Shown here piece after piece: positions 1 to 64,000 of a stretch of DNA of 64,000 nt. Within the stretch, counting starts at the first letter, position 1; each line of letters starts with the position of its first letter. This DNA comes from a virus. The notes below the pieces were generated by a model that was given only the letters and a program-made list of their open reading frames with translations, was not told where the DNA came from and made no database searches. The stretch lies in the IMG/VR virus record IMGVR_UViG_3300042691_014897, positions 1-64,000 of that record, one strand, 5' to 3'. The translations under genes were made by a program, and so were the position numbers.

Positions 1-1483
1 TCATACGCACTACTAACAATAGTGCGGCTACTAGGTCATCGTGCTGACCGTCTTTGGCTTTAAAGCTAACGCCGCTGGCTATGTAAGTCTTAAGTTCGCT
101 GATTAAAGTACGACTGTGTATCTTCATTTTGTCTTCTTCGATTAGAAACTTTAATCTCGCACACGCAGATATTTTATTACCAAATGTTGTGTTAAATCCT
201 TTACGGAATTTTCTCACATGTCCTTTACGCTGTGGCTCACTGACAAACATTCCAGGAAACGTTTCTTCGCCGAGATCGTTAATAACGACCAGGGCCGCTT
301 CACCAACTGTGTTATTTTCTACACTCCAGTATATATTATTGTTAAATCCTGAACCACATTCTGACTCAATATATTTTAATACATCCCGGAATATTTTAAC
401 CTGTTGTTGCACAGGAGTAATGTTGTGTTGCCACTCTGCAACTTGTGTAAAACTAGGTAATTCAAATACTTGAATACCAGAATAATCCCCGCCTGTTCCT
501 AGACTAGGATCTAATGCGGCAATGTATAAATTACCAGGTTGTGGCTTTTTATACCATCGAACCTGTCCCATTTTAAACTGAGGCTCACGACCAAGTAGTT
601 CTGATAATTTAATACTGTTGATCAGTGTTTCATCAAATACTAAGAATTCACAACCATATTCACGACGGAAACGCTCTTCGCCAATTCGGCCAATTTCAGC
701 TTCTTTCCATGCATCATCACGGTCAGGGTGTTCCCACCAATCTGCTTTAAATCCATGAAACCCGTTGCGGCCTAATCCATCGTCTTTGGCATTTCCGTAA
801 GCATCGAAAAGGTCTTGACTTTCTTTCCAAATATTAGCAAATGTATCTTCGTCTGAGTTAGGAGTTGATGTAATAATCGCCTTACCACCAGTTGCTAGTG
901 TAGGCGATATTGAAGTCCAGAACTCTTCAGCGATGTTAGGTTGTACGAACGCAAACTCGTCACAGTATAATAATGAAATACTCATACCACGACCCGTTGT
1001 GCCAGTAGTTGTTTGACTTACAATACGTGAACCATTATCGAATTCGATTGATCCTTTATTATAACTAACGACCCCACAGCGGACAAAATCTGGACACAGT
1101 TCGTATCCATAACGGATACGTTGCATGATTTCCTGAGCACCTGTATATTTGTGTGCGGCTACTAGAATAGTTTGGTCTGGATGGAACATAGCATACCACA
1201 GTAAGTAGCCTGCGGCACAGGTAGTCTTGCCACTCTGTCGTGGCATCATGTTAATATTAAAACGAAAATCGTGATAACTGTGTAACAGTCTTAATTGATA
1301 TTCGAAAGGCTCAAACTTCATCTTACCTTTAGTAGGATGCTGTATGTGGAAGAAGTTTTTAGCGAAGTGAAGATAACCTTCTACAGGGTCAGCACATTGA
1401 AGCAGATCTTGTACCTGCGACTCGCTAAACTTTTCTTTGGTGTGTGCCTTTTTAGTTAAGACACCATCTAAACTTTTTGCCAT
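1..1483 (-). CDS. 17: Large terminase subunit gp17, 3' end outside window
   Basis: This is the packaging motor ATPase and headful nuclease. The frame is open from the ATG at 1483 to the window edge (494 codons), so the C-terminal end is missing. The N-terminal ATPase carries a Walker A motif, RQSGKTT, at about residues 82-88, and a Walker B-like LLYCDEF further on. The C-terminal nuclease shows an acidic ALDPSLGTGGDYSG motif and a second acidic cluster, GQHDDLVAALL, near the cut end. The order gp16, two unknown genes, gp17 differs from T4, where 16 and 17 are adjacent. The gene follows a strong terminator, and a late-type TGTAAATA box ends five bases before the ATG with no Shine-Dalgarno sequence, so a leaderless message is likely. 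Identity is very secure. Confidence 0.97.
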   Translation of the reverse strand, partial: MAKSLDGVLTKKAHTKEKFSESQVQDLLQCADPVEGYLHFAKNFFHIQHPTKGKMKFEPFEYQLRLLHSYHDFRFNINMMPRQSGKTTCAAGYLLWYAMFHPDQTILVAAHKYTGAQEIMQRIRYGYELCPDFVRCGVVSYNKGSIEFDNGSRIVSQTTTGTTGRGMSISLLYCDEFAFVQPNIAEEFWTSISPTLATGGKAIITSTPNSDEDTFANIWKESQDLFDAYGNAKDDGLGRNGFHGFKADWWEHPDRDDAWKEAEIGRIGEERFRREYGCEFLVFDETLINSIKLSELLGREPQFKMGQVRWYKKPQPGNLYIAALDPSLGTGGDYSGIQVFELPSFTQVAEWQHNITPVQQQVKIFRDVLKYIESECGSGFNNNIYWSVENNTVGEAALVVINDLGEETFPGMFVSEPQRKGHVRKFRKGFNTTFGNKISACARLKFLIEEDKMKIHSRTLISELKTYIASGVSFKAKDGQHDDLVAALLLVVRM

Positions 1484-1488
1484 AACTT

Positions 1489-1496
1489 TATTTACA
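1489..1496 (-). promoter_or_regulatory. Late-type promoter box for gp17
   Basis: On the minus strand this reads TGTAAATA, one base off the T4 late consensus TATAAATA, followed by five bases and the gp17 ATG. It directly follows the terminator at 1501-1524. The spacing puts the expected transcription start at or next to the start codon. Confidence 0.5.
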
Positions 1497-1497
1497 T

Positions 1498-1524
1498 AAA
1501 AAAAGGGGCATTTCTGCCCCTTTT
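1498..1524 (-). terminator. Rho-independent terminator between the 259-aa gene and gp17
   Basis: A perfect stem of AAAAGGGGCA against TGCCCCTTTT encloses a four-base loop. Read on the minus strand it ends in seven T. It lies just after the stop of the 259-aa gene and before gp17, so it should end the upstream transcript and leave gp17 to its own promoter. Confidence 0.85.
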
Positions 1525-1543
1525 GATCACTGCTGACGAATTA

Positions 1544-2323
1544 TTACATGCCGTATTTTTGCTTGTGTGCTAGTTCCATTGCAGATACTTCTTGATCTGT
1601 CATTCCTGGTTTAAAACTTTTTAATTGTCCGATTTTTGCTAATCTTAGTCGTATATTATTATCAACAAGTTCTTGTGCTCGACGTGCCTTGTCGGCTGCA
1701 TTTGCCTGAACTGTCTGTTGCATTCTCTGTTGAAAATCAGCTTCGTCGGATGCTTTTCTTAAAGCGGGGCGATCGAACATTGTTTCATCTGTGCGACGCT
1801 CTTTAACTTCTTGATATAGATTGTTTAGTTGTGCGATTAAACTTTCGCTAACACCTGGTTGCATTGGATTGCCGCCGCCGTTAACTTTTTCTGCTTCTGC
1901 ACCTTTACTAAACAAGTCATCGCCGGTTGGAGTTACTGCATCGATACCTGCTGTTTGTGCGTCTGGTTGATTAGCAAACTCTTCCATACCGACTAGTACT
2001 GCATCAGCATCTTTATCGCCCATGCTTGGTTTTTCAATGTTGCGTAGAATATCTAGCAAATCTTTAATGCCACCTGAACCACTACCGTTCATGCTAACGT
2101 TCATAGTAACATTATCTGGTTGCTTAGATGCCATTGAACTCATAGGACTCATCATACCACCACATTCATCAACTCCCTCTTCGCCCATTAGCGGGGTTTC
2201 AGCTTCTGTATCTGCAGGTGTCATTCCGCCTTCTTGGACTTCGTTGTCGTCTTGGCTTAGGTATTTGTCTTCAGCAGATGTGTCTAGCTCTGCCATTTTT
2301 TCTAATAGGTCTTTGAAATTCAT
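1544..2323 (-). CDS. Hypothetical acidic virion-associated protein, 259 aa
   Basis: I do not recognise a family. The protein is hydrophilic, with a Met/Gly/Ser-rich middle (GGMMSPMSSM) and a basic, coiled-coil-prone C-terminal third rich in Gln, Arg and Ala. The N terminus, MNFKDLLEKMAE, resembles capsid-targeting peptides of T4-like phages, and LLE at residues 6-8 fits the (L/I)xE cleavage rule of the gp21 protease. It lies between a probable head protein and gp17, ends at a terminator, and starts five bases after the upstream stop, so the two are co-transcribed. An internal head or core protein is a reasonable guess from position and N terminus, but the function is not established. Confidence 0.75.
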   Translation of the reverse strand: MNFKDLLEKMAELDTSAEDKYLSQDDNEVQEGGMTPADTEAETPLMGEEGVDECGGMMSPMSSMASKQPDNVTMNVSMNGSGSGGIKDLLDILRNIEKPSMGDKDADAVLVGMEEFANQPDAQTAGIDAVTPTGDDLFSKGAEAEKVNGGGNPMQPGVSESLIAQLNNLYQEVKERRTDETMFDRPALRKASDEADFQQRMQQTVQANAADKARRAQELVDNNIRLRLAKIGQLKSFKPGMTDQEVSAMELAHKQKYGM

Positions 2324-2327
2324 ATTT

Positions 2328-2861
2328 TTATCCTTTGGCTGCTGGAACTTTGTCTGCTAACAACTGATCGTTAACGCCTTTGTACTGTTCACCGCCGTGT
2401 TTAACTTTGCTTAATTCTTTGATAAGACTCATGGCCTGCTTCTCACCTACCATGCTTTGTCCTTTATTGTCTGTTTCGTAATCTTTGTTCAATAGTGCTT
2501 CGCCTGACTTTTCGTCGTTGGCATGGTTAAGTGCTATCTCGGCTTCTTCTAGTGGTGTACGCACACGAATTGCATCTAAACTGCAATTAAGTTTTTGTGA
2601 AACTAAAGAACGTACTGTTTCGCTGTTTGTAGGATATGCTGTGCATAGATCAAAGATTGTAACATTGGTATTCTTAATGTTTGGAAAATCTTGGTGTGTT
2701 TCCGCGATCGGTAAACGCTTACCACCTGAACATTTTTCAACTTTATATGCTGAAAGTGCTGACTTGATGTGGTCGCTGGCTTTTTCATAGTCGCCGGCGA
2801 GTTTTACCTTAAACTCGTAGACTTTTTTACTTTCTGTTAGATATTCTTTAAATGATTTCAT
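2328..2861 (-). CDS. Putative internal head protein with capsid-targeting-like N terminus, 177 aa
   Basis: The N terminus, MKSFKEYLTE, closely resembles the T4 capsid-targeting sequence of internal proteins (MKTYQEFIAE). LTE at residues 8-10 is a good match to the (L/I)xE site cut by the prohead protease gp21. The body has an alpha/beta pattern starting at YEFKVKLAG, with conserved-looking segments RLPIAETHQDFP and IRVRTPLEEAE. Proteins of this type recur next to packaging genes in marine T4-like phages, as far as I recall. The ATG at 2861 has a modest upstream AGGAT, and a late box overlaps the stop of gp16. A role inside the capsid is inferred from the N-terminal peptide only. Confidence 0.8.
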   Translation of the reverse strand: MKSFKEYLTESKKVYEFKVKLAGDYEKASDHIKSALSAYKVEKCSGGKRLPIAETHQDFPNIKNTNVTIFDLCTAYPTNSETVRSLVSQKLNCSLDAIRVRTPLEEAEIALNHANDEKSGEALLNKDYETDNKGQSMVGEKQAMSLIKELSKVKHGGEQYKGVNDQLLADKVPAAKG

Positions 2862-2879
2862 AGCAATTATCCTGATACA

Positions 2880-3374
2880 TTATTTATTCATATTTTTAAG
2901 TTTTTCAAGCAGGCTATTGCGATCTGATACTATAAACCCGTCACCGTTTAGGTTAATACCAGCATCTTCACTAGTAGCAGATTCTTGATCTAATTTTTGC
3001 TTCTTTAGCTGTAGTTCGATCATGCGTAATTTTTTATCTATTTTCGCGGCTTTTGCATCAATAGCATTTTTAAGCATTCCACCTGCAACTTCAAAGATAC
3101 GCCCACTGTACCTAGCTTCAACGTTCATACCCAGATCCATGAGATCGTCGTAGGCATCTGTAGCACGTTGAGCCAGTGCATCAAACTCTGCGTCGCTCGC
3201 ATCTCCTAAGCCTTTAACCGCAGGCAGAGCTGCCGCAATTTTATCAAACTCGGATATATCTCTTAAAAGAGGCTGACTTTGAGCTTTTGCTTCTTTTTGT
3301 TTTTTCTTTTCTTCTTGCTTGATAAGATCTTTACTAGCAGGAAGATTTAGTAATTCTTCAAGTTTTTTAGTCAT
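2880..3374 (-). CDS. 16: Small terminase subunit gp16
   Basis: This is the DNA-recognition subunit of the packaging enzyme, which stimulates gp17 and selects the genome. It has 164 residues from the ATG at 3374, the same length as T4 gp16. A charged Lys/Glu N-terminal helix precedes a central region containing RRATDAYDDL-like and RIFEVAGGMLKNAID-like segments, typical of the helical oligomerisation core. The tail is Lys/Gln-rich and coiled. An in-frame TTG at 3389 would add five residues, but the AGGTG there is almost touching it, so the ATG is preferred, although its own ribosome site is weak. Position directly downstream of gp4 and upstream of the head-protein pair supports the call. Confidence 0.82.
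   Translation of the reverse strand: MTKKLEELLNLPASKDLIKQEEKKKQKEAKAQSQPLLRDISEFDKIAAALPAVKGLGDASDAEFDALAQRATDAYDDLMDLGMNVEARYSGRIFEVAGGMLKNAIDAKAAKIDKKLRMIELQLKKQKLDQESATSEDAGINLNGDGFIVSDRNSLLEKLKNMNK
2881..2888 (-). promoter_or_regulatory. Late-type promoter AATAAATA
   Basis: The minus strand reads AATAAATA, overlapping the stop codon of gp16 and 20 bases before the ATG of the 177-aa head-protein gene. It matches seven of eight bases of the T4 late consensus and should serve the 177- and 259-aa genes. Confidence 0.55.
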
Positions 3375-3385
3375 AATATTACTTA

Positions 3386-3820
3386 TCAAGCACCTTGGTG
3401 GAACAGATCATTTTCGCTTAGTATTCTAAACTTAATGCCCTGCTGTTTACACCATAAATTGGCAGCGGCCCATTTTGCCTGATTTTTAACATACTGTGCT
3501 TGATTATATTTGTTCTTACCTACACGTTCTAGAATTGCTTGACTAGCAGGTTTTACTTCAATTAATTCAACATGCATTCTGCTGTTCTTATCAAGATACT
3601 GTATAAAGAAATCAGGAACATAAATTGTCTGGCGACCAGTTAGAGGATCTCGATAGGGGATGCTGATTGCTTCACTCGCCCATTTTTGCACACTAGGATG
3701 CGTATCACAAAACCGCATAAAACTCCACTCCCAGGAACTACGATATGTCGGCTGTTTAGTGCCTACATACTTTCCGGGGTTTGACATTGTGAACTTACCT
3801 TTTGCAAATTTCCCAGCCAT
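3386..3820 (-). CDS. 4: Head completion protein gp4
   Basis: T4 gp4 (also 50/65) is added after packaging and completes the head before tail joining. The 144-residue protein matches the family in length and in the sequence RSSWEWSFMRFCDTHPSV, followed by WASEAISIPY. A YVPDFF and a later ELIEVKP form the PD-(D/E)xK-like pattern of the TnsA-type nuclease fold seen in this family, with a Glu in the first helix. Whether it is catalytically active cannot be read from sequence alone. It is packed between the 123-aa protein (one base apart) and gp16, whose TTG overlaps its stop. Confidence 0.9.
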   Translation of the reverse strand: MAGKFAKGKFTMSNPGKYVGTKQPTYRSSWEWSFMRFCDTHPSVQKWASEAISIPYRDPLTGRQTIYVPDFFIQYLDKNSRMHVELIEVKPASQAILERVGKNKYNQAQYVKNQAKWAAANLWCKQQGIKFRILSENDLFHQGA

Positions 3821-3821
3821 T

Positions 3822-4193
3822 TTATACTAAAATATTTCTAGTTTCGTAGTTGTCAACTAGAGGTGCTACCCGATATCCTAATAGACTAGTTTTTTCTCGG
3901 TAGCTATTAAGGACTTGGGCAACTACTTGATTTAACTGTACTTGAGTTAAATTTTTTAATGTTTCGATTAATTGAAAGACGTTAACATTGTCTTGTCTTG
4001 CCTGGTTTAGTAACACTATTCCAGTGCTTCTTGCGCTAGACTCGTCAAATCCGTTTTTCATAAAGAATCCAACTACTGCATCAATTTGATTGCTAGGAAA
4101 GCTAACTTCATTGACAAAAAATTTATCAAAGAAAACTTTAACTTCATCTGTTGAACTACTAGCATCTTGTACTTGTGGTAAATTAGTAGACAT
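3822..4193 (-). CDS. Conserved hypothetical T4-like structural-operon protein, 123 aa
   Basis: There is no recognisable enzyme motif. The protein is mostly alpha-helical, with the repeated pattern of a short helical bundle (VDAVVGFFMKNGFDESSA, then VFQLIETLKNLTQVQLNQVV). It ends in an RNILV tail of the kind I recall in marine T4-like phages at the same position beside gp4 and the tube genes. It starts three bases downstream of the tube-like gene and ends one base before gp4, so it belongs to the tail/neck transcription unit. A tail- or neck-assembly role is inferred from context only. Confidence 0.75.
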   Translation of the reverse strand: MSTNLPQVQDASSSTDEVKVFFDKFFVNEVSFPSNQIDAVVGFFMKNGFDESSARSTGIVLLNQARQDNVNVFQLIETLKNLTQVQLNQVVAQVLNSYREKTSLLGYRVAPLVDNYETRNILV

Positions 4194-4196
4194 ATA

Positions 4197-5213
4197 TTAT
4201 CCTAAATTTCGTTGTTTTGCGATAATTGCTGTGGCTGCGGCAGCACCTGCAACTGCACCTGCACCGGCTGCTACGGCAATAATAGGAAATTCATAACCCT
4301 GCAAACCGGAAACTTTAGGACTTGTATTTTTTACTGCCTGTGATACAAGATTCGATACTGATTGCTTTTCTTGAGTGTTTTGGTAGGTGTTAACCTGTGT
4401 AGCTACTTGATTTAAAAATTCTAATAAATTTCCGCTCGAAGCATTAGTACTCAAGAAAGATGACAAGGCTGATGTTTCTGATCCTTTTAATGGACTTGGC
4501 GTTTTATCGTAGTGTTCTAAACCAAAACCTTCTGGTTCACCTTCGGCAACAGCACCTCTACCGTATTCTACAGCTTCGTAGGATAGTTGCATAGTATTAT
4601 CATGTCCTTGTCCTTGGCCGTAGTCAACTTTATTATGATTCCAACTAGTGATGATAGGATTTTTAAGAGTATAGCTAACAAATTCTTTTCTAGCCATTTG
4701 ATAAATCGTTATAGATTCAAAGAAAGGATTTGTGCTACCGTTGTCTAGGCCGTATGGTGTTGTGATATAACTGTAATTCTTTGTGGCATTTCTTTTATAC
4801 GCAGAAGGATCGGATGCGCTAATACTATCAGCATAGTAATAGCTATAATAATTTTGCCATAACTCATTAATCACACCCATGTTGTCGTCGTGGAACGTTA
4901 CATTTATAGGTTGAAACTTGTGTGTTGTTTGTACAATCTTTTTTCTATTATATTGATTAAGAGTTTCTGCGGTAATAGAAAAACTAGGCAGATCGCAACT
5001 TTTTACTAACATATTAATTTCATTTCTATGCCTTTGTACTAGATTAATTTCTCTCAGTGCTGATTGATTAATTCTAAAAGCGACATGGAATAAAAATTTA
5101 TGTTTTGGTGCTAGTCTAAACTGATCGTCGGTGAACATTCTCGCCGCGTGTTGTGGATCACGAAGAGTAACGTTACTGTCAGTATATAAAAATTGATTAG
5201 GTGTAAATGCCAT
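4197..5213 (-). CDS. Tail-tube-like protein, possible tube initiator, 338 aa
   Basis: The central part has the hallmarks of the contractile-tail tube fold: LVKSCDLPSFSI, a variable N-Y-R-K turn, then FQPINVTFHDDNMGVINELWQNYYSYYY. The first 30 residues and the Ala/Gly-rich hydrophobic C-terminal tail (AVAAGAGAVAGAAAATAII) are extra. The tail could be a short membrane-like or packing helix. Because gp19 lies just upstream, this is a second tube-type protein. By analogy with T4 it could be the tube initiator (gp54/gp48 role), but the sequence does not decide this. The gene has its own late box five bases before the ATG, no Shine-Dalgarno, and is separated from gp19 by a terminator. Confidence 0.72.
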   Translation of the reverse strand: MAFTPNQFLYTDSNVTLRDPQHAARMFTDDQFRLAPKHKFLFHVAFRINQSALREINLVQRHRNEINMLVKSCDLPSFSITAETLNQYNRKKIVQTTHKFQPINVTFHDDNMGVINELWQNYYSYYYADSISASDPSAYKRNATKNYSYITTPYGLDNGSTNPFFESITIYQMARKEFVSYTLKNPIITSWNHNKVDYGQGQGHDNTMQLSYEAVEYGRGAVAEGEPEGFGLEHYDKTPSPLKGSETSALSSFLSTNASSGNLLEFLNQVATQVNTYQNTQEKQSVSNLVSQAVKNTSPKVSGLQGYEFPIIAVAAGAGAVAGAAAATAIIAKQRNLG

Positions 5214-5218
5214 ACAAA

Positions 5219-5226
5219 TATTTATC
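5219..5226 (-). promoter_or_regulatory. Late promoter GATAAATA, leaderless geometry
   Basis: The minus strand reads GATAAATA, then TTTGT, then the ATG of the 338-aa tube-like gene. No purine-rich ribosome site is present. The start of transcription expected about six bases after the box falls on or beside the ATG. Confidence 0.6.
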
Positions 5227-5233
5227 CGTGGCT

Positions 5234-5251
5234 ATTAACTACGTAGTTAAT
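5234..5251. repeat. 18-bp perfect palindrome upstream of a late promoter
   Basis: ATTAACTACGTAGTTAAT is its own reverse complement. It lies eight bases upstream of the GATAAATA box and after the gp19 terminator on the minus strand. It could be an operator-like protein site; chance cannot be excluded. Confidence 0.5.
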
Positions 5252-5261
5252 GAATACCTAT

Positions 5262-5289
5262 AAAAAAGGCCTAACAAGTAGGCCAATTT
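5262..5289 (-). terminator. Terminator after gp19
   Basis: The stem GGCCTA/TAGGCC has a five-base loop and is flanked by AT tracts. On the minus strand it is followed by a T run (complement of 5262-5267). It begins a few bases past the gp19 stop and separates the sheath-tube unit from the 338-aa gene. Confidence 0.75.
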
Positions 5290-5291
5290 TA

Positions 5292-5915
5292 TTATCTTGC
5301 ACCAGAAGCTGTTGCCGCTGTACCGATTCTTCTTGTTGATGGAGCTGCCGCACCACCTGAAGTTTGGATACAGTTATCAGGTTGTATTGATAAATCAATG
5401 GTCAACATGCTCTGATCTGTGTAGCTTAATGCATTATAGTTAGCAGAAATAATATAGCAACCATAGCATTCCCATGTTTCAAGAATGTTTGGTGCTTGAG
5501 CTCCGTTACCGCCGTCTAACATTTCAACTCTCATTAAGAATTTATAGTCGCCGCCTGCGGCTGCTGAACTCTGTTCGAAAAAGTCGAACTGTTTCTGCAT
5601 CTGTTCGCCCACTAACTTACTAACTGCACCAGTAACATCATCACGTAGTTTGATAGATAAAGGTTGCCATGTTGGGCGGCCTGCGTAGTTAATTGTTGAG
5701 TTATAAACCATGATTTTCTGGTTTTCAAACTGAACGTTAGGACGAGCCGCATCCTGAACCTGTTTAGTTAGTTCTGTTGTTGGTGTTGAAATACCAAAGT
5801 TTTCAAACATCACTCTATAGCGATATTTTAACTTGGGCATCAACATACCTTGAGCGGTAGCTGATTGATCACTTGCTAAAGGTACTGTAAATTTTGATAA
5901 ACTTGCGATTGCCAT
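5292..5915 (-). CDS. 19: Tail tube protein gp19
   Basis: This is the major inner-tube subunit, through which DNA leaves the particle. Its 207 residues compare with 163 in T4. After a short Ser/Thr/Ala N terminus comes YRVMFENFG, then VQFENQKIMVYNSTINYAGRPTWQPLSIKLRDD, the tube-fold strand pair, and near the C terminus ILETWECYGCYIISANYNALSYTDQ followed by LTIDLSIQPDNCIQ, the typical closing strands. It lies directly downstream of gp18, as in T4 order 18-19, 18 bases apart, with a GGAG-like site before the ATG. The C-terminal Ala/Ser/Arg tail is probably disordered. Confidence 0.93.
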   Translation of the reverse strand: MAIASLSKFTVPLASDQSATAQGMLMPKLKYRYRVMFENFGISTPTTELTKQVQDAARPNVQFENQKIMVYNSTINYAGRPTWQPLSIKLRDDVTGAVSKLVGEQMQKQFDFFEQSSAAAGGDYKFLMRVEMLDGGNGAQAPNILETWECYGCYIISANYNALSYTDQSMLTIDLSIQPDNCIQTSGGAAAPSTRRIGTAATASGAR

Positions 5916-5933
5916 ATTCTATGCTCCGTTATC

Positions 5934-8900
5934 TTATTGTGTTAGGCCTTGAATCTCACCAGTATTCTTCAAGCGTAGTGGAATGTAAATAAATTCAACT
6001 GCTTTAACTGGCTCAATCGCAACGTCTAAGTAAAGTTCATTACGATCAATTCTTGCAGGTGTATTGTTGCTAGTGTCGCAGACTACAATGTAATCGTATA
6101 GAGCACGTTGACCTACTAACTCGAGTAATAGACTTTCTGCCGCACCTTTGAGTTCATCACGTGTGATCTTGTCATTAGGTTCAAACACATATGGCTTGGC
6201 CAACTGTGCAAACTGTCTGCGTAGATACACGACTAAACGTGCAACGTTAATTCTATCTAAACTACTTGCTGATTTAGCACGAGTATATTGACCGTAGTTT
6301 ACAAGGCCTGTTCCAGTTATAAATGTAATTGGATTGACCTTGATACTTGCTAATGTGTCACGCTGACCATTGTTTAGAGCTACTGATTGGAATTCTCCTT
6401 CAGAGTCAACATAGCCAACTGCGGTTGCATTAGTAATACCACCTCTTCTTGTTCCTGCTGGTGCAAACCATGGATAGCTTACTTGGTCGCTTAATGCGAT
6501 TGTGCGTAAGATCATATGGCTTGGTGGTACAGCAATATTGTTTCCTAAATTGTCGCTGGTGTAACCCCATGGATAAAATACACCAACATATTCATCACTG
6601 GTTACAAGTCCTTCATCACCGTCTTCGGTTGCGGCTGATTGGTTAGTCCCCCAGTTACTTAATGTAGTTGCATCAGCGGCTAAACGTGCAGGTGTATCGC
6701 CTACAACAAACGCTGTTAAACCACGATCGTAGTTTAGTGCTTTCATTTCTGCCATTAATTCAGGATATCCTGGGCAAGCTATTAAATTGAACACACGACT
6801 TTCTTCATCGCGCATTTGTTGGTTGCTGTTTACCAAGGCTTGTAATGCTTGTACAACAACTTTACGCTGTGCTTTGCGACCGAAAGTACCGGATCCATTT
6901 TCTTGATTAGCTGACTCTGTTACCCAACGATGTGGATAGTAGTCTGCCATACTTTCGTCGTCAGCACGTGGATTGTCACTGGCTAAATCTACATAATCAC
7001 GTACAAATTTCTTGACGTTAAATCCTGAACGACGTAAGTTCCATAACAACATGCCTCTTGGATAAATTGCTGGATCTGGTGCATCAAAGTCTAAGAAATC
7101 TGAAGTTGCTAGAGCGGCAATGGTTGCCGGTTCTGATTCATCTCCGGAAGTTGACCAGCGAGCATCTGCAAATAAAATTCCATCTTCTGTTGTTTGATCA
7201 GCAGTATTAACCTGCACCCATTTTTGTAAATCTAAGTTATAACGATAGATTTTAGGGAAGTTTTCTAGGTCACTAGTGTCAACCCAAATATCACCTAACT
7301 TTCTTCCATCGGTAGTTTTTTCACCTGGTTTAGTTGCACTTACAATTACGCTAGCTTCTGCGTATTCGTTGTTTAATCCCTTCCAGGTATTACCATCGTG
7401 TACCATAATATCAACTTCGTCAATGATACTGCTATACCATAGTTGACCATCGACTGCTTCAGTAGTCGGTGCTACTGCGCTAGTAGTAATATCTGCGTTC
7501 GGACTCCAGTTAGATGCTACAAAAGTATTAATAGTAGAATCTACTTCATACCAATTAGTTGCAGACGATGCTGAAACCCCGTTTCCGAATAATGTTTCTA
7601 AGGCATTGCCTGAATTGTCGTCAAAGAAAATATCTCCGCCGTCTAGATGTTTAATTACTAGTTTTCCATCAACTTTTGCGGCTGTTACTCGAGCATTAGC
7701 ACCTAACTGTGTAGACATCGCTGAAATAAGGTCGTCGATGCCACCAATAAATGATACTGTTACAGGTGTAGTTGGGGTATTTGAATTCTTTTGTGTATAG
7801 GATACAGTAAAGCTACCAGTAACAGATCCAGATAAGGTACCTACTGATGTAATTGTTGTAACACCTGAGTTCTTTCTAGCAAAGATTTGGAAGTTTGCTA
7901 AAGGTTGGCCAGTGTCTTCTGACAAGTTTGATTTAACATAAAGCGTATTTACAGGTAAGTTAATTCCGCCGCCGGTGGGATCAAGTGATCGTAGGGCAGT
8001 AGCACTGTTTGGATGTATTGGCGCAGATACTTCAGTCCAAGCCGCTGTTGTTGAATTATAAATCTTAACTCTCCAACGTGCTCCTAAATTAGGCTCGGTT
8101 GTCTTAACCCATATCGATCCGGTTGGTTTTCCGTCGTTGTAGTCGCTTCCTGAAGTTCTTTTCCAAGCAGGAACAGTATAGTGTGGGCTAATCTGTAGAA
8201 CTGGTGCTTGGAATGTTCCTAAACTAGCGTATCCACCTACTGCTTCGTCGTCTGGAACAAAACCTAAATTATCCACAGCAGTTCCAGAAATTTCAAAATC
8301 GTTAATAGCAAATAATTCTAAAACAGTTCCTCTTGGTGCGGCTGAAACTCCACTATCGGCTGTATGCAAGTTGATTGCACTAGCAAGTGCAGATAAATCA
8401 GTTAATCCAGTTACTGTGACGTCGTAATCATTGCCGTCTACTGTAATAGTGAGGTCTCCACTGAGTGTCGGGTTAGATACTGTTTCTGCAACTGGTAGGC
8501 TTTCCTTCCAATCGTCGGTGCCTACTTTAACCCAACTTCCTAGGTTATTTTTGTAGCATAACACATACTCTTTGTCTTCAAGTACTAGTGCATAATCACC
8601 GACAGCGCCGATACGGCCTGCTGGAACCCCGCCGCTAATATCTCCTGCGTCAGTTACAACTAACGGTATTTTGTTACTAAATGTTTGACCTGCTGGAATA
8701 TTAACCCCATTACCGCTCCACTGGAAAACACCAAAATTACTGTTTGCTGTGTCAAACCATAGTGTACCGTTATCAGGTGGACCTGATGGAACTTCTGCTC
8801 TAGCATTAAGTTCTGCTAGGTCAACGTTAGCACGTACAACGTATGCACGATTGCTTACACCTAAATAACTGTATGCAGCCTGTAGGCCGAATTCGTTCTG

Positions 8901-9167
8901 TTCCCCAGCATGGATAGGATTGTTATTAGCATCAGTTTTAAAAACTGGTGTACCAAATGTATCTGCTAGGTCTTTCTGACTGGTAAGTAGATATACCTTA
9001 CCTGCGTTGGCAGCTAAAGTACCAGGTGCAGTTCCTGTTCCTGCGCCGTTTTGTTTATTCTCTTCTGATGCAACAATGATCAATGGAGTTGTACCAGGAG
9101 CGGCGGAAGTATAGAAACTTTCATCTATAACTGAAACACTTACGCCTGGTGAATTTAATGTAGCCAT
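5934..9167 (-). CDS. 18: Tail sheath protein gp18, greatly enlarged
   Basis: This is the contractile sheath subunit. The N-terminal segment, with its SPGVSVSVIDES start and later GLQAAYSYLGVSNRAYVVRAN, and the C-terminal 390 residues (LLWNLRRSGFNVKKF, FNLIACPGYPELM, FVVGDTPARLA, FYPWGY, YPWFAPAGTRRGG, LVVYLRRQFAQLAKPYVFEPND, closing KAVEFIYIPL) are typical of gp18. At 1077 residues it is about 400 longer than T4 gp18 (659). The extra sequence, about residues 130-680, is beta-rich and holds at least four copies of a pattern like GTLWFDT...W. These resemble surface-decorating modules on the outer sheath. The ATG at 9167 has a GGAG site and a CTAAATA box 33 bases upstream. Confidence 0.95.
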   Translation of the reverse strand: MATLNSPGVSVSVIDESFYTSAAPGTTPLIIVASEENKQNGAGTGTAPGTLAANAGKVYLLTSQKDLADTFGTPVFKTDANNNPIHAGEQNEFGLQAAYSYLGVSNRAYVVRANVDLAELNARAEVPSGPPDNGTLWFDTANSNFGVFQWSGNGVNIPAGQTFSNKIPLVVTDAGDISGGVPAGRIGAVGDYALVLEDKEYVLCYKNNLGSWVKVGTDDWKESLPVAETVSNPTLSGDLTITVDGNDYDVTVTGLTDLSALASAINLHTADSGVSAAPRGTVLELFAINDFEISGTAVDNLGFVPDDEAVGGYASLGTFQAPVLQISPHYTVPAWKRTSGSDYNDGKPTGSIWVKTTEPNLGARWRVKIYNSTTAAWTEVSAPIHPNSATALRSLDPTGGGINLPVNTLYVKSNLSEDTGQPLANFQIFARKNSGVTTITSVGTLSGSVTGSFTVSYTQKNSNTPTTPVTVSFIGGIDDLISAMSTQLGANARVTAAKVDGKLVIKHLDGGDIFFDDNSGNALETLFGNGVSASSATNWYEVDSTINTFVASNWSPNADITTSAVAPTTEAVDGQLWYSSIIDEVDIMVHDGNTWKGLNNEYAEASVIVSATKPGEKTTDGRKLGDIWVDTSDLENFPKIYRYNLDLQKWVQVNTADQTTEDGILFADARWSTSGDESEPATIAALATSDFLDFDAPDPAIYPRGMLLWNLRRSGFNVKKFVRDYVDLASDNPRADDESMADYYPHRWVTESANQENGSGTFGRKAQRKVVVQALQALVNSNQQMRDEESRVFNLIACPGYPELMAEMKALNYDRGLTAFVVGDTPARLAADATTLSNWGTNQSAATEDGDEGLVTSDEYVGVFYPWGYTSDNLGNNIAVPPSHMILRTIALSDQVSYPWFAPAGTRRGGITNATAVGYVDSEGEFQSVALNNGQRDTLASIKVNPITFITGTGLVNYGQYTRAKSASSLDRINVARLVVYLRRQFAQLAKPYVFEPNDKITRDELKGAAESLLLELVGQRALYDYIVVCDTSNNTPARIDRNELYLDVAIEPVKAVEFIYIPLRLKNTGEIQGLTQ

Positions 9168-9199
9168 ATTAGAATCTCCGTGAATACTAATTCTATTTG

Positions 9200-9206
9200 T
9201 ATTTAG
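9200..9206 (-). promoter_or_regulatory. Late-type promoter CTAAATA for gp18-gp19
   Basis: The minus strand reads CTAAATA, 33 bases before the gp18 ATG, with a normal CGGAG ribosome site in the leader. This contrasts with the leaderless boxes elsewhere in the window. Confidence 0.5.
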
Positions 9207-9265
9207 TGTAGTTTGGCTTTTTACACTAGATTAACACAGAGAAAAGGGCACAAAAAAGGGCGGTT

Positions 9266-9273
9266 AATAAATA
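9266..9273 (+). promoter_or_regulatory. Late promoter AATAAATA, leaderless geometry
   Basis: AATAAATA is followed by TTGT and the ATG of the HNH-like gene at 9278. There is no Shine-Dalgarno sequence at a usable distance. The upstream AAAAGGGC is repeated twice (about 9242 and 9254). Confidence 0.6.
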
Positions 9274-9277
9274 TTGT

Positions 9278-9613
9278 ATGCGTCCTTTATGTAAAAGCTG
9301 TGGCGAAAGACCTTGTGCTGTAAACTACTACAAGGAAGATCGCGTGTTTTATAGAACTAAGTGTGATACCTGTGCTAGGGGGTCAACCCCCAAACAGCCA
9401 AGGTGGGCTCAGCACGGGTATGCTAAAAAGAGTCAGTGCGATAAATGTGGTTTTAAAAGCAAGAATACAGAACAGTTTAATGTGTTCCATGTAGACGGCA
9501 ATTTAAACAACTGCCGTACTAGCAACCTCAAGACTGTGTGTGCAAACTGTCAACGGGTTCTTCATAAAGAGGGCGTTCGCTGGCGTCAAGGTGATTTGAC
9601 ACCAGATCTTTAA
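9278..9613 (+). CDS. HNH-like zinc protein, 111 aa
   Basis: Two Cys pairs near the N terminus (CKSC and CDTC) look like a zinc ribbon. The second half has CDKC, then FHVDGNLNNCRTSNLKTVCANC, close to the HNH core pattern H-x-x-G-N-x-x-N...N-L...C-x-x-C, so a small HNH nuclease or a decayed, DNA-binding relative is likely. Similar small proteins occur in marine T4-like phages, as far as I recall. It is the only plus-strand gene here, inserted between gp18 and the dNMP kinase, and its 3' end overlaps the kinase gene by 86 bases in antisense. It could be a free-standing homing nuclease or a packaging-related nuclease; the sequence does not decide. Confidence 0.75.
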   Translation: MRPLCKSCGERPCAVNYYKEDRVFYRTKCDTCARGSTPKQPRWAQHGYAKKSQCDKCGFKSKNTEQFNVFHVDGNLNNCRTSNLKTVCANCQRVLHKEGVRWRQGDLTPDL

Positions 9614-10226
9614 CCTTGGTAAACAGGTCGTCGATACTACCGTCGTTGTCTAAGACTGCGTCAAATTTAGTACCTACCCAAGCAGTTTCGCTGGCGTGAA
9701 TACCTGCTTGCTCTAGTTTAGTTTTGCTAGTAGCCCAGGTAAAATTCTGTACTTGACCTTTGTTAACGCTTAGTGCCCAGTCATACCACTCGGGCAATTC
9801 CCCACGTTTTACCCAGATAATAATACCGCCTGCATCTTTGATTGATTTAATTTCGTTAGGGAAACGGCAGTCTGAAATAACAATATCGTCGGTACTAGTA
9901 CGCAGTTTATTTTCCACTGAAGCAATCCAAATATCATCGTGGAAGCTACGACGGCATACTTCAGTCCCCCAATATTGTAGTACCCAACGAGGAGTTAGAT
10001 TAGGCATATTTAGGCGTTCTGCCCACCACGGATCTACTTGCTCACGCCATTCACGGGCTTGTTTTGTGCGTCCTTCTAGAAGTGTGCGATCCCAGCCAAA
10101 TACGTGAGCTACTGCATCTTTTAGGCTGTTGGCAAATGATTCTCGTCGAAAACCGTGGAAGTTAACCAAATAGTCTGCAATAGTATCTTTGCCCGAGCCA
10201 ATAAATCCACAGATGCCAATAATCAT
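9528..10226 (-). CDS. 1: Deoxynucleoside monophosphate kinase (T4 gp1-like)
   Basis: This enzyme phosphorylates dNMPs to dNDPs for phage DNA synthesis. The P-loop GFIGSGKDT lies at residues 7-15, followed by ADYLVNFHGF and SLKDAVAHVFGW as in T4-like dNMP kinases. A lid-type segment RTKQAREWREQVDPWW and a substrate-side WVLQYWGTEVCR precede the DIVISDCRFPNEI strand. The last 30 residues are antisense to the HNH-like gene. It is the only nucleotide-metabolism gene among late structural genes here and has its own sigma70-like promoter. Its Shine-Dalgarno (CTAGGAGA) can pair with an upstream TCTCCTAG. T4 gp1 is of similar size (241 aa). Confidence 0.88.
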   Translation of the reverse strand: MIIGICGFIGSGKDTIADYLVNFHGFRRESFANSLKDAVAHVFGWDRTLLEGRTKQAREWREQVDPWWAERLNMPNLTPRWVLQYWGTEVCRRSFHDDIWIASVENKLRTSTDDIVISDCRFPNEIKSIKDAGGIIIWVKRGELPEWYDWALSVNKGQVQNFTWATSKTKLEQAGIHASETAWVGTKFDAVLDNDGSIDDLFTKVKDLVSNHLDASERPLYEEPVDSLHTQS

Positions 10227-10231
10227 AAGAA

Positions 10232-10274
10232 TCTCCTAGTTGAACTGCTAGTATATAGCGATTCTTCTAGGAGA
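10232..10274 (-). promoter_or_regulatory. Hairpin that could hide the dNMP kinase ribosome site
   Basis: TCTCCTAG (10232-10239) and CTAGGAGA (10267-10274) are perfect eight-base complements 27 bases apart. In the minus-strand mRNA the copy next to the ATG is the Shine-Dalgarno itself. The stem would block translation if the upstream copy is transcribed, which the promoter position puts in doubt. Confidence 0.4.
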
Positions 10275-10278
10275 GCAA
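10250..10278 (-). promoter_or_regulatory. Sigma70-like promoter for dNMP kinase
   Basis: The minus strand reads TTGCTC, 17 bases, TATACT, a good match to TTGACA-N17-TATAAT, placed 24 bases before the kinase ATG. It suggests early or middle expression by host polymerase, unlike the surrounding late boxes. Confidence 0.55.
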
Positions 10279-10295
10279 GAGTTATTATGCCAAAC

Positions 10296-10664
10296 TTAAG
10301 GCTTTGCTGGCCAGGTGACGCTCGACTCGTTTAAATTACCCCATTGATCAATAGTTGGTTGTGCTGTTTGTGTTATGTCTCTTAATGCAGATCTATAAGA
10401 TTTTTCTTCAGATGACATTGTTCTATCGGAAACAGCCCACCAATCGGTTTCAGCAAGAAGTTTATCTCGTTTAACTCTCAATTTTTCAAATGCTATTTCA
10501 GTACTGATCGAAGCCCATTTAGATTGTAACTGAGCTTTTGTTGGCTTTGAAACAGTGTTTGAGGAATCCCATTCGAGGTTTTCGTAAGAATCGGCTTGGC
10601 CGTGGTGTCTCCATTTGCAATCTTTATATTCTTGGTCTCGCCATAGAATTTCTGGTATAATCAT
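10296..10664 (-). CDS. Tail-fibre assembly chaperone-like protein, 122 aa
   Basis: The C-terminal half has the pattern LRVKRDKLLAETDWWAVSD, MSSEEKSYRSALRDI and a terminal Pro/Trp-rich tail, which is the signature of the phage tail assembly chaperone family associated with fibre genes (Phage_tail_APC type). The N-terminal 60 residues are polar and hold several Trp residues. It lies immediately downstream of three paralogous adhesin-like genes (11 bases after the last), exactly where a fibre chaperone would be expected. I infer it helps fold or attach those proteins or the large fibre upstream. Confidence 0.75.
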   Translation of the reverse strand: MIIPEILWRDQEYKDCKWRHHGQADSYENLEWDSSNTVSKPTKAQLQSKWASISTEIAFEKLRVKRDKLLAETDWWAVSDRTMSSEEKSYRSALRDITQTAQPTIDQWGNLNESSVTWPAKP

Positions 10665-10675
10665 TTTTAGTTTCC

Positions 10676-11287
10676 TTAAGTTATGCTTGTAACAACTGAG
10701 GGATCGATTTCAAATATGTCGATAATAGTTGTTCTTGCTCTTGTTCTTGCACCTAGCTGGTCGGGATTTACGTAACTACCTGGTCGTTCGCCTGTAGAAC
10801 CGTTAGCTAGGCTCCAGCCATAAGTTACTGTTTTAGATCCTGTAGTAGTTATAGTTGTCCACATACCGTTAAGTGTACATTGACCATATCGACTATCTAG
10901 ATCTGTGTCCCATGGGCTTATGTAGTTTGCGGCTTCGTATTTTCTAACACCGTCGATTTCTAAATATTCACCTGTTTGATACGAATATTGTCCAGCATGT
11001 GGTGCTCTTCCTTTAGCAACTAGATACGAATTTGCAAATTTTTTAGTAAAAGTAAACGTTAAGCAAGTTCCGGTTGATCCATTGCTAAGTGATATGTTTC
11101 TAGTAGCATCTTCAAAATGATGAGTATGTAATATCCCACCCATCGCTCTCCAGGTTGAAATCGTGTCATATCCTTCAAATGTTCCTATAGAACTGTTATA
11201 TCGTATTAATCCTGCACTAGAACTAGGGCGGTTTCCGGTAGTATCAACCGGAAACAAAATGTAATTATCACCTAACTTTATTGGCAT
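10676..11287 (-). CDS. Adhesin-like fibre protein, tandem paralogue 3, 203 aa
   Basis: This is the third of three tandem homologous genes. The N terminus holds the fibre motif DTTGNRPSSSAGLIRYN...FEGYD...W, common to phage fibre and short-tail proteins. The shared core follows: HHFEDATRNISLSN, then YSYQTGEYLEIDGVRKYEAA, then a Gly/Arg-rich GARTRARTTIIDIFEIDPS end. The middle, about residues 115-165, differs most between copies (SPWDTDLDSRYG here), as would be expected of a receptor-contacting loop. Function is inferred: a fibre tip or adhesin with alternative specificities. It lies eight bases from its neighbour and directly before the chaperone-like gene. Confidence 0.8.
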   Translation of the reverse strand: MPIKLGDNYILFPVDTTGNRPSSSAGLIRYNSSIGTFEGYDTISTWRAMGGILHTHHFEDATRNISLSNGSTGTCLTFTFTKKFANSYLVAKGRAPHAGQYSYQTGEYLEIDGVRKYEAANYISPWDTDLDSRYGQCTLNGMWTTITTTGSKTVTYGWSLANGSTGERPGSYVNPDQLGARTRARTTIIDIFEIDPSVVTSIT

Positions 11288-11295
11288 GATTGTTC

Positions 11296-11919
11296 CTAAG
11301 TTATATTAGTTATTGAAGAAGGATCGACTTCATATATTTCGATTACAGTAGTTCTTGAACGAGCCCGGCCGCCGCGGTTTTCTGGATTAGCGTAATCAGC
11401 CCAACGGTTGCCTGAACCGCCATCTCTTACACTGTATCCTAAGTTAATAGTTTTTGTTCCAGTAGTTAGTTGGTCTGTCCATATACCGTCCCAAAATATA
11501 GATCCGTAAATATAGTCACCGTTGCCAATGCCGTTCCAGGGAGGATGGAAGTGTGCGGCTTCATATTTTCTTGTTCCGCCAATTTCTGCGTATTCGCCTG
11601 TTTGATACGAGTATGTACCGTCAAGTGGAGTAATTCCTTTCATTACTAGATAAGATCCGGCATATTTTTTAGTAATGTCAAAACTGATGATAACAGCCGC
11701 GTTAGTGTTTGACAACGAGATGTTTCTTGTAGCATCTTCGAAATGATGCACATATAGTACGCTGTCTAAAGATTTCCATACCCCCGATGAATCATAAGAT
11801 TCAACATATCCTAAGGAAGTATTATATCGCATCATACCCGACGACGGCGATCCTGGTCTATTCGCAGTTGAATCAGCAGGTAATCTTATGGTTTGTGCAT
11901 CTAATTTGACTTGTGGCAT
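11296..11919 (-). CDS. Adhesin-like fibre protein, tandem paralogue 2, 207 aa
   Basis: This middle copy of the triplet has the same architecture: N-terminal STANRPGSPSSGMMRYN, then HHFEDATRNISLSN, YSYQTGEYAEIGGTRKYEAAH, and the C-terminal GRARSRTTVIEIYEVDPSS. The variable part carries HPPWNGIGNGDYIYGS and a NRWADYANPENRGG segment unlike those of its neighbours. A normal fibre-type start, MPQVKLDAQTIRLPAD, mirrors the other two. Retention of the invariant frame with changed loops suggests duplication followed by diversification rather than decay. Confidence 0.8.
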   Translation of the reverse strand: MPQVKLDAQTIRLPADSTANRPGSPSSGMMRYNTSLGYVESYDSSGVWKSLDSVLYVHHFEDATRNISLSNTNAAVIISFDITKKYAGSYLVMKGITPLDGTYSYQTGEYAEIGGTRKYEAAHFHPPWNGIGNGDYIYGSIFWDGIWTDQLTTGTKTINLGYSVRDGGSGNRWADYANPENRGGRARSRTTVIEIYEVDPSSITNIT

Positions 11920-11932
11920 TGTTAATTCTCGA

Positions 11933-12553
11933 TTATGTTATAACACTGATCGTCGACGGATCTACTTCAAAAACATCTAAAACTGTTGTTCTTGCACGGG
12001 CACGACCCCCTCGGCCGTCTGGGTTCCAATAGTGAGCTGGCTTTTCGCCGGTGCCCCCACTCAGTGGTGCCCAGCCAATGTTAACAGTTTTTGAACCGGT
12101 AGTGTTAACAGTTGTCCAAATTCCGTTAAGTGCGATATAGCCGTACACTCCATCGTCTCCCTGGCTATCGGGAGGACAAACATAATGTGCCCCTGTGTAT
12201 TTTCTAACACCGGCAATTTCCATATACTCGCCTGCTTGATATGAATATTGTCCTGATATTGGTAACATTCCTCGAACAACTAAGTATGAATTTGCGTATT
12301 GCTTTGTAAAACTCCAACTAAGTGCCACAGTGTCAGCACTGCCTGTGCTGGTAGCTATATTTCGTGTAGCATCTTCAAAGTGATGAGTATATAAAATAGT
12401 ATATAGTGGACGCCAAGTAGCTAACGAGTCGTAACATTCGTGCAATCCGGTGGTAGTGTTATACCTGATCATTCCGGCACTAGGAGTTGGCCTGTTACCG
12501 GTTGTATCTGCTGGCATTGTTACTGCCTGTTGGCCTAATACTGTACTTGGCAT
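11933..12553 (-). CDS. Adhesin-like fibre protein, tandem paralogue 1, 206 aa
   Basis: This first copy of the triplet overlaps the stop of the 1182-aa S74 fibre (TAATG), so it is translationally coupled to it. It has TTGNRPTPSAGMIRYNTTTGLHECYD, HHFEDATRNIATS, YSYQAGEYMEIAGVRKYTGAH and a closing GRARARTTVLDVFEVDPST. The variable middle is CPPDSQGDDGVYGYIALNG. Coupling to the fibre suggests that the product caps or decorates that fibre. There is no enzyme motif. Confidence 0.8.
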   Translation of the reverse strand: MPSTVLGQQAVTMPADTTGNRPTPSAGMIRYNTTTGLHECYDSLATWRPLYTILYTHHFEDATRNIATSTGSADTVALSWSFTKQYANSYLVVRGMLPISGQYSYQAGEYMEIAGVRKYTGAHYVCPPDSQGDDGVYGYIALNGIWTTVNTTGSKTVNIGWAPLSGGTGEKPAHYWNPDGRGGRARARTTVLDVFEVDPSTISVIT

Positions 12554-15500
12554 TATTTGTTACCTTTTAAAGCATTAATTTCTTTACGTAGTTCTTTAAT
12601 ACCTTCAACTAGTAAAGGAATAACTCTGTCATAATGAATAGTGAGATACTTTTCTGGATCAATCGGAGCTGGCACAACAACTTCTGGTAGTACTTTTTGT
12701 GTAGATTGTGCTGATAAACCGACTTCTCTCTTTCTTTCGTAACCTAAACTAACAGCAACATCATTTGCTTCGTAATAAAAACCTGCTAATTGATCAATCT
12801 TATCTAACGCATTTTCAATATTACCTAATCTTGTTTTTAAATTATCATCTGAATAATACGCTGTGATCGCATTTGTAGCAAGGATTTCTCCTGTTGTCCC
12901 AGATGCCGCAGTTCCTACACCCAATGATCCAACTTGCTTATTGACTGAGGTCGATTCTGCAATAGTTGCCCATGATAGTGTTCCAGAACCGTTAGTTACT
13001 AATGCTTGGTTGCTTGTACCATCTGCACTTGGCAGTGTATATGTAGCTGATCCAGCTGTGGCGGCCGCCTGGAACTTAACAGAACCGCTTGAAGAACCCT
13101 TGATAGCTAAAATACCATTAAGGTTAGTAGTTGCACCACTTGTGGCACCAATGTTAATAGTAGTTGCGGCACCTGCAAAATTAATAGTAGTCGCATTAGT
13201 GTTAAAAACTGCGGCGGTACCAGTTTCAGTAGTTGTAATATCCGCACCGTTAACTGCTAGGTCTCCGCTAATAGTTAAACTTGTTAGAGTACCGACACTA
13301 GTTAAACTTGAACTAGTAACACCGCTACCTAAAGTTGTTGAACTTAATACACTAGTGCCGTTAATGTAATATGATTTTCCGCTGGCTAAATTTAAATGCT
13401 CACTCGATGTCCAAGCATCTGTAGAATCTACCCAGTTTAATGTTTTATTTCCGCTGCCGGATTCTACGGTGATGCCTGCACCATCTGCGGCAGCATCGTT
13501 GGCAGCACCGCTAGCTAGTACAATATTTTTATCATCTACTGTTAGTGTTGTTGAGTTAATCGTTGTAGTAGTTCCGTCAACTTGTAAATTACCTTTGATA
13601 ACGACGGTTCCTGTATCGTCACCAACTACGGCAGGATCGATAGTAAATGTTGATGGGCCACGCAATTCGCCAGCTAATGTTGTATTAGCACCGCTGAATG
13701 TTGCGGCTAATGTACTGTTTGATGTAATGGTGATATCAGCATCTTCAGCTACAGATACATTACTAGTTCCGTTATTAATAGCATTGATCAATGTAGGAGC
13801 GGCATTGCCGCCTGCTGTAACTTCTAGAGTACCTGCATTATCTGTAATAGTTAGTGTACCGAGTGTGATAGATCCCGGCCCGACATATACGTGGTTCCAT
13901 CGATTAGTTGGTGTTCCTAATGTTAGAATGTTATCATTAACCGGAGCAACGTTAGTTGCAATATTTTCAAAGTAACCTCGAACTGCGGCTTCGGTTGGAA
14001 CTGCTTCATTGCTGTCACCGCTCATAGTTGTGTCACTAGAAAACTCGTTAACTAGTTCACCTAACTGAGCACCAATCGAACCCAGGCGTAAACTTGTAAG
14101 ACCTGATAAGTCGAATGCACTTGCGTTAAGTGTTGCACGGCCTGTTGCTTGGTCAACACGGAAATAATCACCGACTCGGAAGTTACCGTCTTGGTCGGTA
14201 CTTACATAGAATACACGACCTGGATAGCTTTCAATTACTTCGTTACCTTGTGCTGACGCTTGTGTCGGCTCTCCAGGATAGTTTGTAGTTGCCTTCCCGC
14301 CAGTACCAATACTTAAGAAATCGTGGCCTGTTAATCTCGATTGCGAATATGCATATCGAATAGTTAGTGCAGTATTGTCAACACTGGCAGTAGGTTTCTC
14401 GTTGGCCAGAACAATAGTCATCACACTCGAAGTGTTTGTGTAAGTTCCACTAACACTTTGAATAATATAAGACAATGGGTCGCCGGTAAGTTGTATTGCT
14501 CCTCCGGGACGCGGCTCTTCTAAAAATCCATCCGCAACTAGTACAAATCCCTTTTGCCCTGTTACTCCTCCAGTTTCGATGACTACTTCTTTTCCACCCG
14601 AAGCTGTGATAGTTTCACCTGCTTGGAATGTAAATCCGTTTGTGTTAACATAATACAACTTGTTAACTGCGGATTGTACATTAGTAATAGTACCGGTTGC
14701 ACCACTTGTGCCACCGGTAATTGTATTACCTACAGAAAATTCTCCTACTAGTGTTAACGGATTGTATGCTAATTGATTTCCGTAGATTGCACCAGTGAAC
14801 GATGTTTCATCTGGGTCAAACCCTCTAGATACTACGCCGTACGTTCCATAACTATTGTTACCGTTTAATGCACGTATCTTTCCGCCGTTAGTAGTTACAT
14901 AACCAAACCAACAGAAGTATGTAAAACAAGATACAATTTCTGCTTTACCTTGTCCGTTAACCCAAAAACCGACACCATCATCGAGGATGACAGTATATCC
15001 GTGGAAAACGATAGATTTATTTCCGCCACTGTGTACATCACCGTCAACTACAGCACCTATTCCGCCTGTGTCACTAAATGCAGAACATTCGATAACGTAT
15101 GGAGATTTGCTAGTAATTGTATTTGCCGGATCTAGTGCTACGAAAATTCCTTTGTCGTTCGATGTTGATGCTGTAATGTCTTCGGGGCTGGACAAGTTGG
15201 GCGCAAATCCGCCCATGTCTCTAAAATACATTTTATTTAAAGTAGAACCATCATTTAGCAACCACATAGTGCCTTCAGAATAGTCTGAACTGATTGTACA
15301 ATCAGTTGCTGTTACTGTTTGGCTTGAAAAACTTACTGTTAGTCTCGAATTACCGACAATTGGCGTGTCATAATCGATATCTGTGATAGTTACTGTTCCT
15401 GTAATACCGGAACCGCTTTGAATATTGCTGATAGTGATAGTGTCGCCGATTGTCCATGTTCCGCCAACATCTGCACTGTCATCAATTACAATAGTTGTTG

Positions 15501-16101
15501 ATGTTTGGGCACCAGTAGTGGCTGCGATGCTAGCAGAATTGTTTGTAATATTTACAGGAGCAACACCTGTAGTTCGTTGGCCGTCGCCGACGATAGTTAC
15601 GTTAGCAGGAACAGTAATCGGTAGTACTTCGTAATATAATCCGCCTTTAACATAGATAGTTGCAGGACCAGTTACAGTATCACATGCGTGGCGGATAGTT
15701 TTAAATGCTTCATTTAAGTTTGTACCATTATTAGAATCATCTCCGTCGGCTTTAACATAATAGATACTTTGAGCAGTAGTTAATCCTTGCCAGCTAGGAA
15801 ATCCTGCATCGTTGACAATAAGTGCCTGACCGGGTGATCCAATTGGTAATCTCGAATCTGTCGAGCCGTCGAAGTAATATAAGTCTCCGTCAGTAGTTAG
15901 AGGACTGCCGCTATTTCCGGGAATCATTAGTTCCCATTTATTAGCACTTAAATCTGTACTAAACGTACCTGCGGTATGTGCAAGTAAACACACATAAGTA
16001 TTTGCACCGCTTCTAACTACATCATCTTTTACATAACTGGTTGTAGTGGTCCATGCCCCTTTCCAGTTAAATTTTAGTCTACCTAGGTTAAAATCTGCCA
16101 T
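12553..16101 (-). CDS. Tail fibre with pectate-lyase-like helix and S74 chaperone end, 1182 aa
   Basis: Residues 1-60 form a GRLKFNWKGAW...Y.kDDVV..G..YVC..AHTA...W module, a carbohydrate-binding-like repeat also found in the 3168-aa fibre. A pectate-lyase-type beta-helix follows (YYVKADGDDSNNGT, FKTIRHACD, YEVLPITVPANVTIVGDG). Next comes the shared module GRVFYVSTDQDGNFRVGDYF. A long Thr/Gly/Val repetitive stalk leads to a C-terminal S74 intramolecular chaperone (YYSDDNLKTRLGNIENAL, YERKREVGLSAQ, DRVIPLLVEGIKEL). The S74 Ser-Asp motif is present, so self-cleavage is expected. A perfect TATAAATA lies 19 bases before the ATG, and the next gene overlaps its stop. Confidence 0.9.
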   Translation of the reverse strand: MADFNLGRLKFNWKGAWTTTTSYVKDDVVRSGANTYVCLLAHTAGTFSTDLSANKWELMIPGNSGSPLTTDGDLYYFDGSTDSRLPIGSPGQALIVNDAGFPSWQGLTTAQSIYYVKADGDDSNNGTNLNEAFKTIRHACDTVTGPATIYVKGGLYYEVLPITVPANVTIVGDGQRTTGVAPVNITNNSASIAATTGAQTSTTIVIDDSADVGGTWTIGDTITISNIQSGSGITGTVTITDIDYDTPIVGNSRLTVSFSSQTVTATDCTISSDYSEGTMWLLNDGSTLNKMYFRDMGGFAPNLSSPEDITASTSNDKGIFVALDPANTITSKSPYVIECSAFSDTGGIGAVVDGDVHSGGNKSIVFHGYTVILDDGVGFWVNGQGKAEIVSCFTYFCWFGYVTTNGGKIRALNGNNSYGTYGVVSRGFDPDETSFTGAIYGNQLAYNPLTLVGEFSVGNTITGGTSGATGTITNVQSAVNKLYYVNTNGFTFQAGETITASGGKEVVIETGGVTGQKGFVLVADGFLEEPRPGGAIQLTGDPLSYIIQSVSGTYTNTSSVMTIVLANEKPTASVDNTALTIRYAYSQSRLTGHDFLSIGTGGKATTNYPGEPTQASAQGNEVIESYPGRVFYVSTDQDGNFRVGDYFRVDQATGRATLNASAFDLSGLTSLRLGSIGAQLGELVNEFSSDTTMSGDSNEAVPTEAAVRGYFENIATNVAPVNDNILTLGTPTNRWNHVYVGPGSITLGTLTITDNAGTLEVTAGGNAAPTLINAINNGTSNVSVAEDADITITSNSTLAATFSGANTTLAGELRGPSTFTIDPAVVGDDTGTVVIKGNLQVDGTTTTINSTTLTVDDKNIVLASGAANDAAADGAGITVESGSGNKTLNWVDSTDAWTSSEHLNLASGKSYYINGTSVLSSTTLGSGVTSSSLTSVGTLTSLTISGDLAVNGADITTTETGTAAVFNTNATTINFAGAATTINIGATSGATTNLNGILAIKGSSSGSVKFQAAATAGSATYTLPSADGTSNQALVTNGSGTLSWATIAESTSVNKQVGSLGVGTAASGTTGEILATNAITAYYSDDNLKTRLGNIENALDKIDQLAGFYYEANDVAVSLGYERKREVGLSAQSTQKVLPEVVVPAPIDPEKYLTIHYDRVIPLLVEGIKELRKEINALKGNK

Positions 16102-16120
16102 TTTTTGGTCCTTGTTCCTA

Positions 16121-16128
16121 TATTTATA
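16121..16128 (-). promoter_or_regulatory. Consensus T4 late promoter TATAAATA
   Basis: The minus strand reads the exact T4 late consensus TATAAATA, 19 bases before the ATG of the 1182-aa fibre, with an AAGGA ribosome site between. It overlaps the end of the 107-aa gene. Confidence 0.7.
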
Positions 16129-16447
16129 CTATCGCTGGGTAGTCATAACTACCGTTAATTCTTATAATTAAATCACCGTTTTCGTTTAAAAAATATAATA
16201 AATCTTCGGGTTTAATTTTATATTGACTGTGGCCTGCTAATTCATTAATTAATTCGTGATTAGCATCTATGTTAATTACTACTGCGTCACTACTGATATC
16301 AAAATTTTCTTGGTCGTTAACAACCACTTCAGTACTATCTGCAACAAGATCTACCTTGGTAAAAACAAGATAGCCAGTCGCATCTCTAGTCAATCTGTAA
16401 AAATAACTTGGAGACAAACCTCCAGTGTTTCCTATATAACGACTCAT
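16124..16447 (-). CDS. Small virion-type protein, cassette A member, 107 aa
   Basis: I recognise no function. It is clearly paralogous to the 122-aa product at 41712-42080: both have SPSYFYRLTRD/SPDQRYFYALRTD-type starts, a K/R-V/I-D strand, and the same ending pattern (YFLNENGDLIIRINGSYDYP here, YYINDEGELVVRYNQSYSYP there). The fold looks all-beta. The start codon overlaps the upstream stop (ATGA). In both loci it lies directly upstream of a large fibre gene whose N terminus starts MA(D/E)F.LGRL, suggesting a linker or adaptor for that fibre class. Confidence 0.78.
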   Translation of the reverse strand: MSRYIGNTGGLSPSYFYRLTRDATGYLVFTKVDLVADSTEVVVNDQENFDISSDAVVINIDANHELINELAGHSQYKIKPEDLLYFLNENGDLIIRINGSYDYPAIV

Positions 16448-16779
16448 GTTGTAATCTCCAATGCACTAACAATAACATCAGCAGATGTTGCAACACTAGA
16501 TGTTACTATAATTGAATCTTCAGGCTCTAAGACAATTTTTTGATCTCCGCCAATTGCGGCCAGTGAGGTTCCCTTAGCAATTACTACACCCTTAACAATA
16601 TATCCTGTGTTTGTATTTGCGTCATCGTAAAATTGAATATCTACTGTTATTGGTCCTGATGTAGTATTTGCTATATTAATACCTATTACCGTTGAACGAG
16701 TACTAATACCGGTTGTATAGACAGTTTCTGGTGTTGTTCCTACATCAGTTGTTAGTGTTTTTACAAATTGATTTGACAT
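16444..16779 (-). CDS. Small virion-type protein, cassette A member, 111 aa
   Basis: This is an all-beta protein with the pattern STVIGINIANTTSGPITVDIQF, VIAKGTSLAAIGGDQKIVLEPEDSIIV, which is a jelly-roll-like decoration fold. It is paralogous to the 113-aa product at 42092-42433 (ATVIGMSFSNQ, VVPPNQSLRVINGGEKLVLSGN) and, more distantly, to the 101-aa product at 51872-52177. Its stop overlaps the start of the 107-aa gene by the ATGA motif. A structural or decoration role is inferred from context. Confidence 0.78.
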   Translation of the reverse strand: MSNQFVKTLTTDVGTTPETVYTTGISTRSTVIGINIANTTSGPITVDIQFYDDANTNTGYIVKGVVIAKGTSLAAIGGDQKIVLEPEDSIIVTSSVATSADVIVSALEITT

Positions 16780-16783
16780 TGTT

Positions 16784-17383
16784 TTATCCTAGTGCCACCG
16801 AGAATGAAATAGCATTATCGGTGCTTGTGTTATCCACATAAGTTTTTGTTGCTATAGTCGACGTATCAACAGCTATAGTACCATCAAGTTGTACAGTTAA
16901 ATTACTACCAATAATCACACCGCCTAGCACACTAGCAGTAGCAACAGGTAATGAAGCTGTGACAGTGCCGGATCCGCCTAGAGATATTGAAGTTCCGTTA
17001 ATCGTGATAGAGCTATTTGCAAGTTTATTATTAGCAATCGATCCTGCTAACATTGTGTTAGTAACTGTACCAGTATCGGTAGTATAAACTCCATTAGTCA
17101 CTGTGCCAGCATTACCGTTAATGCTACCGCTGATAGTGTTGGTCACTGTTAAGTTTGTCAGTGTACCGACTGAGGTTAAACTTGAATTAACTACGTTGGC
17201 AGCTAAGGTTGTTGTGCTAGCTGATAGATTAGTAGCAGTAGTAGCATTACCATCTAGTATAAATGTCTTTAATTGACTGAGCGTTGCTTTATAACTGTCT
17301 GGTCCTAACGGATCGACTACAGGTAGAATTGTATTCGCATCAACTGCGGTTATTGTGTTAAATTGACTGATCTTAATAGACAC
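16784..17383 (-). CDS. Short fibre-like structural protein, 199 aa
   Basis: This low-complexity, Thr/Val/Asn/Ser-rich beta protein starts KISQFNTITAVDANTILPVVD, a common N terminus of phage virion proteins. A repetitive stalk follows (SSLTSVGTLTNLTVTNTISGSINGNAGTVT) that is also seen in the 1182-aa fibre. There is no receptor domain and no chaperone. It sits between gp13 and the cassette A pair, five bases from gp13's stop. It is probably a neck or fibre-connector protein; the exact role is unknown. Confidence 0.72.
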   Translation of the reverse strand: MSIKISQFNTITAVDANTILPVVDPLGPDSYKATLSQLKTFILDGNATTATNLSASTTTLAANVVNSSLTSVGTLTNLTVTNTISGSINGNAGTVTNGVYTTDTGTVTNTMLAGSIANNKLANSSITINGTSISLGGSGTVTASLPVATASVLGGVIIGSNLTVQLDGTIAVDTSTIATKTYVDNTSTDNAISFSVALG

Positions 17384-17387
17384 AATA

Positions 17388-18179
17388 TTATCCTATAACA
17401 AATGTCAGCGGTGTGCCGCCTGGTACTAGCTCATTAATTTCTTTTTCTAATTTTTCAATTTCTTCTTTGCCGGCACTCATCATAGCAGTACCGTTGAGCT
17501 GTATAGGACTCTGTGGTCCTGCGATTGATCCAAACTTACTACGTGCTTCGCCTAGCATTAACTTGCAGGTTGCTAGAGTATAATCATATAACCACTGTTT
17601 GGCATACAAGTCTTGTAGTAATACAAAGTCTGGACGATAATTGTGTGTTCTTAATAATACTTGTTCGCCTTGGGCAAAAGGTCTTTGCAATACTCTTAGA
17701 ATATGATTTGTAGGATTAAAACTAAATTCGATAAAAGCGCCGAACATTTTACCTACTAATTCTTGATAGCCTGCAAATAAATGATAGGTCGCAAGTCCGC
17801 CCATCATACTACCACTTAACAAGTAGCTGTTTGTGTACGCCAAGTTGAACGGCTCGAACAATGTTCCGCCTGCGCCCAAACCGCTACGTGATCCTATTGC
17901 ACGACGAAATATACTCTGTACTGTAATAATTTCGTTGGGTAATCGATATTCATTAACATCCTGCTGTAGTTCTAAAAAGCTATAACTTTCTTCTACTGCG
18001 TTACTGCTACGTTGGCGGAATTTAGTGATCGCACGGTCTAGGGCAATTTCATAGTGTTTAGGATCTAGCTCTACTTCTACCATACCGTCGCCCAGCATGG
18101 TTTTACAGTAATCAAATACCTTGTTACGCTCTACTGTACTGTCGGAAATCCCGGGATCCTGCGGGTAAATATCTGCCAT
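17388..18179 (-). CDS. 13: Neck protein gp13
   Basis: With gp14 it closes the head after packaging and connects it to the tail. At 263 residues it is a little shorter than T4 gp13 (309). Diagnostic segments include KHYEIALDRAITKFRQRSSNA, SYSFLELQQDVNEYRLPNEI, the hydrophobic LAYTNSYLLSG, and LLQDLYAKQWLYDYTLATCKLMLGEARSKFGSI. It is divergent from gp14, with back-to-back late promoters between them. The minus-strand leader has a good AAGGAG site 8 bases before the ATG. Confidence 0.93.
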   Translation of the reverse strand: MADIYPQDPGISDSTVERNKVFDYCKTMLGDGMVEVELDPKHYEIALDRAITKFRQRSSNAVEESYSFLELQQDVNEYRLPNEIITVQSIFRRAIGSRSGLGAGGTLFEPFNLAYTNSYLLSGSMMGGLATYHLFAGYQELVGKMFGAFIEFSFNPTNHILRVLQRPFAQGEQVLLRTHNYRPDFVLLQDLYAKQWLYDYTLATCKLMLGEARSKFGSIAGPQSPIQLNGTAMMSAGKEEIEKLEKEINELVPGGTPLTFVIG

Positions 18180-18196
18180 AATTAGTTCTCCTTACA

Positions 18197-18204
18197 TATT
18201 TATC
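18197..18204 (-). promoter_or_regulatory. Late promoter GATAAATA for gp13 unit
   Basis: The minus strand reads GATAAATA, 17 bases before the gp13 ATG, with AAGGAG in the leader. It is paired back-to-back with the plus-strand box at 18209, four bases apart. Confidence 0.65.
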
Positions 18205-18208
18205 TAGC

Positions 18209-18216
18209 GATAAATA
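18209..18216 (+). promoter_or_regulatory. Late promoter GATAAATA, leaderless gp14
   Basis: GATAAATA is followed by TCATT and the gp14 ATG at 18222. There is no ribosome site. Together with the minus-strand box it forms a nearly symmetric divergent promoter. Confidence 0.65.
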
Positions 18217-18221
18217 TCATT

Positions 18222-19817
18222 ATGCCACGATTATCTTTATACAAACCAGAAAAAGGCCAGGACTATACGTTCATGGACCGTCAGATTTCAGAGATGTTCC
18301 AAGTAGGCGGTACAGACGTCTATTTGCACAAATATCTAGGGCCCAAACTAAAAACTGAGGGCACAGCAGATCAACCTGTGTACTCTGCACTTTCTGAAAC
18401 AAACATACAGGATCTATTGTTCTTAGAAAATAGAGATCGCAAGTATGCCAGCGAAATTTATAAGATCCGTGGATTTTATAATGTACAGAATATCGACTTT
18501 AACCTAAGTCAGTTTGGTCTGTTTATTGATAACGATACGATTTATATGACTGTACATATTAATGATTTTATCAAATATGTAGGTCGCAAACCATTAAGTG
18601 GTGATGTTCTAGAACTGCCGCACTTACGTGACGAATTTGCACTTAGTGATGCAGACATTAGCCTACCACGCTATTATGTCATTGAAGATGTAGGCCGTGC
18701 TAGCGAAGGGTTTTCAGCTACGTGGTATCCACATCTATATAGATTAAAACTTAAGAAGATATTTGATAGCCAGCAGTTTGCCGATGTGTTGACCAAACCC
18801 ACAGGTGCAGACCTTGATAGATTTGCCGGTGATTGGACATCAGGTACAGAATATTATACAGGACAGATCGTAAGATTAAACGGTGTCTTGTATGAAGTGA
18901 ATGCAGGATTTGAAGCACCCACTGGCACAGTTTTAACACCGCCAGATACTAGTGCTTGGAGTGTTTACAGCGGCAATACTCTGGAAAGTATCCTCAGTAC
19001 TCGTGCTAAGGAATTACAGATCAACGATGCTATTATACAACAAGCAGAATATGATACAAATACCGCAGTCCCATATGATCCAACTGATCCGTACAAAAGA
19101 GTAGAAGGAAAAAGTGGTTATGAAACACGCCAATTCTATACGCTGGCTGTGGACGAGCAGGGCAAAACAAAGATTAATACTGCTGATATAGATTCTCTGG
19201 ATGCTAGCCAAGTAGGCTATACCACTGTTGAGAGTTTAAAGCGTCCTGTAAGGACAGGTTATACAGGATATCTAGTCGGCGATGGTACACCGTCAAATGG
19301 CTATACTTTTGGCCATGGTATCCAATTTCCAGAACAGCCTGCCGTAGACGATTTCTTTTTGCGTACAGATTTTATGCCCAGCAGACTGTTTAAGTTTGAA
19401 GGCACACGCTGGATTCGTGTAGAAGACGATGTACGCATGACTATGACTAATAGTGATACAAGACAAACACTCAAAACATCGTTTATCAACAACAACAAAT
19501 ATATCTATGATCAGGCTGTGGCTGTTGATTATGTTTCTCTTGAAGAAGGTGATACAGTAATCTATACTGACATCGATTATACTACTTCTCTTTATGTATT
19601 TTTAAAATTAGATACTACAGAAATGTCGTATGCTGTTGCCGATCATCCTACGATCATCAATAATGATAGTGGAAAAGTTCGAATTAATTTACCTATTATT
19701 AATACTACACAAGAATCAATTCCCTATACTGGTACATGGAAATTGAGTCTATGTAACAGCAGAGAAGAACAACGACAGGCCGTATCAAAGGCCCTTAGAC
19801 CTAAGGCGGATTTATAA
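18222..19817 (+). CDS. 14: Neck protein gp14 with inserted module
   Basis: This is the partner of gp13 in head closure. The first 190 residues are characteristic: MPRLSLYKPEKGQDYTFMD, QISEMFQVGGTDVYLHKYLGPK, and IYKIRGFYNVQNIDFNLSQFGLFI. The protein has 531 residues against 256 in T4. From about residue 200 it carries an inserted W..GTEYYTGQIVRLNGVLYEV...W module, resembling the repeat at the N terminus of the giant fibre, then an FPEQPAVDDFFLRTD...W segment like those in the gp18 insertion. The C terminus returns to a beta domain ending in basic residues. gp15 starts within its stop codon (TAATG). Confidence 0.92.
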   Translation: MPRLSLYKPEKGQDYTFMDRQISEMFQVGGTDVYLHKYLGPKLKTEGTADQPVYSALSETNIQDLLFLENRDRKYASEIYKIRGFYNVQNIDFNLSQFGLFIDNDTIYMTVHINDFIKYVGRKPLSGDVLELPHLRDEFALSDADISLPRYYVIEDVGRASEGFSATWYPHLYRLKLKKIFDSQQFADVLTKPTGADLDRFAGDWTSGTEYYTGQIVRLNGVLYEVNAGFEAPTGTVLTPPDTSAWSVYSGNTLESILSTRAKELQINDAIIQQAEYDTNTAVPYDPTDPYKRVEGKSGYETRQFYTLAVDEQGKTKINTADIDSLDASQVGYTTVESLKRPVRTGYTGYLVGDGTPSNGYTFGHGIQFPEQPAVDDFFLRTDFMPSRLFKFEGTRWIRVEDDVRMTMTNSDTRQTLKTSFINNNKYIYDQAVAVDYVSLEEGDTVIYTDIDYTTSLYVFLKLDTTEMSYAVADHPTIINNDSGKVRINLPIINTTQESIPYTGTWKLSLCNSREEQRQAVSKALRPKADL

Positions 19818-21277
19818 TGCAATGGTTTTATGATGGACAAATAAGAAGATATCTAACACAGGTAATCCGTGTTATGAGTAACTTCACTGTAAAATATGGT
19901 GACGGTACACTAGTGCGAGTGCCTGTGATGTATGGTGATGCAGATAGGCAGGCCGCTAGTATCGTGAGACAGAATAGCGAAAATAAAATTAATTCTGTGC
20001 CAAGAATAGCTGTTTATGTATCGGGTCTCGATCTAGACAAAGAGAGATTAAGTGATTCAACATTTGTAGGTAAGGTACATGTACGTGAAAGAGAAATAAA
20101 CGGTGACGTTTATACTACTACACAAGGGCGTAATTACACAGTTGAGCGTCTGATGCCCACTCCATTTAAATTGACAATGAAGTGCGACATATGGACTGCT
20201 AATACTGAGCAAAAATTACAGTTATTAGAACAGATATTGGTTTTCTTTAATCCAAGTTTAGAATTACAAACAACAGACAATTATATAGATTGGACCAGTT
20301 TAACTGTTCTAAATCTCACACAGACTAGTTGGTCTAGCAGACAAGTTCCTGTTGGTACAGATACTGCTATAGATATTGCTACACTAACACTAGAAACTCC
20401 AATATGGATTAGTCCGCCAGCTAAGGTCAAACATCTCGGTGTTATCACTAAAATTATTACTAGCGTATATGATGCTAACCAAGTAGACAGTAATAATTAT
20501 ATTGAAGGTCTAGGTCAGCCACTAGTCGGCCCAGAGACGAGTTTTTCATCGTTGCTAACTAGAACTGTAACTACCATCACTGATTATAACATACAGGTTT
20601 ACAATAATCAAGCGATACTAATCGGCAAAACTGAAAGTTCTATTCCTAGAGAACCTACTCTAGATATTCCTGTAAGACAAGGAACACCTATTAATTGGGA
20701 AACTGTATTAAATCAGTATCCTGGAAAATACATCGCCGGTTCGAGTATGCTGTTCTTAACACAATCTAACGGAACGGAAGTAGTTGGAACCGTAGCTATA
20801 AATCCTATGGATTCGACTATATTAACTGTATCGTGGGATAGAGATACTATCAACACAAATACTGGAATAGACAGCAACGGTAACTTAGACACTGATATTG
20901 ATTATAACCCTGCAGATAGTTATAGGCCAAATAGTCCTGGAACATTTGACGCTATAATCGATCCGACAAAAGTCTATCCAGGTAGCGGAATAACCGACCT
21001 TGAAGTCGGTGATAGATTCTTAATCATAGAGGATATTATCGATACTTCAGAAAATACTATTGCAAATCCCTGGGGTAATTTTGTTGCAAACGCCAATGAT
21101 ATCATCGAGTGGACCGGAACAGCATGGCAGATAATATTCAACAGCAGCCAAGAACCAGACACCCTTATATATCAAACTAATATATACACAGGAGTTCAAT
21201 ATATGTGGAATGGTGTGTATTGGAACAAATCCTTTGAAGGTGAATATAAGGCAGGCGAATGGAGACTAGAGCTGTAA
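19817..21277 (+). CDS. 15: Tail sheath stabiliser gp15 with C-terminal extension
   Basis: This terminates the sheath at the head-proximal end and forms the tail attachment site. The start WFYDGQIRRYLTQVIRVMSNF, then RVPVMYGDADRQAASIV, PRIAVYVSGLDLD, PTPFKLTMKCDIWTANTEQKLQLLEQILVFFNPSLEL and LTLETPIWISPPAKV are typical of gp15. T4 gp15 has 272 residues; here residues from about 240 to 486 are extra and hold Asp-rich, Trp-bearing segments (IIEWTGTAWQII, YMWNGVYWNKSF) like those added to gp14 and gp18. It is translationally coupled to gp14, and its last 19 bases overlap the Nudix gene. Confidence 0.9.
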   Translation: MQWFYDGQIRRYLTQVIRVMSNFTVKYGDGTLVRVPVMYGDADRQAASIVRQNSENKINSVPRIAVYVSGLDLDKERLSDSTFVGKVHVREREINGDVYTTTQGRNYTVERLMPTPFKLTMKCDIWTANTEQKLQLLEQILVFFNPSLELQTTDNYIDWTSLTVLNLTQTSWSSRQVPVGTDTAIDIATLTLETPIWISPPAKVKHLGVITKIITSVYDANQVDSNNYIEGLGQPLVGPETSFSSLLTRTVTTITDYNIQVYNNQAILIGKTESSIPREPTLDIPVRQGTPINWETVLNQYPGKYIAGSSMLFLTQSNGTEVVGTVAINPMDSTILTVSWDRDTINTNTGIDSNGNLDTDIDYNPADSYRPNSPGTFDAIIDPTKVYPGSGITDLEVGDRFLIIEDIIDTSENTIANPWGNFVANANDIIEWTGTAWQIIFNSSQEPDTLIYQTNIYTGVQYMWNGVYWNKSFEGEYKAGEWRLEL

Positions 21278-21708
21278 CTGATAAAATTATCTGTAGTGGA
21301 GCACTGTTCTACGCTAGATCTACACGAAGAGTTTTACTATTACAAAAAGCCAACGGTAAACATGCCGGTACTTGGGGACTAGTTGGCGGCACAAATCTTC
21401 AGCATGAAAATCCATGGCAGGGTCTGCAAAGAGAAGTATCCGAAGAAGTTGGATCGGTTCCTAGTATAATTAAAGCCATTCCGTTAGAAACTTTCGTCAG
21501 CAACGATAAAGTCTTTAACTTCCACACTTATCTCTGTGTAATAGAATCAGAGTTTATTCCAATATTGAGCGAAGAACATTGTAGTTATGCATGGGCTGAT
21601 ATCGACTATGCGCCAAAACCCTTGCATCAAGGTCTACGCAATAGTTTTTCAAACAAAACTATTAGATCTAAACTTCAAACAATCTTTGACATTATTGATT
21701 TAATTTAA
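21259..21708 (+). CDS. Nudix hydrolase, 149 aa
   Basis: This is a pyrophosphohydrolase of the Nudix family. The 23-residue Nudix box is complete: G44, E50, then REVSEEVG at 58-65, fitting Gx5Ex7REUxEExGU. The strand before it, TWGLVGGT, is typical. The substrate cannot be read; phage relatives act on ADP-ribose, capped RNA or nucleotide derivatives. It overlaps the end of gp15 by 19 bases and its stop abuts the convergent subtilase gene, so it is expressed with the neck genes as a late product, which is unusual for a housekeeping Nudix enzyme. Confidence 0.93.
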   Translation: METRAVTDKIICSGALFYARSTRRVLLLQKANGKHAGTWGLVGGTNLQHENPWQGLQREVSEEVGSVPSIIKAIPLETFVSNDKVFNFHTYLCVIESEFIPILSEEHCSYAWADIDYAPKPLHQGLRNSFSNKTIRSKLQTIFDIIDLI

Positions 21709-23249
21709 TTTCCGCTAAACGACCAAGCTATTGAAGAGCTGAAAGGCTGTTTAAGGAACTTATTGCCTGATCCTTGAAGATATGCTAGATCTGTGTAACT
21801 GCTTCCTATTTCGGTTAGCCTTCCTGTACTGGCCTGCGTTTCTACCCATGTTTTTGTTTGGCTTTGGTTATAGTTAGGTCTTGCGCCTAACATACAAGCA
21901 ACTACTCCGGCCACTTGAGGTGATGCCATGCTTGTTCCGCTGATCTTCGTTACTTTATAATTTGCATTCAACGGATAACTAGTGGATCCAGAATTTCCTT
22001 CAATTGTTGAGCCAACTGGAATGGCGCTCATTATGGCTTCTCCGGGTGCCCATACGTTTACTCCGGGGCCTGCATTACTAAAGAAACTTTTCCCTTCTGG
22101 TTGTGCAAATTTAACCGATCCCACAGTAAGAACACCAGATGTATTGTTTGGTGTTGCTCCCCTATGATAATATGTTGTTCCGTTAACTGAATCAGTATAA
22201 CTATTGTTATAATCAAGCCCGGTAGTTATATCAATTTTATGTGCATCATTTCCTGCAGCCGCAACTAAAATAACTCCTGCCGTGATACAATCTGCAATAT
22301 CAGCGTCTACCGATGCTACTCTAACCGGATGATAGTATCTAGTAGGTCCTGTTAATCTATTATAAATGGTTTGAACCATTCCGTATAAACTTTGCGGAGT
22401 TGTAGCAGTCCACGGAGTTCCTCGATATATGCCACCTGTTATATTTTCATATATCTTATAATATTCCCAGCTCATGTTCACAACAGTTGGTCTCTTGTAA
22501 CCAGTTGATGTTGTTGATTTTAAATTATGCCATTGTCTAATCATGTTAAAACTAGCACTAATACCAAATGCGGCGGCATTATCTATGATTGTAATAGCAT
22601 AGATATTTGCTTCTTTAGCCCAACCATATAGCCTTCCAGCAACTGTTCCTGCTACATGTGTGCCATGCCCGTCAGGGTCGGTGTAATGATTAGGGTCTTG
22701 TGTATAGGTTCCGGTCAACCCGCTAACTGTCGGCCAATTTACTTGTTGTAAGCGACTGGCAGTTCCTGAGAGATTAAGCCACTCGGGGTGATTCGGATCT
22801 ATTCCACTGTCCTGTATCACTACATCTACGCCGCCGCCTGCTAAAGGGTAGCTATGCGTAAAGTTTAAATCTGTTGATACGAACGGATTTGTAGAATTTA
22901 CACAGGCAGGAATCCCCCAATTGTAATGTGTATTAGTTAGTGTGTTTGATTTTGAATATAACTTTTCTGAATCAGTGGCACTAGGTCTTAAAAAAATACC
23001 ATTCTCAATTTTAGTTCCGTATCGTACGTCAATGATCCTCGGATCGCCTTTTAATTTTTCAGCTTCATCTCGTGTTAATACAAAATCAACGTTTCTAAGA
23101 CTGTCGGGTTTTTCGTTATATAGCTCTACTCGTCTTCCGGGCATGTGTTCGTTATGGTTGGTTCCGCTGACCATGTCTTCGATAAATGCGTCTACATCAA
23201 CACCGACTTGTAGTGTAACGACTGCTTTGTTTTGATCTTCTGTACTCAT
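21705..23249 (-). CDS. Subtilisin-like serine protease (S8), 514 aa
   Basis: The full catalytic set is visible: Asp147 in VIQDSGID, His195 in DGHGTHVAGT, the oxyanion Asn334 in AAAGND, and Ser440 in SGTSMASPQVAG. Residues 1-85 form a probable propeptide or assembly domain (RNVDFVLTRDEAEKLKGDPRI), in place of a secretion signal. No signal peptide is seen, so the enzyme should be cytoplasmic or virion-bound. It lies downstream of the PA14-like protein and the 954-aa fibre, which suggests either processing of fibre proteins or degradation of host surface protein. Its stop overlaps the convergent Nudix gene by a few bases. Confidence 0.93.
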   Translation of the reverse strand: MSTEDQNKAVVTLQVGVDVDAFIEDMVSGTNHNEHMPGRRVELYNEKPDSLRNVDFVLTRDEAEKLKGDPRIIDVRYGTKIENGIFLRPSATDSEKLYSKSNTLTNTHYNWGIPACVNSTNPFVSTDLNFTHSYPLAGGGVDVVIQDSGIDPNHPEWLNLSGTASRLQQVNWPTVSGLTGTYTQDPNHYTDPDGHGTHVAGTVAGRLYGWAKEANIYAITIIDNAAAFGISASFNMIRQWHNLKSTTSTGYKRPTVVNMSWEYYKIYENITGGIYRGTPWTATTPQSLYGMVQTIYNRLTGPTRYYHPVRVASVDADIADCITAGVILVAAAGNDAHKIDITTGLDYNNSYTDSVNGTTYYHRGATPNNTSGVLTVGSVKFAQPEGKSFFSNAGPGVNVWAPGEAIMSAIPVGSTIEGNSGSTSYPLNANYKVTKISGTSMASPQVAGVVACMLGARPNYNQSQTKTWVETQASTGRLTEIGSSYTDLAYLQGSGNKFLKQPFSSSIAWSFSGN

Positions 23250-23252
23250 AGG

Positions 23253-23948
23253 TTAAAATCCGTTAGTTGCTGAATTATAAAAATATCTACTTGACCCGTT
23301 AGTTGTGAAGGCTTGTCCTGGACCTTCCCATTCTAGAGTAAGTTGTCCGCTGGCTGCATTGTTACCGTAGACTATTCGTATTGGATAATATGTTCCAGCG
23401 TCCATATTCCAATAACCGCTAGTGACTGCAACAGGACCATGTAGGCCGCCATTGTTTATAATCAAATTACTAGTGGTGTATCCCGATATTGCCGCAGATC
23501 CTAACCACATGTATGCACCGTCGTCGCTGGTTACTCTAAATCTATGGCTACCTGTAGTTGCAGGTATAAAATACCCTCGATACAATCTACTGATATTTGT
23601 TCCGTATGTATTAATATTAAGCGTAGTATATGGACCAAAAGGCCCGGCAGTAATAGTGTCTGTATAAGTAACATCCTCGTTGTGGTATCCTGGACGACCT
23701 ACTCCTCTTAGGCCGGCAGTTTGATTTAATACAATTAATACACCACCGTCGGCATTGGGAGTACTTACAGCTGACTTACCGTAGGCGCTATTTAAAGAAA
23801 TAGTACCGGATGCTACTCCTAACAAATTTCGAACATCGGTTTCGTTTAACGACGTCGATGTTGTAGCAGTACGACCTAATTCTAGAGCAATACTTTGACC
23901 AGTTATACTACCAGCAAGGCTAATCGGTCCAGTAGAATTTAACGCCAT
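23253..23948 (-). CDS. PA14/GLEYA-like adhesin, 231 aa
   Basis: The N-terminal 70 residues (STGPISLAGSITGQSIALELG, ETDVRNLLGVASGTISL) are a common phage structural leader. From residue 90 on comes a PA14-type beta domain: LYRGYFIPATTGSHRFRVTSDDGAYMWLG, followed by WNMDAGTYYPIRIVYGNNAASGQLTLEW. PA14 and GLEYA domains bind glycans; the Asp-Asp in SDDG is the usual calcium/sugar-binding pair. Its start overlaps the stop of the 954-aa fibre (TAATG), so the two are coupled and probably assemble together. It ends three bases before the subtilase gene. Confidence 0.85.
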   Translation of the reverse strand: MALNSTGPISLAGSITGQSIALELGRTATTSTSLNETDVRNLLGVASGTISLNSAYGKSAVSTPNADGGVLIVLNQTAGLRGVGRPGYHNEDVTYTDTITAGPFGPYTTLNINTYGTNISRLYRGYFIPATTGSHRFRVTSDDGAYMWLGSAAISGYTTSNLIINNGGLHGPVAVTSGYWNMDAGTYYPIRIVYGNNAASGQLTLEWEGPGQAFTTNGSSRYFYNSATNGF

Positions 23949-26812
23949 TATCTGTTACCTTTTAATAAAGAAATTTCATTCTTTAATTGCTCAATCTGAC
24001 TCTGTTGTTCTTTAATTGCTTCAACTAACAATCCAACTGTGTTTCCGTAGGCAACACTTAACATTCCCTTTTCATCAGCCATCACTGCTTCTTCTAGCAC
24101 TTTTTGTAACTGTTGCGCTAGTAGACCTGTGCCGCGCTGGCCGTTGTCAATCCTTTCAAAAGTAACACCATCTAACTGTAAAACTTTTTCTAAAGCATTA
24201 GGAATCTTTTGAACGTTTTTCTTTAGGCGTTCATCGGAATATGCTGTTACGTTTGCAGTTGCGGTGAAGTTACCACTACCATCCCACTGTAATAACCAAT
24301 TATTATCAGCTTTATTATAAATTCCGCCATATCCGTCGCTAGATCTAGCCATCAATGTATTACAAAGAGTTCCTGCATTATCTCTAAAACTAATGCCTGC
24401 CCAAGTATTTTTTTCACCTTGTATAGTTACGGCTCCGTAGTTGCTTGACGACGCACCGTTAATTGCTGAGACACCAATATAAGATTTAAAGTTAGCTGGA
24501 GTTACCCGTCTATAAAAGCTGTCAGTGGAGTTACTGACAATAACACTTCCTAGTGTTAGAGTTTCTGTTCCGTGGGTAGCATTAATATATCCTGTATATG
24601 TGTAACCGTTACCTTCTGTTCTAACAAATCTGTTTGCGCCCGGAGCAGTACCACCTGTAGGGACTATAACACCGTTAAAGTTAGCCGCATATACCGCACC
24701 TTGTACTCCAAGGCCACCGGTTATTCTAACAGCCCCTGTTATAGTACTAGTTGATGCTGTAGTGTTAGTGAACGATGTTGCACCTGCAACAGTACCACCT
24801 GAAAAAGACGACGCCGCTACGTTTGATAGATTTGATCCGTCACCGTAAAAAGAAGTAGCATAGACATTTCCAGCGACACCAAGACCGCCTGATGTAACAA
24901 TACTACCAGTTGTAGTGCTAGTTGATGCTGTAGTATTAGAAACTGTGATAGTTCCGCCAGCATATATTGAATCACCTACTCCTATTCCTCCAGTGACGAC
25001 TAAAGCACCGGTTGATGTTGATGTACTGTTAGCAGTTGCAGGAATACGTACTGTTCCGGTAGCATCGGAACTAATTCTTACATTTCCGGCTCCGTCACAG
25101 ATTAAAATATTATTACTTGTTCCGTCGATAGTTTCTCCGGTATTACTACCAATAATAACATTATAATCTCCAGTTTCTAATGCATTACCGGCAATAAATC
25201 CTATACCAATGTTTCCGGAGCCTGCTGAATCATGTAATGCATCGTGGCCTATACAAGTGCTGGTATCTCCTGTAGCATTGGCCATTGCTCCAGCACCTAT
25301 TGCAGTATTGCTACTAGATGCTCCAATTAAAAGTGCATTAGTCCCGATACCAACGTTACTGTTTCCAGAGGTTCTTTGTCCCAACGCACTATAACCGATA
25401 GCCACGTTATCATTGGAATTAATAATACCGCTGAGGGTTTTATATCCGATAGCAATATTATTCAAACCAGTAGTGTTAACGGCCAGTGGAGTATCATTAC
25501 CGGTGCCGCCGCCTACTGCAACGTTGGTATTAGATCCTAATCCGCTATTAGCACCACGCCCAAATCTAATAGCATTGAAATATGCATCTGGGCCAGTATT
25601 CAGTGTGCCTGCAATACCAACGCCGCCTGTTACTCTCAATGCACCCGAAGTTGCAGATGTTGAAACAGTACTGTTGTTAATAAAAACAGTACCTGAAATA
25701 ATACCGCCGTTATATCCACCGGACGCACTAGTAAGGACAGGAGTATAACTAGAAGTTCCGGTGTCGTATACATAAATTAGTCCGCCGGCATAGACATTGC
25801 CTTCAACACCGACACCACCATTAACTATTAATGCACCGGTATCTTTATTTGTTGAAGCAGTACTATCTGTTATGTTGATCGCACCAGCAACAGTACCGCC
25901 GTTAAACGCAGATGCCGCGCTGTCGACATAGGCTTTTGTTGCCGCGTCAGTTAAATCTGTAGGTGTTCCTAAATTAGTAATCTTGCTACCGACTACATTC
26001 ACATCCCCGGCAGCATCAATTATAAAATCACTACCAGAGGTCCATCGAGGAACTCCTGTTGCATTATTAATAATGCTAGTGGTATAGAGATCTCCGCTTA
26101 TCGTTAGGTCTTGAGAAACTGATACATTACCGTCTAATAATGAATCATTATTAATTGTCAAACTATCTGCGGTTAATAAGTTACTGATTGTAATTGCTTG
26201 AGATGTTGTTGATCCTCGTGCAGTTACTGAAGATAAAGTATCGGTCTCTGTATAGCTGGTTAAGAAGCTACTCAAATCAGGCGGTGTATAAGTAAAAACT
26301 CCGTTAGTGTTATTATAAGATAAACTGCCGTTACCGGATGGAGCTGGTTCGGCAGCAACACTAAATGCTGTTAGATCGACCCCACCGCCACCACCGCCAC
26401 CGCCACCGACAGAGCTGATAACTCCATTTGCGTCAATTAGAATTGTTGTCCCGTCAACTTTGACAGTACCTAGTGTGGTTGTAGTGGCTTTAGTGTTAAA
26501 CGCTGTAGAAATTTGAGTGTTTACGTAGGTTTCTGTAACTAGCCCTGAGGGTATTGGGAGATTTGTTAGCTGAGACCCATCGCCTATAAATTCGTTTGCA
26601 GTGACAGATCGTGAACCGAAATTTATATTTCCAGTTCCGGATATATTTGAAAAATCTGCTCTTAATAGCTCATAGCCGCCTGTAGTTTGGCCATCCATCA
26701 GCACCAGCGTATTTCTGTCTTTATTGTAAAAAACCGATCCGCTATTAAATCCTTGGCTGTCCAAGTAGTCTGTTTCAGTGGGTCTTAACCTTAAATTTAT
26801 AAGCTGACTCAT
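23948..26812 (-). CDS. Tail fibre with head-type repeats and S74 chaperone end, 954 aa
   Basis: This is a repetitive fibre. A short N-terminal attachment region (LINLRLRPTETDYLD) leads to Thr/Ser/Gly stalk repeats of the type STASTSTTTGA(I/L)xxxGGxGVxGNVYA. About residues 455-600 is a run of NVAIGYxALxxxxxGxxN repeats like trimeric adhesin heads. The last 105 residues are an S74 intramolecular chaperone: AYSDERLKKNVQKIPNAL, LLAQQLQKVLEEAV, LSVAYGNTVGLLVEAIKEQ. Cleavage at the conserved Ser is expected. A Gly tract (GGGGGGGGG) lies near residue 140. It is divergent from the oxygenase cassette with a late box 23 bases before the ATG. Confidence 0.92.
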   Translation of the reverse strand: MSQLINLRLRPTETDYLDSQGFNSGSVFYNKDRNTLVLMDGQTTGGYELLRADFSNISGTGNINFGSRSVTANEFIGDGSQLTNLPIPSGLVTETYVNTQISTAFNTKATTTTLGTVKVDGTTILIDANGVISSVGGGGGGGGGVDLTAFSVAAEPAPSGNGSLSYNNTNGVFTYTPPDLSSFLTSYTETDTLSSVTARGSTTSQAITISNLLTADSLTINNDSLLDGNVSVSQDLTISGDLYTTSIINNATGVPRWTSGSDFIIDAAGDVNVVGSKITNLGTPTDLTDAATKAYVDSAASAFNGGTVAGAINITDSTASTNKDTGALIVNGGVGVEGNVYAGGLIYVYDTGTSSYTPVLTSASGGYNGGIISGTVFINNSTVSTSATSGALRVTGGVGIAGTLNTGPDAYFNAIRFGRGANSGLGSNTNVAVGGGTGNDTPLAVNTTGLNNIAIGYKTLSGIINSNDNVAIGYSALGQRTSGNSNVGIGTNALLIGASSSNTAIGAGAMANATGDTSTCIGHDALHDSAGSGNIGIGFIAGNALETGDYNVIIGSNTGETIDGTSNNILICDGAGNVRISSDATGTVRIPATANSTSTSTGALVVTGGIGVGDSIYAGGTITVSNTTASTSTTTGSIVTSGGLGVAGNVYATSFYGDGSNLSNVAASSFSGGTVAGATSFTNTTASTSTITGAVRITGGLGVQGAVYAANFNGVIVPTGGTAPGANRFVRTEGNGYTYTGYINATHGTETLTLGSVIVSNSTDSFYRRVTPANFKSYIGVSAINGASSSNYGAVTIQGEKNTWAGISFRDNAGTLCNTLMARSSDGYGGIYNKADNNWLLQWDGSGNFTATANVTAYSDERLKKNVQKIPNALEKVLQLDGVTFERIDNGQRGTGLLAQQLQKVLEEAVMADEKGMLSVAYGNTVGLLVEAIKEQQSQIEQLKNEISLLKGNR

Positions 26813-26835
26813 TATTATAGATTCCTTTATTCTTA

Positions 26836-26843
26836 TATTTATT
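26836..26843 (-). promoter_or_regulatory. Late promoter AATAAATA for the 954-aa fibre unit
   Basis: The minus strand reads AATAAATA, 23 bases before the fibre ATG, with AAGGAAT as ribosome site. It faces away from the plus-strand box at 26899. Confidence 0.6.
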
Positions 26844-26898
26844 ACTTTTTTGGTTAGGCGTTATTAGATCAAAACAATGAGTTTTACACAGTTTTCTT

Positions 26899-26906
26899 CA
26901 TAAATA
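26899..26906 (+). promoter_or_regulatory. Late-type promoter CATAAATA for the oxygenase-halogenase cassette
   Basis: CATAAATA lies 30 bases before the ATG at 26937, with TAAGGA between. It implies that this metabolic cassette is expressed late, with virion genes, rather than early. Confidence 0.55.
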
Positions 26907-26936
26907 TCTGTGGTATTTTATAAGGAATTGTTGTAC

Positions 26937-27692
26937 ATGCAACTTAAGAATTCATACTATTTTTTTAAAAGTGCGATAAGCCCAGAAACATGTGATCGAA
27001 TCATTGATCTAGGGCTAACAAAAATGCAGGAAGAAGAGTCCAAGGGACACAGTACTGAAGCATACACTTTTGGAAATAAAGAAAAGAAATCAATGCCTGA
27101 TAGTCCACCTCAGGGCGATTTAACAGTACAGGACATGGAGGGGCAGGGTGTTGATAAATTCTATGTCCGAGACAGCAACGTTAGTTGGTTAGATCAGCAG
27201 TGGTTGTATGATTTACTTACTCCGTTTGTAGAACAAGCTAATATCCTGGCCGGTTGGAATTGGAGCTGGGACTATTCGGAAAATTTTCAATTTACTGTAT
27301 ATAAACCCGGCCAGTTTTACGGATGGCATCGAGACGGTGACAGTGATCATCTTGGCAAATACAGAAGATATCTATATGGAATAACTCCCGAACCTCTTAC
27401 TCCAGACGGCAAACTACCATCAGGGTATGTAACTGATCCCAAAATGGTTGGAAAAGTTAGAAAACTAAGCATGACTATTAACCTCAATAAGCCCGGTGAG
27501 TACGAAGGCGGGAATCTTAAGTTCGATTTTGGACCACATGCATTTGGCAATCGATTCCATGAGTGTGAAGAAATAAGACCCCAAGGCTCTATCGTTGTGT
27601 TTCCGAGTTTTATTGACCATTGTGTTACCCCGGTGACACAGGGAACTAGGTACAGTTTAGTATTGTGGGCATTAGGAGAACCGTGGAAATGA
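26937..27692 (+). CDS. 2-oxoglutarate/Fe(II) oxygenase, 251 aa
   Basis: This is a double-stranded beta-helix dioxygenase of the prolyl-4-hydroxylase type. The iron ligands are visible, counted from the ATG at 26937: His131 and Asp133 in WHRDGD, and His228 in FIDHCVTPV, with Arg238 in GTRYSLV for 2-oxoglutarate. An extended loop (about residues 140-175) lies between the strands. A GTG at 26910 would add nine residues, but AAGGA sits ten bases before the ATG, so the ATG is chosen. The stop overlaps the start of the second oxygenase (ATGA). The substrate is unknown; amino-acid or protein hydroxylation is typical of the family. Confidence 0.9.
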   Translation: MQLKNSYYFFKSAISPETCDRIIDLGLTKMQEEESKGHSTEAYTFGNKEKKSMPDSPPQGDLTVQDMEGQGVDKFYVRDSNVSWLDQQWLYDLLTPFVEQANILAGWNWSWDYSENFQFTVYKPGQFYGWHRDGDSDHLGKYRRYLYGITPEPLTPDGKLPSGYVTDPKMVGKVRKLSMTINLNKPGEYEGGNLKFDFGPHAFGNRFHECEEIRPQGSIVVFPSFIDHCVTPVTQGTRYSLVLWALGEPWK

Positions 27693-28348
27693 GTACACCC
27701 CAAGAATTTTTTCAAAAGAATGGTTATGTAGTAATTGAGAATTTAGTTTCTCGAGAAATAGCTAACATGCTATATGCCTATACCATTACGGTAGTACAAA
27801 GCATTGATTTTAAACTAATGCACTCTAAAAACGAGTATAGCGAAGACTGGGATGGAGATTTCGGTGATATACAAGTCGCTGGTACTTTTAAAAAGTACGG
27901 TGATCCTCTTATGGACACTTTACTAGTCAATTGCACTACTGCTATTGAGTCTGCCACTGGGTTAGATCTACAGCCAAACTATAGCTATTGGCGCTTGTAT
28001 CAAAAAGATAATATTTTAGAAAAACATAAGGATAGAGATTCTTGTGAAGTTTCTGTAACCATGTGCTTAGGTTATAATAATTCAAATGTTGATCTCTCAA
28101 AATATCCTAATTATAATTGGCCTATGTTTGTTGAATCTAAAGACAGGCCCGAAGGATTGCCGATAAGTCTAAATCCAGGAGATGCTATCATTTATCGAGG
28201 ATGTGATGTGGAACATTGGAGAGATCGATTCCTTGGATTACACCACTCTCAGGTATTTTTACACTACAACGATAAATCGGGAGAACTTAGAGAGCTGTAT
28301 GACGGGAGACCTATGATTGGAATTCCTGGAAAATTTAAAAGATTATAA
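27689..28348 (+). CDS. Second 2-oxoglutarate/Fe(II)-type oxygenase, 219 aa
   Basis: This is a different branch of the same superfamily. The start FFQKNGYVVIENLVS resembles PhyH/prolyl-hydroxylase-like enzymes. His113 and Asp115 in KHKDRDS give the H-x-D pair. LNPGDAIIYRG precedes the likely distal His176 in VEHWRDR, with Arg180 close behind. YSYWRLYQK is the usual strand before the metal site. It is coupled to the first oxygenase by ATGA and has no promoter of its own. The upstream start at 27665 is rejected. It may act on the same substrate as its neighbour or on the halogenase product; this is inference. Confidence 0.8.
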   Translation: MSTPQEFFQKNGYVVIENLVSREIANMLYAYTITVVQSIDFKLMHSKNEYSEDWDGDFGDIQVAGTFKKYGDPLMDTLLVNCTTAIESATGLDLQPNYSYWRLYQKDNILEKHKDRDSCEVSVTMCLGYNNSNVDLSKYPNYNWPMFVESKDRPEGLPISLNPGDAIIYRGCDVEHWRDRFLGLHHSQVFLHYNDKSGELRELYDGRPMIGIPGKFKRL

Positions 28349-28363
28349 AATTAAGGAGAAGCA

Positions 28364-28687
28364 ATGACTAGAGTCGCTATATTTGATTACGGGAATATGA
28401 AAGAAGAGCACAAGGCAACAGCTGAAGAGATTGCTAGGTTATGTGAAGAAATGGGTAACCATGTAATGTCTGACGTAATCAAAGAAAAATTTGGCCTAGT
28501 TGTCCGACCAAGATTTGATCCGGAGACTAGTGAATTTTTTAAATATTGTAAAGAAGCAAATGTTTTTCCAACTGTACAGGGAATGATGGTTGATTTAAAT
28601 CAAGACATGGACTATCCGATTGTTGCAATATGCGATGATATTCGAAAGATAGAAAATCTTGTTTCTATAATTAAAGGGTCGAAGTGA
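28364..28687 (+). CDS. Small unknown protein in the halogenase cassette, 107 aa
   Basis: I do not recognise the family. The protein is alpha/beta: RVAIFDYGN starts the first strand, then an acidic helix (EEHKATAEEIARLCEEMG), a middle with VVRPRFDP, and a terminal strand-helix PIVAICDDIRKIENLVSIIKG. It is cytoplasmic, with no signal or membrane segment. It has a strong AAGGAG site (28353-28358), and its stop overlaps the halogenase GTG start (GTGA), so the two are made together. It is a candidate partner, for example a carrier or reductase substitute, but that is only inferred from coupling. Confidence 0.75.
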   Translation: MTRVAIFDYGNMKEEHKATAEEIARLCEEMGNHVMSDVIKEKFGLVVRPRFDPETSEFFKYCKEANVFPTVQGMMVDLNQDMDYPIVAICDDIRKIENLVSIIKGSK

Positions 28688-30282
28688 TTATTAAAAATTT
28701 AAAAAAAATAGTTATCGTAGGTGGTGGCAGTGCCGGATGGATGTCGGCTGCTATGCTAATTAAATTTTTTCCAGATTATGATATATCTGTCATCGAAAGT
28801 CCGGACTACCCTACAGTTGGCGTAGGCGAAAGTACCTTATTGGGTATTAGAAATTATTGTGCATTTTTAGGCATCGACGAACAGGATTTTATGTCTAAAA
28901 CTGATGCCAGTTATAAGATGAGCATTAAGTTTACTAACTTTTATGAAAAAAACAGTGGCGGATTCCATTATCCATTTGGAGACCCTGAATTAGACGGTAC
29001 TGTGCAGGGTATCGAAGATTGGTTTTATAAGAAAGCGGTATATCCTAATCTAACTAACGATACATTTGCAAGATATTACTACCCATCGGCGGCACTCTAC
29101 GAGAACAGTAAATTTAGTTTAAATACTTCAAAAAAATACGGTAAGTTTGATCCAAAAAAACACACAGCCTTCCATTTTGACGCTACTAAATTTGGTCTTT
29201 GGTTGAAGGAAGGATACTGTCTACCGAGAGGTGTTAAATTAATCAGTGATACCGTAACAAATGTTAAAGTTTCAGACATTGGTATTGAGCAATTAGAGTT
29301 AGCATCTGGTGGTGTAGTTACTAGTGATCTTTTTGTTGATTGCACTGGTTGGAAGAGCTTATTATTAGGTGATTCGTTAAAAGAAGAATTTATTTCTTAT
29401 AGTGATATGTTACCTAATAATCGAGCTTGGGCTACTAGAATACCTTACAAAGACAAAGACAAAGAATTAGAGCCTTATACTAATTGTACAGCCTTAGGTA
29501 ATGGTTGGGTGTGGAACATTCCAATCTGGTCAAGGCTAGGCACTGGCTATGTTTATAGCGATAGATTTACTAGCAAAGAAGATGCATTAGAAGAATTTAA
29601 ACAACATCTAATGAGTGCTAATATGATATGCCCTCGCTCAAGAGAAGAAGTAGATTCTTATGAGTATAAAGATATTCCGATGCGAGTTGGTATACATCGA
29701 AAACTCTTTGTTAAAAACGTAGTTGCGATCGGGTTAAGCGCAGGATTTATCGAACCTTTAGAAAGCAACGGACTTTTTTCAGTGCATGTGTTCTTAGATA
29801 GATTAGTTAAAACCCTAGCATCGGGTTCGGTGAATCAATTTGATCGAGATGTGTACAATACTGCCTGTAGAGGTGTTTTTCAAAATTTTGCTGAATTTGT
29901 GGCTATGCATTATGCATTTAGTAAACGAGATGATACGGCATATTGGAAGGCCAACAATGATAGGGTATATGACAAAGGAATGACAGATTTAGTGCCGTCT
30001 ATGGCTGTAGGATTTAACCATTATCATAATAATAAAATGTGGCAAGCTAACATTGATCCGGCCGCTGGATTAGTTTGGATCGCAACTGGGATGAACCACC
30101 ATATTATAGATGTACTAAATCAAAGAAACGCTGAATTTATCGAAGGTGTTGCTACTAAGGACAAGTTTGCTCAGGCGTTTACATCAAGAGAGCAAGCTCA
30201 AATGAATTGGTGGAGAAATTCTGAAAAAGAAATATCTCTCCACCAATTTTTAAAAGAAAATATCCACAAGGATAATTCTTAA
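28684..30282 (+). CDS. Flavin-dependent halogenase, tryptophan-halogenase type
   Basis: This enzyme uses FADH2, oxygen and halide to halogenate an aromatic substrate. The FAD-binding VGGGSAGW lies at residues 12-19, GVGES at 46-50, the halogenase signature WVWNIP at 275-280, the catalytic Lys78 (aligned with PrnA Lys79) in SYKMSIKF, and Glu360 (aligned with PrnA Glu346) in EPLESNG. At 532 residues it has the normal length. The start is GTG, overlapping the upstream stop. No flavin reductase is seen nearby, so the host enzyme must supply FADH2. Phage halogenases are known in cyanophages (VirX1 of Syn10, an iodinase-like enzyme). Its substrate here is unknown. Confidence 0.93.
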   Translation: MIIKNLKKIVIVGGGSAGWMSAAMLIKFFPDYDISVIESPDYPTVGVGESTLLGIRNYCAFLGIDEQDFMSKTDASYKMSIKFTNFYEKNSGGFHYPFGDPELDGTVQGIEDWFYKKAVYPNLTNDTFARYYYPSAALYENSKFSLNTSKKYGKFDPKKHTAFHFDATKFGLWLKEGYCLPRGVKLISDTVTNVKVSDIGIEQLELASGGVVTSDLFVDCTGWKSLLLGDSLKEEFISYSDMLPNNRAWATRIPYKDKDKELEPYTNCTALGNGWVWNIPIWSRLGTGYVYSDRFTSKEDALEEFKQHLMSANMICPRSREEVDSYEYKDIPMRVGIHRKLFVKNVVAIGLSAGFIEPLESNGLFSVHVFLDRLVKTLASGSVNQFDRDVYNTACRGVFQNFAEFVAMHYAFSKRDDTAYWKANNDRVYDKGMTDLVPSMAVGFNHYHNNKMWQANIDPAAGLVWIATGMNHHIIDVLNQRNAEFIEGVATKDKFAQAFTSREQAQMNWWRNSEKEISLHQFLKENIHKDNS

Positions 30283-30501
30283 TTATCTATTATTTTCTAG
30301 CATTAATCTACAGCTCGCAATTTCCTCAGGTGTTAATTGAGGATAATTAAGAGCTGATAGATATTTACTAAACTCGCTCTCAAACAATGCTTCAGCATCT
30401 CCCTGTGTGGGGAAATCTAGCTTTAGCATATGATATCCATTCTCAGCGTATAAATTAATATGCACTTCTCCTGGATCTTTTTCGTAAGAAAATGTTTTCA
30501 T
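30283..30501 (-). CDS. Small unknown protein, 72 aa
   Basis: This is a short alpha/beta protein with no recognised family: EVHINLYAENGYHMLKLDFPTQGDAEALFESEFSKYLS looks like two strands and a helix. A clear AAGGAC site sits seven bases before the ATG. The gene lies end-to-end with the convergent halogenase (adjacent stop codons, no spacer) and downstream of the glycine-rich adhesin, with which it is probably transcribed. It is either a real small late gene or part of the fibre unit. Confidence 0.65.
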   Translation of the reverse strand: MKTFSYEKDPGEVHINLYAENGYHMLKLDFPTQGDAEALFESEFSKYLSALNYPQLTPEEIASCRLMLENNR

Positions 30502-30527
30502 CTTTTGTCCTTAATTTATAACGTCGA

Positions 30528-32159
30528 TTAATATCTAACAATAACGATTCCAGGGCCACCCGAACCGCCTCCGGCAGTTCCACCTCCACTATAGAAGCCA
30601 CCACCACCACCGCCACCACGATTAGTAGTTCCAGGTTCGCCGCCACCGGGATATGCAGGGTGACTATAATCCGGCGATCCGCCTCGACCTCCTCCACCGG
30701 CGCCGCCCTGTGCATAGCTTACTGGTGTAGTGTATCCACTTTGGTGATTACTTCCGCCACCACCGCCACCGTAGTAGGTAGCAGTACCAGTAATGCTTGA
30801 CTGGTATCCGTCGCCGCCTTTGCGGCCTGCACTAGTATTTTCTGAAGTGTTTCCAGGGCCTGTCTGACTTGGGTGTCCGCCGGCTTGGCTTGCACCACCA
30901 CCACCGCCTCCCGAGTATTGTCCAGCACCTGTAGTGCTGTTTGACGATCCGTCCGTGCCGCCTTTGGCACCCGGAAACCCTGCATTATAACTAGCACCGG
31001 GATTAGACTGACTAGGTTGGCTAGCGGTACTACCGTTATTTGTGCCAGGATATCCGTGGCTACTTGCTCCTGCTCCGCAGCCGCCGCCTGTATTAGGTAT
31101 TGCTGTATTCCATGATGCCGCGCCAGCTCCACCTAACGCCGTTAATACGCCAAACGTTGAGGACCCACCATTAGATCCACTAGGCCCAGGATAATTTCCG
31201 CCTGATGCGCCACCAGTTCCTACGGTAACAGGAACAGATCCACCGGGTGTAACTGGATAAGTTGCATGATAAACTACGCCGCCGCCGCCTGCGCCGCCGC
31301 CGATACCTGCACTGCCGCCACCGGCTCCAACAACTAATACCTGTACAGCGGTAATACCCGTTGGTACTGAAAATGTGGAAGACCCTGTTGATGTAAACGA
31401 TGTAACTACCGGCGCTTTAACAACAATGGTGAAGTTTCTATCAGCTGTTTGAGATCCTATCGATGATGTTGCTCTAAGTGTAATAGGACTTGACGTATCG
31501 CTACCGACTGCTGAAAAACCGCTTATTACTCCTGTGCTTGCATTTAAAGTTGCACCAGCCGGTAAAGATCCGCTGGCTAATGAGTATGTTATAGTTCCGC
31601 CGTCGGGATCTGATGCTGAAAAAGTTAATCCTGTACTTCTTGCACTATCAAATACTGTGTAAGTTCCTGCGGCTGTTGACCATACAGGATCTCGGTCAAC
31701 AGTTCCTGCAGGATCTAATATACCAGAAAGACCAGAACTGTTAACTACCTTGATACCAAATGTTGCACCCCCAACGTAATTAACTGCTGTTGCATTAGTA
31801 GCAAAAGTCAACGAACTTGAACTAACGAAGGTCGTAGCGGTAGCTCTTTCAATACCACTAACACCTGCGCCAGTAACAAATATTGTTGCTCCTGTTTTAA
31901 AATTACTACCAGTAACTGTTATAGTAGAATTAGTATTTTCATTAATTGTACCACTAATGTTAGTGATTGTAGGAGGTGCATCAACTGATTGCCATCCTAA
32001 ATCATTGTATTGTTCAAGGAGACCAAGATCGGTATTATACCGAACTTGTCCAGTCCCTAAGGTTGAGTCTCGTTCTGCTGTAGTTCCTCTCGGAACTACA
32101 ATGCCTGAGGCACCGCCGAATACGGTATTAACGTTTTTATATTTTGAATAATCGCCCAT
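30528..32159 (-). CDS. Glycine-rich adhesin with Ig/cadherin-like domains, 543 aa
   Basis: The N terminus (GDYSKYKNVNTVFGG, then PRGTTAERDSTLGTGQVRYNTDLGLLEQYND) is a fibre-type leader. Next come an IPT-like domain (TITNISGTINENTNSTITVTGSNF), a cadherin-like one (PVWSTAAGTYTVFDSARST, then LPAGATLNASTGVISG), and a Gly-rich C-terminal half of GGGGG runs ending SGGPGIVIVRY. Gly-rich ends of this kind form polyglycine-helix tips in phage adhesins (compare gp38 of S16-like phages). The start at 32159 is chosen because it overlaps the upstream stop (TAATG). Long ORFs in the other minus frames over 30455-31132 come from the same GGN repeats and are not genes. Confidence 0.85.
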   Translation of the reverse strand: MGDYSKYKNVNTVFGGASGIVVPRGTTAERDSTLGTGQVRYNTDLGLLEQYNDLGWQSVDAPPTITNISGTINENTNSTITVTGSNFKTGATIFVTGAGVSGIERATATTFVSSSSLTFATNATAVNYVGGATFGIKVVNSSGLSGILDPAGTVDRDPVWSTAAGTYTVFDSARSTGLTFSASDPDGGTITYSLASGSLPAGATLNASTGVISGFSAVGSDTSSPITLRATSSIGSQTADRNFTIVVKAPVVTSFTSTGSSTFSVPTGITAVQVLVVGAGGGSAGIGGGAGGGGVVYHATYPVTPGGSVPVTVGTGGASGGNYPGPSGSNGGSSTFGVLTALGGAGAASWNTAIPNTGGGCGAGASSHGYPGTNNGSTASQPSQSNPGASYNAGFPGAKGGTDGSSNSTTGAGQYSGGGGGGASQAGGHPSQTGPGNTSENTSAGRKGGDGYQSSITGTATYYGGGGGGSNHQSGYTTPVSYAQGGAGGGGRGGSPDYSHPAYPGGGEPGTTNRGGGGGGGFYSGGGTAGGGSGGPGIVIVRY

Positions 32160-35100
32160 TATGCGTCTCCTAATCTCCATCCAAATACTGAATTATAGTA
32201 AACCAACGTAAACGCCGCGTTTCGTGAACTTACTGTCATATTAGCTGTATCTCCCATAATTGGTTGTCCGTTTCTATCTATTATTAGATTATTAAAATCA
32301 AAAGTACCAGATGCGTCAATAAATTTGATTTGATCCCCTATGGTAGGTACCAACGGTAATGTAATTGTTATTGGACCAGCTGAGGTATTAATTAATAATC
32401 TATCATTATTTACTGCTGTATAATTGCTGGTCTTAACTGCCCACGGATTACCTCCGCCAACTCCTGTCCACTGTGTACCGTTATAACCTTCGAACGATAC
32501 TGTTGAAGTGTTAAATCTAATCATACCAGTCGATGGTGTTACTGGTCTTTCAAATGTTGTACCTGTAGCTAGTTTTACAAAACCGGTATTAGTTACAGTT
32601 AAAGTTCCATCAATTACTGTAGTTGCTCCAACATTTAAGTTTTGTGAAATACCAACACCACCTGCAACAGTTAGTGCTCCGTCTATAATCGATGTGCTGT
32701 TAACTAAAGATTCGATCGATAGGCCATCATCAGATAAAATTGTTAATCTTGCACCGCCCACTGTATCAATTTCTTTACCAGTAATGAATACATCACCTGC
32801 TGTAACCGCGTTAACAGCAATATTACCACCACCAGAACCTAGTGCGGACTGGATGTATGTCTTAATAGCTTTCTGTGTTGGTACAATGCTATCGCTATTA
32901 GCAAAGAATGTACCGTCTGTTGAGAATTCGTTAATTGTTGCGCCAGAGCCGCCTAGATTAACACCGCCAAGTGTAAGTTCATTCAAACCTGACAAGTTAA
33001 ACGCATCAGCATTCAATGTTGCAATACCAGTTGACTGCTCAACCTTAAACAATTCACCAACTCGGAAGTTACCATCTTGGTCTGTTGAAGTATAGAATAC
33101 TCGTCCTCCACCTTGCTCTACAATTTCGTTATTTTGATTTGGAGCATTAAGTGGAATACCTGGATAGTTAGTATCATTCTTATTACCAGTACCAATATTC
33201 AAGAAGTCGTGTCCTGTTAGTCGAACCTGAGAATATCTACTTCTAATAACCATCGGTGTAGCGTGTGCCGGCGCAGTTTCGATAGTCAGTGGTGGGCTAA
33301 TTTGCAATCTTGCACTATAACGCCCTTCTGGTAACGAACTTGGACCGTTGTTAATAACACTAATAATTGTAGTGAAGCAAGTATCGATTTTTTCATCAAC
33401 TACTAATTGATCAATATTGAAAACTACAGTTGGATCACTAACACGGCTTTCAACTTCCTGGAATCTAATGTCAGGGTCTTCGTTGTTAAATACTGCCTGG
33501 ATTATATCTTTAGCGTAATTCATTGCGGCAATCGTTGGAGCATACTGCTCTCCGGTAATCGCCCTTAATGCGCTTTCGCTTTGATAATATCTTAGGCCAA
33601 CTTCTCGAGATCTTGATAATCCGCCATAGATGTCATACGCAATAGCATCAACAATTAAACCAACATCTCGATAGCATAGTCCGACATCGTAATTAAGATT
33701 TTCATAACTCGCGCTTACGAATGCCACGGTCTCCGCTTGAATAAATGCTTTATTGTCAAGTAATAGCTGTTTAACGTCATTTAAGAATTCACCGTATTCA
33801 AGAATTCTACGGATAATTCTGGCTAGATCGGCTAAATGTTCGCTAGCCTCGTCGCCATTAGTAATAGACGGGAATCGTACCTGGAACGCATTAGTTTGTG
33901 TTCTAGTATAGGTTTGATTTCTAATTAGTTTTTGTACAATAAAATCAATTTGATTTAATGCGGCGAGCGTCTGCGGACGTTGATCACTTAACACTAATGC
34001 CGCTGTTGCCGCATAATAACGTTGTCCTGCTTCGATTGTTTTTGCAACATCACCAAATATGTCATCGGCAAACGCCTGTACTATTAGACCTGTATCTCTG
34101 AAACATACATCTTGATCATATGTAAAGTTTACAAAGGTGTTAGTAACATAGGTTACAATATCGCTTTGTAGTGTACTCTTTACTCCTTGGATAGCATTTC
34201 TAGAAGTAATATTAAACCCTGTAAAGTTTGAGTTAGTTAGCGTTACTCCCGAACCTGCAAATCCGTTATTAATGATAGCTGAGAAACCTGTCATTAGTGT
34301 ACTAATTCTACCAGATGACGCTGTGTCGCCGCCTGGTAACGTAGTATCTTGTGCGGTTGTATTACCTGATTCTGGTGTAACGTTATTGTTTTCTCCGATA
34401 TCTTGTAATAAAGTATTTAGATATGTTAGCATATCTAAGTAGTCAGCTTTAGCGGCTGCACTTGTTCCAGGAACACCCGGAATAGTTAAATTACCATCAA
34501 CAAAACAAGACTTACCAAATTCTACAGTCTGCACATTACCTGTATAGGTTAAGTCATATGCCACTGATATAGCAATTTGTCTAATTTCTGCTTCAAAAGT
34601 AGCATCAGTAAACCCGACAATCTTAGAATTATTAACCATCCATGCAGTTGTTTGTTTAGCTATAAAAGTTAAGTTTGCTAGGATACAATTTTTAGCACGG
34701 TCATCTTGGGTGTCAAAATTTCCGTTAGGCATATTTAAGCTAGGTATTGCTTCATATGCTGTTCCGTTCTTAACCCATTCGATTAAGAAATCAAGATTTC
34801 TTGCAACAGAGAACGGATCAGTTGGATCTTCACTTAATTCATCGTTGATGAGATCTTGCAATTCTTGAAGTGCAGATGCTGTTTGTATTCTTTGTTGATC
34901 GAATAAATCAAAAATTCCTCTTTGATGTTGATACAGCACTGCCAGTAATCTTGTATTTCCTTCATAGGTGTAATCATCAGTTAATGCATCAATAATAATT
35001 CCTATGTCTCTACTACATTTAACTGTATCGTAAGTGAAGTCATTAAGATAGCTTAAAATTTCCCACTGAATAAATTCTTTATTTTCCAGTAAAATATTTC

Positions 35101-38100
35101 TAGCACCGATAATGCCACTTGGACCTAATACTTCTCTAATAGTAACTAATTTATAGTATTGGTCGCTATCTTCAAATTGAATGTTAGCGCCTGGAGTCGG
35201 AATGTTTGTTAGATTATCAACATATACAAACTGTCCTACTTGTGCAATATCTGCATAACCATCACCATCTACTAAAGCATCGGCTGCTGTAAAACCAGTT
35301 CCTCGGCTAGTAAATCTTGGTTGATCTAAAACACCGTCTGCTGTTCTTACAATAAACCTAGCATCGCTAGTATTGTTTGCATCAATTAATCGAATATTTG
35401 GCCCTGCTAGGTATCCGGAACCTGGGCTAATGATTGTCATTGAATTTACATTACCGCCGACTATCTTTGCTCTAATAAATGCTCCGGTTCCTGGATCAGG
35501 TGTTATCACAACTGAAGGTGTAGCGGAATATCCTGCGCCTTTTTCAGTCATTGTAAATCCAGTAATTGTACCAGTTAAAGAATTAATGATCGGAGTTGCT
35601 GTTGCTGTGGTAGTTACAGCTGGGCCACCGCCGGTTATTGTTATTACAGTTCCAGAGCTGTAGCCAATGCCGCCGTCGTTTACTGTAATAGAAGAAATAA
35701 CTCCGGTTGTAGACGAGGTAACCGAAGGATTATTATCTTCAGCGTTTACTAAGTCATATGAAATAGCATCAACGATGTAACCTACATCTCTTGCACATAA
35801 CGTTTGATTGTAATCAAAATCTTCGTATGTAGTATTAATGTAAGCAATTACTTCAGCTTTAATAAATTGTTTATTTGCTAATAGTAGTCCAGCCACGGAT
35901 GCAAATCCGGATGAACTTGCTAGCGTACCAGCTTCCAATATTTCAATAGTAAAATTAAAGAGATTTTCTGCGGCAGTTGTTGATCCAGTTTCTAATGTTA
36001 AAGTGTCATCAATATACTGCATACTTAATGTTAATGTTCCGGAAGCTGTTGATAAAACTACTGCTGATCCATCTACAGTTGTAGAAACAGTAAATTCAGT
36101 CGAACTAATAATATCTTTCACATAGTACACGGTATTTGCTGATAAACCTCCAAATGCTGTTCCTATAAAGATAACATTATCACCTTCCGATAACATTGAA
36201 GTATCGGCGGCAGTAATTCTATTTGTAGTTCCTGTAGTTCCTGTAATTGCAATTCCTGTTAAAGGAGCAGTAACTACGGTATTTTCAATAATATCAATTA
36301 CTAGGTCTCTAATAAATTCAATACCCGATACAGCGGCTGCTAAGTTTGTTGTTCTAGCAGTGCCTAGGAAAATTTGTTTGAGGCCAGCTAATATAGTATA
36401 ATCTACTCCTCTATATCCGATATCTGTAGCTATTGCATCGATCATTAGACCAACATCTCTACTCCATGTCGCAGTAGCTACTCCTGGATAGAATGAATCC
36501 CAGAATTCCATTACTTCTGCTCTGATCCATTCTCTGTTGGCTAAAATTAATGATTTAGCGTTGGTATAATTTTCTCCGTTTTGTATTGTGTAGTAAACAG
36601 ATTTAGTCCATACATCAACTGCGTCTTCAATTCCGCTTGGGCCTGCTGTGCCTGTTACTCGAGTAACGGCAGTTTGGAATACAGAGGCTGGAGCAAGATT
36701 TTGTACTACTGCTCTAGCAACAACTCGCAATCTTTCGATTCCGGCTAATGTCTGATCTTTTTGTGAAATGCCGATTGCGATTCTTGCACTAGCATTAACA
36801 TAATAACGATTACCGGCAAAAGGAGTCTTAAATTGATTTCCTGCCGCAAATGTTATTAGAGGCGATGTATTATAGCTTCCACCTGGATCAGTTACAGTAA
36901 CAGTTTGTACAATACCATCGATTCTTGATCTTAGAATTGCACTTCTAGCAGGGAATGTTATGCCTCCAGTGACTGAAATTGCAGGATTACTAGTATAACC
37001 AGTACCGGAACTAGTAAGAGTAACTTCCCCTAATACACTATCCATTGCTGTAACGTTTGCAGTTGCATTAATGCCACCACCGCCACTAAATCCTAATGTT
37101 GGAGTTCCAACCCATCCGGTTCCTCCATCGACTACTGTTAAACTAATTACAGAACCTGTTAATGTAACAGTTCCTTGTGCGCCAGCACCGCTGGTGCTAG
37201 CAAAAGTAATTGTTGGGGTTGTCTGATAACCTCGGCCTGGATTAGTAATAGTGATACTGCTAACAGATCCTTCAATATTTGAAGTTGCAACAGCATCAAC
37301 ACCTGTACCTGAAATAACTACTGCTGGCGGTGTTGCATATCCTGTACCATTATTAGTAACAATTATTCCTGTGATAACTCCGGGAGTGACTCCAGCAACA
37401 TAGTTACCAAAATCGACTTCAACGTCTGCTGTTGCACCGAATCCGCCTCCGCCCAACAACAAGCAAGTAGTTGTGTCATCATATCCGCTACCGCCTTCTT
37501 GTACTGTGATTGTTGTTACTTCTGCATCAAGAACAGCAGTACCTTCGGCAAACACTAAAGGTTCGCCGCCGATAAATTCTACAGTTGGAGCACTGGTATA
37601 TCCAGAACCGCCGCTGTTTGTTCCGCCGGTTAATGTAACTCCACCGACCACGTTACTAATCTGTGCTGATATAATAGCACCCGAGCCACCAGTACCTGAT
37701 ACTGTAACACTAGGTGGAGTTGTAAAGCCTGTACCACCGTCTGTAACTTCTACAGTTTTAATGGTGCTGGTTATAGTAGCTGTAGCTGTAGCATGATCTG
37801 GCGATCCGTTTGGTAAGCCGCCGCCAACAAATGTAAGTGTAGGAGGAGAAGCATAACCTGTACCTCGATCTAAGATTAACACAGATTCAACTTCACCTTC
37901 AATTGTAGAAGTTGCTGTTGCACCAAATCCTCCAGAGCCGGTACCGTCACCGCTAATAATAACCTGTGGAGGAATAGTAAAGCCGCCGCCGCCTGTTGAA
38001 ACAGCAATAGTTGAAATACCTTGAGTTTGAACTGCTGTAGCACTTGCGCCTGATCCTGTACCTACTACAACTCTTGGTTCAATAACATATCGTGATGTGG

Positions 38101-41100
38101 TGTTTAAAAATTCTAATACTGGTTGTTTTCCAACCCCGGTACCACCACTAATATAGGTAGTATAAGCTGTGCCATCTACAGACACTAATAAGGTAGGATC
38201 TGAATATAATGTAAAAGTACTTGACCCTGTTTTAGAAACGTAATATGTATTTCCATTTAATTGTGTCATACCAACTACACCCGAAATAGATACTTCCATT
38301 CCTGTGTAAAATGCATGAGGCACGGTTGTAGTTATTTCTACTGGGTTTGCTCTAGTAGCACCGGTAAATGTTTCAGTAATGCCTTCAACAAATGTATCCC
38401 ACCCAGATTTATGTAGGTGCATTTCGCCAGTAGCAGTTGTTAACGTTATTTCTGTTTTAGTAACAGTATCTGTATAGGCTGTAAACTGTGTTCCGCTAAT
38501 AACGGCTTTCACGTAATACTGTGTTGCAGTAGCTAATCCGCCGAATGCTGTTTCAGTTAAGGTAAAAGGCATATCTGCCGATAAAGTACTAGTATTTGCT
38601 ACGGTTAATCTATTTGTACTTGAAGTAGTATTAGTAACAATTAAAGGCGTGAAGGACTCCATACCGAGAGTACACAATTTTGAGCCGCCATCAAAGCTAG
38701 TAATATAAGCATATTGGCCTGATCCTGCACCGTCGATGATAATAATTCTTTCACCAACGTATGCATTTGTGAGAGCAATATCTGCCGCACCTAGACGAAT
38801 GTCAAGATTAGTACCTGCCTGCGCATTATTAGTTACAGACGTATAGTTTTCGCCATCGTCGAGAATTCGAACTTCACACACACCGCCATCTTGAATAACT
38901 GGTGTTGTAATGATAGTGTTGCCAACGCCAGATCCGGTAAAGCCGTATGTGGCTGTAGTGTATTCTTCGCCCGCATTTAAATATTCAAGGTAGATAACTT
39001 TATCGGCACCGTCAGTCTGTACTCGATCAACGATAGCATTTAATCGGCGATTGTCTACACTTGATGTTCTTGAAATTTCTGTTGGGTCAACACCTTCCGA
39101 TACTGAACCGTAGTCACCGTAAGAGTTGTTACCGTTAGTAGCACGGATAACACCGCCTGCTTCACAAAGATAACCAATATATCCGTAGTATGTGAATACA
39201 GAAACAAGTTCTGCTCGCCCTTGATTTAAACACCAAGCGCCGACTGAGTTTGACAATACACAAGTAAAGTCGTTTGATGTAATAGATTTATTACCGCCGT
39301 TATGCAGTGATCCGTCAATTTTTTGGCCGACGCAGTAATCACCGAATAATGTAACGTTTTGTATATAAGGGGAACGCTGTCCTACCCATACGTTTTCGTC
39401 ATTAGGCCCGGTACCGGGATCTAGAGAAACCCAAGCACCGCCTGTTGGTCGACGAGTTCCATATTGGTTTGCATCGGTGTAAGTATCAGTTAATCCGTTG
39501 TCTAAGTTAGCACCGGTAGCACCGCGGAATGTAAAGTTACGGATAGTTGTGCTATCGCGCATGTAGAACTTATCGTTACCTGACGTATCGGCAGTTGGTT
39601 GCACGATACTCATACGCAATTCATCACCTACTAATGATGTATACTTTGGAACGCTAATAGGAAACTCTTCAGAGTAAACACCAGTCTTAACCATAATAAC
39701 TGCTGGTTGGTCGACAGTTGGCACAACCTGTGTTCTTACATAGTCACAAGCATATTTGATTGTTCTCCAAGGATCACTTAAAGTAGTTCCTCTAGTTGAA
39801 GCATCGACACCGTCTGTTGAAACATAGAATACTCGGGTAATTCTTCCGACTAAATCCCACTCTAGATCTTGGTCTCCTGCTTTTAAGAAAGAACCAGTTT
39901 GTCCTTTTGCTAATCGAACGTTTTGAATTGCATTACGTGTAACTAAGTCGCCTCTGCGTAGTAAAACGTTATTTGCATCGCCTTCGGCAAACGAATCCCA
40001 AAAAATTCCTGTGTCCTGATCTGGTCTTGAGGTAAAGGTACCTGTTAAAGAACCTGTAGCAGTTAATAATACCTTTGTTGAACCGCCTAAGGATTCACTT
40101 AAAGTAATATGTGTTCCGTCAACAACAGTTTTTACATAGTAAGTAACACCATTATTTAGATTTCCAAATCCGGTGCCGGTAAATGTAATTGGTTGATTTT
40201 CATTTAGTAAGGAAGAATCGCTAACTGTTACTTGATTGCCAGTACTAGATGTTGCTGTTGCTGTTATAGTTGTTCCCACATCTGAAGGAACGTGCTCAGC
40301 GATACAAAGATATGTGCTTGCACTATACTTAACAACGTCTCCGATCTTGTAGGTAGCTTCGGTTGGTGTTGGATCCCAGTCCTCTCTCCAGCGGAAACCG
40401 TCGGTAATTTTTTCCCATTTTGCGGCTGCTGAATTTGGAGTTTCGTTAGTAGTTACTTCTTCTATTGCTACAAAGGTATTACCACCGTATAATACTAGAT
40501 CACCAACTTTATATGTTTGTGTACTTTCGTATCTTGATCTGTTGTTAAACCCAGTAGTTAATAGATTCCAAAATCCTGCAGAATTAGGAGGAATTTGACT
40601 AGTGTTTCTTGCTATTGCAACATAGGCATAGCCGCCGTATGTAACGATATCTCCAACTTGATATTCGGTGATTGCTGACCAACTATCTTCAAATTGTAGA
40701 CCTTCAACAAATGTTTCCCATTTGTTTTCTTCAAATGCCGATGCGCTACTAGTATGTGCTGTTGCACAAATATAAAGGCTAGCTCCAAACTTTACAACAT
40801 CATTAACTGCGTAAGATGTCGCTACTCGACTAGCTGGTATTTGACTACCGTTCCAATCTCCTCTCCATTTAAATCCTTCGCTGAAGACTTCCCACTTGTT
40901 AAGATCTGATTCTAAGCCGTCAACAAACGATGATGTTATAATAGCCTGTAAATTTGCTCCGGCGCCAGCTGTAGGTCCTTGCACCGAAACTGTAGGTGTT
41001 GATGTGTATCCACTACCATAGCTACTAAAAGTAATGCCTGTAATAGTTCCGGCACCGTTAACTGTAATAGTTGCGGATGGCAGTGTTCCTCCAACTAACT

Positions 41101-41665
41101 CTGGTGCGCTAAATGCTAAAGAAAGCCCGGAAGTATAATCGAGGCCGCCGCTGACGATATTAATGTAATCAATAGACTCGCCTGAATAAACGCCAGTTTC
41201 TGATAGGTGAGGAATACTACAAACATAAGTGATGCCGTTATATTTTACAAGATCACCTAATTTGTAATATGTACTAGGTAACCAAATACCTTTCCATTCG
41301 TTGCCGGATGAAAATAAGTCCCACTTTCCCGATGTTTCGTCTGTGTAAAAGCCGCCGTTAGTTACAGAACTAGATGTATGATTGCTTGTACAGACATAGA
41401 TATTTCCACCGTATTTTACGAGATCGTTTAGTTTATATGATGTACTTACAGTCCATGGGGTCGAAACCCATTGCTGACCAGCTGACATTATCTGCCATTT
41501 ATTGGCTGTAATATCTACATTAAAGTCTGCATTTGCTGTATGCCCGGCCATACAAACATAAGAAGTGCCGCCGTATTTAACAATGTCGTCTTTAACGTAT
41601 GCGGTGCCGCTAGTCCAAGTACCCTTCCATACAAAACGCAATCTGCCAAGTTTAAATTCTGCCAT
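32159..41665 (-). CDS. Giant multi-repeat tail fibre, 3168 aa
   Basis: Residues 1 to about 490 hold seven copies of a W...Y...D.VkYgg.tYVC...HT...W module resembling CBM5/12-like chitin-binding repeats. A pectate-lyase-type beta-helix follows (FYVSTDGVDASTRGT, WRTIKYACD). There are about 16 copies of GxGYxxxPxVxxxG, and six copies of a helical LL.NK.FI.AE...Y...C.RDVGLIVDAIAYDI repeat between roughly 33.6 and 36.7 kb. The C terminus has the shared DQDGNFRVGE module, then TPSTGMIRFNTSTVSFEGYN...W and a final beta domain without an S74 chaperone. It is the largest gene in the window. It has a CATAAATA box 36 bases before the ATG and overlaps the adhesin start. Confidence 0.9.
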   Translation of the reverse strand: MAEFKLGRLRFVWKGTWTSGTAYVKDDIVKYGGTSYVCMAGHTANADFNVDITANKWQIMSAGQQWVSTPWTVSTSYKLNDLVKYGGNIYVCTSNHTSSSVTNGGFYTDETSGKWDLFSSGNEWKGIWLPSTYYKLGDLVKYNGITYVCSIPHLSETGVYSGESIDYINIVSGGLDYTSGLSLAFSAPELVGGTLPSATITVNGAGTITGITFSSYGSGYTSTPTVSVQGPTAGAGANLQAIITSSFVDGLESDLNKWEVFSEGFKWRGDWNGSQIPASRVATSYAVNDVVKFGASLYICATAHTSSASAFEENKWETFVEGLQFEDSWSAITEYQVGDIVTYGGYAYVAIARNTSQIPPNSAGFWNLLTTGFNNRSRYESTQTYKVGDLVLYGGNTFVAIEEVTTNETPNSAAAKWEKITDGFRWREDWDPTPTEATYKIGDVVKYSASTYLCIAEHVPSDVGTTITATATSSTGNQVTVSDSSLLNENQPITFTGTGFGNLNNGVTYYVKTVVDGTHITLSESLGGSTKVLLTATGSLTGTFTSRPDQDTGIFWDSFAEGDANNVLLRRGDLVTRNAIQNVRLAKGQTGSFLKAGDQDLEWDLVGRITRVFYVSTDGVDASTRGTTLSDPWRTIKYACDYVRTQVVPTVDQPAVIMVKTGVYSEEFPISVPKYTSLVGDELRMSIVQPTADTSGNDKFYMRDSTTIRNFTFRGATGANLDNGLTDTYTDANQYGTRRPTGGAWVSLDPGTGPNDENVWVGQRSPYIQNVTLFGDYCVGQKIDGSLHNGGNKSITSNDFTCVLSNSVGAWCLNQGRAELVSVFTYYGYIGYLCEAGGVIRATNGNNSYGDYGSVSEGVDPTEISRTSSVDNRRLNAIVDRVQTDGADKVIYLEYLNAGEEYTTATYGFTGSGVGNTIITTPVIQDGGVCEVRILDDGENYTSVTNNAQAGTNLDIRLGAADIALTNAYVGERIIIIDGAGSGQYAYITSFDGGSKLCTLGMESFTPLIVTNTTSSTNRLTVANTSTLSADMPFTLTETAFGGLATATQYYVKAVISGTQFTAYTDTVTKTEITLTTATGEMHLHKSGWDTFVEGITETFTGATRANPVEITTTVPHAFYTGMEVSISGVVGMTQLNGNTYYVSKTGSSTFTLYSDPTLLVSVDGTAYTTYISGGTGVGKQPVLEFLNTTSRYVIEPRVVVGTGSGASATAVQTQGISTIAVSTGGGGFTIPPQVIISGDGTGSGGFGATATSTIEGEVESVLILDRGTGYASPPTLTFVGGGLPNGSPDHATATATITSTIKTVEVTDGGTGFTTPPSVTVSGTGGSGAIISAQISNVVGGVTLTGGTNSGGSGYTSAPTVEFIGGEPLVFAEGTAVLDAEVTTITVQEGGSGYDDTTTCLLLGGGGFGATADVEVDFGNYVAGVTPGVITGIIVTNNGTGYATPPAVVISGTGVDAVATSNIEGSVSSITITNPGRGYQTTPTITFASTSGAGAQGTVTLTGSVISLTVVDGGTGWVGTPTLGFSGGGGINATANVTAMDSVLGEVTLTSSGTGYTSNPAISVTGGITFPARSAILRSRIDGIVQTVTVTDPGGSYNTSPLITFAAGNQFKTPFAGNRYYVNASARIAIGISQKDQTLAGIERLRVVARAVVQNLAPASVFQTAVTRVTGTAGPSGIEDAVDVWTKSVYYTIQNGENYTNAKSLILANREWIRAEVMEFWDSFYPGVATATWSRDVGLMIDAIATDIGYRGVDYTILAGLKQIFLGTARTTNLAAAVSGIEFIRDLVIDIIENTVVTAPLTGIAITGTTGTTNRITAADTSMLSEGDNVIFIGTAFGGLSANTVYYVKDIISSTEFTVSTTVDGSAVVLSTASGTLTLSMQYIDDTLTLETGSTTAAENLFNFTIEILEAGTLASSSGFASVAGLLLANKQFIKAEVIAYINTTYEDFDYNQTLCARDVGYIVDAISYDLVNAEDNNPSVTSSTTGVISSITVNDGGIGYSSGTVITITGGGPAVTTTATATPIINSLTGTITGFTMTEKGAGYSATPSVVITPDPGTGAFIRAKIVGGNVNSMTIISPGSGYLAGPNIRLIDANNTSDARFIVRTADGVLDQPRFTSRGTGFTAADALVDGDGYADIAQVGQFVYVDNLTNIPTPGANIQFEDSDQYYKLVTIREVLGPSGIIGARNILLENKEFIQWEILSYLNDFTYDTVKCSRDIGIIIDALTDDYTYEGNTRLLAVLYQHQRGIFDLFDQQRIQTASALQELQDLINDELSEDPTDPFSVARNLDFLIEWVKNGTAYEAIPSLNMPNGNFDTQDDRAKNCILANLTFIAKQTTAWMVNNSKIVGFTDATFEAEIRQIAISVAYDLTYTGNVQTVEFGKSCFVDGNLTIPGVPGTSAAAKADYLDMLTYLNTLLQDIGENNNVTPESGNTTAQDTTLPGGDTASSGRISTLMTGFSAIINNGFAGSGVTLTNSNFTGFNITSRNAIQGVKSTLQSDIVTYVTNTFVNFTYDQDVCFRDTGLIVQAFADDIFGDVAKTIEAGQRYYAATAALVLSDQRPQTLAALNQIDFIVQKLIRNQTYTRTQTNAFQVRFPSITNGDEASEHLADLARIIRRILEYGEFLNDVKQLLLDNKAFIQAETVAFVSASYENLNYDVGLCYRDVGLIVDAIAYDIYGGLSRSREVGLRYYQSESALRAITGEQYAPTIAAMNYAKDIIQAVFNNEDPDIRFQEVESRVSDPTVVFNIDQLVVDEKIDTCFTTIISVINNGPSSLPEGRYSARLQISPPLTIETAPAHATPMVIRSRYSQVRLTGHDFLNIGTGNKNDTNYPGIPLNAPNQNNEIVEQGGGRVFYTSTDQDGNFRVGELFKVEQSTGIATLNADAFNLSGLNELTLGGVNLGGSGATINEFSTDGTFFANSDSIVPTQKAIKTYIQSALGSGGGNIAVNAVTAGDVFITGKEIDTVGGARLTILSDDGLSIESLVNSTSIIDGALTVAGGVGISQNLNVGATTVIDGTLTVTNTGFVKLATGTTFERPVTPSTGMIRFNTSTVSFEGYNGTQWTGVGGGNPWAVKTSNYTAVNNDRLLINTSAGPITITLPLVPTIGDQIKFIDASGTFDFNNLIIDRNGQPIMGDTANMTVSSRNAAFTLVYYNSVFGWRLGDA

Positions 41666-41701
41666 TTTTCATCCTTTTATACTCAAATAAGCATATTTTT
41701 A

Positions 41702-41709
41702 TATTTATG
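41702..41709 (-). promoter_or_regulatory. Late promoter CATAAATA for the giant fibre
   Basis: The minus strand reads CATAAATA, 36 bases before the ATG of the 3168-aa fibre, next to the stop of the 122-aa gene. AAAAGGATG gives the ribosome site. Confidence 0.6.
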
Positions 41710-41711
41710 CT

Positions 41712-42080
41712 TTAAACATCGCTTGGGTAGCTATATGATTGATTATATCTAACGACTAGCTCACCTTCATCGTTGATATAGTAATACAGAGATCTTCGAT
41801 CAAATCTATACTGATCGTGTACTAAATTTGGATAATCTTTTACATGTGTTTCTGGGTTTTTACCATCAAAGAAATCAACGCCTAATTCAAAGTATTCCCA
41901 GTCGTCGTTTGCATCCCCGGGATTATTAATTTCTATAGGGTCATTGCTAGTCCAAGTATCAATTCTTGTAAAATAGATATTTCCATCTTCGTCTGTTCTT
42001 AGAGCATAGAAATAGCGTTGATCCGGAGAACCTAATACAGAATTATCTCCTATTGCCCCTACATAATGTGTTCCACTCAT
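41712..42080 (-). CDS. Small virion-type protein, cassette B member, 122 aa
   Basis: This is paralogous to the 107-aa product at 16124-16447: YFYALRTDEDGNIYFTRIDTW against YFYRLTRDATGYLVFTKVDLV, and YYINDEGELVVRYNQSYSYP against YFLNENGDLIIRINGSYDYP. A 15-residue acidic insert (NNPGDANDDWEYFELG) is specific to this copy. As in cassette A, it precedes an MAEF-type fibre gene, here the 3168-aa one. AAGGAG lies before the ATG. Function is unknown; an adaptor for the fibre N terminus is inferred. Confidence 0.78.
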   Translation of the reverse strand: MSGTHYVGAIGDNSVLGSPDQRYFYALRTDEDGNIYFTRIDTWTSNDPIEINNPGDANDDWEYFELGVDFFDGKNPETHVKDYPNLVHDQYRFDRRSLYYYINDEGELVVRYNQSYSYPSDV

Positions 42081-42091
42081 TTCTATTCTCC

Positions 42092-42433
42092 TTAAACAAT
42101 TTCAACGTAGCTAGCCACCATATCAAGACTATCATCAATGCTGGCTTGAACATGCACTTTCATGTTCCCTGATAATACTAATTTTTCGCCGCCATTAATA
42201 ACTCTTAAACTCTGGTTAGGCGGAACTATTATATTCTTAACAAAGTATGCACTATTATTTGGCGGTGCTTCTGCGGTATTCTCTATGCGTATGCTAACTA
42301 ATACAACATCTGCTGTTTGATTTGAAAAACTCATACCGATAACAGTTGCTCGTGCAAGAGCACCTATGTCAATAACTTCAATTTCTGTAGTTCCTATTCC
42401 TGCTTCTAGTTTATTTTTAAATAATGTTGCCAT
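42092..42433 (-). CDS. Small virion-type protein, cassette B member, 113 aa
   Basis: This is an all-beta protein, paralogous to the 111-aa product at 16444-16779: RATVIGMSFSNQTADVVLVSI and IVPPNQSLRVINGGEKLVLSGN line up with its strands. The C terminus ends in a similar alternating beta pattern (MVASYVEIV). It lies 11 bases upstream of its cassette partner and 4 bases after the 1353-aa fibre stop. It is probably a small decoration or adaptor subunit. Confidence 0.78.
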   Translation of the reverse strand: MATLFKNKLEAGIGTTEIEVIDIGALARATVIGMSFSNQTADVVLVSIRIENTAEAPPNNSAYFVKNIIVPPNQSLRVINGGEKLVLSGNMKVHVQASIDDSLDMVASYVEIV

Positions 42434-42437
42434 TTTT

Positions 42438-45400
42438 TTATCCGAAAATTAGTGCTGAAACGATACCGATCTCTTCAGCTTGGAAAATTGTAATACCTGC
42501 ATTAACACCTGCCACTGAGGCCCAAATAGATCCATTATATACTTCTACCAATTGCAATGATGTATTAAATCTTATCATGCCAGTTACGGGAGATAACGGT
42601 CTGTCATTTGCTGTATCGCCTGCTGGTATTACTACACCGTTAGTTCCTGCAATTTTTACATATCCGGTACCTGATTGTGTGAATTCTGTTACAGCGCCTG
42701 AGGTTGTATTTGTAATTACATTATCTTTAATGCTAAAGTTTTCAAATACCACTGCACCAGTACCGCTGGTATTTAAGTTTATATTAGTATTACTGTTGAT
42801 CGTAGTAATCGTATTGCTGTTAATATCTAAACTTGCAGTTTGTAATCGTTGTGTAAATAATTTTACTGCATCAACAGTAACAGTTAAATTGCCGTTGGCG
42901 TAAAAATATAATGTATCGTCATTAGCACCGGGTGTAGATTCAGGTAAAATATAGGTATTTCCGTCTACATCCTTAACACCGCCCAATGATAGCCAGTAAC
43001 TGCCAGTCCAGCCTTCATACTGATTTATATCAGTATTATATCGAATCATACCAACTGCGGCTGGATCAGGTCGATCAGCAGTTGTTCCTACAGGTATTTG
43101 TACGCTTTGATCACTATTGATTATTACATTACCTGTTCCTTGCGGTGTTAGGGTAATACTTTGATCGGTGCCTGTGACAGAAATTGTAGTATCAGCTATT
43201 TCTAAACCTTCTACAATAATATTACCAGTGCCGTTAGCAGTTAATATTAAATCTGTATTAGTTGCTGTTGTACTGATAGTATTTCCGGAGATAGTAATTT
43301 GTGGTAATTGTAGGAATCCTGTTGCAGTTAAATTACCAGTAACATCTAGTGTTCCGCTGGTAGTAATATCACCGGTTTGATTAATAGTTCCGGTGATATC
43401 TACATCGCCTACAATTTGTGTTCCTTTTAGAGATGTTGTTCCTGTAGTTACTGTTAGATCACCATCAACTGTTAGATCTTGTCCTAAACTTACATCGCTA
43501 GTTGGAATCGATACAATACCAGTACCGTTGGCAGAAATTGTTAGATTGTCATTGCCTATTGTTGTTTCGATAGTATTATTATCAATTACTACGCCGTCTA
43601 TTTCTGCTCGGCTAACATAGATGTTATCCCAACGATCGCTAGGTGCTCCTAAATCATATGTTTGAGTAGTTGCTGGAATCAGGTTACTGTTGATACCGCC
43701 AACAAAATTAATAGTATCAGTATTTTGATCCCCAACGATAATATTTCCACCAATAGTTACATCGCCAGTAACATCAAGATTACCTGTAACATTAGTATTA
43801 TTTTGAAGATTAATTTCCCCGCTGGCTGCTACAATATTAACATCACCGGTTACACTTGATACTGTATTTCCGCTGATTAAAATATTTCCTGTACTAATTT
43901 CAGTTGAAGTAATAGTTGTACTATAAACTCCGTCTGTAAATGTAACACCTGCTGGAACTGTAACATTTAATGTTTGACTGTTGAACAGTACTTCACCAGT
44001 TCGTTGATTTACAAAAAACGCATCACCAACACTAAAGTTACCTTCGTTATCTACGCTAGTATGATAGAATCTAGCACCATTTAGTTCGACTACTTCGTTT
44101 GCCGCGATACGATCAGTTGGATCGTTAGTTGATAATTTGCCTGACCCTACGTAGGCAAAGTTTTGACTGATTAGGTAGCCTATGACTCCCGGACCATCAC
44201 CATAGGCACCATATGTTCCGTAAACACAAGCAGATCCAATTGAACGAATTTCAACACCAAAATCTGAATAATCAGCGAAGTTGATTAGGGTCGATGTACC
44301 GCCTGAAGTTGTTCTTAAATCTTGATAAGTGACACCGTCGTCGATAAATGTTGTTGAATTATTTGCACCGTTAAAGTGCAGTAACAGTACGGTAGATAAG
44401 TCGCCAGTGAGCGGCTGCGTTGGTACTGTAACAGAAGTGCTATATTTTGCTACTCCTTTGACAATTCTAACTTCGTCAAAGTATCCGGTACATGGTGAAC
44501 CGCCGGTCCAACCTGCACCTAATCTAAAAGGTCTTGCTGGATAGTTAGTAGAATCTGACCATGTTGTAGGAGTAACTGTGCCGTTAACTGCAATTTTTGT
44601 AACTCCGCCTATTCTGAATAATACTATATGATTAAATGTTCCAGCGGTACAGGCTACACTAGATGTTAATCTATATGCGTTGCTGACAAATAATCGTATG
44701 TTACCAGCAGTATTCATTTCAAGATATATTGCTGTGTCATTTGTAGCTGTTCGAGTGTCTAGTAATATCTGCTGTGTTCCTAATGTAGTAGGTCTCCAGA
44801 AGAATTCTATTGTAAAATCACCGGTTCCGTAGGCAAAATCTGCTTGACTAACAATATTAATAAAATCGCCTGTACCGTCTAATACTAAACTTGCAGTGCC
44901 AAATTTTTTCTGTGCTGTTGATAGTTTAGCGTTGCCCTGTGCATAAACTGTTTTACCTTCACGATCGGTAATGGTTTCAAAGCCTAGCTGACGACCATCG
45001 ATGCTAACAGTTTCCCCGTCTATATCATCAATAGTTCCGCTCGCTAGGACTGTTGTTCCATCTGTATCATAATATGTTAGAGTGTCACCTACATTCCAAC
45101 TACCTGTTTGAGTAGCTATTCTTAAACGTGTTTTTCCGTCACCGCCAAGTCCTTCTGGACTTGAATATCCATAAATTCCTTTTTCAGCAAAGTAAGTAAA
45201 ACTGTTTAACCACTCAATTCTAGCACCATTGGTTGCTACAATACACTCTTGATTGGGAGTAAAGAATGTTACTGAATGAAATAACATCGATGCTTCTCTA
45301 CTTGTTGGGTCAGAGTCTGCACCGTTAATGTATGCGCCTTTACCTGCATCGTCGCTGTCAAAACCGTATGGATCGCTTACAGATGTAGTCGATCCTTTAG

Positions 45401-46499
45401 ATATTACTGTACAATTTCTAATGTAAGGGCTTCTGCTAGTTACTGTAAATCCTGGTGCAAATTTAAAAGCGTAACCTGTATTGTCAACAGAATTAAATCT
45501 AAAATTAGCAACTGTTAAATCTTCAACGGTTGTTTCGCCGTTAAGCCAAAACGCATCTTTTGTAACGGTACCTGCGGTAGGTTGTATTGTTACTGCACGT
45601 ATACCAGACCCCCGAATAGAGACGCCGGCAGGTACTGTTAACGGAAATATTTCTGTATAAGTTCCTGGATAGATGTAAACAGTATCTCCAGCGTTGGTTA
45701 AGCTAAGTGCATATTTTAATGTTGCTACTGGATCGTGCTCGTGTTCGCCGGCATTAGTGTCGCTACCATTAGTAGCCACATAATATATATTACCTTGAGG
45801 CTGTGCTAGATCTATGCCGTTAACTATTACGTTATTTGTAGTAACAGTTTGTGCATTTACATCGTTGATCCATGCTGTTTTCCAGGCTTTTCCAAATTCG
45901 CCCGGTGTGTATTCTACCGAAGGATCGCTACCTAAATCGTATGTGTTTGTTTGATCTGGGATAATATTACTATTAATATCGGCATTAAATGTAATATTAT
46001 CAGTATCAGCATCACCAATTTGAATGTCGCCGTCTGCTGTAATATTACCGGTTACGTGAACATCACCATTAACTTGTAAATTACTATTAATATTGACTTT
46101 GCCTGTACCAACTGTATTAAAATCTAAATCTTCGTCAGTTGCAGTAACTTCGATAGTGTTTCCGCTAATCTGTAAATCGTCTAAGACTAACTTAGCTTGA
46201 TAGACAACAGGATTTGCGCCTGCTGGCTCTAAAACTATTGTTCCGTTTGTACTTGATATGGTATTGCCAACTATGCTAAATTCAGCTATGTCGGCTTGGT
46301 TGATGACTTCTAAATCTGTAGTTCTTGTGGTGCCGTTAACACCGAGGTCGTAATCGGATAGAGCGTTTGGAATCGTTTTGATGCCAACTTTGCCATTAAC
46401 AACATCTAGATAAAGCAGGTCAGTCTCAAAAGCCAGATCAACTCCGTCACGAAGCAGATTTGCCTTTAAGAGCGGACCAGAAATACGACCAATAGCCAT
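42438..46499 (-). CDS. Fibre with beta-helix and LamG-like domain, 1353 aa
   Basis: The N terminus (GRISGPLLKANLLRDGVDLAFETDLLYLDV) is shared with the next fibre. Then come repetitive VT(G/T)xLxVxGNIT-type segments and a pectate-lyase-like beta-helix (IYYVATNGSDTNAGEHEHD, YPGTYTEIFPLTVPAGVSIRG). A concanavalin/LamG-like domain follows, about nt 44.4-45.0 kb (GTASLVLDGTGDFINI, DFTIEFFWRP, YFDEVRIVKGVAKYS), then the DNEGNFSVGDAF module and a C-terminal MIRFNTSLQLVEVYNGSIW. There is no S74 domain. LamG-like domains bind sugars, so it is probably a receptor-binding fibre. A long leader with two hairpins precedes it. Confidence 0.88.
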   Translation of the reverse strand: MAIGRISGPLLKANLLRDGVDLAFETDLLYLDVVNGKVGIKTIPNALSDYDLGVNGTTRTTDLEVINQADIAEFSIVGNTISSTNGTIVLEPAGANPVVYQAKLVLDDLQISGNTIEVTATDEDLDFNTVGTGKVNINSNLQVNGDVHVTGNITADGDIQIGDADTDNITFNADINSNIIPDQTNTYDLGSDPSVEYTPGEFGKAWKTAWINDVNAQTVTTNNVIVNGIDLAQPQGNIYYVATNGSDTNAGEHEHDPVATLKYALSLTNAGDTVYIYPGTYTEIFPLTVPAGVSIRGSGIRAVTIQPTAGTVTKDAFWLNGETTVEDLTVANFRFNSVDNTGYAFKFAPGFTVTSRSPYIRNCTVISKGSTTSVSDPYGFDSDDAGKGAYINGADSDPTSREASMLFHSVTFFTPNQECIVATNGARIEWLNSFTYFAEKGIYGYSSPEGLGGDGKTRLRIATQTGSWNVGDTLTYYDTDGTTVLASGTIDDIDGETVSIDGRQLGFETITDREGKTVYAQGNAKLSTAQKKFGTASLVLDGTGDFINIVSQADFAYGTGDFTIEFFWRPTTLGTQQILLDTRTATNDTAIYLEMNTAGNIRLFVSNAYRLTSSVACTAGTFNHIVLFRIGGVTKIAVNGTVTPTTWSDSTNYPARPFRLGAGWTGGSPCTGYFDEVRIVKGVAKYSTSVTVPTQPLTGDLSTVLLLHFNGANNSTTFIDDGVTYQDLRTTSGGTSTLINFADYSDFGVEIRSIGSACVYGTYGAYGDGPGVIGYLISQNFAYVGSGKLSTNDPTDRIAANEVVELNGARFYHTSVDNEGNFSVGDAFFVNQRTGEVLFNSQTLNVTVPAGVTFTDGVYSTTITSTEISTGNILISGNTVSSVTGDVNIVAASGEINLQNNTNVTGNLDVTGDVTIGGNIIVGDQNTDTINFVGGINSNLIPATTQTYDLGAPSDRWDNIYVSRAEIDGVVIDNNTIETTIGNDNLTISANGTGIVSIPTSDVSLGQDLTVDGDLTVTTGTTSLKGTQIVGDVDITGTINQTGDITTSGTLDVTGNLTATGFLQLPQITISGNTISTTATNTDLILTANGTGNIIVEGLEIADTTISVTGTDQSITLTPQGTGNVIINSDQSVQIPVGTTADRPDPAAVGMIRYNTDINQYEGWTGSYWLSLGGVKDVDGNTYILPESTPGANDDTLYFYANGNLTVTVDAVKLFTQRLQTASLDINSNTITTINSNTNINLNTSGTGAVVFENFSIKDNVITNTTSGAVTEFTQSGTGYVKIAGTNGVVIPAGDTANDRPLSPVTGMIRFNTSLQLVEVYNGSIWASVAGVNAGITIFQAEEIGIVSALIFG

Positions 46500-46515
46500 C
46501 AGCTCTCCTCATACC

Positions 46516-46591
46516 CCGTGTTTCACGGTTAACCACCTTACGTTGCGGGTTTACCACAGTTTGATATCGCAAGAGCTTGGTCGGCTCTTTG
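46516..46591 (-). promoter_or_regulatory. Two hairpins in the 1353-aa fibre leader
   Basis: On the minus strand GCAAAGAGC pairs with GCTCTTGC (46568-46591) soon after the promoter, and CCGTG with CACGG (46516-46528) lies just before the GAGGAG ribosome site. They may stabilise the message or tune translation. Neither has a T tract, so I do not call them terminators. Confidence 0.4.
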
Positions 46592-46599
46592 CAGTAATA

Positions 46600-46606
46600 G
46601 TATTTA
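46600..46606 (-). promoter_or_regulatory. Late-type promoter CTAAATA for the 1353-aa fibre
   Basis: The minus strand reads CTAAATA in the gap between the two LamG fibre genes, about 100 bases before the 46499 ATG. It gives this fibre its own start point and an unusually long leader. Confidence 0.5.
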
Positions 46607-46620
46607 GCGGTTTGGGTATT

Positions 46621-49600
46621 TTAGCCGAGGATAATGCTGTAAAGATTGATAGTGTCTTCTATGTCTTCTAGAGATGCGGCACCTTGCGTGCCTACAGCTG
46701 ATATCCAGTCAACTCCGTCATAAACTTCCATAGTCCATGCGGCTGGATTTTGATTGTTATTTCTGATTTCACCAACTTCTGGAGATACTCTTCTTTCAGT
46801 ATTAGTTCCATAAGGTATAACTACTGCACCTGACCCCATAAATCTAACATATCCGTCTCCGGTAGATTGTATAGTCAAAGGTGTGTTTAACAAGTTTTCA
46901 ATAGTGCTGTCTTTTATAGCTGTAGAATTAACATTTAATTTTCCAGTACCAGAAACAGAAAATATTAAGTTTTCTGTTAAACTAGTATTGTTTATAGTAC
47001 TTCCAGAAATTCTAATGTTATCAACATCTACTGTAGGTGTATATAGTTTTGCTGAATCAATTGTAGCACGAACTACACTATTAATTCCAAACCTTAAAGT
47101 GTTATCATTAGCACCGATAGTTAGTTCCGGTGTAATATAGGTATCTCGTAGTTGGCTATAGAGTCCGCTTAAAGATACATTACCAGTTCTATCAAACCCT
47201 TCGTAACCGCTAAAACTATTGTTAAATCGTATTTCTCCGTTTGACGACAGTACTCTGTTAGTGTTATTTCCTGCAGGTATTTGTAGTGCTGTTACAGAAT
47301 CTATAACTAGATTTCCGCTTCCGCTAGGACTGATAACAATGCTTTTTTGTTGATTTGTAGTAGCTGGTGAAAATACATTAGAAATTGTAGTTCCGGTAAG
47401 TTTTAGATAATTATCAAGTCCTACACCACCCGTGCCGTTGGCTAACAGTTCTAGGTCGTCGTTTGTAGCTGTGACAGAAATTTCATTATTTTCAATTTTA
47501 ATGTTGGGAACTTCAAAATAACTGCTTAATCCAGAAACAATATAATTGTTAGCTATTACATTTCCTATAGTATTAAAGTCGCCTGTTTGATCAATATCGC
47601 CTGTTTGTGTTATTGTTCCTAATACATCAACATCTTTAAATGACGAATCTCCGTTTACTGTTAGTCCTGTTCCGACGGTTAATTTGTTATCAATTTCTAC
47701 ATCAGAATCTACGCTAATAATACCTGTTCCAGATGCAGTTAGCACTAGATTAGTGTCTGTTGTTAGAATAGAAATGCTGTTCGAATTAATTTCGATAACA
47801 CCGTCGACATTTAATAGGCTTGCATAAAGAGTATCCCAACGAGTCGATGATTCTCCTAGTGTTAATCCTGTCGTATTTGGAATTATGTCTTGGCTAATTT
47901 CAGAATTAAACGTAATTGTATCGCTAGAATTATTACCTAGATATAGTGTACCGTCGATAGTAAAATCACCAGTAATATCTAAGTCGCCTGTAATATTAAC
48001 ATTCGTTTCTAAAGTAGTTGTTCCACTAAAAGCAGACCAATTCACTGGACCAATTAAACTGTCAATGTTATTATCGTAAATCCTTAAATTTCCAGTCTGT
48101 ATGTATTGTGCATTTATAGTAGTGGTGCCACCGGCACCTTCAAGTACTATACTGCCCGACGGTAAAAAATCAATTGCTTCAGCATTGAATACTACATCGC
48201 CGGTTTCTTGATTAACATAGAAGATGTCTCCGACTCTATAATCGCCTTTATGATCTACACTGTCGTAATATATTTTGCCGTTGTCAATTTCTACAACTTC
48301 GTTTGCCTGTACTACTAAACTTCTATCATTTGAACTGTCAGTCCCAGATCCGATATATCCGAAGTTATGCCCAATTAAGTACCCTAGCGTATCTCGGCCT
48401 TCAGCGACAGCACCGTATGTTCCGTAAACGTTTGCAGAGTTTATACTACGCATTTCTGCGGCAAAGGCTTTATAGTCTAGACCTGTGATTCTATCAGCTA
48501 CTGCACTTGTGAGCACTATCTTTTGTATTGGAGTGCTAACGTTAGTAAACACCGTGCTAGATTCAGTTCCATCAAAGTGCATTAATATTGCTGTTGTACT
48601 GTCAACTGTTGCATATTCCGCTGTTGGAGGTGTAAATTCTCCAGTGAATATTGCATTATTTCTACTTAATCTAAATTCGTCAATATAACCGGTATAGTAT
48701 TCTGTGTCACCTGTAGTGTGTCCAAAGTTAAAAGGACCGGTTCCGTCATTGATAACTGCACCTGAAACTAGACTTACAGATGCTTTGCTTATGCCGCCAA
48801 CATATATATTCAACACATCATTGTAGCGAACAACTGCAACGTGTTGCCAGGCGCCTGTTATTAGAGTTTCGTCTTCGCTGATTATAGGATTTCCTAATTC
48901 ATCAGTAATAATATCGCCGGATTCCGATAATAGATACTCAATTCCAGTAGTTAGTTCAGTTGCAGATCCGTCGTTAAGATAAACTTTAATGCCACCCGTT
49001 GATGTTAATGTTACTTTGTATGCCTGTTCAACTGATGTCAATCCCCATTGTGAGAAAAGTGTACATTCTGTTGTAGGAAATGCTGTTGGATATAACCACG
49101 CTTCTAGACAAAAATCACCGTCGTCGAGAGAAAACTGAATATTGTCAGATCCTGTTACATAGCTAGCACCGTCTAAATATAAACTTGCTGTTTCAAACTT
49201 ATAATTTAATTGTGTTAATCTAGCAGTACCTACCGGAGTAAATGTACCTGCGGTAATTTCGCTAATTAAATCTAAGTTTCCAACATAACCATCTAAAGTT
49301 ATAATGTTACCGTCTACTGCCTCTACAATACCTGTCGCTAAAATAGTACTACCAGACTGATCGTAATATGTAAATGTATCACCTGGTGTTATCGTTCCCG
49401 TTATATCTCCAAGGGTAACTATAGTATTTCCTGATCCACCGACACCTAATGTTCCAGTTTCTAATCTAATACCAGTTTCAGCAAAGTAAGTAAATGAATT
49501 TAACCACTCAATTCTAGCACCGTTAGTAGCAACTAGGCCTTGACCACCAGGTACTATAAATGTGGTTGAAAAGAATAATGCAGTTGGTGGTAGCTGAGTT

Positions 49601-51306
49601 GTAGAATTAGCTACGCCTCCATCGATAAAGGCGCCTCCACCGGCAATGATTGGATCACCGACTGGAGATGAAAAAATAGGAATACCAGTACCGCCTACTA
49701 GAGATGTAGTAACATAAATTCTCCATTGCGTAGTATTAACCGGATCTTCAATTATGTAATCAACAATGTATAATGTTCCTGCTACGTTAATAGTCCACCC
49801 GGGTTGTACAGTAGTTTCAAAATTAATAGGTAAATTATATTTGTACCAAGCTACCCATTTTTCTCCAATCGAATTTCCTGTTGTATCCCAGATATCGTTT
49901 GTGACTATTTCTATAGCATCTGCATTTGAATAAAAACTGATAGGTTTAAGCTGACCGGTTGGAGCAAATGTCGTATCTACGGTCATCCTCCACTGTGTTG
50001 GAGATAAAGGTTCTGTTTCGATCGATACTACTGTATAATACAGTGGTTGAAGTGGATATCTATCAATAACTGCTGTTTGACCTACTAAAGAATCTACAAG
50101 AGCTTGGCTATAGAATGATTTATCTAAAGTTACACTATTACTAGTTAAAGAAACTCCTGTAGGAGCTGGCCCGGGGATTATTGATATTGGCGAACCTGGA
50201 GTTTCTTGTGTTATAACTGTTACGTTATAAATGTAAGGACTTTTTGTTGAACTAGAATAACCAGGTGCTAATTCAAAGGCATATCCAGGACTGTAAAAAT
50301 CTTTAACTGTTAAAAATTCTACAGTTGTTTCTCCGTTTAGTAAAAAACAGCTTTCAGTATTTGTTTCTAGAGTAGGTATTACTGTTACTGCTCGAATACC
50401 CGAACCTTTTACAGTTACGCCCTGTGGAATTTCTAAAGGCCACTCTTCTTGATATGTACCTGGAAATATTAATATCTCATCTCCGGCAGTTGCTTGACTA
50501 AGCGCATGTTTAATTGTTAAGAATGTATCATGTAAATGATCGCCGGTATTAGTGTCATTGCCATTTACACTAACATACCAAATTTTACCTTGGGTTAACA
50601 GTAGGTCAATGCCATTAACTATTAGATTATCTACTACTAAATTATCTGCTTTAAGATCAGTAACATGTAGTGTTTTCCATTGTTTAGAAACCGATCCTAA
50701 GTTATAGGTATCATCGATATTTGGTATAAGGTCGCTAGAAACATCAGAATTAAAGCTAACATTATCGCTGTCACTGTTACCAAAAATAATATTACCATCA
50801 TAAGTAATATCGCCGGTGGCATGCATATTCCCGTCGATATCAACTTCACTGGTATTGAAAATAACCTCGCCAGTGCCGTTAGGATTAAGATTAATATCAC
50901 TGTTACTAGTAATATTTTCGATCAGCTTGTCACTAATTCTTAAGTTGAGTGTTCCGATTCTTGTTGTTTCAACTGTTGGTGTTGATCCCGGATTCGGAGA
51001 AATGATAATCTCGTCTAAGAGATTTTGTATTTTATTGTCGGAGAGATATAAATCGGCTAGTTCTGCGCCGTTGTCTACGATTAAGTTAGTAGTTTGAAGT
51101 TTTCTATGCTCGGAAACAATGTCATTTCCGATATGTAGTTCTCTTTGGGGAGCATCGGTCGTGATACCAATACCTACCTGTTTTGTACCTTCGTCTTCGG
51201 CAACAACTGACAGATAGATTAAATCAGTTTCAAATGCTAGGTCAACGCCGTGTCTTTCTAAATTTGCTTTTAGTAGCGGCCCGCTGATTCTTCCAAGCTC
51301 ACTCAT
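46621..51306 (-). CDS. Second beta-helix and LamG-like fibre, 1561 aa
   Basis: This is paralogous to the 1353-aa fibre: the same N-terminal GRISGPLLKANLERHGVDLAFETDLIYL, beta-helix (IWYVSVNGNDTNTGDHLHD, FPGTYQEEWPLEIPQGVTVKG), LamG-like domain at about 48.6-49.2 kb (ETASLYLDGASYVTGS, YTGYIDEFRLSRNNAIF), and DHKGDYRVGDIF module. It is 208 residues longer, mostly through an insertion after the beta-helix (about nt 49.7-50.2 kb) that is absent from its neighbour. It ends in the same TINLYSIILG-type tail. The two adjacent copies look like an old duplication that has diverged, perhaps to bind different receptors. Confidence 0.88.
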   Translation of the reverse strand: MSELGRISGPLLKANLERHGVDLAFETDLIYLSVVAEDEGTKQVGIGITTDAPQRELHIGNDIVSEHRKLQTTNLIVDNGAELADLYLSDNKIQNLLDEIIISPNPGSTPTVETTRIGTLNLRISDKLIENITSNSDINLNPNGTGEVIFNTSEVDIDGNMHATGDITYDGNIIFGNSDSDNVSFNSDVSSDLIPNIDDTYNLGSVSKQWKTLHVTDLKADNLVVDNLIVNGIDLLLTQGKIWYVSVNGNDTNTGDHLHDTFLTIKHALSQATAGDEILIFPGTYQEEWPLEIPQGVTVKGSGIRAVTVIPTLETNTESCFLLNGETTVEFLTVKDFYSPGYAFELAPGYSSSTKSPYIYNVTVITQETPGSPISIIPGPAPTGVSLTSNSVTLDKSFYSQALVDSLVGQTAVIDRYPLQPLYYTVVSIETEPLSPTQWRMTVDTTFAPTGQLKPISFYSNADAIEIVTNDIWDTTGNSIGEKWVAWYKYNLPINFETTVQPGWTINVAGTLYIVDYIIEDPVNTTQWRIYVTTSLVGGTGIPIFSSPVGDPIIAGGGAFIDGGVANSTTQLPPTALFFSTTFIVPGGQGLVATNGARIEWLNSFTYFAETGIRLETGTLGVGGSGNTIVTLGDITGTITPGDTFTYYDQSGSTILATGIVEAVDGNIITLDGYVGNLDLISEITAGTFTPVGTARLTQLNYKFETASLYLDGASYVTGSDNIQFSLDDGDFCLEAWLYPTAFPTTECTLFSQWGLTSVEQAYKVTLTSTGGIKVYLNDGSATELTTGIEYLLSESGDIITDELGNPIISEDETLITGAWQHVAVVRYNDVLNIYVGGISKASVSLVSGAVINDGTGPFNFGHTTGDTEYYTGYIDEFRLSRNNAIFTGEFTPPTAEYATVDSTTAILMHFDGTESSTVFTNVSTPIQKIVLTSAVADRITGLDYKAFAAEMRSINSANVYGTYGAVAEGRDTLGYLIGHNFGYIGSGTDSSNDRSLVVQANEVVEIDNGKIYYDSVDHKGDYRVGDIFYVNQETGDVVFNAEAIDFLPSGSIVLEGAGGTTTINAQYIQTGNLRIYDNNIDSLIGPVNWSAFSGTTTLETNVNITGDLDITGDFTIDGTLYLGNNSSDTITFNSEISQDIIPNTTGLTLGESSTRWDTLYASLLNVDGVIEINSNSISILTTDTNLVLTASGTGIISVDSDVEIDNKLTVGTGLTVNGDSSFKDVDVLGTITQTGDIDQTGDFNTIGNVIANNYIVSGLSSYFEVPNIKIENNEISVTATNDDLELLANGTGGVGLDNYLKLTGTTISNVFSPATTNQQKSIVISPSGSGNLVIDSVTALQIPAGNNTNRVLSSNGEIRFNNSFSGYEGFDRTGNVSLSGLYSQLRDTYITPELTIGANDNTLRFGINSVVRATIDSAKLYTPTVDVDNIRISGSTINNTSLTENLIFSVSGTGKLNVNSTAIKDSTIENLLNTPLTIQSTGDGYVRFMGSGAVVIPYGTNTERRVSPEVGEIRNNNQNPAAWTMEVYDGVDWISAVGTQGAASLEDIEDTINLYSIILG

Positions 51307-51317
51307 CGAAAGCTCCT

Positions 51318-51869
51318 TTATTGATCAAAGCCGCGTATGATAACGATAGGTGTTAATCCAGTCGGGCTTGATGAGGTAAATTTAATATAATATTGACCGG
51401 TAGTAAACGGTCCTGGATCGCCGGCAGTAGGTGTAATATCCTCGCCTAGTAATATTTCATAGTTAGTATCCCACACTTGGAAGACATTGCCTACAATGAC
51501 GATAAGATTTAACCCGGTCCATGTTGCACCGTCTTCAACTACGGTAGGGGGTTGTACACTTAATGGACCAAATACAGCCTTAACTCCATCGCCGATATAA
51601 GTTTCTTTGGTTATTTGTGTAGCTTCTTTAAATCTAAAACTCCGCCAGGTAGCATTGCCGCCGGTCCCTTGATAGATTTCTACTTCATTACTGTCTGTAT
51701 TATATCTTATCATGCCTACGGTGGGGCTAGATGGTCTATCTGCGTCGCTGCCTTTGGGTATTAGTAAATTATTCGTAGTACGCATGACAACTGCATTGTC
51801 TGTTTCTACAGCAAGGCGATCATCGTATATTGTTCTACGATTTAGACTTAGTGTTTTCAAAAATCTCAT
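51318..51869 (-). CDS. Fibre-base or whisker-type structural protein, 183 aa
   Basis: A basic N terminus (RFLKTLSLNRRTIYDDRLAVETDNAVVM) leads into the common fibre motif KGSDADRPSSPTVGMIRYNTDSNEVEIYQG...W. A beta domain follows (ETYIGDGVKAVFGPLSVQPP, LIVIVGNVFQVWDTNYEILLG), typical of baseplate or fibre-linker proteins. There is no catalytic motif. It lies between the 101-aa beta protein (two bases away) and the 1561-aa fibre, so it belongs to the same transcription unit and could attach the fibre to the particle. Confidence 0.78.
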   Translation of the reverse strand: MRFLKTLSLNRRTIYDDRLAVETDNAVVMRTTNNLLIPKGSDADRPSSPTVGMIRYNTDSNEVEIYQGTGGNATWRSFRFKEATQITKETYIGDGVKAVFGPLSVQPPTVVEDGATWTGLNLIVIVGNVFQVWDTNYEILLGEDITPTAGDPGPFTTGQYYIKFTSSSPTGLTPIVIIRGFDQ

Positions 51870-51871
51870 TA

Positions 51872-52177
51872 TTATACCGCCAATGTACTAACTGTAGCTG
51901 ATAATCCTGTACCGTCTGCACTTGCTACTAAATTGTCTCCAGTACCTAACACCATTTTTTCTTGATCAAAACTAACTGTATCTCCGGCTGGAACAGATAG
52001 TGCATTAACGATCATAGATGTTGTCCCTACTGATCCTCCGCTTGGAACTGCATACATTGTTAATTCTCTATCTACTGTTCCAGTATTACATACAATAACC
52101 GTTGTTATCGCACGATTTCCTGATCCCGATACTAGTGTAGTGTCTGAAGTTAAAATTGCTGTATTGTATATTGCCAT
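51872..52177 (-). CDS. Small all-beta virion protein, 101 aa
   Basis: This is the third and most distant member of the small jelly-roll-like family (see 16444-16779 and 42092-42433): ITTVIVCNTGTVDRELTMYAVPSGG, then ALSVPAGDTVSFDQEKMVLGTGDNLVASAD. The pattern of a Thr/Val strand, a short hairpin and a GTGDNL(V/I) turn is kept. It is probably a decoration or adaptor subunit. It sits between the 336-aa and 183-aa structural genes, nine bases downstream of the former. Confidence 0.75.
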   Translation of the reverse strand: MAIYNTAILTSDTTLVSGSGNRAITTVIVCNTGTVDRELTMYAVPSGGSVGTTSMIVNALSVPAGDTVSFDQEKMVLGTGDNLVASADGTGLSATVSTLAV

Positions 52178-52186
52178 GTTTGTTCC

Positions 52187-53197
52187 TTAAAATAACATAC
52201 TAAACAGTAATGCTCTATTCTTAGCCACTAGCTCATCGGTGCTTACATTATTAGTAAAGTATATACCACTATCTCCCGGTGTAGTAGTTACTGCTGATTT
52301 TGAATAAATTAACGTTCTGCCGCCGGTAGGACCTGCAGGATCTGGCTGATCTGTTAAGTTAAGCACAGCGTCAACGTCAACATTTTTGTTTAGTGCAGTT
52401 AAAATTAAATTTTCTGTACCAGTTGTTTGTACAGTATCGTTAGATATTCTAATATCATCAACGTCTAATCCGGCGCTGGTTATCTGAGCTCTTTGATTTA
52501 GTGTTCCGCCTGATTTAATACTAAATCTTAGAGATGTTTCAAATGCTTGAATTTGAGTATCCGGATCGGTTGGTTGATCTACCGGATAAAATATCCTATC
52601 TACTATTGCTATACCATCGTAGGCTAATACATAATCTGTGACAAATTTTCTATTTGGTATCCAATTATCGCCTAGCGGAGTTGGCAATAAAGTATCAGCT
52701 TCTAAGGCATTTGAATAGCTAGTAGCATCTGTATTAGTTAGTTCAAGAAACGCACCGCTCCACGAACCCGGAGTTGCAGGATCTTCAAGATTAAATTTTA
52801 TATTTTCACCGACTTCGGCAGTATATTCACTTGCTGCCACTGGTGATAAAGTTGCTGTTCCACTTGTTGTTATAGTTTGAACAGCAAACATTCCATCTGT
52901 TCCTCTATTTTCGTCCCAGACAAACTGAGCATTATCTAGAGAACCTCGATCAATTTCTAAACCTGATACATCTTCAGTTACTCCTGCATGACTAGGACTT
53001 TCACCTTTGTTTAGAAATATAATATTATCTTCAATGTCTAGATTAGTAGTATTAACAGTTGTAGTTTCTCCGCGAACTTCTAGGTCTCCTGTTATAACAA
53101 CAAGACCCACATCGACTCCGGTATCTAATGTAATAGTACCTTCATCTTTTACTTTAATCCTGTAGTCGCTTTGACTAACTCTTAATATTCTAGACAT
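52187..53197 (-). CDS. Virion structural protein, 336 aa
   Basis: This is a beta-rich protein with a distinctive start, SRILRVSQSDYRIKVKDEGTITLDTG, then VVITGDLEVRGETTTVNTTNLDIEDNIIFLNKGE, a motif widely seen in marine T4-like phage structural proteins near gp23. The middle holds FVTDYVLAYDG and a Trp/Pro-rich segment. The C terminus ends in SGIYFTNNVSTDELVAKNRALLF. There are no enzyme residues. It follows a GC-rich hairpin and an AAGGAT ribosome site, downstream of the 241-aa gene, and starts the fibre unit. A neck, whisker or fibre-attachment role is inferred. Confidence 0.78.
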   Translation of the reverse strand: MSRILRVSQSDYRIKVKDEGTITLDTGVDVGLVVITGDLEVRGETTTVNTTNLDIEDNIIFLNKGESPSHAGVTEDVSGLEIDRGSLDNAQFVWDENRGTDGMFAVQTITTSGTATLSPVAASEYTAEVGENIKFNLEDPATPGSWSGAFLELTNTDATSYSNALEADTLLPTPLGDNWIPNRKFVTDYVLAYDGIAIVDRIFYPVDQPTDPDTQIQAFETSLRFSIKSGGTLNQRAQITSAGLDVDDIRISNDTVQTTGTENLILTALNKNVDVDAVLNLTDQPDPAGPTGGRTLIYSKSAVTTTPGDSGIYFTNNVSTDELVAKNRALLFSMLF

Positions 53198-53211
53198 TCT
53201 AAATCCTTAGT

Positions 53212-53227
53212 GGGGGCCGTAGCCCCC
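53212..53227 (-). terminator. GC-rich hairpin after the 241-aa gene
   Basis: GGGGGC pairs with GCCCCC around a four-base loop, just after the 241-aa stop. There is no T tract on the minus strand (ACTAAGGA follows, containing the next ribosome site), so it may stop some transcripts or act as a processing or stability element. Confidence 0.5.
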
Positions 53228-53236
53228 GTTTGTTAA

Positions 53237-53962
53237 TTACTGGTTAGCAATAGTTACAGTTGTATCTAAAACAGCTGAACCAAATGTCCATTTAGCAGTT
53301 GTGCCGCTGGCAAACTGTGTTCCTGCTGAACTTGATCCGCCGTGTGCATTTGCTGTTGGAACTAGAACTGCTTTACGAGCAGTTAATTTCTTAACAAGGT
53401 ATGTGCCGCCTGCGCTGTCAGTTGCCATAATTGACATTTCGCCGGCTGATTTAGATTCAGTTGTTACTAGTGTAAAGAAACCAGTACCTTGAGATGTTTG
53501 AACTTTATAACGCTTAGAACTTTCTTGTTTAATAATGTCGCCGGTAGTAATTTCGCTGTCGCCTGAACCGTATTGTGTTTCACACTTAATACCGTTCTGA
53601 CGAGCAGATGTACTAGATGTTAGTGTTGCTACTGGTGTAGAACTACCTGAAGCAGATCCGCCTGTAATACTGCCGTTAAATGTAATTGTTGGAGCACTTG
53701 TATATCCTGAACCTGCTGATACAACACTTACTGTATATGTTGTTGCACCGGTTACAACTACTTGTAAAACTGGCTTTGCGCCGCCGGTTATGTCTGGGGC
53801 AGTAATACTTGCCGCAGGAATTGTAAATGTTCCTGTTTCTAAATCAGCTAGTGTACCTGCTGGTGCGGTTACGCTGGCAACGCTTTCGCCACCAACATTT
53901 GCTGTGCCAAAATCTTGATAGTTTGTATTGGCAAAATATTTTTTGTTTAATGGACGTCCCAT
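53237..53962 (-). CDS. Capsid- or virion-associated protein next to gp23, 241 aa
   Basis: The N terminus GRPLNKKYFANTNYQDFG is one I recall from marine T4-like virion proteins. The body is beta-rich and holds one GSGYTSAPTITFNG unit, the same short repeat that is multiplied in the 3168-aa fibre. A basic-strand pair (SKRYKVQTSQGTGFFTLVT) precedes the Gly/Ser-rich end. It is the first gene after the gp23 terminator, with AAGGAG before the ATG. A head-decoration or vertex role is possible from position, not shown. Confidence 0.78.
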   Translation of the reverse strand: MGRPLNKKYFANTNYQDFGTANVGGESVASVTAPAGTLADLETGTFTIPAASITAPDITGGAKPVLQVVVTGATTYTVSVVSAGSGYTSAPTITFNGSITGGSASGSSTPVATLTSSTSARQNGIKCETQYGSGDSEITTGDIIKQESSKRYKVQTSQGTGFFTLVTTESKSAGEMSIMATDSAGGTYLVKKLTARKAVLVPTANAHGGSSSAGTQFASGTTAKWTFGSAVLDTTVTIANQ

Positions 53963-54071
53963 TTGTTTTCTCCTTAAATATGACGTTCTAGGTCTACGCA
54001 GAGGGATTCTGCATAAGTCTTGCTACAAGGCAAGCTCATATTAGACATTATTATTTAGCTGATCAAGAGAA

Positions 54072-54089
54072 AGCCCACCGAAGTGGGCT
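54072..54089 (-). terminator. UUCG-loop terminator after gp23
   Basis: The stem AGCCCAC/GTGGGCT has loop TTCG on the minus strand and is followed by TTCTCTT. UUCG tetraloops are unusually stable and typical of T4-type terminators. It lies about 30 bases past the gp23 stop, so it should raise gp23 over downstream genes and protect its mRNA end. Confidence 0.85.
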
Positions 54090-54117
54090 AATCTTGCATA
54101 GTTCTTTAAGTAACGGA

Positions 54118-55284
54118 TTACTTGAAAGAAACGTTGCTTAGGCTTACGCGACCTAAGTAGTCAGCGGCGTTACCTAGAGATGAAGCTGTGTTTGTTAGCT
54201 CAACATAACCATAACGTGTCATGAATGATACGACTGGTTCGAATGTTGATGGATCTAACACAACACCAGAGCTCATTAGAGGAATGTATGGGCAGTAGAA
54301 TGCAGCCGCATCACTCTCGCTTGAACCTTTGTAACCAACTAATACGTCTGTGCTGTCGCCAGCGTATGTGTTTACATAAACCTTCATAGCGTTGTTTAAT
54401 GTACCAACAAACTTAGTGTTTGTAGGTGCTTCAAATGTGCCTTCAGTTGTACGTGCAAATGCTGAAGTAGTAGCAGACTGTAGAACAGTCAATGCGTATG
54501 GGCTAACAACTGCCCAGTTACCAGCACCACGACGTGTACGCTGAGCGATCAAGTTGCTAACACGATTGATCTGAACAGCCAATGCGGCATGCTCGTCACC
54601 AACGAATGTAGCTGTACCTGAAACTGCGTTCTGGTCGAAAGCTTCAACTGCTGAGCCAGCTAAACTGTATAGAGAATTTAGAATCTCTTGATCAATTTCA
54701 GCTGTAATTTCTTGTGCTAGAGCAGCCATGATTTCTGCTTCGATGTCAATGCCTTGTTGAGCTTGTGCATCTTGAGCAGCCTCAAATGTCCAGCGAGCTG
54801 ATAACTTACGTGTCTTAGCTTCAACTGTTTGCTTGAGGATTTGAATGCTCATCTTCTTACCAGCGGCACCTTCTAGGCTAGCTGTTGAGGCAGCACGACC
54901 TGTTGTAGCACCTGAATAAGATTCAGCAATCTTGAATGGGCTTAGTGCCTCTTCACCTGCTGTTACTGTTACAGAACCTGAAGAATCAGTTTCAGCGTAA
55001 CGAACACGTAAAGTATGGATTTGACCCACTGGTCCAGTCATTGGCTGTACGCCAACCAACTCGTTAGCAATAACGGTTGGCATAACACGACGGATCACTG
55101 GGAGGATCACGCGGTTTAGGGTTGCAACGTTGCCGGCAGAAGTAGAACCTGCTGTAGCTGATTCTGAAAGATACTTGCGAGTATTCTCTAAAGTAACTCC
55201 CATTACGCTACGCTTGGTACCTTGTAGGCCTTCTAATAGAGCCTCTTTGGTTTCCGCCCAACGGCCGTTTAGTAGTTCAGACAT
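54118..55284 (-). CDS. 23: Major capsid protein gp23
   Basis: This forms the icosahedral shell. At 388 residues it is shorter than T4 gp23 (521). The propeptide ends at Leu39-Ser40-Glu41, an (L/I)xE site for gp21, giving a mature chain starting SATAGST. Typical segments follow: LPVIRRVMPTVIANELVGVQPMTGPVGQIHTLRVRY, then AEIDQEILNSLYSLAG, and FYCPYIPLMSSGVVLDPSTFEPVVSFMTRYGYVEL near the end. A strong AAGGAG ribosome site precedes the ATG. It follows the scaffold and protease genes in the T4 order 20-67-21-22-23, and a UUCG terminator follows it. Confidence 0.97.
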   Translation of the reverse strand: MSELLNGRWAETKEALLEGLQGTKRSVMGVTLENTRKYLSESATAGSTSAGNVATLNRVILPVIRRVMPTVIANELVGVQPMTGPVGQIHTLRVRYAETDSSGSVTVTAGEEALSPFKIAESYSGATTGRAASTASLEGAAGKKMSIQILKQTVEAKTRKLSARWTFEAAQDAQAQQGIDIEAEIMAALAQEITAEIDQEILNSLYSLAGSAVEAFDQNAVSGTATFVGDEHAALAVQINRVSNLIAQRTRRGAGNWAVVSPYALTVLQSATTSAFARTTEGTFEAPTNTKFVGTLNNAMKVYVNTYAGDSTDVLVGYKGSSESDAAAFYCPYIPLMSSGVVLDPSTFEPVVSFMTRYGYVELTNTASSLGNAADYLGRVSLSNVSFK

Positions 55285-55295
55285 TTAATTTCTCC

Positions 55296-56393
55296 TTAAA
55301 TTTTTAGTCCAGCGAGACGACGAATATCAACAATGTTTGAATCGTTCTCGCCGCTACGATTTGCGTTGGTAATCTCTTTATTACCTGTAATTTCTTTAGC
55401 CTCTACAAGTGCCTGTTTCTTCTGCGGAGCTTTACCGGCAATAACTGCTGGTAGATACTTCTCAAAACTCTCGTTGAGTTTAGAGGTTTTCACGCTCTCC
55501 ATTAACTCACCCATGATTTCGCGTTGCTCTGAATTTAACGGAGCAAGCAACTCACTCATGATTTCTTTGCGTTCTTGAGCTTCTTTCAAAGCCGCAATTT
55601 CTGCTTCTTTACTTTCTACTATCTGTTGAGCTTCCTCGATAGCTTTGGCAGCTTCTTGGACAGCTAGATCTTTCGTGTCTATGACCTTGAGTAATTTAGC
55701 AGTTTCTGATTTCTCGTTTAAGTAGCTAGACTGATATTCAGAAGCAAAAGCTTCGAATAACTTACGTCCAAAATCTGCGCGACGAGCGGCTTCGATGTCT
55801 TCCTTCAGTGAAGTAATTTCAGAACGTAGGTTCTCTGTTACTACTGATTCAACCATCTTAGCGGCACGCTCTACAAACTGTTGCTTAACTTTAGCGAGTT
55901 GTTCGCGACCTTCGCGAACTAAACGAACCTTGGTTTCAGCCAAGTCTTGCTTATCTTTGTAAAACTCTGTAATTTCTTGAGCTAGAGCCTCTACAACGAA
56001 TTGTTCTAGTTTACCGAATTTATCAGCCATTACGACTTGATCTTCGTGTAATTCTTTGACTTCTGCTGACAGTTGACGTGTAACGAATTCCTTCATTAGG
56101 TTACTATCTGCTTTCATCTTGACAGCATACTTTGCCTTCATCTCAGCTAATTGCTTACGATCGTCGGCAAACTCAACAAGTTCTTCTGATAGACGATCTG
56201 TGATCATGCGATCAACAGCTTCAATCATAGTTTCTTTGTCGTGTTCGTATTTTTGTGCAAACTCTTCGCGTAGTTGTGCAGAAACTTGTTCGCGATTCTC
56301 AGTGATTCTCGCTTCCCAAGCCTGCTCAATTGACTGCTTGATCTCCTCAGAAATCACATTGTTTTCAAATAAAGTTTTTAGTGCATCCAACAT
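55296..56393 (-). CDS. 22: Prohead core scaffold gp22
   Basis: This is the major scaffold around which the shell assembles; gp21 later degrades it. Its 365 residues (T4: 269) are highly charged and almost wholly helical with heptad spacing, for example QLREEFAQKYEHDKETM, AEVKELHEDQVVMADKF and AEIAALKEAQERKEIM. Many (L/I)xE sites are scattered along it, as needed for digestion. The C terminus NIVDIRRLAGLKI is a typical scaffold end that would contact gp23. It lies between gp21 and gp23, as in T4. Confidence 0.93.
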   Translation of the reverse strand: MLDALKTLFENNVISEEIKQSIEQAWEARITENREQVSAQLREEFAQKYEHDKETMIEAVDRMITDRLSEELVEFADDRKQLAEMKAKYAVKMKADSNLMKEFVTRQLSAEVKELHEDQVVMADKFGKLEQFVVEALAQEITEFYKDKQDLAETKVRLVREGREQLAKVKQQFVERAAKMVESVVTENLRSEITSLKEDIEAARRADFGRKLFEAFASEYQSSYLNEKSETAKLLKVIDTKDLAVQEAAKAIEEAQQIVESKEAEIAALKEAQERKEIMSELLAPLNSEQREIMGELMESVKTSKLNESFEKYLPAVIAGKAPQKKQALVEAKEITGNKEITNANRSGENDSNIVDIRRLAGLKI

Positions 56394-56406
56394 GTGATTC
56401 TCCTTG

Positions 56407-57033
56407 TTATTGGAGTTTGCCTATTATTCCTAATAGGCTCTCTTTGAGATATTGTTGTGCTTTAGGATCGCCACGCACCTCTTCCGCTATACGGAAAGCA
56501 CTATAACCACCGCGACTGTTCATCAGGTGTTCATAAATTGGTGTGGGGTATGCTCCGGGGGCACTAGGTTGAGCTACCATATCTACAGTGATAATCTCAA
56601 AATCCGATACTTCACCGGAACCGTCTGGTTTGACGTTTCCGGATCCGCGACTACTTACGCCTAATTTCACACCACTTTCAAGCATGGTGCGAATTAGTTG
56701 TCCCATTGGTGTAGGTAATATCTTCAACTTACCGTAACCATTTGGACCGTCCATCCACATATTAACTATCATATGCGATACACGATCCAAATTAATTTTT
56801 AAATCATCAGGGTGATCTACTTCTCCAAGAACTGAGTAACCGTTCTGAATCTGATCGTTAAGGGTTTTGACAGCCCTGCCAATTTCGCCCACAGGATAAA
56901 CACGCTGGTTAGCGTTTCTTATACCGCCCTGAATACAAATTCCGGACATGTATAAGTTTTTACCCTCTTTGTCGTCAGATTCAACGACGATTTTAGCTTG
57001 ATCAAAGCTCAGGTTTTCTCGGAGGTATAACAT
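56407..57033 (-). CDS. 21: Prohead protease gp21
   Basis: This maturation protease cleaves gp22, gp23, the core and internal proteins after (L/I)xE. At 208 residues it matches T4 gp21 (212). His74 in GEVDHPD and Ser127/128 in GVSSRGSG are the catalytic pair positions of the family. GICIQGGIRNANQRVYP and DGSGEVSDFEIITVDMVAQPSAPGA are also diagnostic. It lies 13 bases upstream of gp22 and four bases after the gp67-like gene. Confidence 0.95.
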   Translation of the reverse strand: MLYLRENLSFDQAKIVVESDDKEGKNLYMSGICIQGGIRNANQRVYPVGEIGRAVKTLNDQIQNGYSVLGEVDHPDDLKINLDRVSHMIVNMWMDGPNGYGKLKILPTPMGQLIRTMLESGVKLGVSSRGSGNVKPDGSGEVSDFEIITVDMVAQPSAPGAYPTPIYEHLMNSRGGYSAFRIAEEVRGDPKAQQYLKESLLGIIGKLQ

Positions 57034-57037
57034 CTAA

Positions 57038-57889
57038 TTACTTGCCACCAATGATCGACTTCTTGTTATCAGCAGATTCACCTTTGCCTTTTTTCTCAGC
57101 ACCGTGACCACCGCTAACTGGGCTTAGTTTTACTTTATTTCCGCCTGGAACATTTACGTTACCTGCGTTATCTTCTTTAGTAGAAGGATTTAGTAAACCA
57201 CCTTTTGTACTAGAACTGTCAGGCTCTGTACCGCCCTTTGCGATATTAGCAGTTGTACCGCCCATATCGTTCTTACCAGCTACGACTGACTTGGCGTTTG
57301 CACCGTTGTCACCCATTTTTGCTGTTACTTTGTGCTTGTATTCCATTACTGGCATAGCACCCATTTCTTTAGCAAGCATGTCGTCCATGTTATCGCCGCC
57401 CATGTCAGCACCTATATCAGCACCCATGTCGCCTTCTGGTTCGCCTTCGCCTGCCATTAGTTGTTCAAATTCTGCTTTTAATTCTTCTAAAGCATCTTCT
57501 AGGTCAAGAATACGATCTGATTGTTCTTCATCGCTCATGTCGCCTTCTTCGGATCCAGCATCATCGGAAACGTCACCGACTAAATCGTCAGTAGCATCGC
57601 CACCTACATCGCCTTCATCCCCTTCCTCACCTTCTTCGTCGCCCATATCGGCTTCGTCGTCGGCTGCTTCGTCAAAAGACTCATCTACTTCTTCTTGGTC
57701 TTTTTTACGTTTTGCTTCTTCTTCGTCTTCGTCTTTAGCTTCTTCTAAATCAAAGTCTTCGCTTAATAGCTCTTCATAAATTTCGCGGCTTTTTGCAACT
57801 ACGATATTATGGAAAATGTCCTTTGCTGTTTCTTGATCTTCGTTGATCAAAGCCTCTAGCATGGCTTCAAATTGTTTACGATCAGTCAT
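57038..57889 (-). CDS. Acidic prohead core protein, gp67-like, 283 aa
   Basis: The first 50 residues (KQFEAMLEALINEDQETAKDIFHNIVVAKSREIYEELLSEDF) follow T4 gp67 in pattern, and a run of Asp/Glu (EDEEEAKRKKDQEEVDESFDEAADDEADMGDEEGEEGDEGD) continues it. T4 gp67 has only 80 residues; here about 170 further residues are added, rich in Asp, Gly, Met and Lys, ending KKSIIGGK. The position between gp20 and gp21 is that of T4 67/68, which are minor core proteins needed for correct head shape. gp68 is not separately visible, so this gene may combine both roles. Confidence 0.82.
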   Translation of the reverse strand: MTDRKQFEAMLEALINEDQETAKDIFHNIVVAKSREIYEELLSEDFDLEEAKDEDEEEAKRKKDQEEVDESFDEAADDEADMGDEEGEEGDEGDVGGDATDDLVGDVSDDAGSEEGDMSDEEQSDRILDLEDALEELKAEFEQLMAGEGEPEGDMGADIGADMGGDNMDDMLAKEMGAMPVMEYKHKVTAKMGDNGANAKSVVAGKNDMGGTTANIAKGGTEPDSSSTKGGLLNPSTKEDNAGNVNVPGGNKVKLSPVSGGHGAEKKGKGESADNKKSIIGGK

Positions 57890-57927
57890 GTTTTAATCTC
57901 CTGTGATATGATGACAAGGCTGTATTA

Positions 57928-57934
57928 TATTTAC
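57928..57934 (-). promoter_or_regulatory. Possible late-type box GTAAATA before the gp67-like gene
   Basis: The minus strand reads GTAAATA, 38 bases before the ATG of the gp67-like gene and downstream of the terminator. It is a weaker match to the consensus; it would restart transcription of the head-assembly unit. Confidence 0.35.
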
Positions 57935-57972
57935 ATATATTATAAAAAACCGAGTTATAATGGCGTAAAAAT

Positions 57973-57996
57973 AGACTGTTTTCACAGTCTTTTAAT
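57973..57996 (-). terminator. Bidirectional-type hairpin after the 79-aa gene
   Basis: AGACTG pairs with CAGTCT around a six-base loop; T runs flank it on both strands (ATTTTT on minus, TTTT on plus). It follows the stop of the 79-aa gene by 24 bases and lies just after a late box, so transcripts from that box may end within about 40 bases. Confidence 0.7.
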
Positions 57997-58010
57997 ATAA
58001 TTTGATGGCG

Positions 58011-58018
58011 TATTTATG
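58011..58018 (-). promoter_or_regulatory. Late-type box CATAAATA at the 79-aa stop
   Basis: The minus strand reads CATAAATA over the stop codon of the 79-aa gene, upstream of a terminator hairpin and 122 bases before the next ATG. Its function is unclear because the hairpin follows at once. Confidence 0.4.
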
Positions 58019-58253
58019 CAGTAGGAGCCATTTGAGGTTTATACATGTCGCTAATAAACGCTAATTCTCTCTCTTGTTCTAAAATGTGTGCTTCACTGCT
58101 CTTACGTAATTCGTTGAGTTGTCTTAATGTTAGACGTGTTTTTCGTGTATCGTCACGATGCATAGTGGTGATATCGCGATCCGCTGAGTAACGAAAGTCG
58201 TTAGCTGTGCGGCGAGTATCAGGATCAATATAAAATAATTCGCGAAGTATCAT
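58014..58253 (-). CDS. Conserved hypothetical protein between portal and core genes, 79 aa
   Basis: This is a small, charged, helical protein: ILRELFYIDPDTRRTANDFRY, then DDTRKTRLTLRQLNELRKSSEAHILEQERELAF. I recall similar small proteins at the same position in T4-like cyanophages, with no known function. The central DTRKTRLTLRQLN is the most family-like part. A late box ends five bases before its ATG and overlaps the gp20 stop, with no ribosome site, so it would be a leaderless message. A role in core or portal assembly is inferred from position. Confidence 0.78.
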   Translation of the reverse strand: MILRELFYIDPDTRRTANDFRYSADRDITTMHRDDTRKTRLTLRQLNELRKSSEAHILEQERELAFISDMYKPQMAPTA

Positions 58254-58258
58254 ATTAA

Positions 58259-58266
58259 TATTTATG
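58259..58266 (-). promoter_or_regulatory. Late promoter CATAAATA, leaderless 79-aa gene
   Basis: The minus strand reads CATAAATA, then TTAAT, then ATG. It overlaps the gp20 stop codon. There is no Shine-Dalgarno. Confidence 0.6.
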
Positions 58267-59983
58267 CGGGAGGTACCGTTCCGGCAGGTGTCGCAGGTGC
58301 TACTGGTTCAGAGCCAGCATCTAAAGGTTCAATACCTTCATCACCTCCAAGGTCACCTGCCATACCTAGATCACCTTCAATACCTGCGGCACTAAGACCA
58401 GCTGAGCGTAATTCGCCAGCAGAGTCAGTATAAGTTGGTTGTCCTTTGCCGTTTTCTTCTGCCCACATACGTTCGTTTTCTGCTATCTCGTCGTCGGTTA
58501 AATTTAGATAACGCTTCATAGCGAATCGTTTTGACATAAAAGGCAATGCCTGTACAGTATTGAACGTATTAATGCGTTCAGTATCCATAGCAGCCTGACG
58601 ACTACTTGCAAAATTTAACGGCGGATTAAACTTTAATTCAAAGAGACTAGCGTCAATATTAACACCTCTTTGATACATAAACAGTTTAAATTCTTCGTCA
58701 AATACACTAGTTACTAATGCTTGTAGACGTTCGCAATACTTGTTAAAACGCAGTTCTTGAATATATGCTGTGCCAACACGACCGTCATTATATGATGCTT
58801 GGCTATCGTCTGCACCTGTTGGCAGATAGCTTGATGGAATTCGTAGGCCGCGGAATAGCTTGTTTGTGAAGTATTTTAAATCGTCGATTTCACCGAGATT
58901 CGTCCCTCCAGGCAGGGTCTCAACTTTGGATCCACGTCCCTCTGCGGTTTGTGGGAAAAAATAATCTTCGTTAATTGACAACGGATTATATGCGCTATCA
59001 ATAACGTTTTGACCGCCGCCTGTTTGGCTAGGGATACGACGCTGATGGATTTCATTTTTAACCCTTTCAACAAAGGCCATAGCCATGTGGCTTGGCATGT
59101 TACCTACATCAATGTGAAACACCCTGCGCTCTGGAGCACGTTGAATACGATAGATTAAGATAGCGTCTTCAAGCAGTTCTTTCTGCTTGTAGACTTTAAA
59201 AATATTTTCTAATAAACTGTTGCCAAACGGAAAATTGTTATCTAATCCTTCTGAAAGACTAAGATGAACTACATGTTCTGCGTTGATTGCATATTCAGTT
59301 TCGCTAGTACCAAACCGTCCAGTATTACTAGTAGGATATGCGTTGCTCTTAGGCATAGTTCCGCCAATCGCTCCATATCCTCCGCTGCCAGCCATACCGC
59401 CTGTTCCTTGTCTAGGATTAATGTTAGGTGTAATCTGTGTTACAACAAGGCTCTCAAAATTAGGTGCAAGATCTTTAACTACATATTGCTCGGGTTTTTT
59501 GCCTTCACTTTCGTTAACAATAATTTTTACAATTTTACTAGGATCGATATAGCTCCACTTTTGTGTTTCTGGATCTCGAATAAAAAAAGCATCACCGTAC
59601 TTGAATGTGTTACGCATCATACGGAAAATACGAACATCAAACTGTTGTATTCTGCACCATTGCTGTAGATATTCACCTAAAATTCTTATTTCTGAATTAG
59701 TTGCTTTATGTCGCCATTGAACTGTAAAAGGAGTTTTACCGTCCTTTAACTTTTGTGTAGAAAACTCTGCTAGAATATCTAGAGCCGCGTTAACTTCGGG
59801 ATCTGAATCCATCACTTCGTACTGTTGATAACGTTCAACACGGTTTGGACTACCGGTATAAACGTCTGGCAAGTAGCTGGAATAATTTGTAGCAGCCGGT
59901 CCTGGTCGCGATGAAGAATTTCCAGAAATTGGACTTAAATTTGATACAGTCGGTACTGGTGTGAAATATTTTTTCCAGCTCAT
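58262..59983 (-). CDS. 20: Portal vertex protein gp20
   Basis: This dodecameric portal is the entry for packaged DNA, the start point of shell assembly and the dock for the neck. Its 573 residues compare with 524 in T4. Diagnostic segments: NRVERYQQYEVMDSDPEVNAALDILAEFSTQ, FRMMRNTFKYGDAFFIRDPETQKW, DAILIYRIQRAPERRVFHIDVGNMP, VETLPGGTNLGEIDDLKYF and LFRGLRIPSSYLP. A Gly/Ser-rich insert (GTGGMAGSGGYGAIGG) and a Pro/Ala/Gly tail are poorly conserved. It lies eight bases downstream of the tape-measure candidate, with AAGGAT before the ATG. Confidence 0.97.
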   Translation of the reverse strand: MSWKKYFTPVPTVSNLSPISGNSSSRPGPAATNYSSYLPDVYTGSPNRVERYQQYEVMDSDPEVNAALDILAEFSTQKLKDGKTPFTVQWRHKATNSEIRILGEYLQQWCRIQQFDVRIFRMMRNTFKYGDAFFIRDPETQKWSYIDPSKIVKIIVNESEGKKPEQYVVKDLAPNFESLVVTQITPNINPRQGTGGMAGSGGYGAIGGTMPKSNAYPTSNTGRFGTSETEYAINAEHVVHLSLSEGLDNNFPFGNSLLENIFKVYKQKELLEDAILIYRIQRAPERRVFHIDVGNMPSHMAMAFVERVKNEIHQRRIPSQTGGGQNVIDSAYNPLSINEDYFFPQTAEGRGSKVETLPGGTNLGEIDDLKYFTNKLFRGLRIPSSYLPTGADDSQASYNDGRVGTAYIQELRFNKYCERLQALVTSVFDEEFKLFMYQRGVNIDASLFELKFNPPLNFASSRQAAMDTERINTFNTVQALPFMSKRFAMKRYLNLTDDEIAENERMWAEENGKGQPTYTDSAGELRSAGLSAAGIEGDLGMAGDLGGDEGIEPLDAGSEPVAPATPAGTVPPA

Positions 59984-59991
59984 ATTAATCC

Positions 59992-61998
59992 TTAGGCTAT
60001 TAAATTGCCTTTACTTTTAATTGCTTTTGCGGTACTTGACCCGGTCGATTCTACTGTTTCGATTAGTTGGGCGGTTAGTTTATTTAAGTTATTAATGCCT
60101 TTCACCATCTCGATCTGAATTTCCGTTCCGCTGTCTATTGCTGTGCTTCCTGCAACTGAGTTAGCAATATTAGACGCGGTAGATCCGCCACCGGATACTA
60201 AAGTAGGAACGGTATTCATGATTTCAGTCATTAAACCTTTGATACTGTCGGCGCTGGATGTAGATGCACTGGCTAACGATGATTGCATTTCTTTCATTAA
60301 TGGTGCAAGTACGCTAGGATCATCTCTGGCAATATCTGTTATAAACTGTGATCGTTTACTCCAAGGAACGCTAGCTTCTTCTTCTCTTTCAGCTAGAAAT
60401 GATAATCTGTTTAAAGGGCCGCTAAACCAATCTCCAAAAACATCCTTTGATCCAAATGCTTCTCGGCCTACGTTTCCGAGTTTACTTCTTCTCTGTGCTT
60501 CTGCTTCGTTTGATCCGCTAATCTCAGGATTTGTACTAGTTTCAATCGCTTCTCTGTTGCCTTCACCGACTGCGGTTATTTTGTCATATACAGCACGACC
60601 AAGTTGGGCACTACTGGCTTGGGTAATAGGTGTTAATTTGTCGCTTACTGCTTGAAAAGCATCACGCAATCCGAATGCTTTTTTATTTGCCGCATCAAAT
60701 GCTGTACCTACCCCTGCACTGATATCTTTAAACAGATCTTCTGTCCTATTAATAACAGTGGCCGCCATTTGTTCAGGTGAAACTTCGCCTGTACGAGCGG
60801 CTCTGCGTTGATCTTCTATTTCTTTTATAATTCTAGCTTTAGCCTGTTCTATAGTTTCGCCTGCTCGAAGACCATCTCTCTGTATCTGTTGAAGTGCTGT
60901 AGCATAGTCTTTCATGCCAACAATTACTCGTCCTTGTGCTTGTCCCCATTCTCCCCCTGCAGTTACCTGAGCGGCACGAATTCTTAATTCTTCTTTATTG
61001 TTTGCTAGACGTAGGGTTTCAGCATCCATTGCCTCCATAACTGCTTTTCGGCGGCGATTAGCTTCATCATCGTTGCCTTCGATTTCAGAAAGTTCTCTAA
61101 TTAATCTCGTAAACTCTGGACCTAGAGCCGCAGCCTTCATAGAATCTTCAGCGGTCCTTAATCCTCCAGTTTTAAAAGCAGTAAACACGTCTTGGGCATC
61201 TTTACCAAATGCGCTGAGAGAGGCAGTTCCTTTTAGGTATGCTTCTCTTTGGTCTTCATCCATAGCCATGAGAGCAATTTCTACTTCATTCTTACGCAGT
61301 TGTGCTTGCACAGCTTTTTCTTGCTCTTGTCGACTTATTCCTGTTAGTCGAGCAACGTTATCCATTTCTCTAGCTAGAGAAAGAGCACTCTCAACTACTG
61401 CTATGTTAGATTCTTTTGTAGTAAGATCTGAGCCTCTGCGTATAGAAGTTGATATTCCTAACGCTTTGTTAAGTTCGTCAGCACCTACTCCTGTGGCTTT
61501 TAATTCTCTTCCTAGGTTTGATTCTTGTACATCTTTAGCAAATGCTAAAAATCTCAATCCGCTACCTGCGGCATCGCCAGCAAGACCTTTTAATGCTACG
61601 CTGTTTTCTTTGACCATTGCCTGAAACTCAGGCAAGCTCATTCTAGCACCAGTGATCGAATTAACCATTAGGCCCATATCTAGGCCAAAGTTCATACCGC
61701 TCTTAGAAACGTCTTTTAAAACATTATTAAATTCAATACCTGTGCGACCTACTTTTCCTAGTACATCGCCCATTACTCCGCCAACAACAGGGAAGACGTT
61801 AAACGCCTTAGTAGTAAGCTCTAGAGCATCACTTAGTCCAAAAGTACCTGAAGTTAGTTTAGTCAGTGATCCTACAGTTCCGCTGATAACTGTACCCACA
61901 GAAGGCAGTTGAAATCCTCCCATATTTTTAACAGAAACAGTAAGAGCGTCAATTGATGTTTTTAACGAACTAATATCGGAAGCAGAAGGGTCAGCCAT
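59992..61998 (-). CDS. Large structural protein, tape-measure candidate, 668 aa
   Basis: This is a long, mainly helical protein with hydrophobic N-terminal segments (VGTVISGTVGSLTKLTSGTFG, AFNVFPVVGGVMGDVLGKVG) and long amphipathic helices (SNIAVVESALSLAREMDNVARLTG, RRRKAVMEAMDAETLRLANNKEELRIRAAQV). It has no catalytic signature. Length and helicity fit a tail tape measure (T4 gp29 has 590 residues). It sits directly beside gp26 and its partner, and tail chaperone genes normally flank the tape measure. The assignment rests on composition and position; gp29 homology is not evident by eye. It is divergent from gp26, with opposing late boxes between. Confidence 0.6.
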   Translation of the reverse strand: MADPSASDISSLKTSIDALTVSVKNMGGFQLPSVGTVISGTVGSLTKLTSGTFGLSDALELTTKAFNVFPVVGGVMGDVLGKVGRTGIEFNNVLKDVSKSGMNFGLDMGLMVNSITGARMSLPEFQAMVKENSVALKGLAGDAAGSGLRFLAFAKDVQESNLGRELKATGVGADELNKALGISTSIRRGSDLTTKESNIAVVESALSLAREMDNVARLTGISRQEQEKAVQAQLRKNEVEIALMAMDEDQREAYLKGTASLSAFGKDAQDVFTAFKTGGLRTAEDSMKAAALGPEFTRLIRELSEIEGNDDEANRRRKAVMEAMDAETLRLANNKEELRIRAAQVTAGGEWGQAQGRVIVGMKDYATALQQIQRDGLRAGETIEQAKARIIKEIEDQRRAARTGEVSPEQMAATVINRTEDLFKDISAGVGTAFDAANKKAFGLRDAFQAVSDKLTPITQASSAQLGRAVYDKITAVGEGNREAIETSTNPEISGSNEAEAQRRSKLGNVGREAFGSKDVFGDWFSGPLNRLSFLAEREEEASVPWSKRSQFITDIARDDPSVLAPLMKEMQSSLASASTSSADSIKGLMTEIMNTVPTLVSGGGSTASNIANSVAGSTAIDSGTEIQIEMVKGINNLNKLTAQLIETVESTGSSTAKAIKSKGNLIA

Positions 61999-62023
61999 TT
62001 AAAAAATCCAAGAAATATGCGTA

Positions 62024-62031
62024 TATAAATA
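62024..62031 (+). promoter_or_regulatory. Consensus late promoter TATAAATA for gp26
   Basis: This is the exact T4 consensus, 33 bases before the gp26 ATG, with CCGGAGT as ribosome site. It lies to the left of the minus-strand box at 62046, so the two transcripts overlap at their starts. Confidence 0.7.
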
Positions 62032-62045
62032 CACGAGTTCACAAA

Positions 62046-62053
62046 TATTTATC
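62046..62053 (-). promoter_or_regulatory. Late promoter GATAAATA for the tape-measure candidate unit
   Basis: The minus strand reads GATAAATA, 47 bases before the ATG at 61998. It faces the plus-strand box, so polymerases starting here cross the opposite promoter. Confidence 0.55.
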
Positions 62054-62064
62054 CGGAGTAAAAT

Positions 62065-62892
62065 ATGACCACAAATCCATTACAGCAGTTTTTTAGACAA
62101 CCAAAGATCTATGTTGGCCTGCCTAGCAAAGGTATTTTTAATAAGCCTAATACAGTATCTGGGGATATAAATCGCATGCCAATCTACGGCATGACCGGTA
62201 TGGATGAGATCATACTTAAAACTCCAGATGCGCTATTATCCGGAGAAAGTACCGTAAGGATTTTCCAAAGTTGCTGTCCAACACTAACAGATCCGTGGGA
62301 TGTGTCAATTATAGATACAGATCTATTGTTAACTGCTATCCGTATTGCTACTTTTGGTAATGAACTGTCTGTTAAAAATGTTTGTAAAAACTGTGGAACA
62401 GAAAACGATTATACTATTAATCTTAATACATTTATCGATCACTTCGGTAGCTGTGCATACGAAGATACTCTTGTGTTAAAAGATATGTTAATCAAAACAA
62501 GACCGTTAACTTACAAACAAAGCTCAGAGTTCGGATTAGAAAATTTCCAAATACAACAACAGGCTAATCAAATTAGCCTAATTGACATCGATGCTGAAAA
62601 GAAAAAATTAATGGAAGAAGTATTTGTAGCACTGGGCAAACTGCGTATTAACGCTTTTACTGCACAAATAGATAGCATAGAAGCAGGCGGAGCAACTGTT
62701 ATCGAAAAAACTTATATCAAAGAATTTTTAGAAAATGCTGATGTCGAAATTATTGATCAACTACAGAAACATCTAGAAGATAACAGAAATAAATGGACTA
62801 TTCCTAGACAACATGTTACCTGTGCTAATTGCAGTACTGAGGATAATCTGCTTATCGAGCTTGACCAAGCAAATTTTTTCGCCAAAGCCTAA
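62065..62892 (+). CDS. 26: Baseplate hub protein gp26
   Basis: T4 gp26 acts in assembly of the baseplate hub. The start is very family-like: NPLQQFFRQPKIYVGLPSKGIFN, then MPIYGMTGMDEIILKTPDALLSGESTVRIFQSCCP, and TAIRIATFGNE. Two CxxC pairs (CKNC about residue 110, CANC about 255) suggest a zinc site. At 275 residues it is longer than T4 gp26 (208). The last codons contain AAATTTTTTC, a double slippery site that could send some ribosomes into the next ORF. The stop lies five bases before that ORF. Confidence 0.88.
   Translation: MTTNPLQQFFRQPKIYVGLPSKGIFNKPNTVSGDINRMPIYGMTGMDEIILKTPDALLSGESTVRIFQSCCPTLTDPWDVSIIDTDLLLTAIRIATFGNELSVKNVCKNCGTENDYTINLNTFIDHFGSCAYEDTLVLKDMLIKTRPLTYKQSSEFGLENFQIQQQANQISLIDIDAEKKKLMEEVFVALGKLRINAFTAQIDSIEAGGATVIEKTYIKEFLENADVEIIDQLQKHLEDNRNKWTIPRQHVTCANCSTEDNLLIELDQANFFAKA
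62871..62880 (+). promoter_or_regulatory. Putative -1 ribosomal frameshift site
   Basis: In the gp26 frame the sequence reads as two overlapping X-XXY-YYZ heptamers, A AAT TTT (62871-62877) and T TTT TTC (62874-62880), four codons before the stop. The -1 frame then reads seven sense codons (FRQSLIR) without a stop straight into the ATG of the 71-aa ORF, giving a predicted fusion of about 349 residues. No hairpin was checked by computation. Confidence 0.6.
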
Positions 62893-62897
62893 TTAGG

Positions 62898-63113
62898 ATG
62901 TCTGCCTCGGACATTGAAACATATCTAATTAGGCTAGATAAAGAAATACAAGAATTTAAAAACGAATTATCAAGAATAAGTTGGTACATGAGAGGCGGTG
63001 TAACAGTACAAGAGTTACTGCATGTCTATTCAGCCGATGATCGAGACAGTTTCTATTCTGTGATCAAAGAAAACATCGACATGACCAAAGAAACTAAAAT
63101 GCCTCTTATCTAG
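62898..63113 (+). CDS. gp51-position protein, tail assembly chaperone-like, 71 aa
   Basis: This is a small helical protein with KEIQEFKNELSRISWYMRGGVTVQELLHVYSADDRDSFYSVIKENIDMTKETKMPLI. The WYMRGG and closing IKEN...TK.T...PL pattern recurs in small tail-assembly proteins of T4-like phages, and T4 has gene 51 (hub assembly) after gene 26. The ORF is in the -1 frame to gp26. Its own start has AGG touching the ATG, a poor ribosome site, so coupling or frameshifting from gp26 is likely. It overlaps the convergent 296-aa gene by eight bases. Confidence 0.78.
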   Translation: MSASDIETYLIRLDKEIQEFKNELSRISWYMRGGVTVQELLHVYSADDRDSFYSVIKENIDMTKETKMPLI

Positions 63114-63996
63114 GATTAACTGGTGTTGGTTTGTTGAGGGGATCTGTTTTTGGATCCCATTTTATTTCTGCATCTGCATCACGCTGTGCTTGCGCGGCAG
63201 CTCGTTGATCGCGTTCAGGCTGGCGGCCTGCGGCACCCGCTGGATCTTTAAAGTCTTGTATCTTATCGATCAGTGGTTGAGTTTTTTGTTTAACCCAACC
63301 GCCAATCCAAGCACGTACTGGTTGTAAGAATGAATTAGCAAAAGAGTTGTAAACAAGAAATTCTGCCACTGCTTTACGGCCTTCGTCTGTGGCTAGCCAG
63401 CCCTGTAGTGCTATGTTTGCTGTTGGGCTTAATGCGGCAAGAGCGTTAGTCACAGCAGTAACACCGGGTATCCAGCCAAACCAACTTTGGAATCCTGTAG
63501 GTAATTTTAAAATCTTTGTTGCAATAGGAACTGTTATTATAGTAACAGCTTCTGCGACAAATCGATCAATTCTAACCTGAGCAGCCGCTTGGAAATCAGC
63601 ACCTTGATATTTGCCAGCATCTTCATAGATACCTGTAACCAGATTATAAAAAGAATATCCTAAACCTAAACTTGTGATCCATGGGGATAACTGATTCCAT
63701 CCCTTTAGCATAGATCCACCAACTTTTTGTGCTACCATCCTATTAGCCAAATTACGTGCATCGGAAAGGATAGTGCTATCTCCGCGGAATTTTTCCGGAA
63801 TGATTTTAGAAGGTGATGATAAACGTGCTGGAACACCTCTAGATACTGCATTCTCAATATCATCAGCCCACTGTTTGGCCAATTTTTCTACTAAATCTTT
63901 ACGACTCATGCCCATGAATAGACCGCTAAACTTTTGCCATGCCTTTCGTTTAGCATTTTCATTAAGATCTTCAGAAATGATTTCAGTAACTCGCAT
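63106..63996 (-). CDS. Unknown protein with capsid-targeting-like N terminus, 296 aa
   Basis: The N terminus MRVTEIISE resembles capsid-targeting peptides, and ISE at 7-9 fits the (L/I)xE rule. Several hydrophobic or amphipathic stretches follow (WITSLGLGYSFYNLVTG, FVAEAVTIITVPIATKIL, IPGVTAVTNALAALSPTANIALQG), which could insert into a membrane or pack in the capsid. The C terminus is charged and rich in Ala, Gln and Arg (GRQPERDQRAAAQAQRDADAEI). I recognise no family. It is convergent with the gp51-position gene. The whole gene fits in the window, but its promoter is beyond the edge. Confidence 0.7.
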   Translation of the reverse strand: MRVTEIISEDLNENAKRKAWQKFSGLFMGMSRKDLVEKLAKQWADDIENAVSRGVPARLSSPSKIIPEKFRGDSTILSDARNLANRMVAQKVGGSMLKGWNQLSPWITSLGLGYSFYNLVTGIYEDAGKYQGADFQAAAQVRIDRFVAEAVTIITVPIATKILKLPTGFQSWFGWIPGVTAVTNALAALSPTANIALQGWLATDEGRKAVAEFLVYNSFANSFLQPVRAWIGGWVKQKTQPLIDKIQDFKDPAGAAGRQPERDQRAAAQAQRDADAEIKWDPKTDPLNKPTPVNPR

Positions 63997-64000
63997 ATAT

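Follow-up and report, generated by a model that had tools for sequence, protein, structure and literature searches.

Comparative evidence for a programmed -1 frameshift in the tail assembly chaperone gene of jumbo and uncultured T4-like phages

A gp26-like gene and the small open reading frame behind it, found in a 64,000-nucleotide stretch of viral DNA (the window; positions 1 to 64,000 of IMG/VR record IMGVR_UViG_3300042691_014897), are most probably expressed together by programmed -1 frameshifting on U UUU UUC, a reading to which we assign a probability of about 95%. Following the logic of lambda G and GT, the two products would be a short protein, TAC-N, and a longer fusion, TAC-NC. A slippery site, its register, an open -1 frame, selection on the extension, a conserved stem and homology to T4 gp26/gp51 are all observed. 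A first-pass annotation had predicted from the window that the gp26-like protein is fused in this way to the downstream frame, and the comparison of related genomes supports that prediction through conservation, selection and missing start codons.

Results

Layout of the junction

The features are collected in Table 1. From position 62860 the junction reads CTT GAC CAA GCA AAT TTT TTC GCC AAA GCC TAA in the gp26-like frame. As the first-pass annotation had described, the -1 frame stays open past the heptamer and leads into the next open reading frame; its first codon is CGC (62880-62882), and its stop (63111-63113) would give a fusion of 349 aa. An invariant FF, residues 271-272 of TAC-N, lies at the slip site. 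A peptide QHVTCANCSTEDNLLIELDQANFFAK would be diagnostic of the 0-frame product TAC-N, and one containing ...QANFFR of the fusion across the slip.

Table 1. Coordinates of the features around the gp26-like gene, in positions of the window
Feature	Position	Strand	Basis
TAC-N, gp26-like putative tail assembly chaperone, 275 aa	62065..62892	+	PF12322, phrog_150, invariant alignment columns
Slippery heptamer T TTT TTC, gp26 register	62874..62880	+	conservation, frozen synonymous codons
TAC-C extension, -1 frame, 77 codons	62880..63113	+	open in all relatives, pN/pS, alignment
ORF2, ATG at 62898, stop 63111-63113	62898..63113	+	-1 frame relative to the gp26-like frame
Stem, 5' arm	62886..62896	+	MFE, z, covariation
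Stem, 3' arm	62925..62935	+	MFE, z, covariation
Small inner hairpin holding the ORF2 ATG	62897..62915	+	predicted in the window sequence
Tape-measure candidate, divergent neighbour of TAC-N	59992..61998	-	position and strand, weak similarity
Portal protein (gp20), syntenic marker	58262..59983	-	identity to the SNUABM_47 portal

Conservation of the slippery site

The motif TTTTTTC is not rare in the AT-rich window (21 occurrences against 18 expected), so the evidence from this single genome is weak and it is conservation that decides. A search with the gp26-like protein as query gave 62 IMG/VR loci, 61 of them usable, one (L062) ending before the junction; to these we added six isolates, the jumbo phages Atu_ph07, Phosso, SNUABM_47, MIJ3, 121Q and XacN1, which are about 25-29% identical to the window in gp26. 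T TTT TTC in the gp26 register, followed by an open -1 frame, was present in every IMG/VR locus that reaches the junction (61/61). Five of the six jumbo isolates carry the same heptamer in register, XacN1 having T TTT TTT, and the -1 frame is open in all six. When the sequences were clustered at 80% identity into 36 lineages, T TTT TTC was present in 35. It was also found in 80 of 80 loci kept when the downstream domain alone served as query, a search that places no selection on the upstream gene but whose profile begins with FFR. In these sets of homologues, neither loss of the slippery site nor another register was found, either of which would have counted against the prediction.

The heptamer is conserved at the level of bases as well as of residues. 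Across 41 distinct sequences, NNT TTT TTC was never replaced by synonymous codons (41/41 at each of the three positions); the codon of a nearby invariant Cys is free, with TGT in 21 and TGC in 20, and nearby Asp codons also vary freely. Elsewhere in the same loci, FF dipeptides are encoded by T TTT TTC in just 5 of 67 cases. The first-pass annotation had pointed to two overlapping heptamers, and only one of them keeps its standing: A AAT TTT (62871-62877) occurs in 12 of the 36 lineages, is therefore not required, and was rejected as the slip site.

The -1 extension

The extension is under purifying selection: its pN/pS is 0.40 when read in the -1 frame, whereas the identical bases taken in the 0 frame give 0.95. 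Its length is 77 codons in 30 of 36 lineages, and the position of the 0-frame stop shifts among relatives, with distances of 10, 16, 19, 40 or 49 nt from the heptamer. FFR (in the window's clade) and W.MRG are invariant in the alignment, and the window extension is clearly homologous in sequence to those of the jumbo isolates (hhalign 99.3%). An AlphaFold model predicts a helical domain (pLDDT 79); with the 79-aa extension as query, Foldseek gave no significant match among viral models.

One could suppose instead that the T-run is incidental and that ORF2 is a gene of its own, started at its ATG by termination-reinitiation coupled to the gp26 stop. In the window this ATG lies 5 nt past the TAA, an ATG, GTG or TTG stands at the same place in some relatives, and some deposited genomes annotate ORF2 as a separate frame. 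However, 19 of 36 lineages lack an ATG, GTG or TTG anywhere in the extension's first 20 codons, and 27 lack an ATG there, so that a separately started ORF2 cannot be the general way to make the domain; fusion is left as the sole evident route to TAC-C. Moreover, FFR follows the slip invariantly in the window's clade and yet falls outside the ORF2 translation, the heptamer is frozen at its synonymous sites, and there is no ribosome site at usable spacing; the site had already been called poor, and indeed its AGG abuts the ATG with zero spacing. We therefore reject ORF2 as an independently initiated main route, on account of the lineages without an early start codon, and regard a separate gene as very improbable. 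The ATG at 62898, to judge from its lack of conservation, is probably not the main start.

A mixed arrangement is compatible with frameshifting: the slip would yield TAC-NC, and reinitiation would add free TAC-C wherever a start codon exists, as the ATG so close to the stop in the window and the early start codons of 17 of 36 lineages might allow. Against this, the start lacks both conservation and a usable ribosome site and, in the window, lies in a predicted hairpin; we consider such a double route unlikely.

Two deposited genomes bear on how the extension is annotated. In Atu_ph07 the deposited ORF AUZ95433.1 (L001:4930-5052) has as its start an internal ATG within the conserved WYMRGGV motif, and most of the TAC-C domain is therefore missing from the annotation. 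In MIJ3 (L004:4859-5065) the -1 extension, which lacks an early start codon, is wholly unannotated.

The downstream RNA stem

The frameshift signal also includes a stem-loop (62886-62935) that the first-pass annotation did not mention. Its arms, AGCCTAATTAG (62886-62896) and CTAATTAGGCT (62925-62935), would form 10-11 bp starting 5 nt past the heptamer in the window, the consensus pairs starting from 6 nt, and the 5' arm holds the 0-frame TAA (62890-62892). The window stem has an MFE of -20.9 kcal/mol and a z of -4.8.

Across 34 aligned sequences, 10 pairs were predicted de novo, with compensatory changes, and a 13-pair version of the stem reached a covariation score of 0.312 against 0.218 in shuffled alignments (0/500), with slid versions scoring at most 0.127. 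In 51 further sequences, outside those that defined the stem, 97.1% of cells pair, and 17 double-change cells were found against 3.6 expected (0/500). Shuffle tests of this kind may be inflated by related sequences. Sliding the stem is a control that retains the relatedness, and it gave far lower values for cells paired and for covariation score, although at a slide of -1 the count of double-change cells was similar to that in the true register.

The stem is partly lost in two loci (L031 and L040), both of which keep the heptamer, and other or weaker folds occur in L047-L049, L060, L061 and L063-L070; with such lineages in the set, the stem is a clade feature. We take this downstream structure of the window's clade to be a putative stimulator of frameshifting. 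Unrelated hairpins stand at the same distance from the heptamer in XacN1 and MIJ3, the one in XacN1 (L006:4780-4859) being a strong fold of about -21.6 kcal/mol that begins 6 nt past its T TTT TTT.

The stem also bears on whether the frame is changed by the ribosome at all, since RNA polymerase might slip on the T-run, which is 6 T long in the window and 7-8 in XacN1 and HTVC008M. Efficient transcriptional slippage usually needs about 9 or more A or T, however, and a run of 6 is short; the run always begins on the third base of a codon, giving X XXY YYZ, and a covarying stem follows it at the spacing of a frameshift signal. We therefore hold polymerase slippage to be extremely improbable and retain slippage by the ribosome.

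The gp26-like protein and its neighbourhood

TAC-N matches PF12322, T4_baseplate (E=4e-11), and phrog_150 (E=1.7e-13). Its AlphaFold model (m9157c4358ea7) is confident (pLDDT 89), and among named proteins its best structure matches are baseplate and baseplate hub assembly proteins of the T4-like kind; against the PDB, Foldseek gave no match and a sequence search with the gp26 profile returned nothing relevant. Matches of the model also reach larger proteins of other jumbo phages (phiEaH2, RSF1 and RP12 among them), which suggests that the gp26 fold extends beyond the T4-like phages. Two CxxC pairs, C107/C110 (62383-62394) and C253/C256 (62821-62832), are invariant in an alignment of 20 relatives, and CxxC is also present in T4 gp26, so that a zinc-binding site is likely at these residues. 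One gp26-family match was found in the 97 kb record, which may be a fragment.

Next to TAC-N, on the opposite strand and divergently transcribed rather than directly downstream, lies a tape-measure candidate whose identity is positional, with weak similarity (E=0.001): it has the position and strand of the annotated TMP of SNUABM_47, and 31 of 67 related loci have similar sequence in that place. The portal protein is 49% identical to that of SNUABM_47 and occupies the same position in 53 related loci. The order of tape-measure candidate and portal is common to pEa_SNUABM_47, 121Q, MIJ3 and Phosso. This synteny, together with homology to T4 gp26/gp51, supports the assignment of the gene pair as a tail assembly chaperone (TAC).

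Discussion

Slippage, its efficiency and the fusion TAC-NC are deduced here from the sequences, and they fit the following course of events. Most ribosomes would continue to the UAA (62890) and release TAC-N of 275 aa, while a minority would be held up by the stem-loop 5-6 nt downstream. In these, both tRNA-Phe would slip back by one base and re-pair on UUU UUU, and translation would resume at CGC (Arg) and proceed in the -1 frame to 63113, yielding TAC-NC of 349 aa. By analogy with lambda G and GT, both products would be expected to coat the tape measure protein and guide it while the tail is assembled, and so to serve as its chaperones.

In lambda, a -1 frameshift close to the end of the short frame gives the long form, and the tape measure gene is adjacent; the predicted arrangement in the window is similar, with a tape-measure candidate as neighbour. 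The two systems differ in the heptamer, that of lambda being G GGA AAG, and in that the tape-measure candidate of the window is on the opposite strand. T4 genes 26 and 51 are separate paralogous genes on opposite strands, in contrast to the single frameshift layout of the window; gp26 and gp51 both match PF12322/phrog_150, as TAC-N does, and gp51 carries its N-domain and an extra C-domain, phrog_634, in one frame. T4 gp26 ends in ...EFFELL and so shares the FF, but the corresponding site in gene 26, GAG TTC TTT GAG, holds no slippery heptamer, unlike T TTT TTC in the window. The earlier description of the pair as a T4-type G/GT equivalent is thus sound in that the window has a frameshifting counterpart of the T4 pair, and imprecise in that T4 itself makes its forms from separate genes and not in this way.

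A similar qualification applies to the label of gp51 position that ORF2 had been given, which fits the C-terminal domain of gp51 and not the whole protein. The window extension occupies the same place as the phrog_634 domain, with the same FF junction. By profile search, however, its similarity to phrog_634 or the T4 gp51 C-domain was not significant: window ORF2 did not match the phrog_634 profile, and hhalign against the T4 gp51 C-domain gave a weak probability of 14-21% with the jumbo members and 0.5% for the window clade alone. P-SSM2, S-PM2, KVP40, HTVC008M and phiM12 each have T TTT TTC or T TTT TTT at the end of their gp26 homologue, with phrog_634 behind it in the -1 frame. Vi01 (L081) also has a -1 frame open into a phrog_634-like domain; its overlap, ATT TTC ATT TAA, holds no canonical heptamer, and this phage may therefore use another slip site or mechanism. 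Frameshifting is said, in the abstract of the work that identified T4-like TACs, to be conserved in several T4-like groups.

Vladimirov, Gautam and Davidson (2022, Virology 566:9-15) identified the TACs of T4-like phages, a work represented here by two papers that cite it (PMC10274946, PMC12846349). The PRFect paper (PMC10274946) cites it for T4-like phages in which, instead of frameshifting, the short protein and the long fusion each have their own gene, and PMC12846349 cites it for poly-T slippery sequences in TAC-N genes of T4-like phages. The published TAC-N/TAC-NC pairs, as described through these citing papers, resemble the window in having a gp26-family N-protein, a poly-T site before the stop and a small C-domain in the -1 frame; the window differs in a C-domain that is only weakly comparable, in a lineage-specific covarying stem and in belonging to a jumbo/uncultured group. 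In literature that represents Vladimirov et al. (2022) through its citing papers, we found nothing joining jumbo phages with this signal. Frameshifting TACs have been on record for T4-like phages since 2022. The window is therefore a strong new example, from an uncultured group, of a system whose kind is already known, with the stem and the spread through jumbo and uncultured phages appearing to be new detail.

We lean slightly towards a fuller account, in which the stem, with the TAC-N stop in its 5' arm, drives frameshifting across the uncultured phages of the clade, and in which the frameshifting state is ancestral and was replaced in T4's own group by gene duplication (26/51), the slippery site being lost and the FF kept. 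Many small ORFs now called hypothetical (phrog_18291, and in Atu_ph07 and MIJ3 the calls that are truncated or absent) would on the present evidence encode a tail assembly chaperone's C-terminal half. The comparisons, including RNA covariation, add strong evidence that jumbo and uncultured T4-like phages produce the gp26/gp51 chaperone pair by frameshifting, and the two-gene arrangement of T4 therefore looks like a derived substitute.
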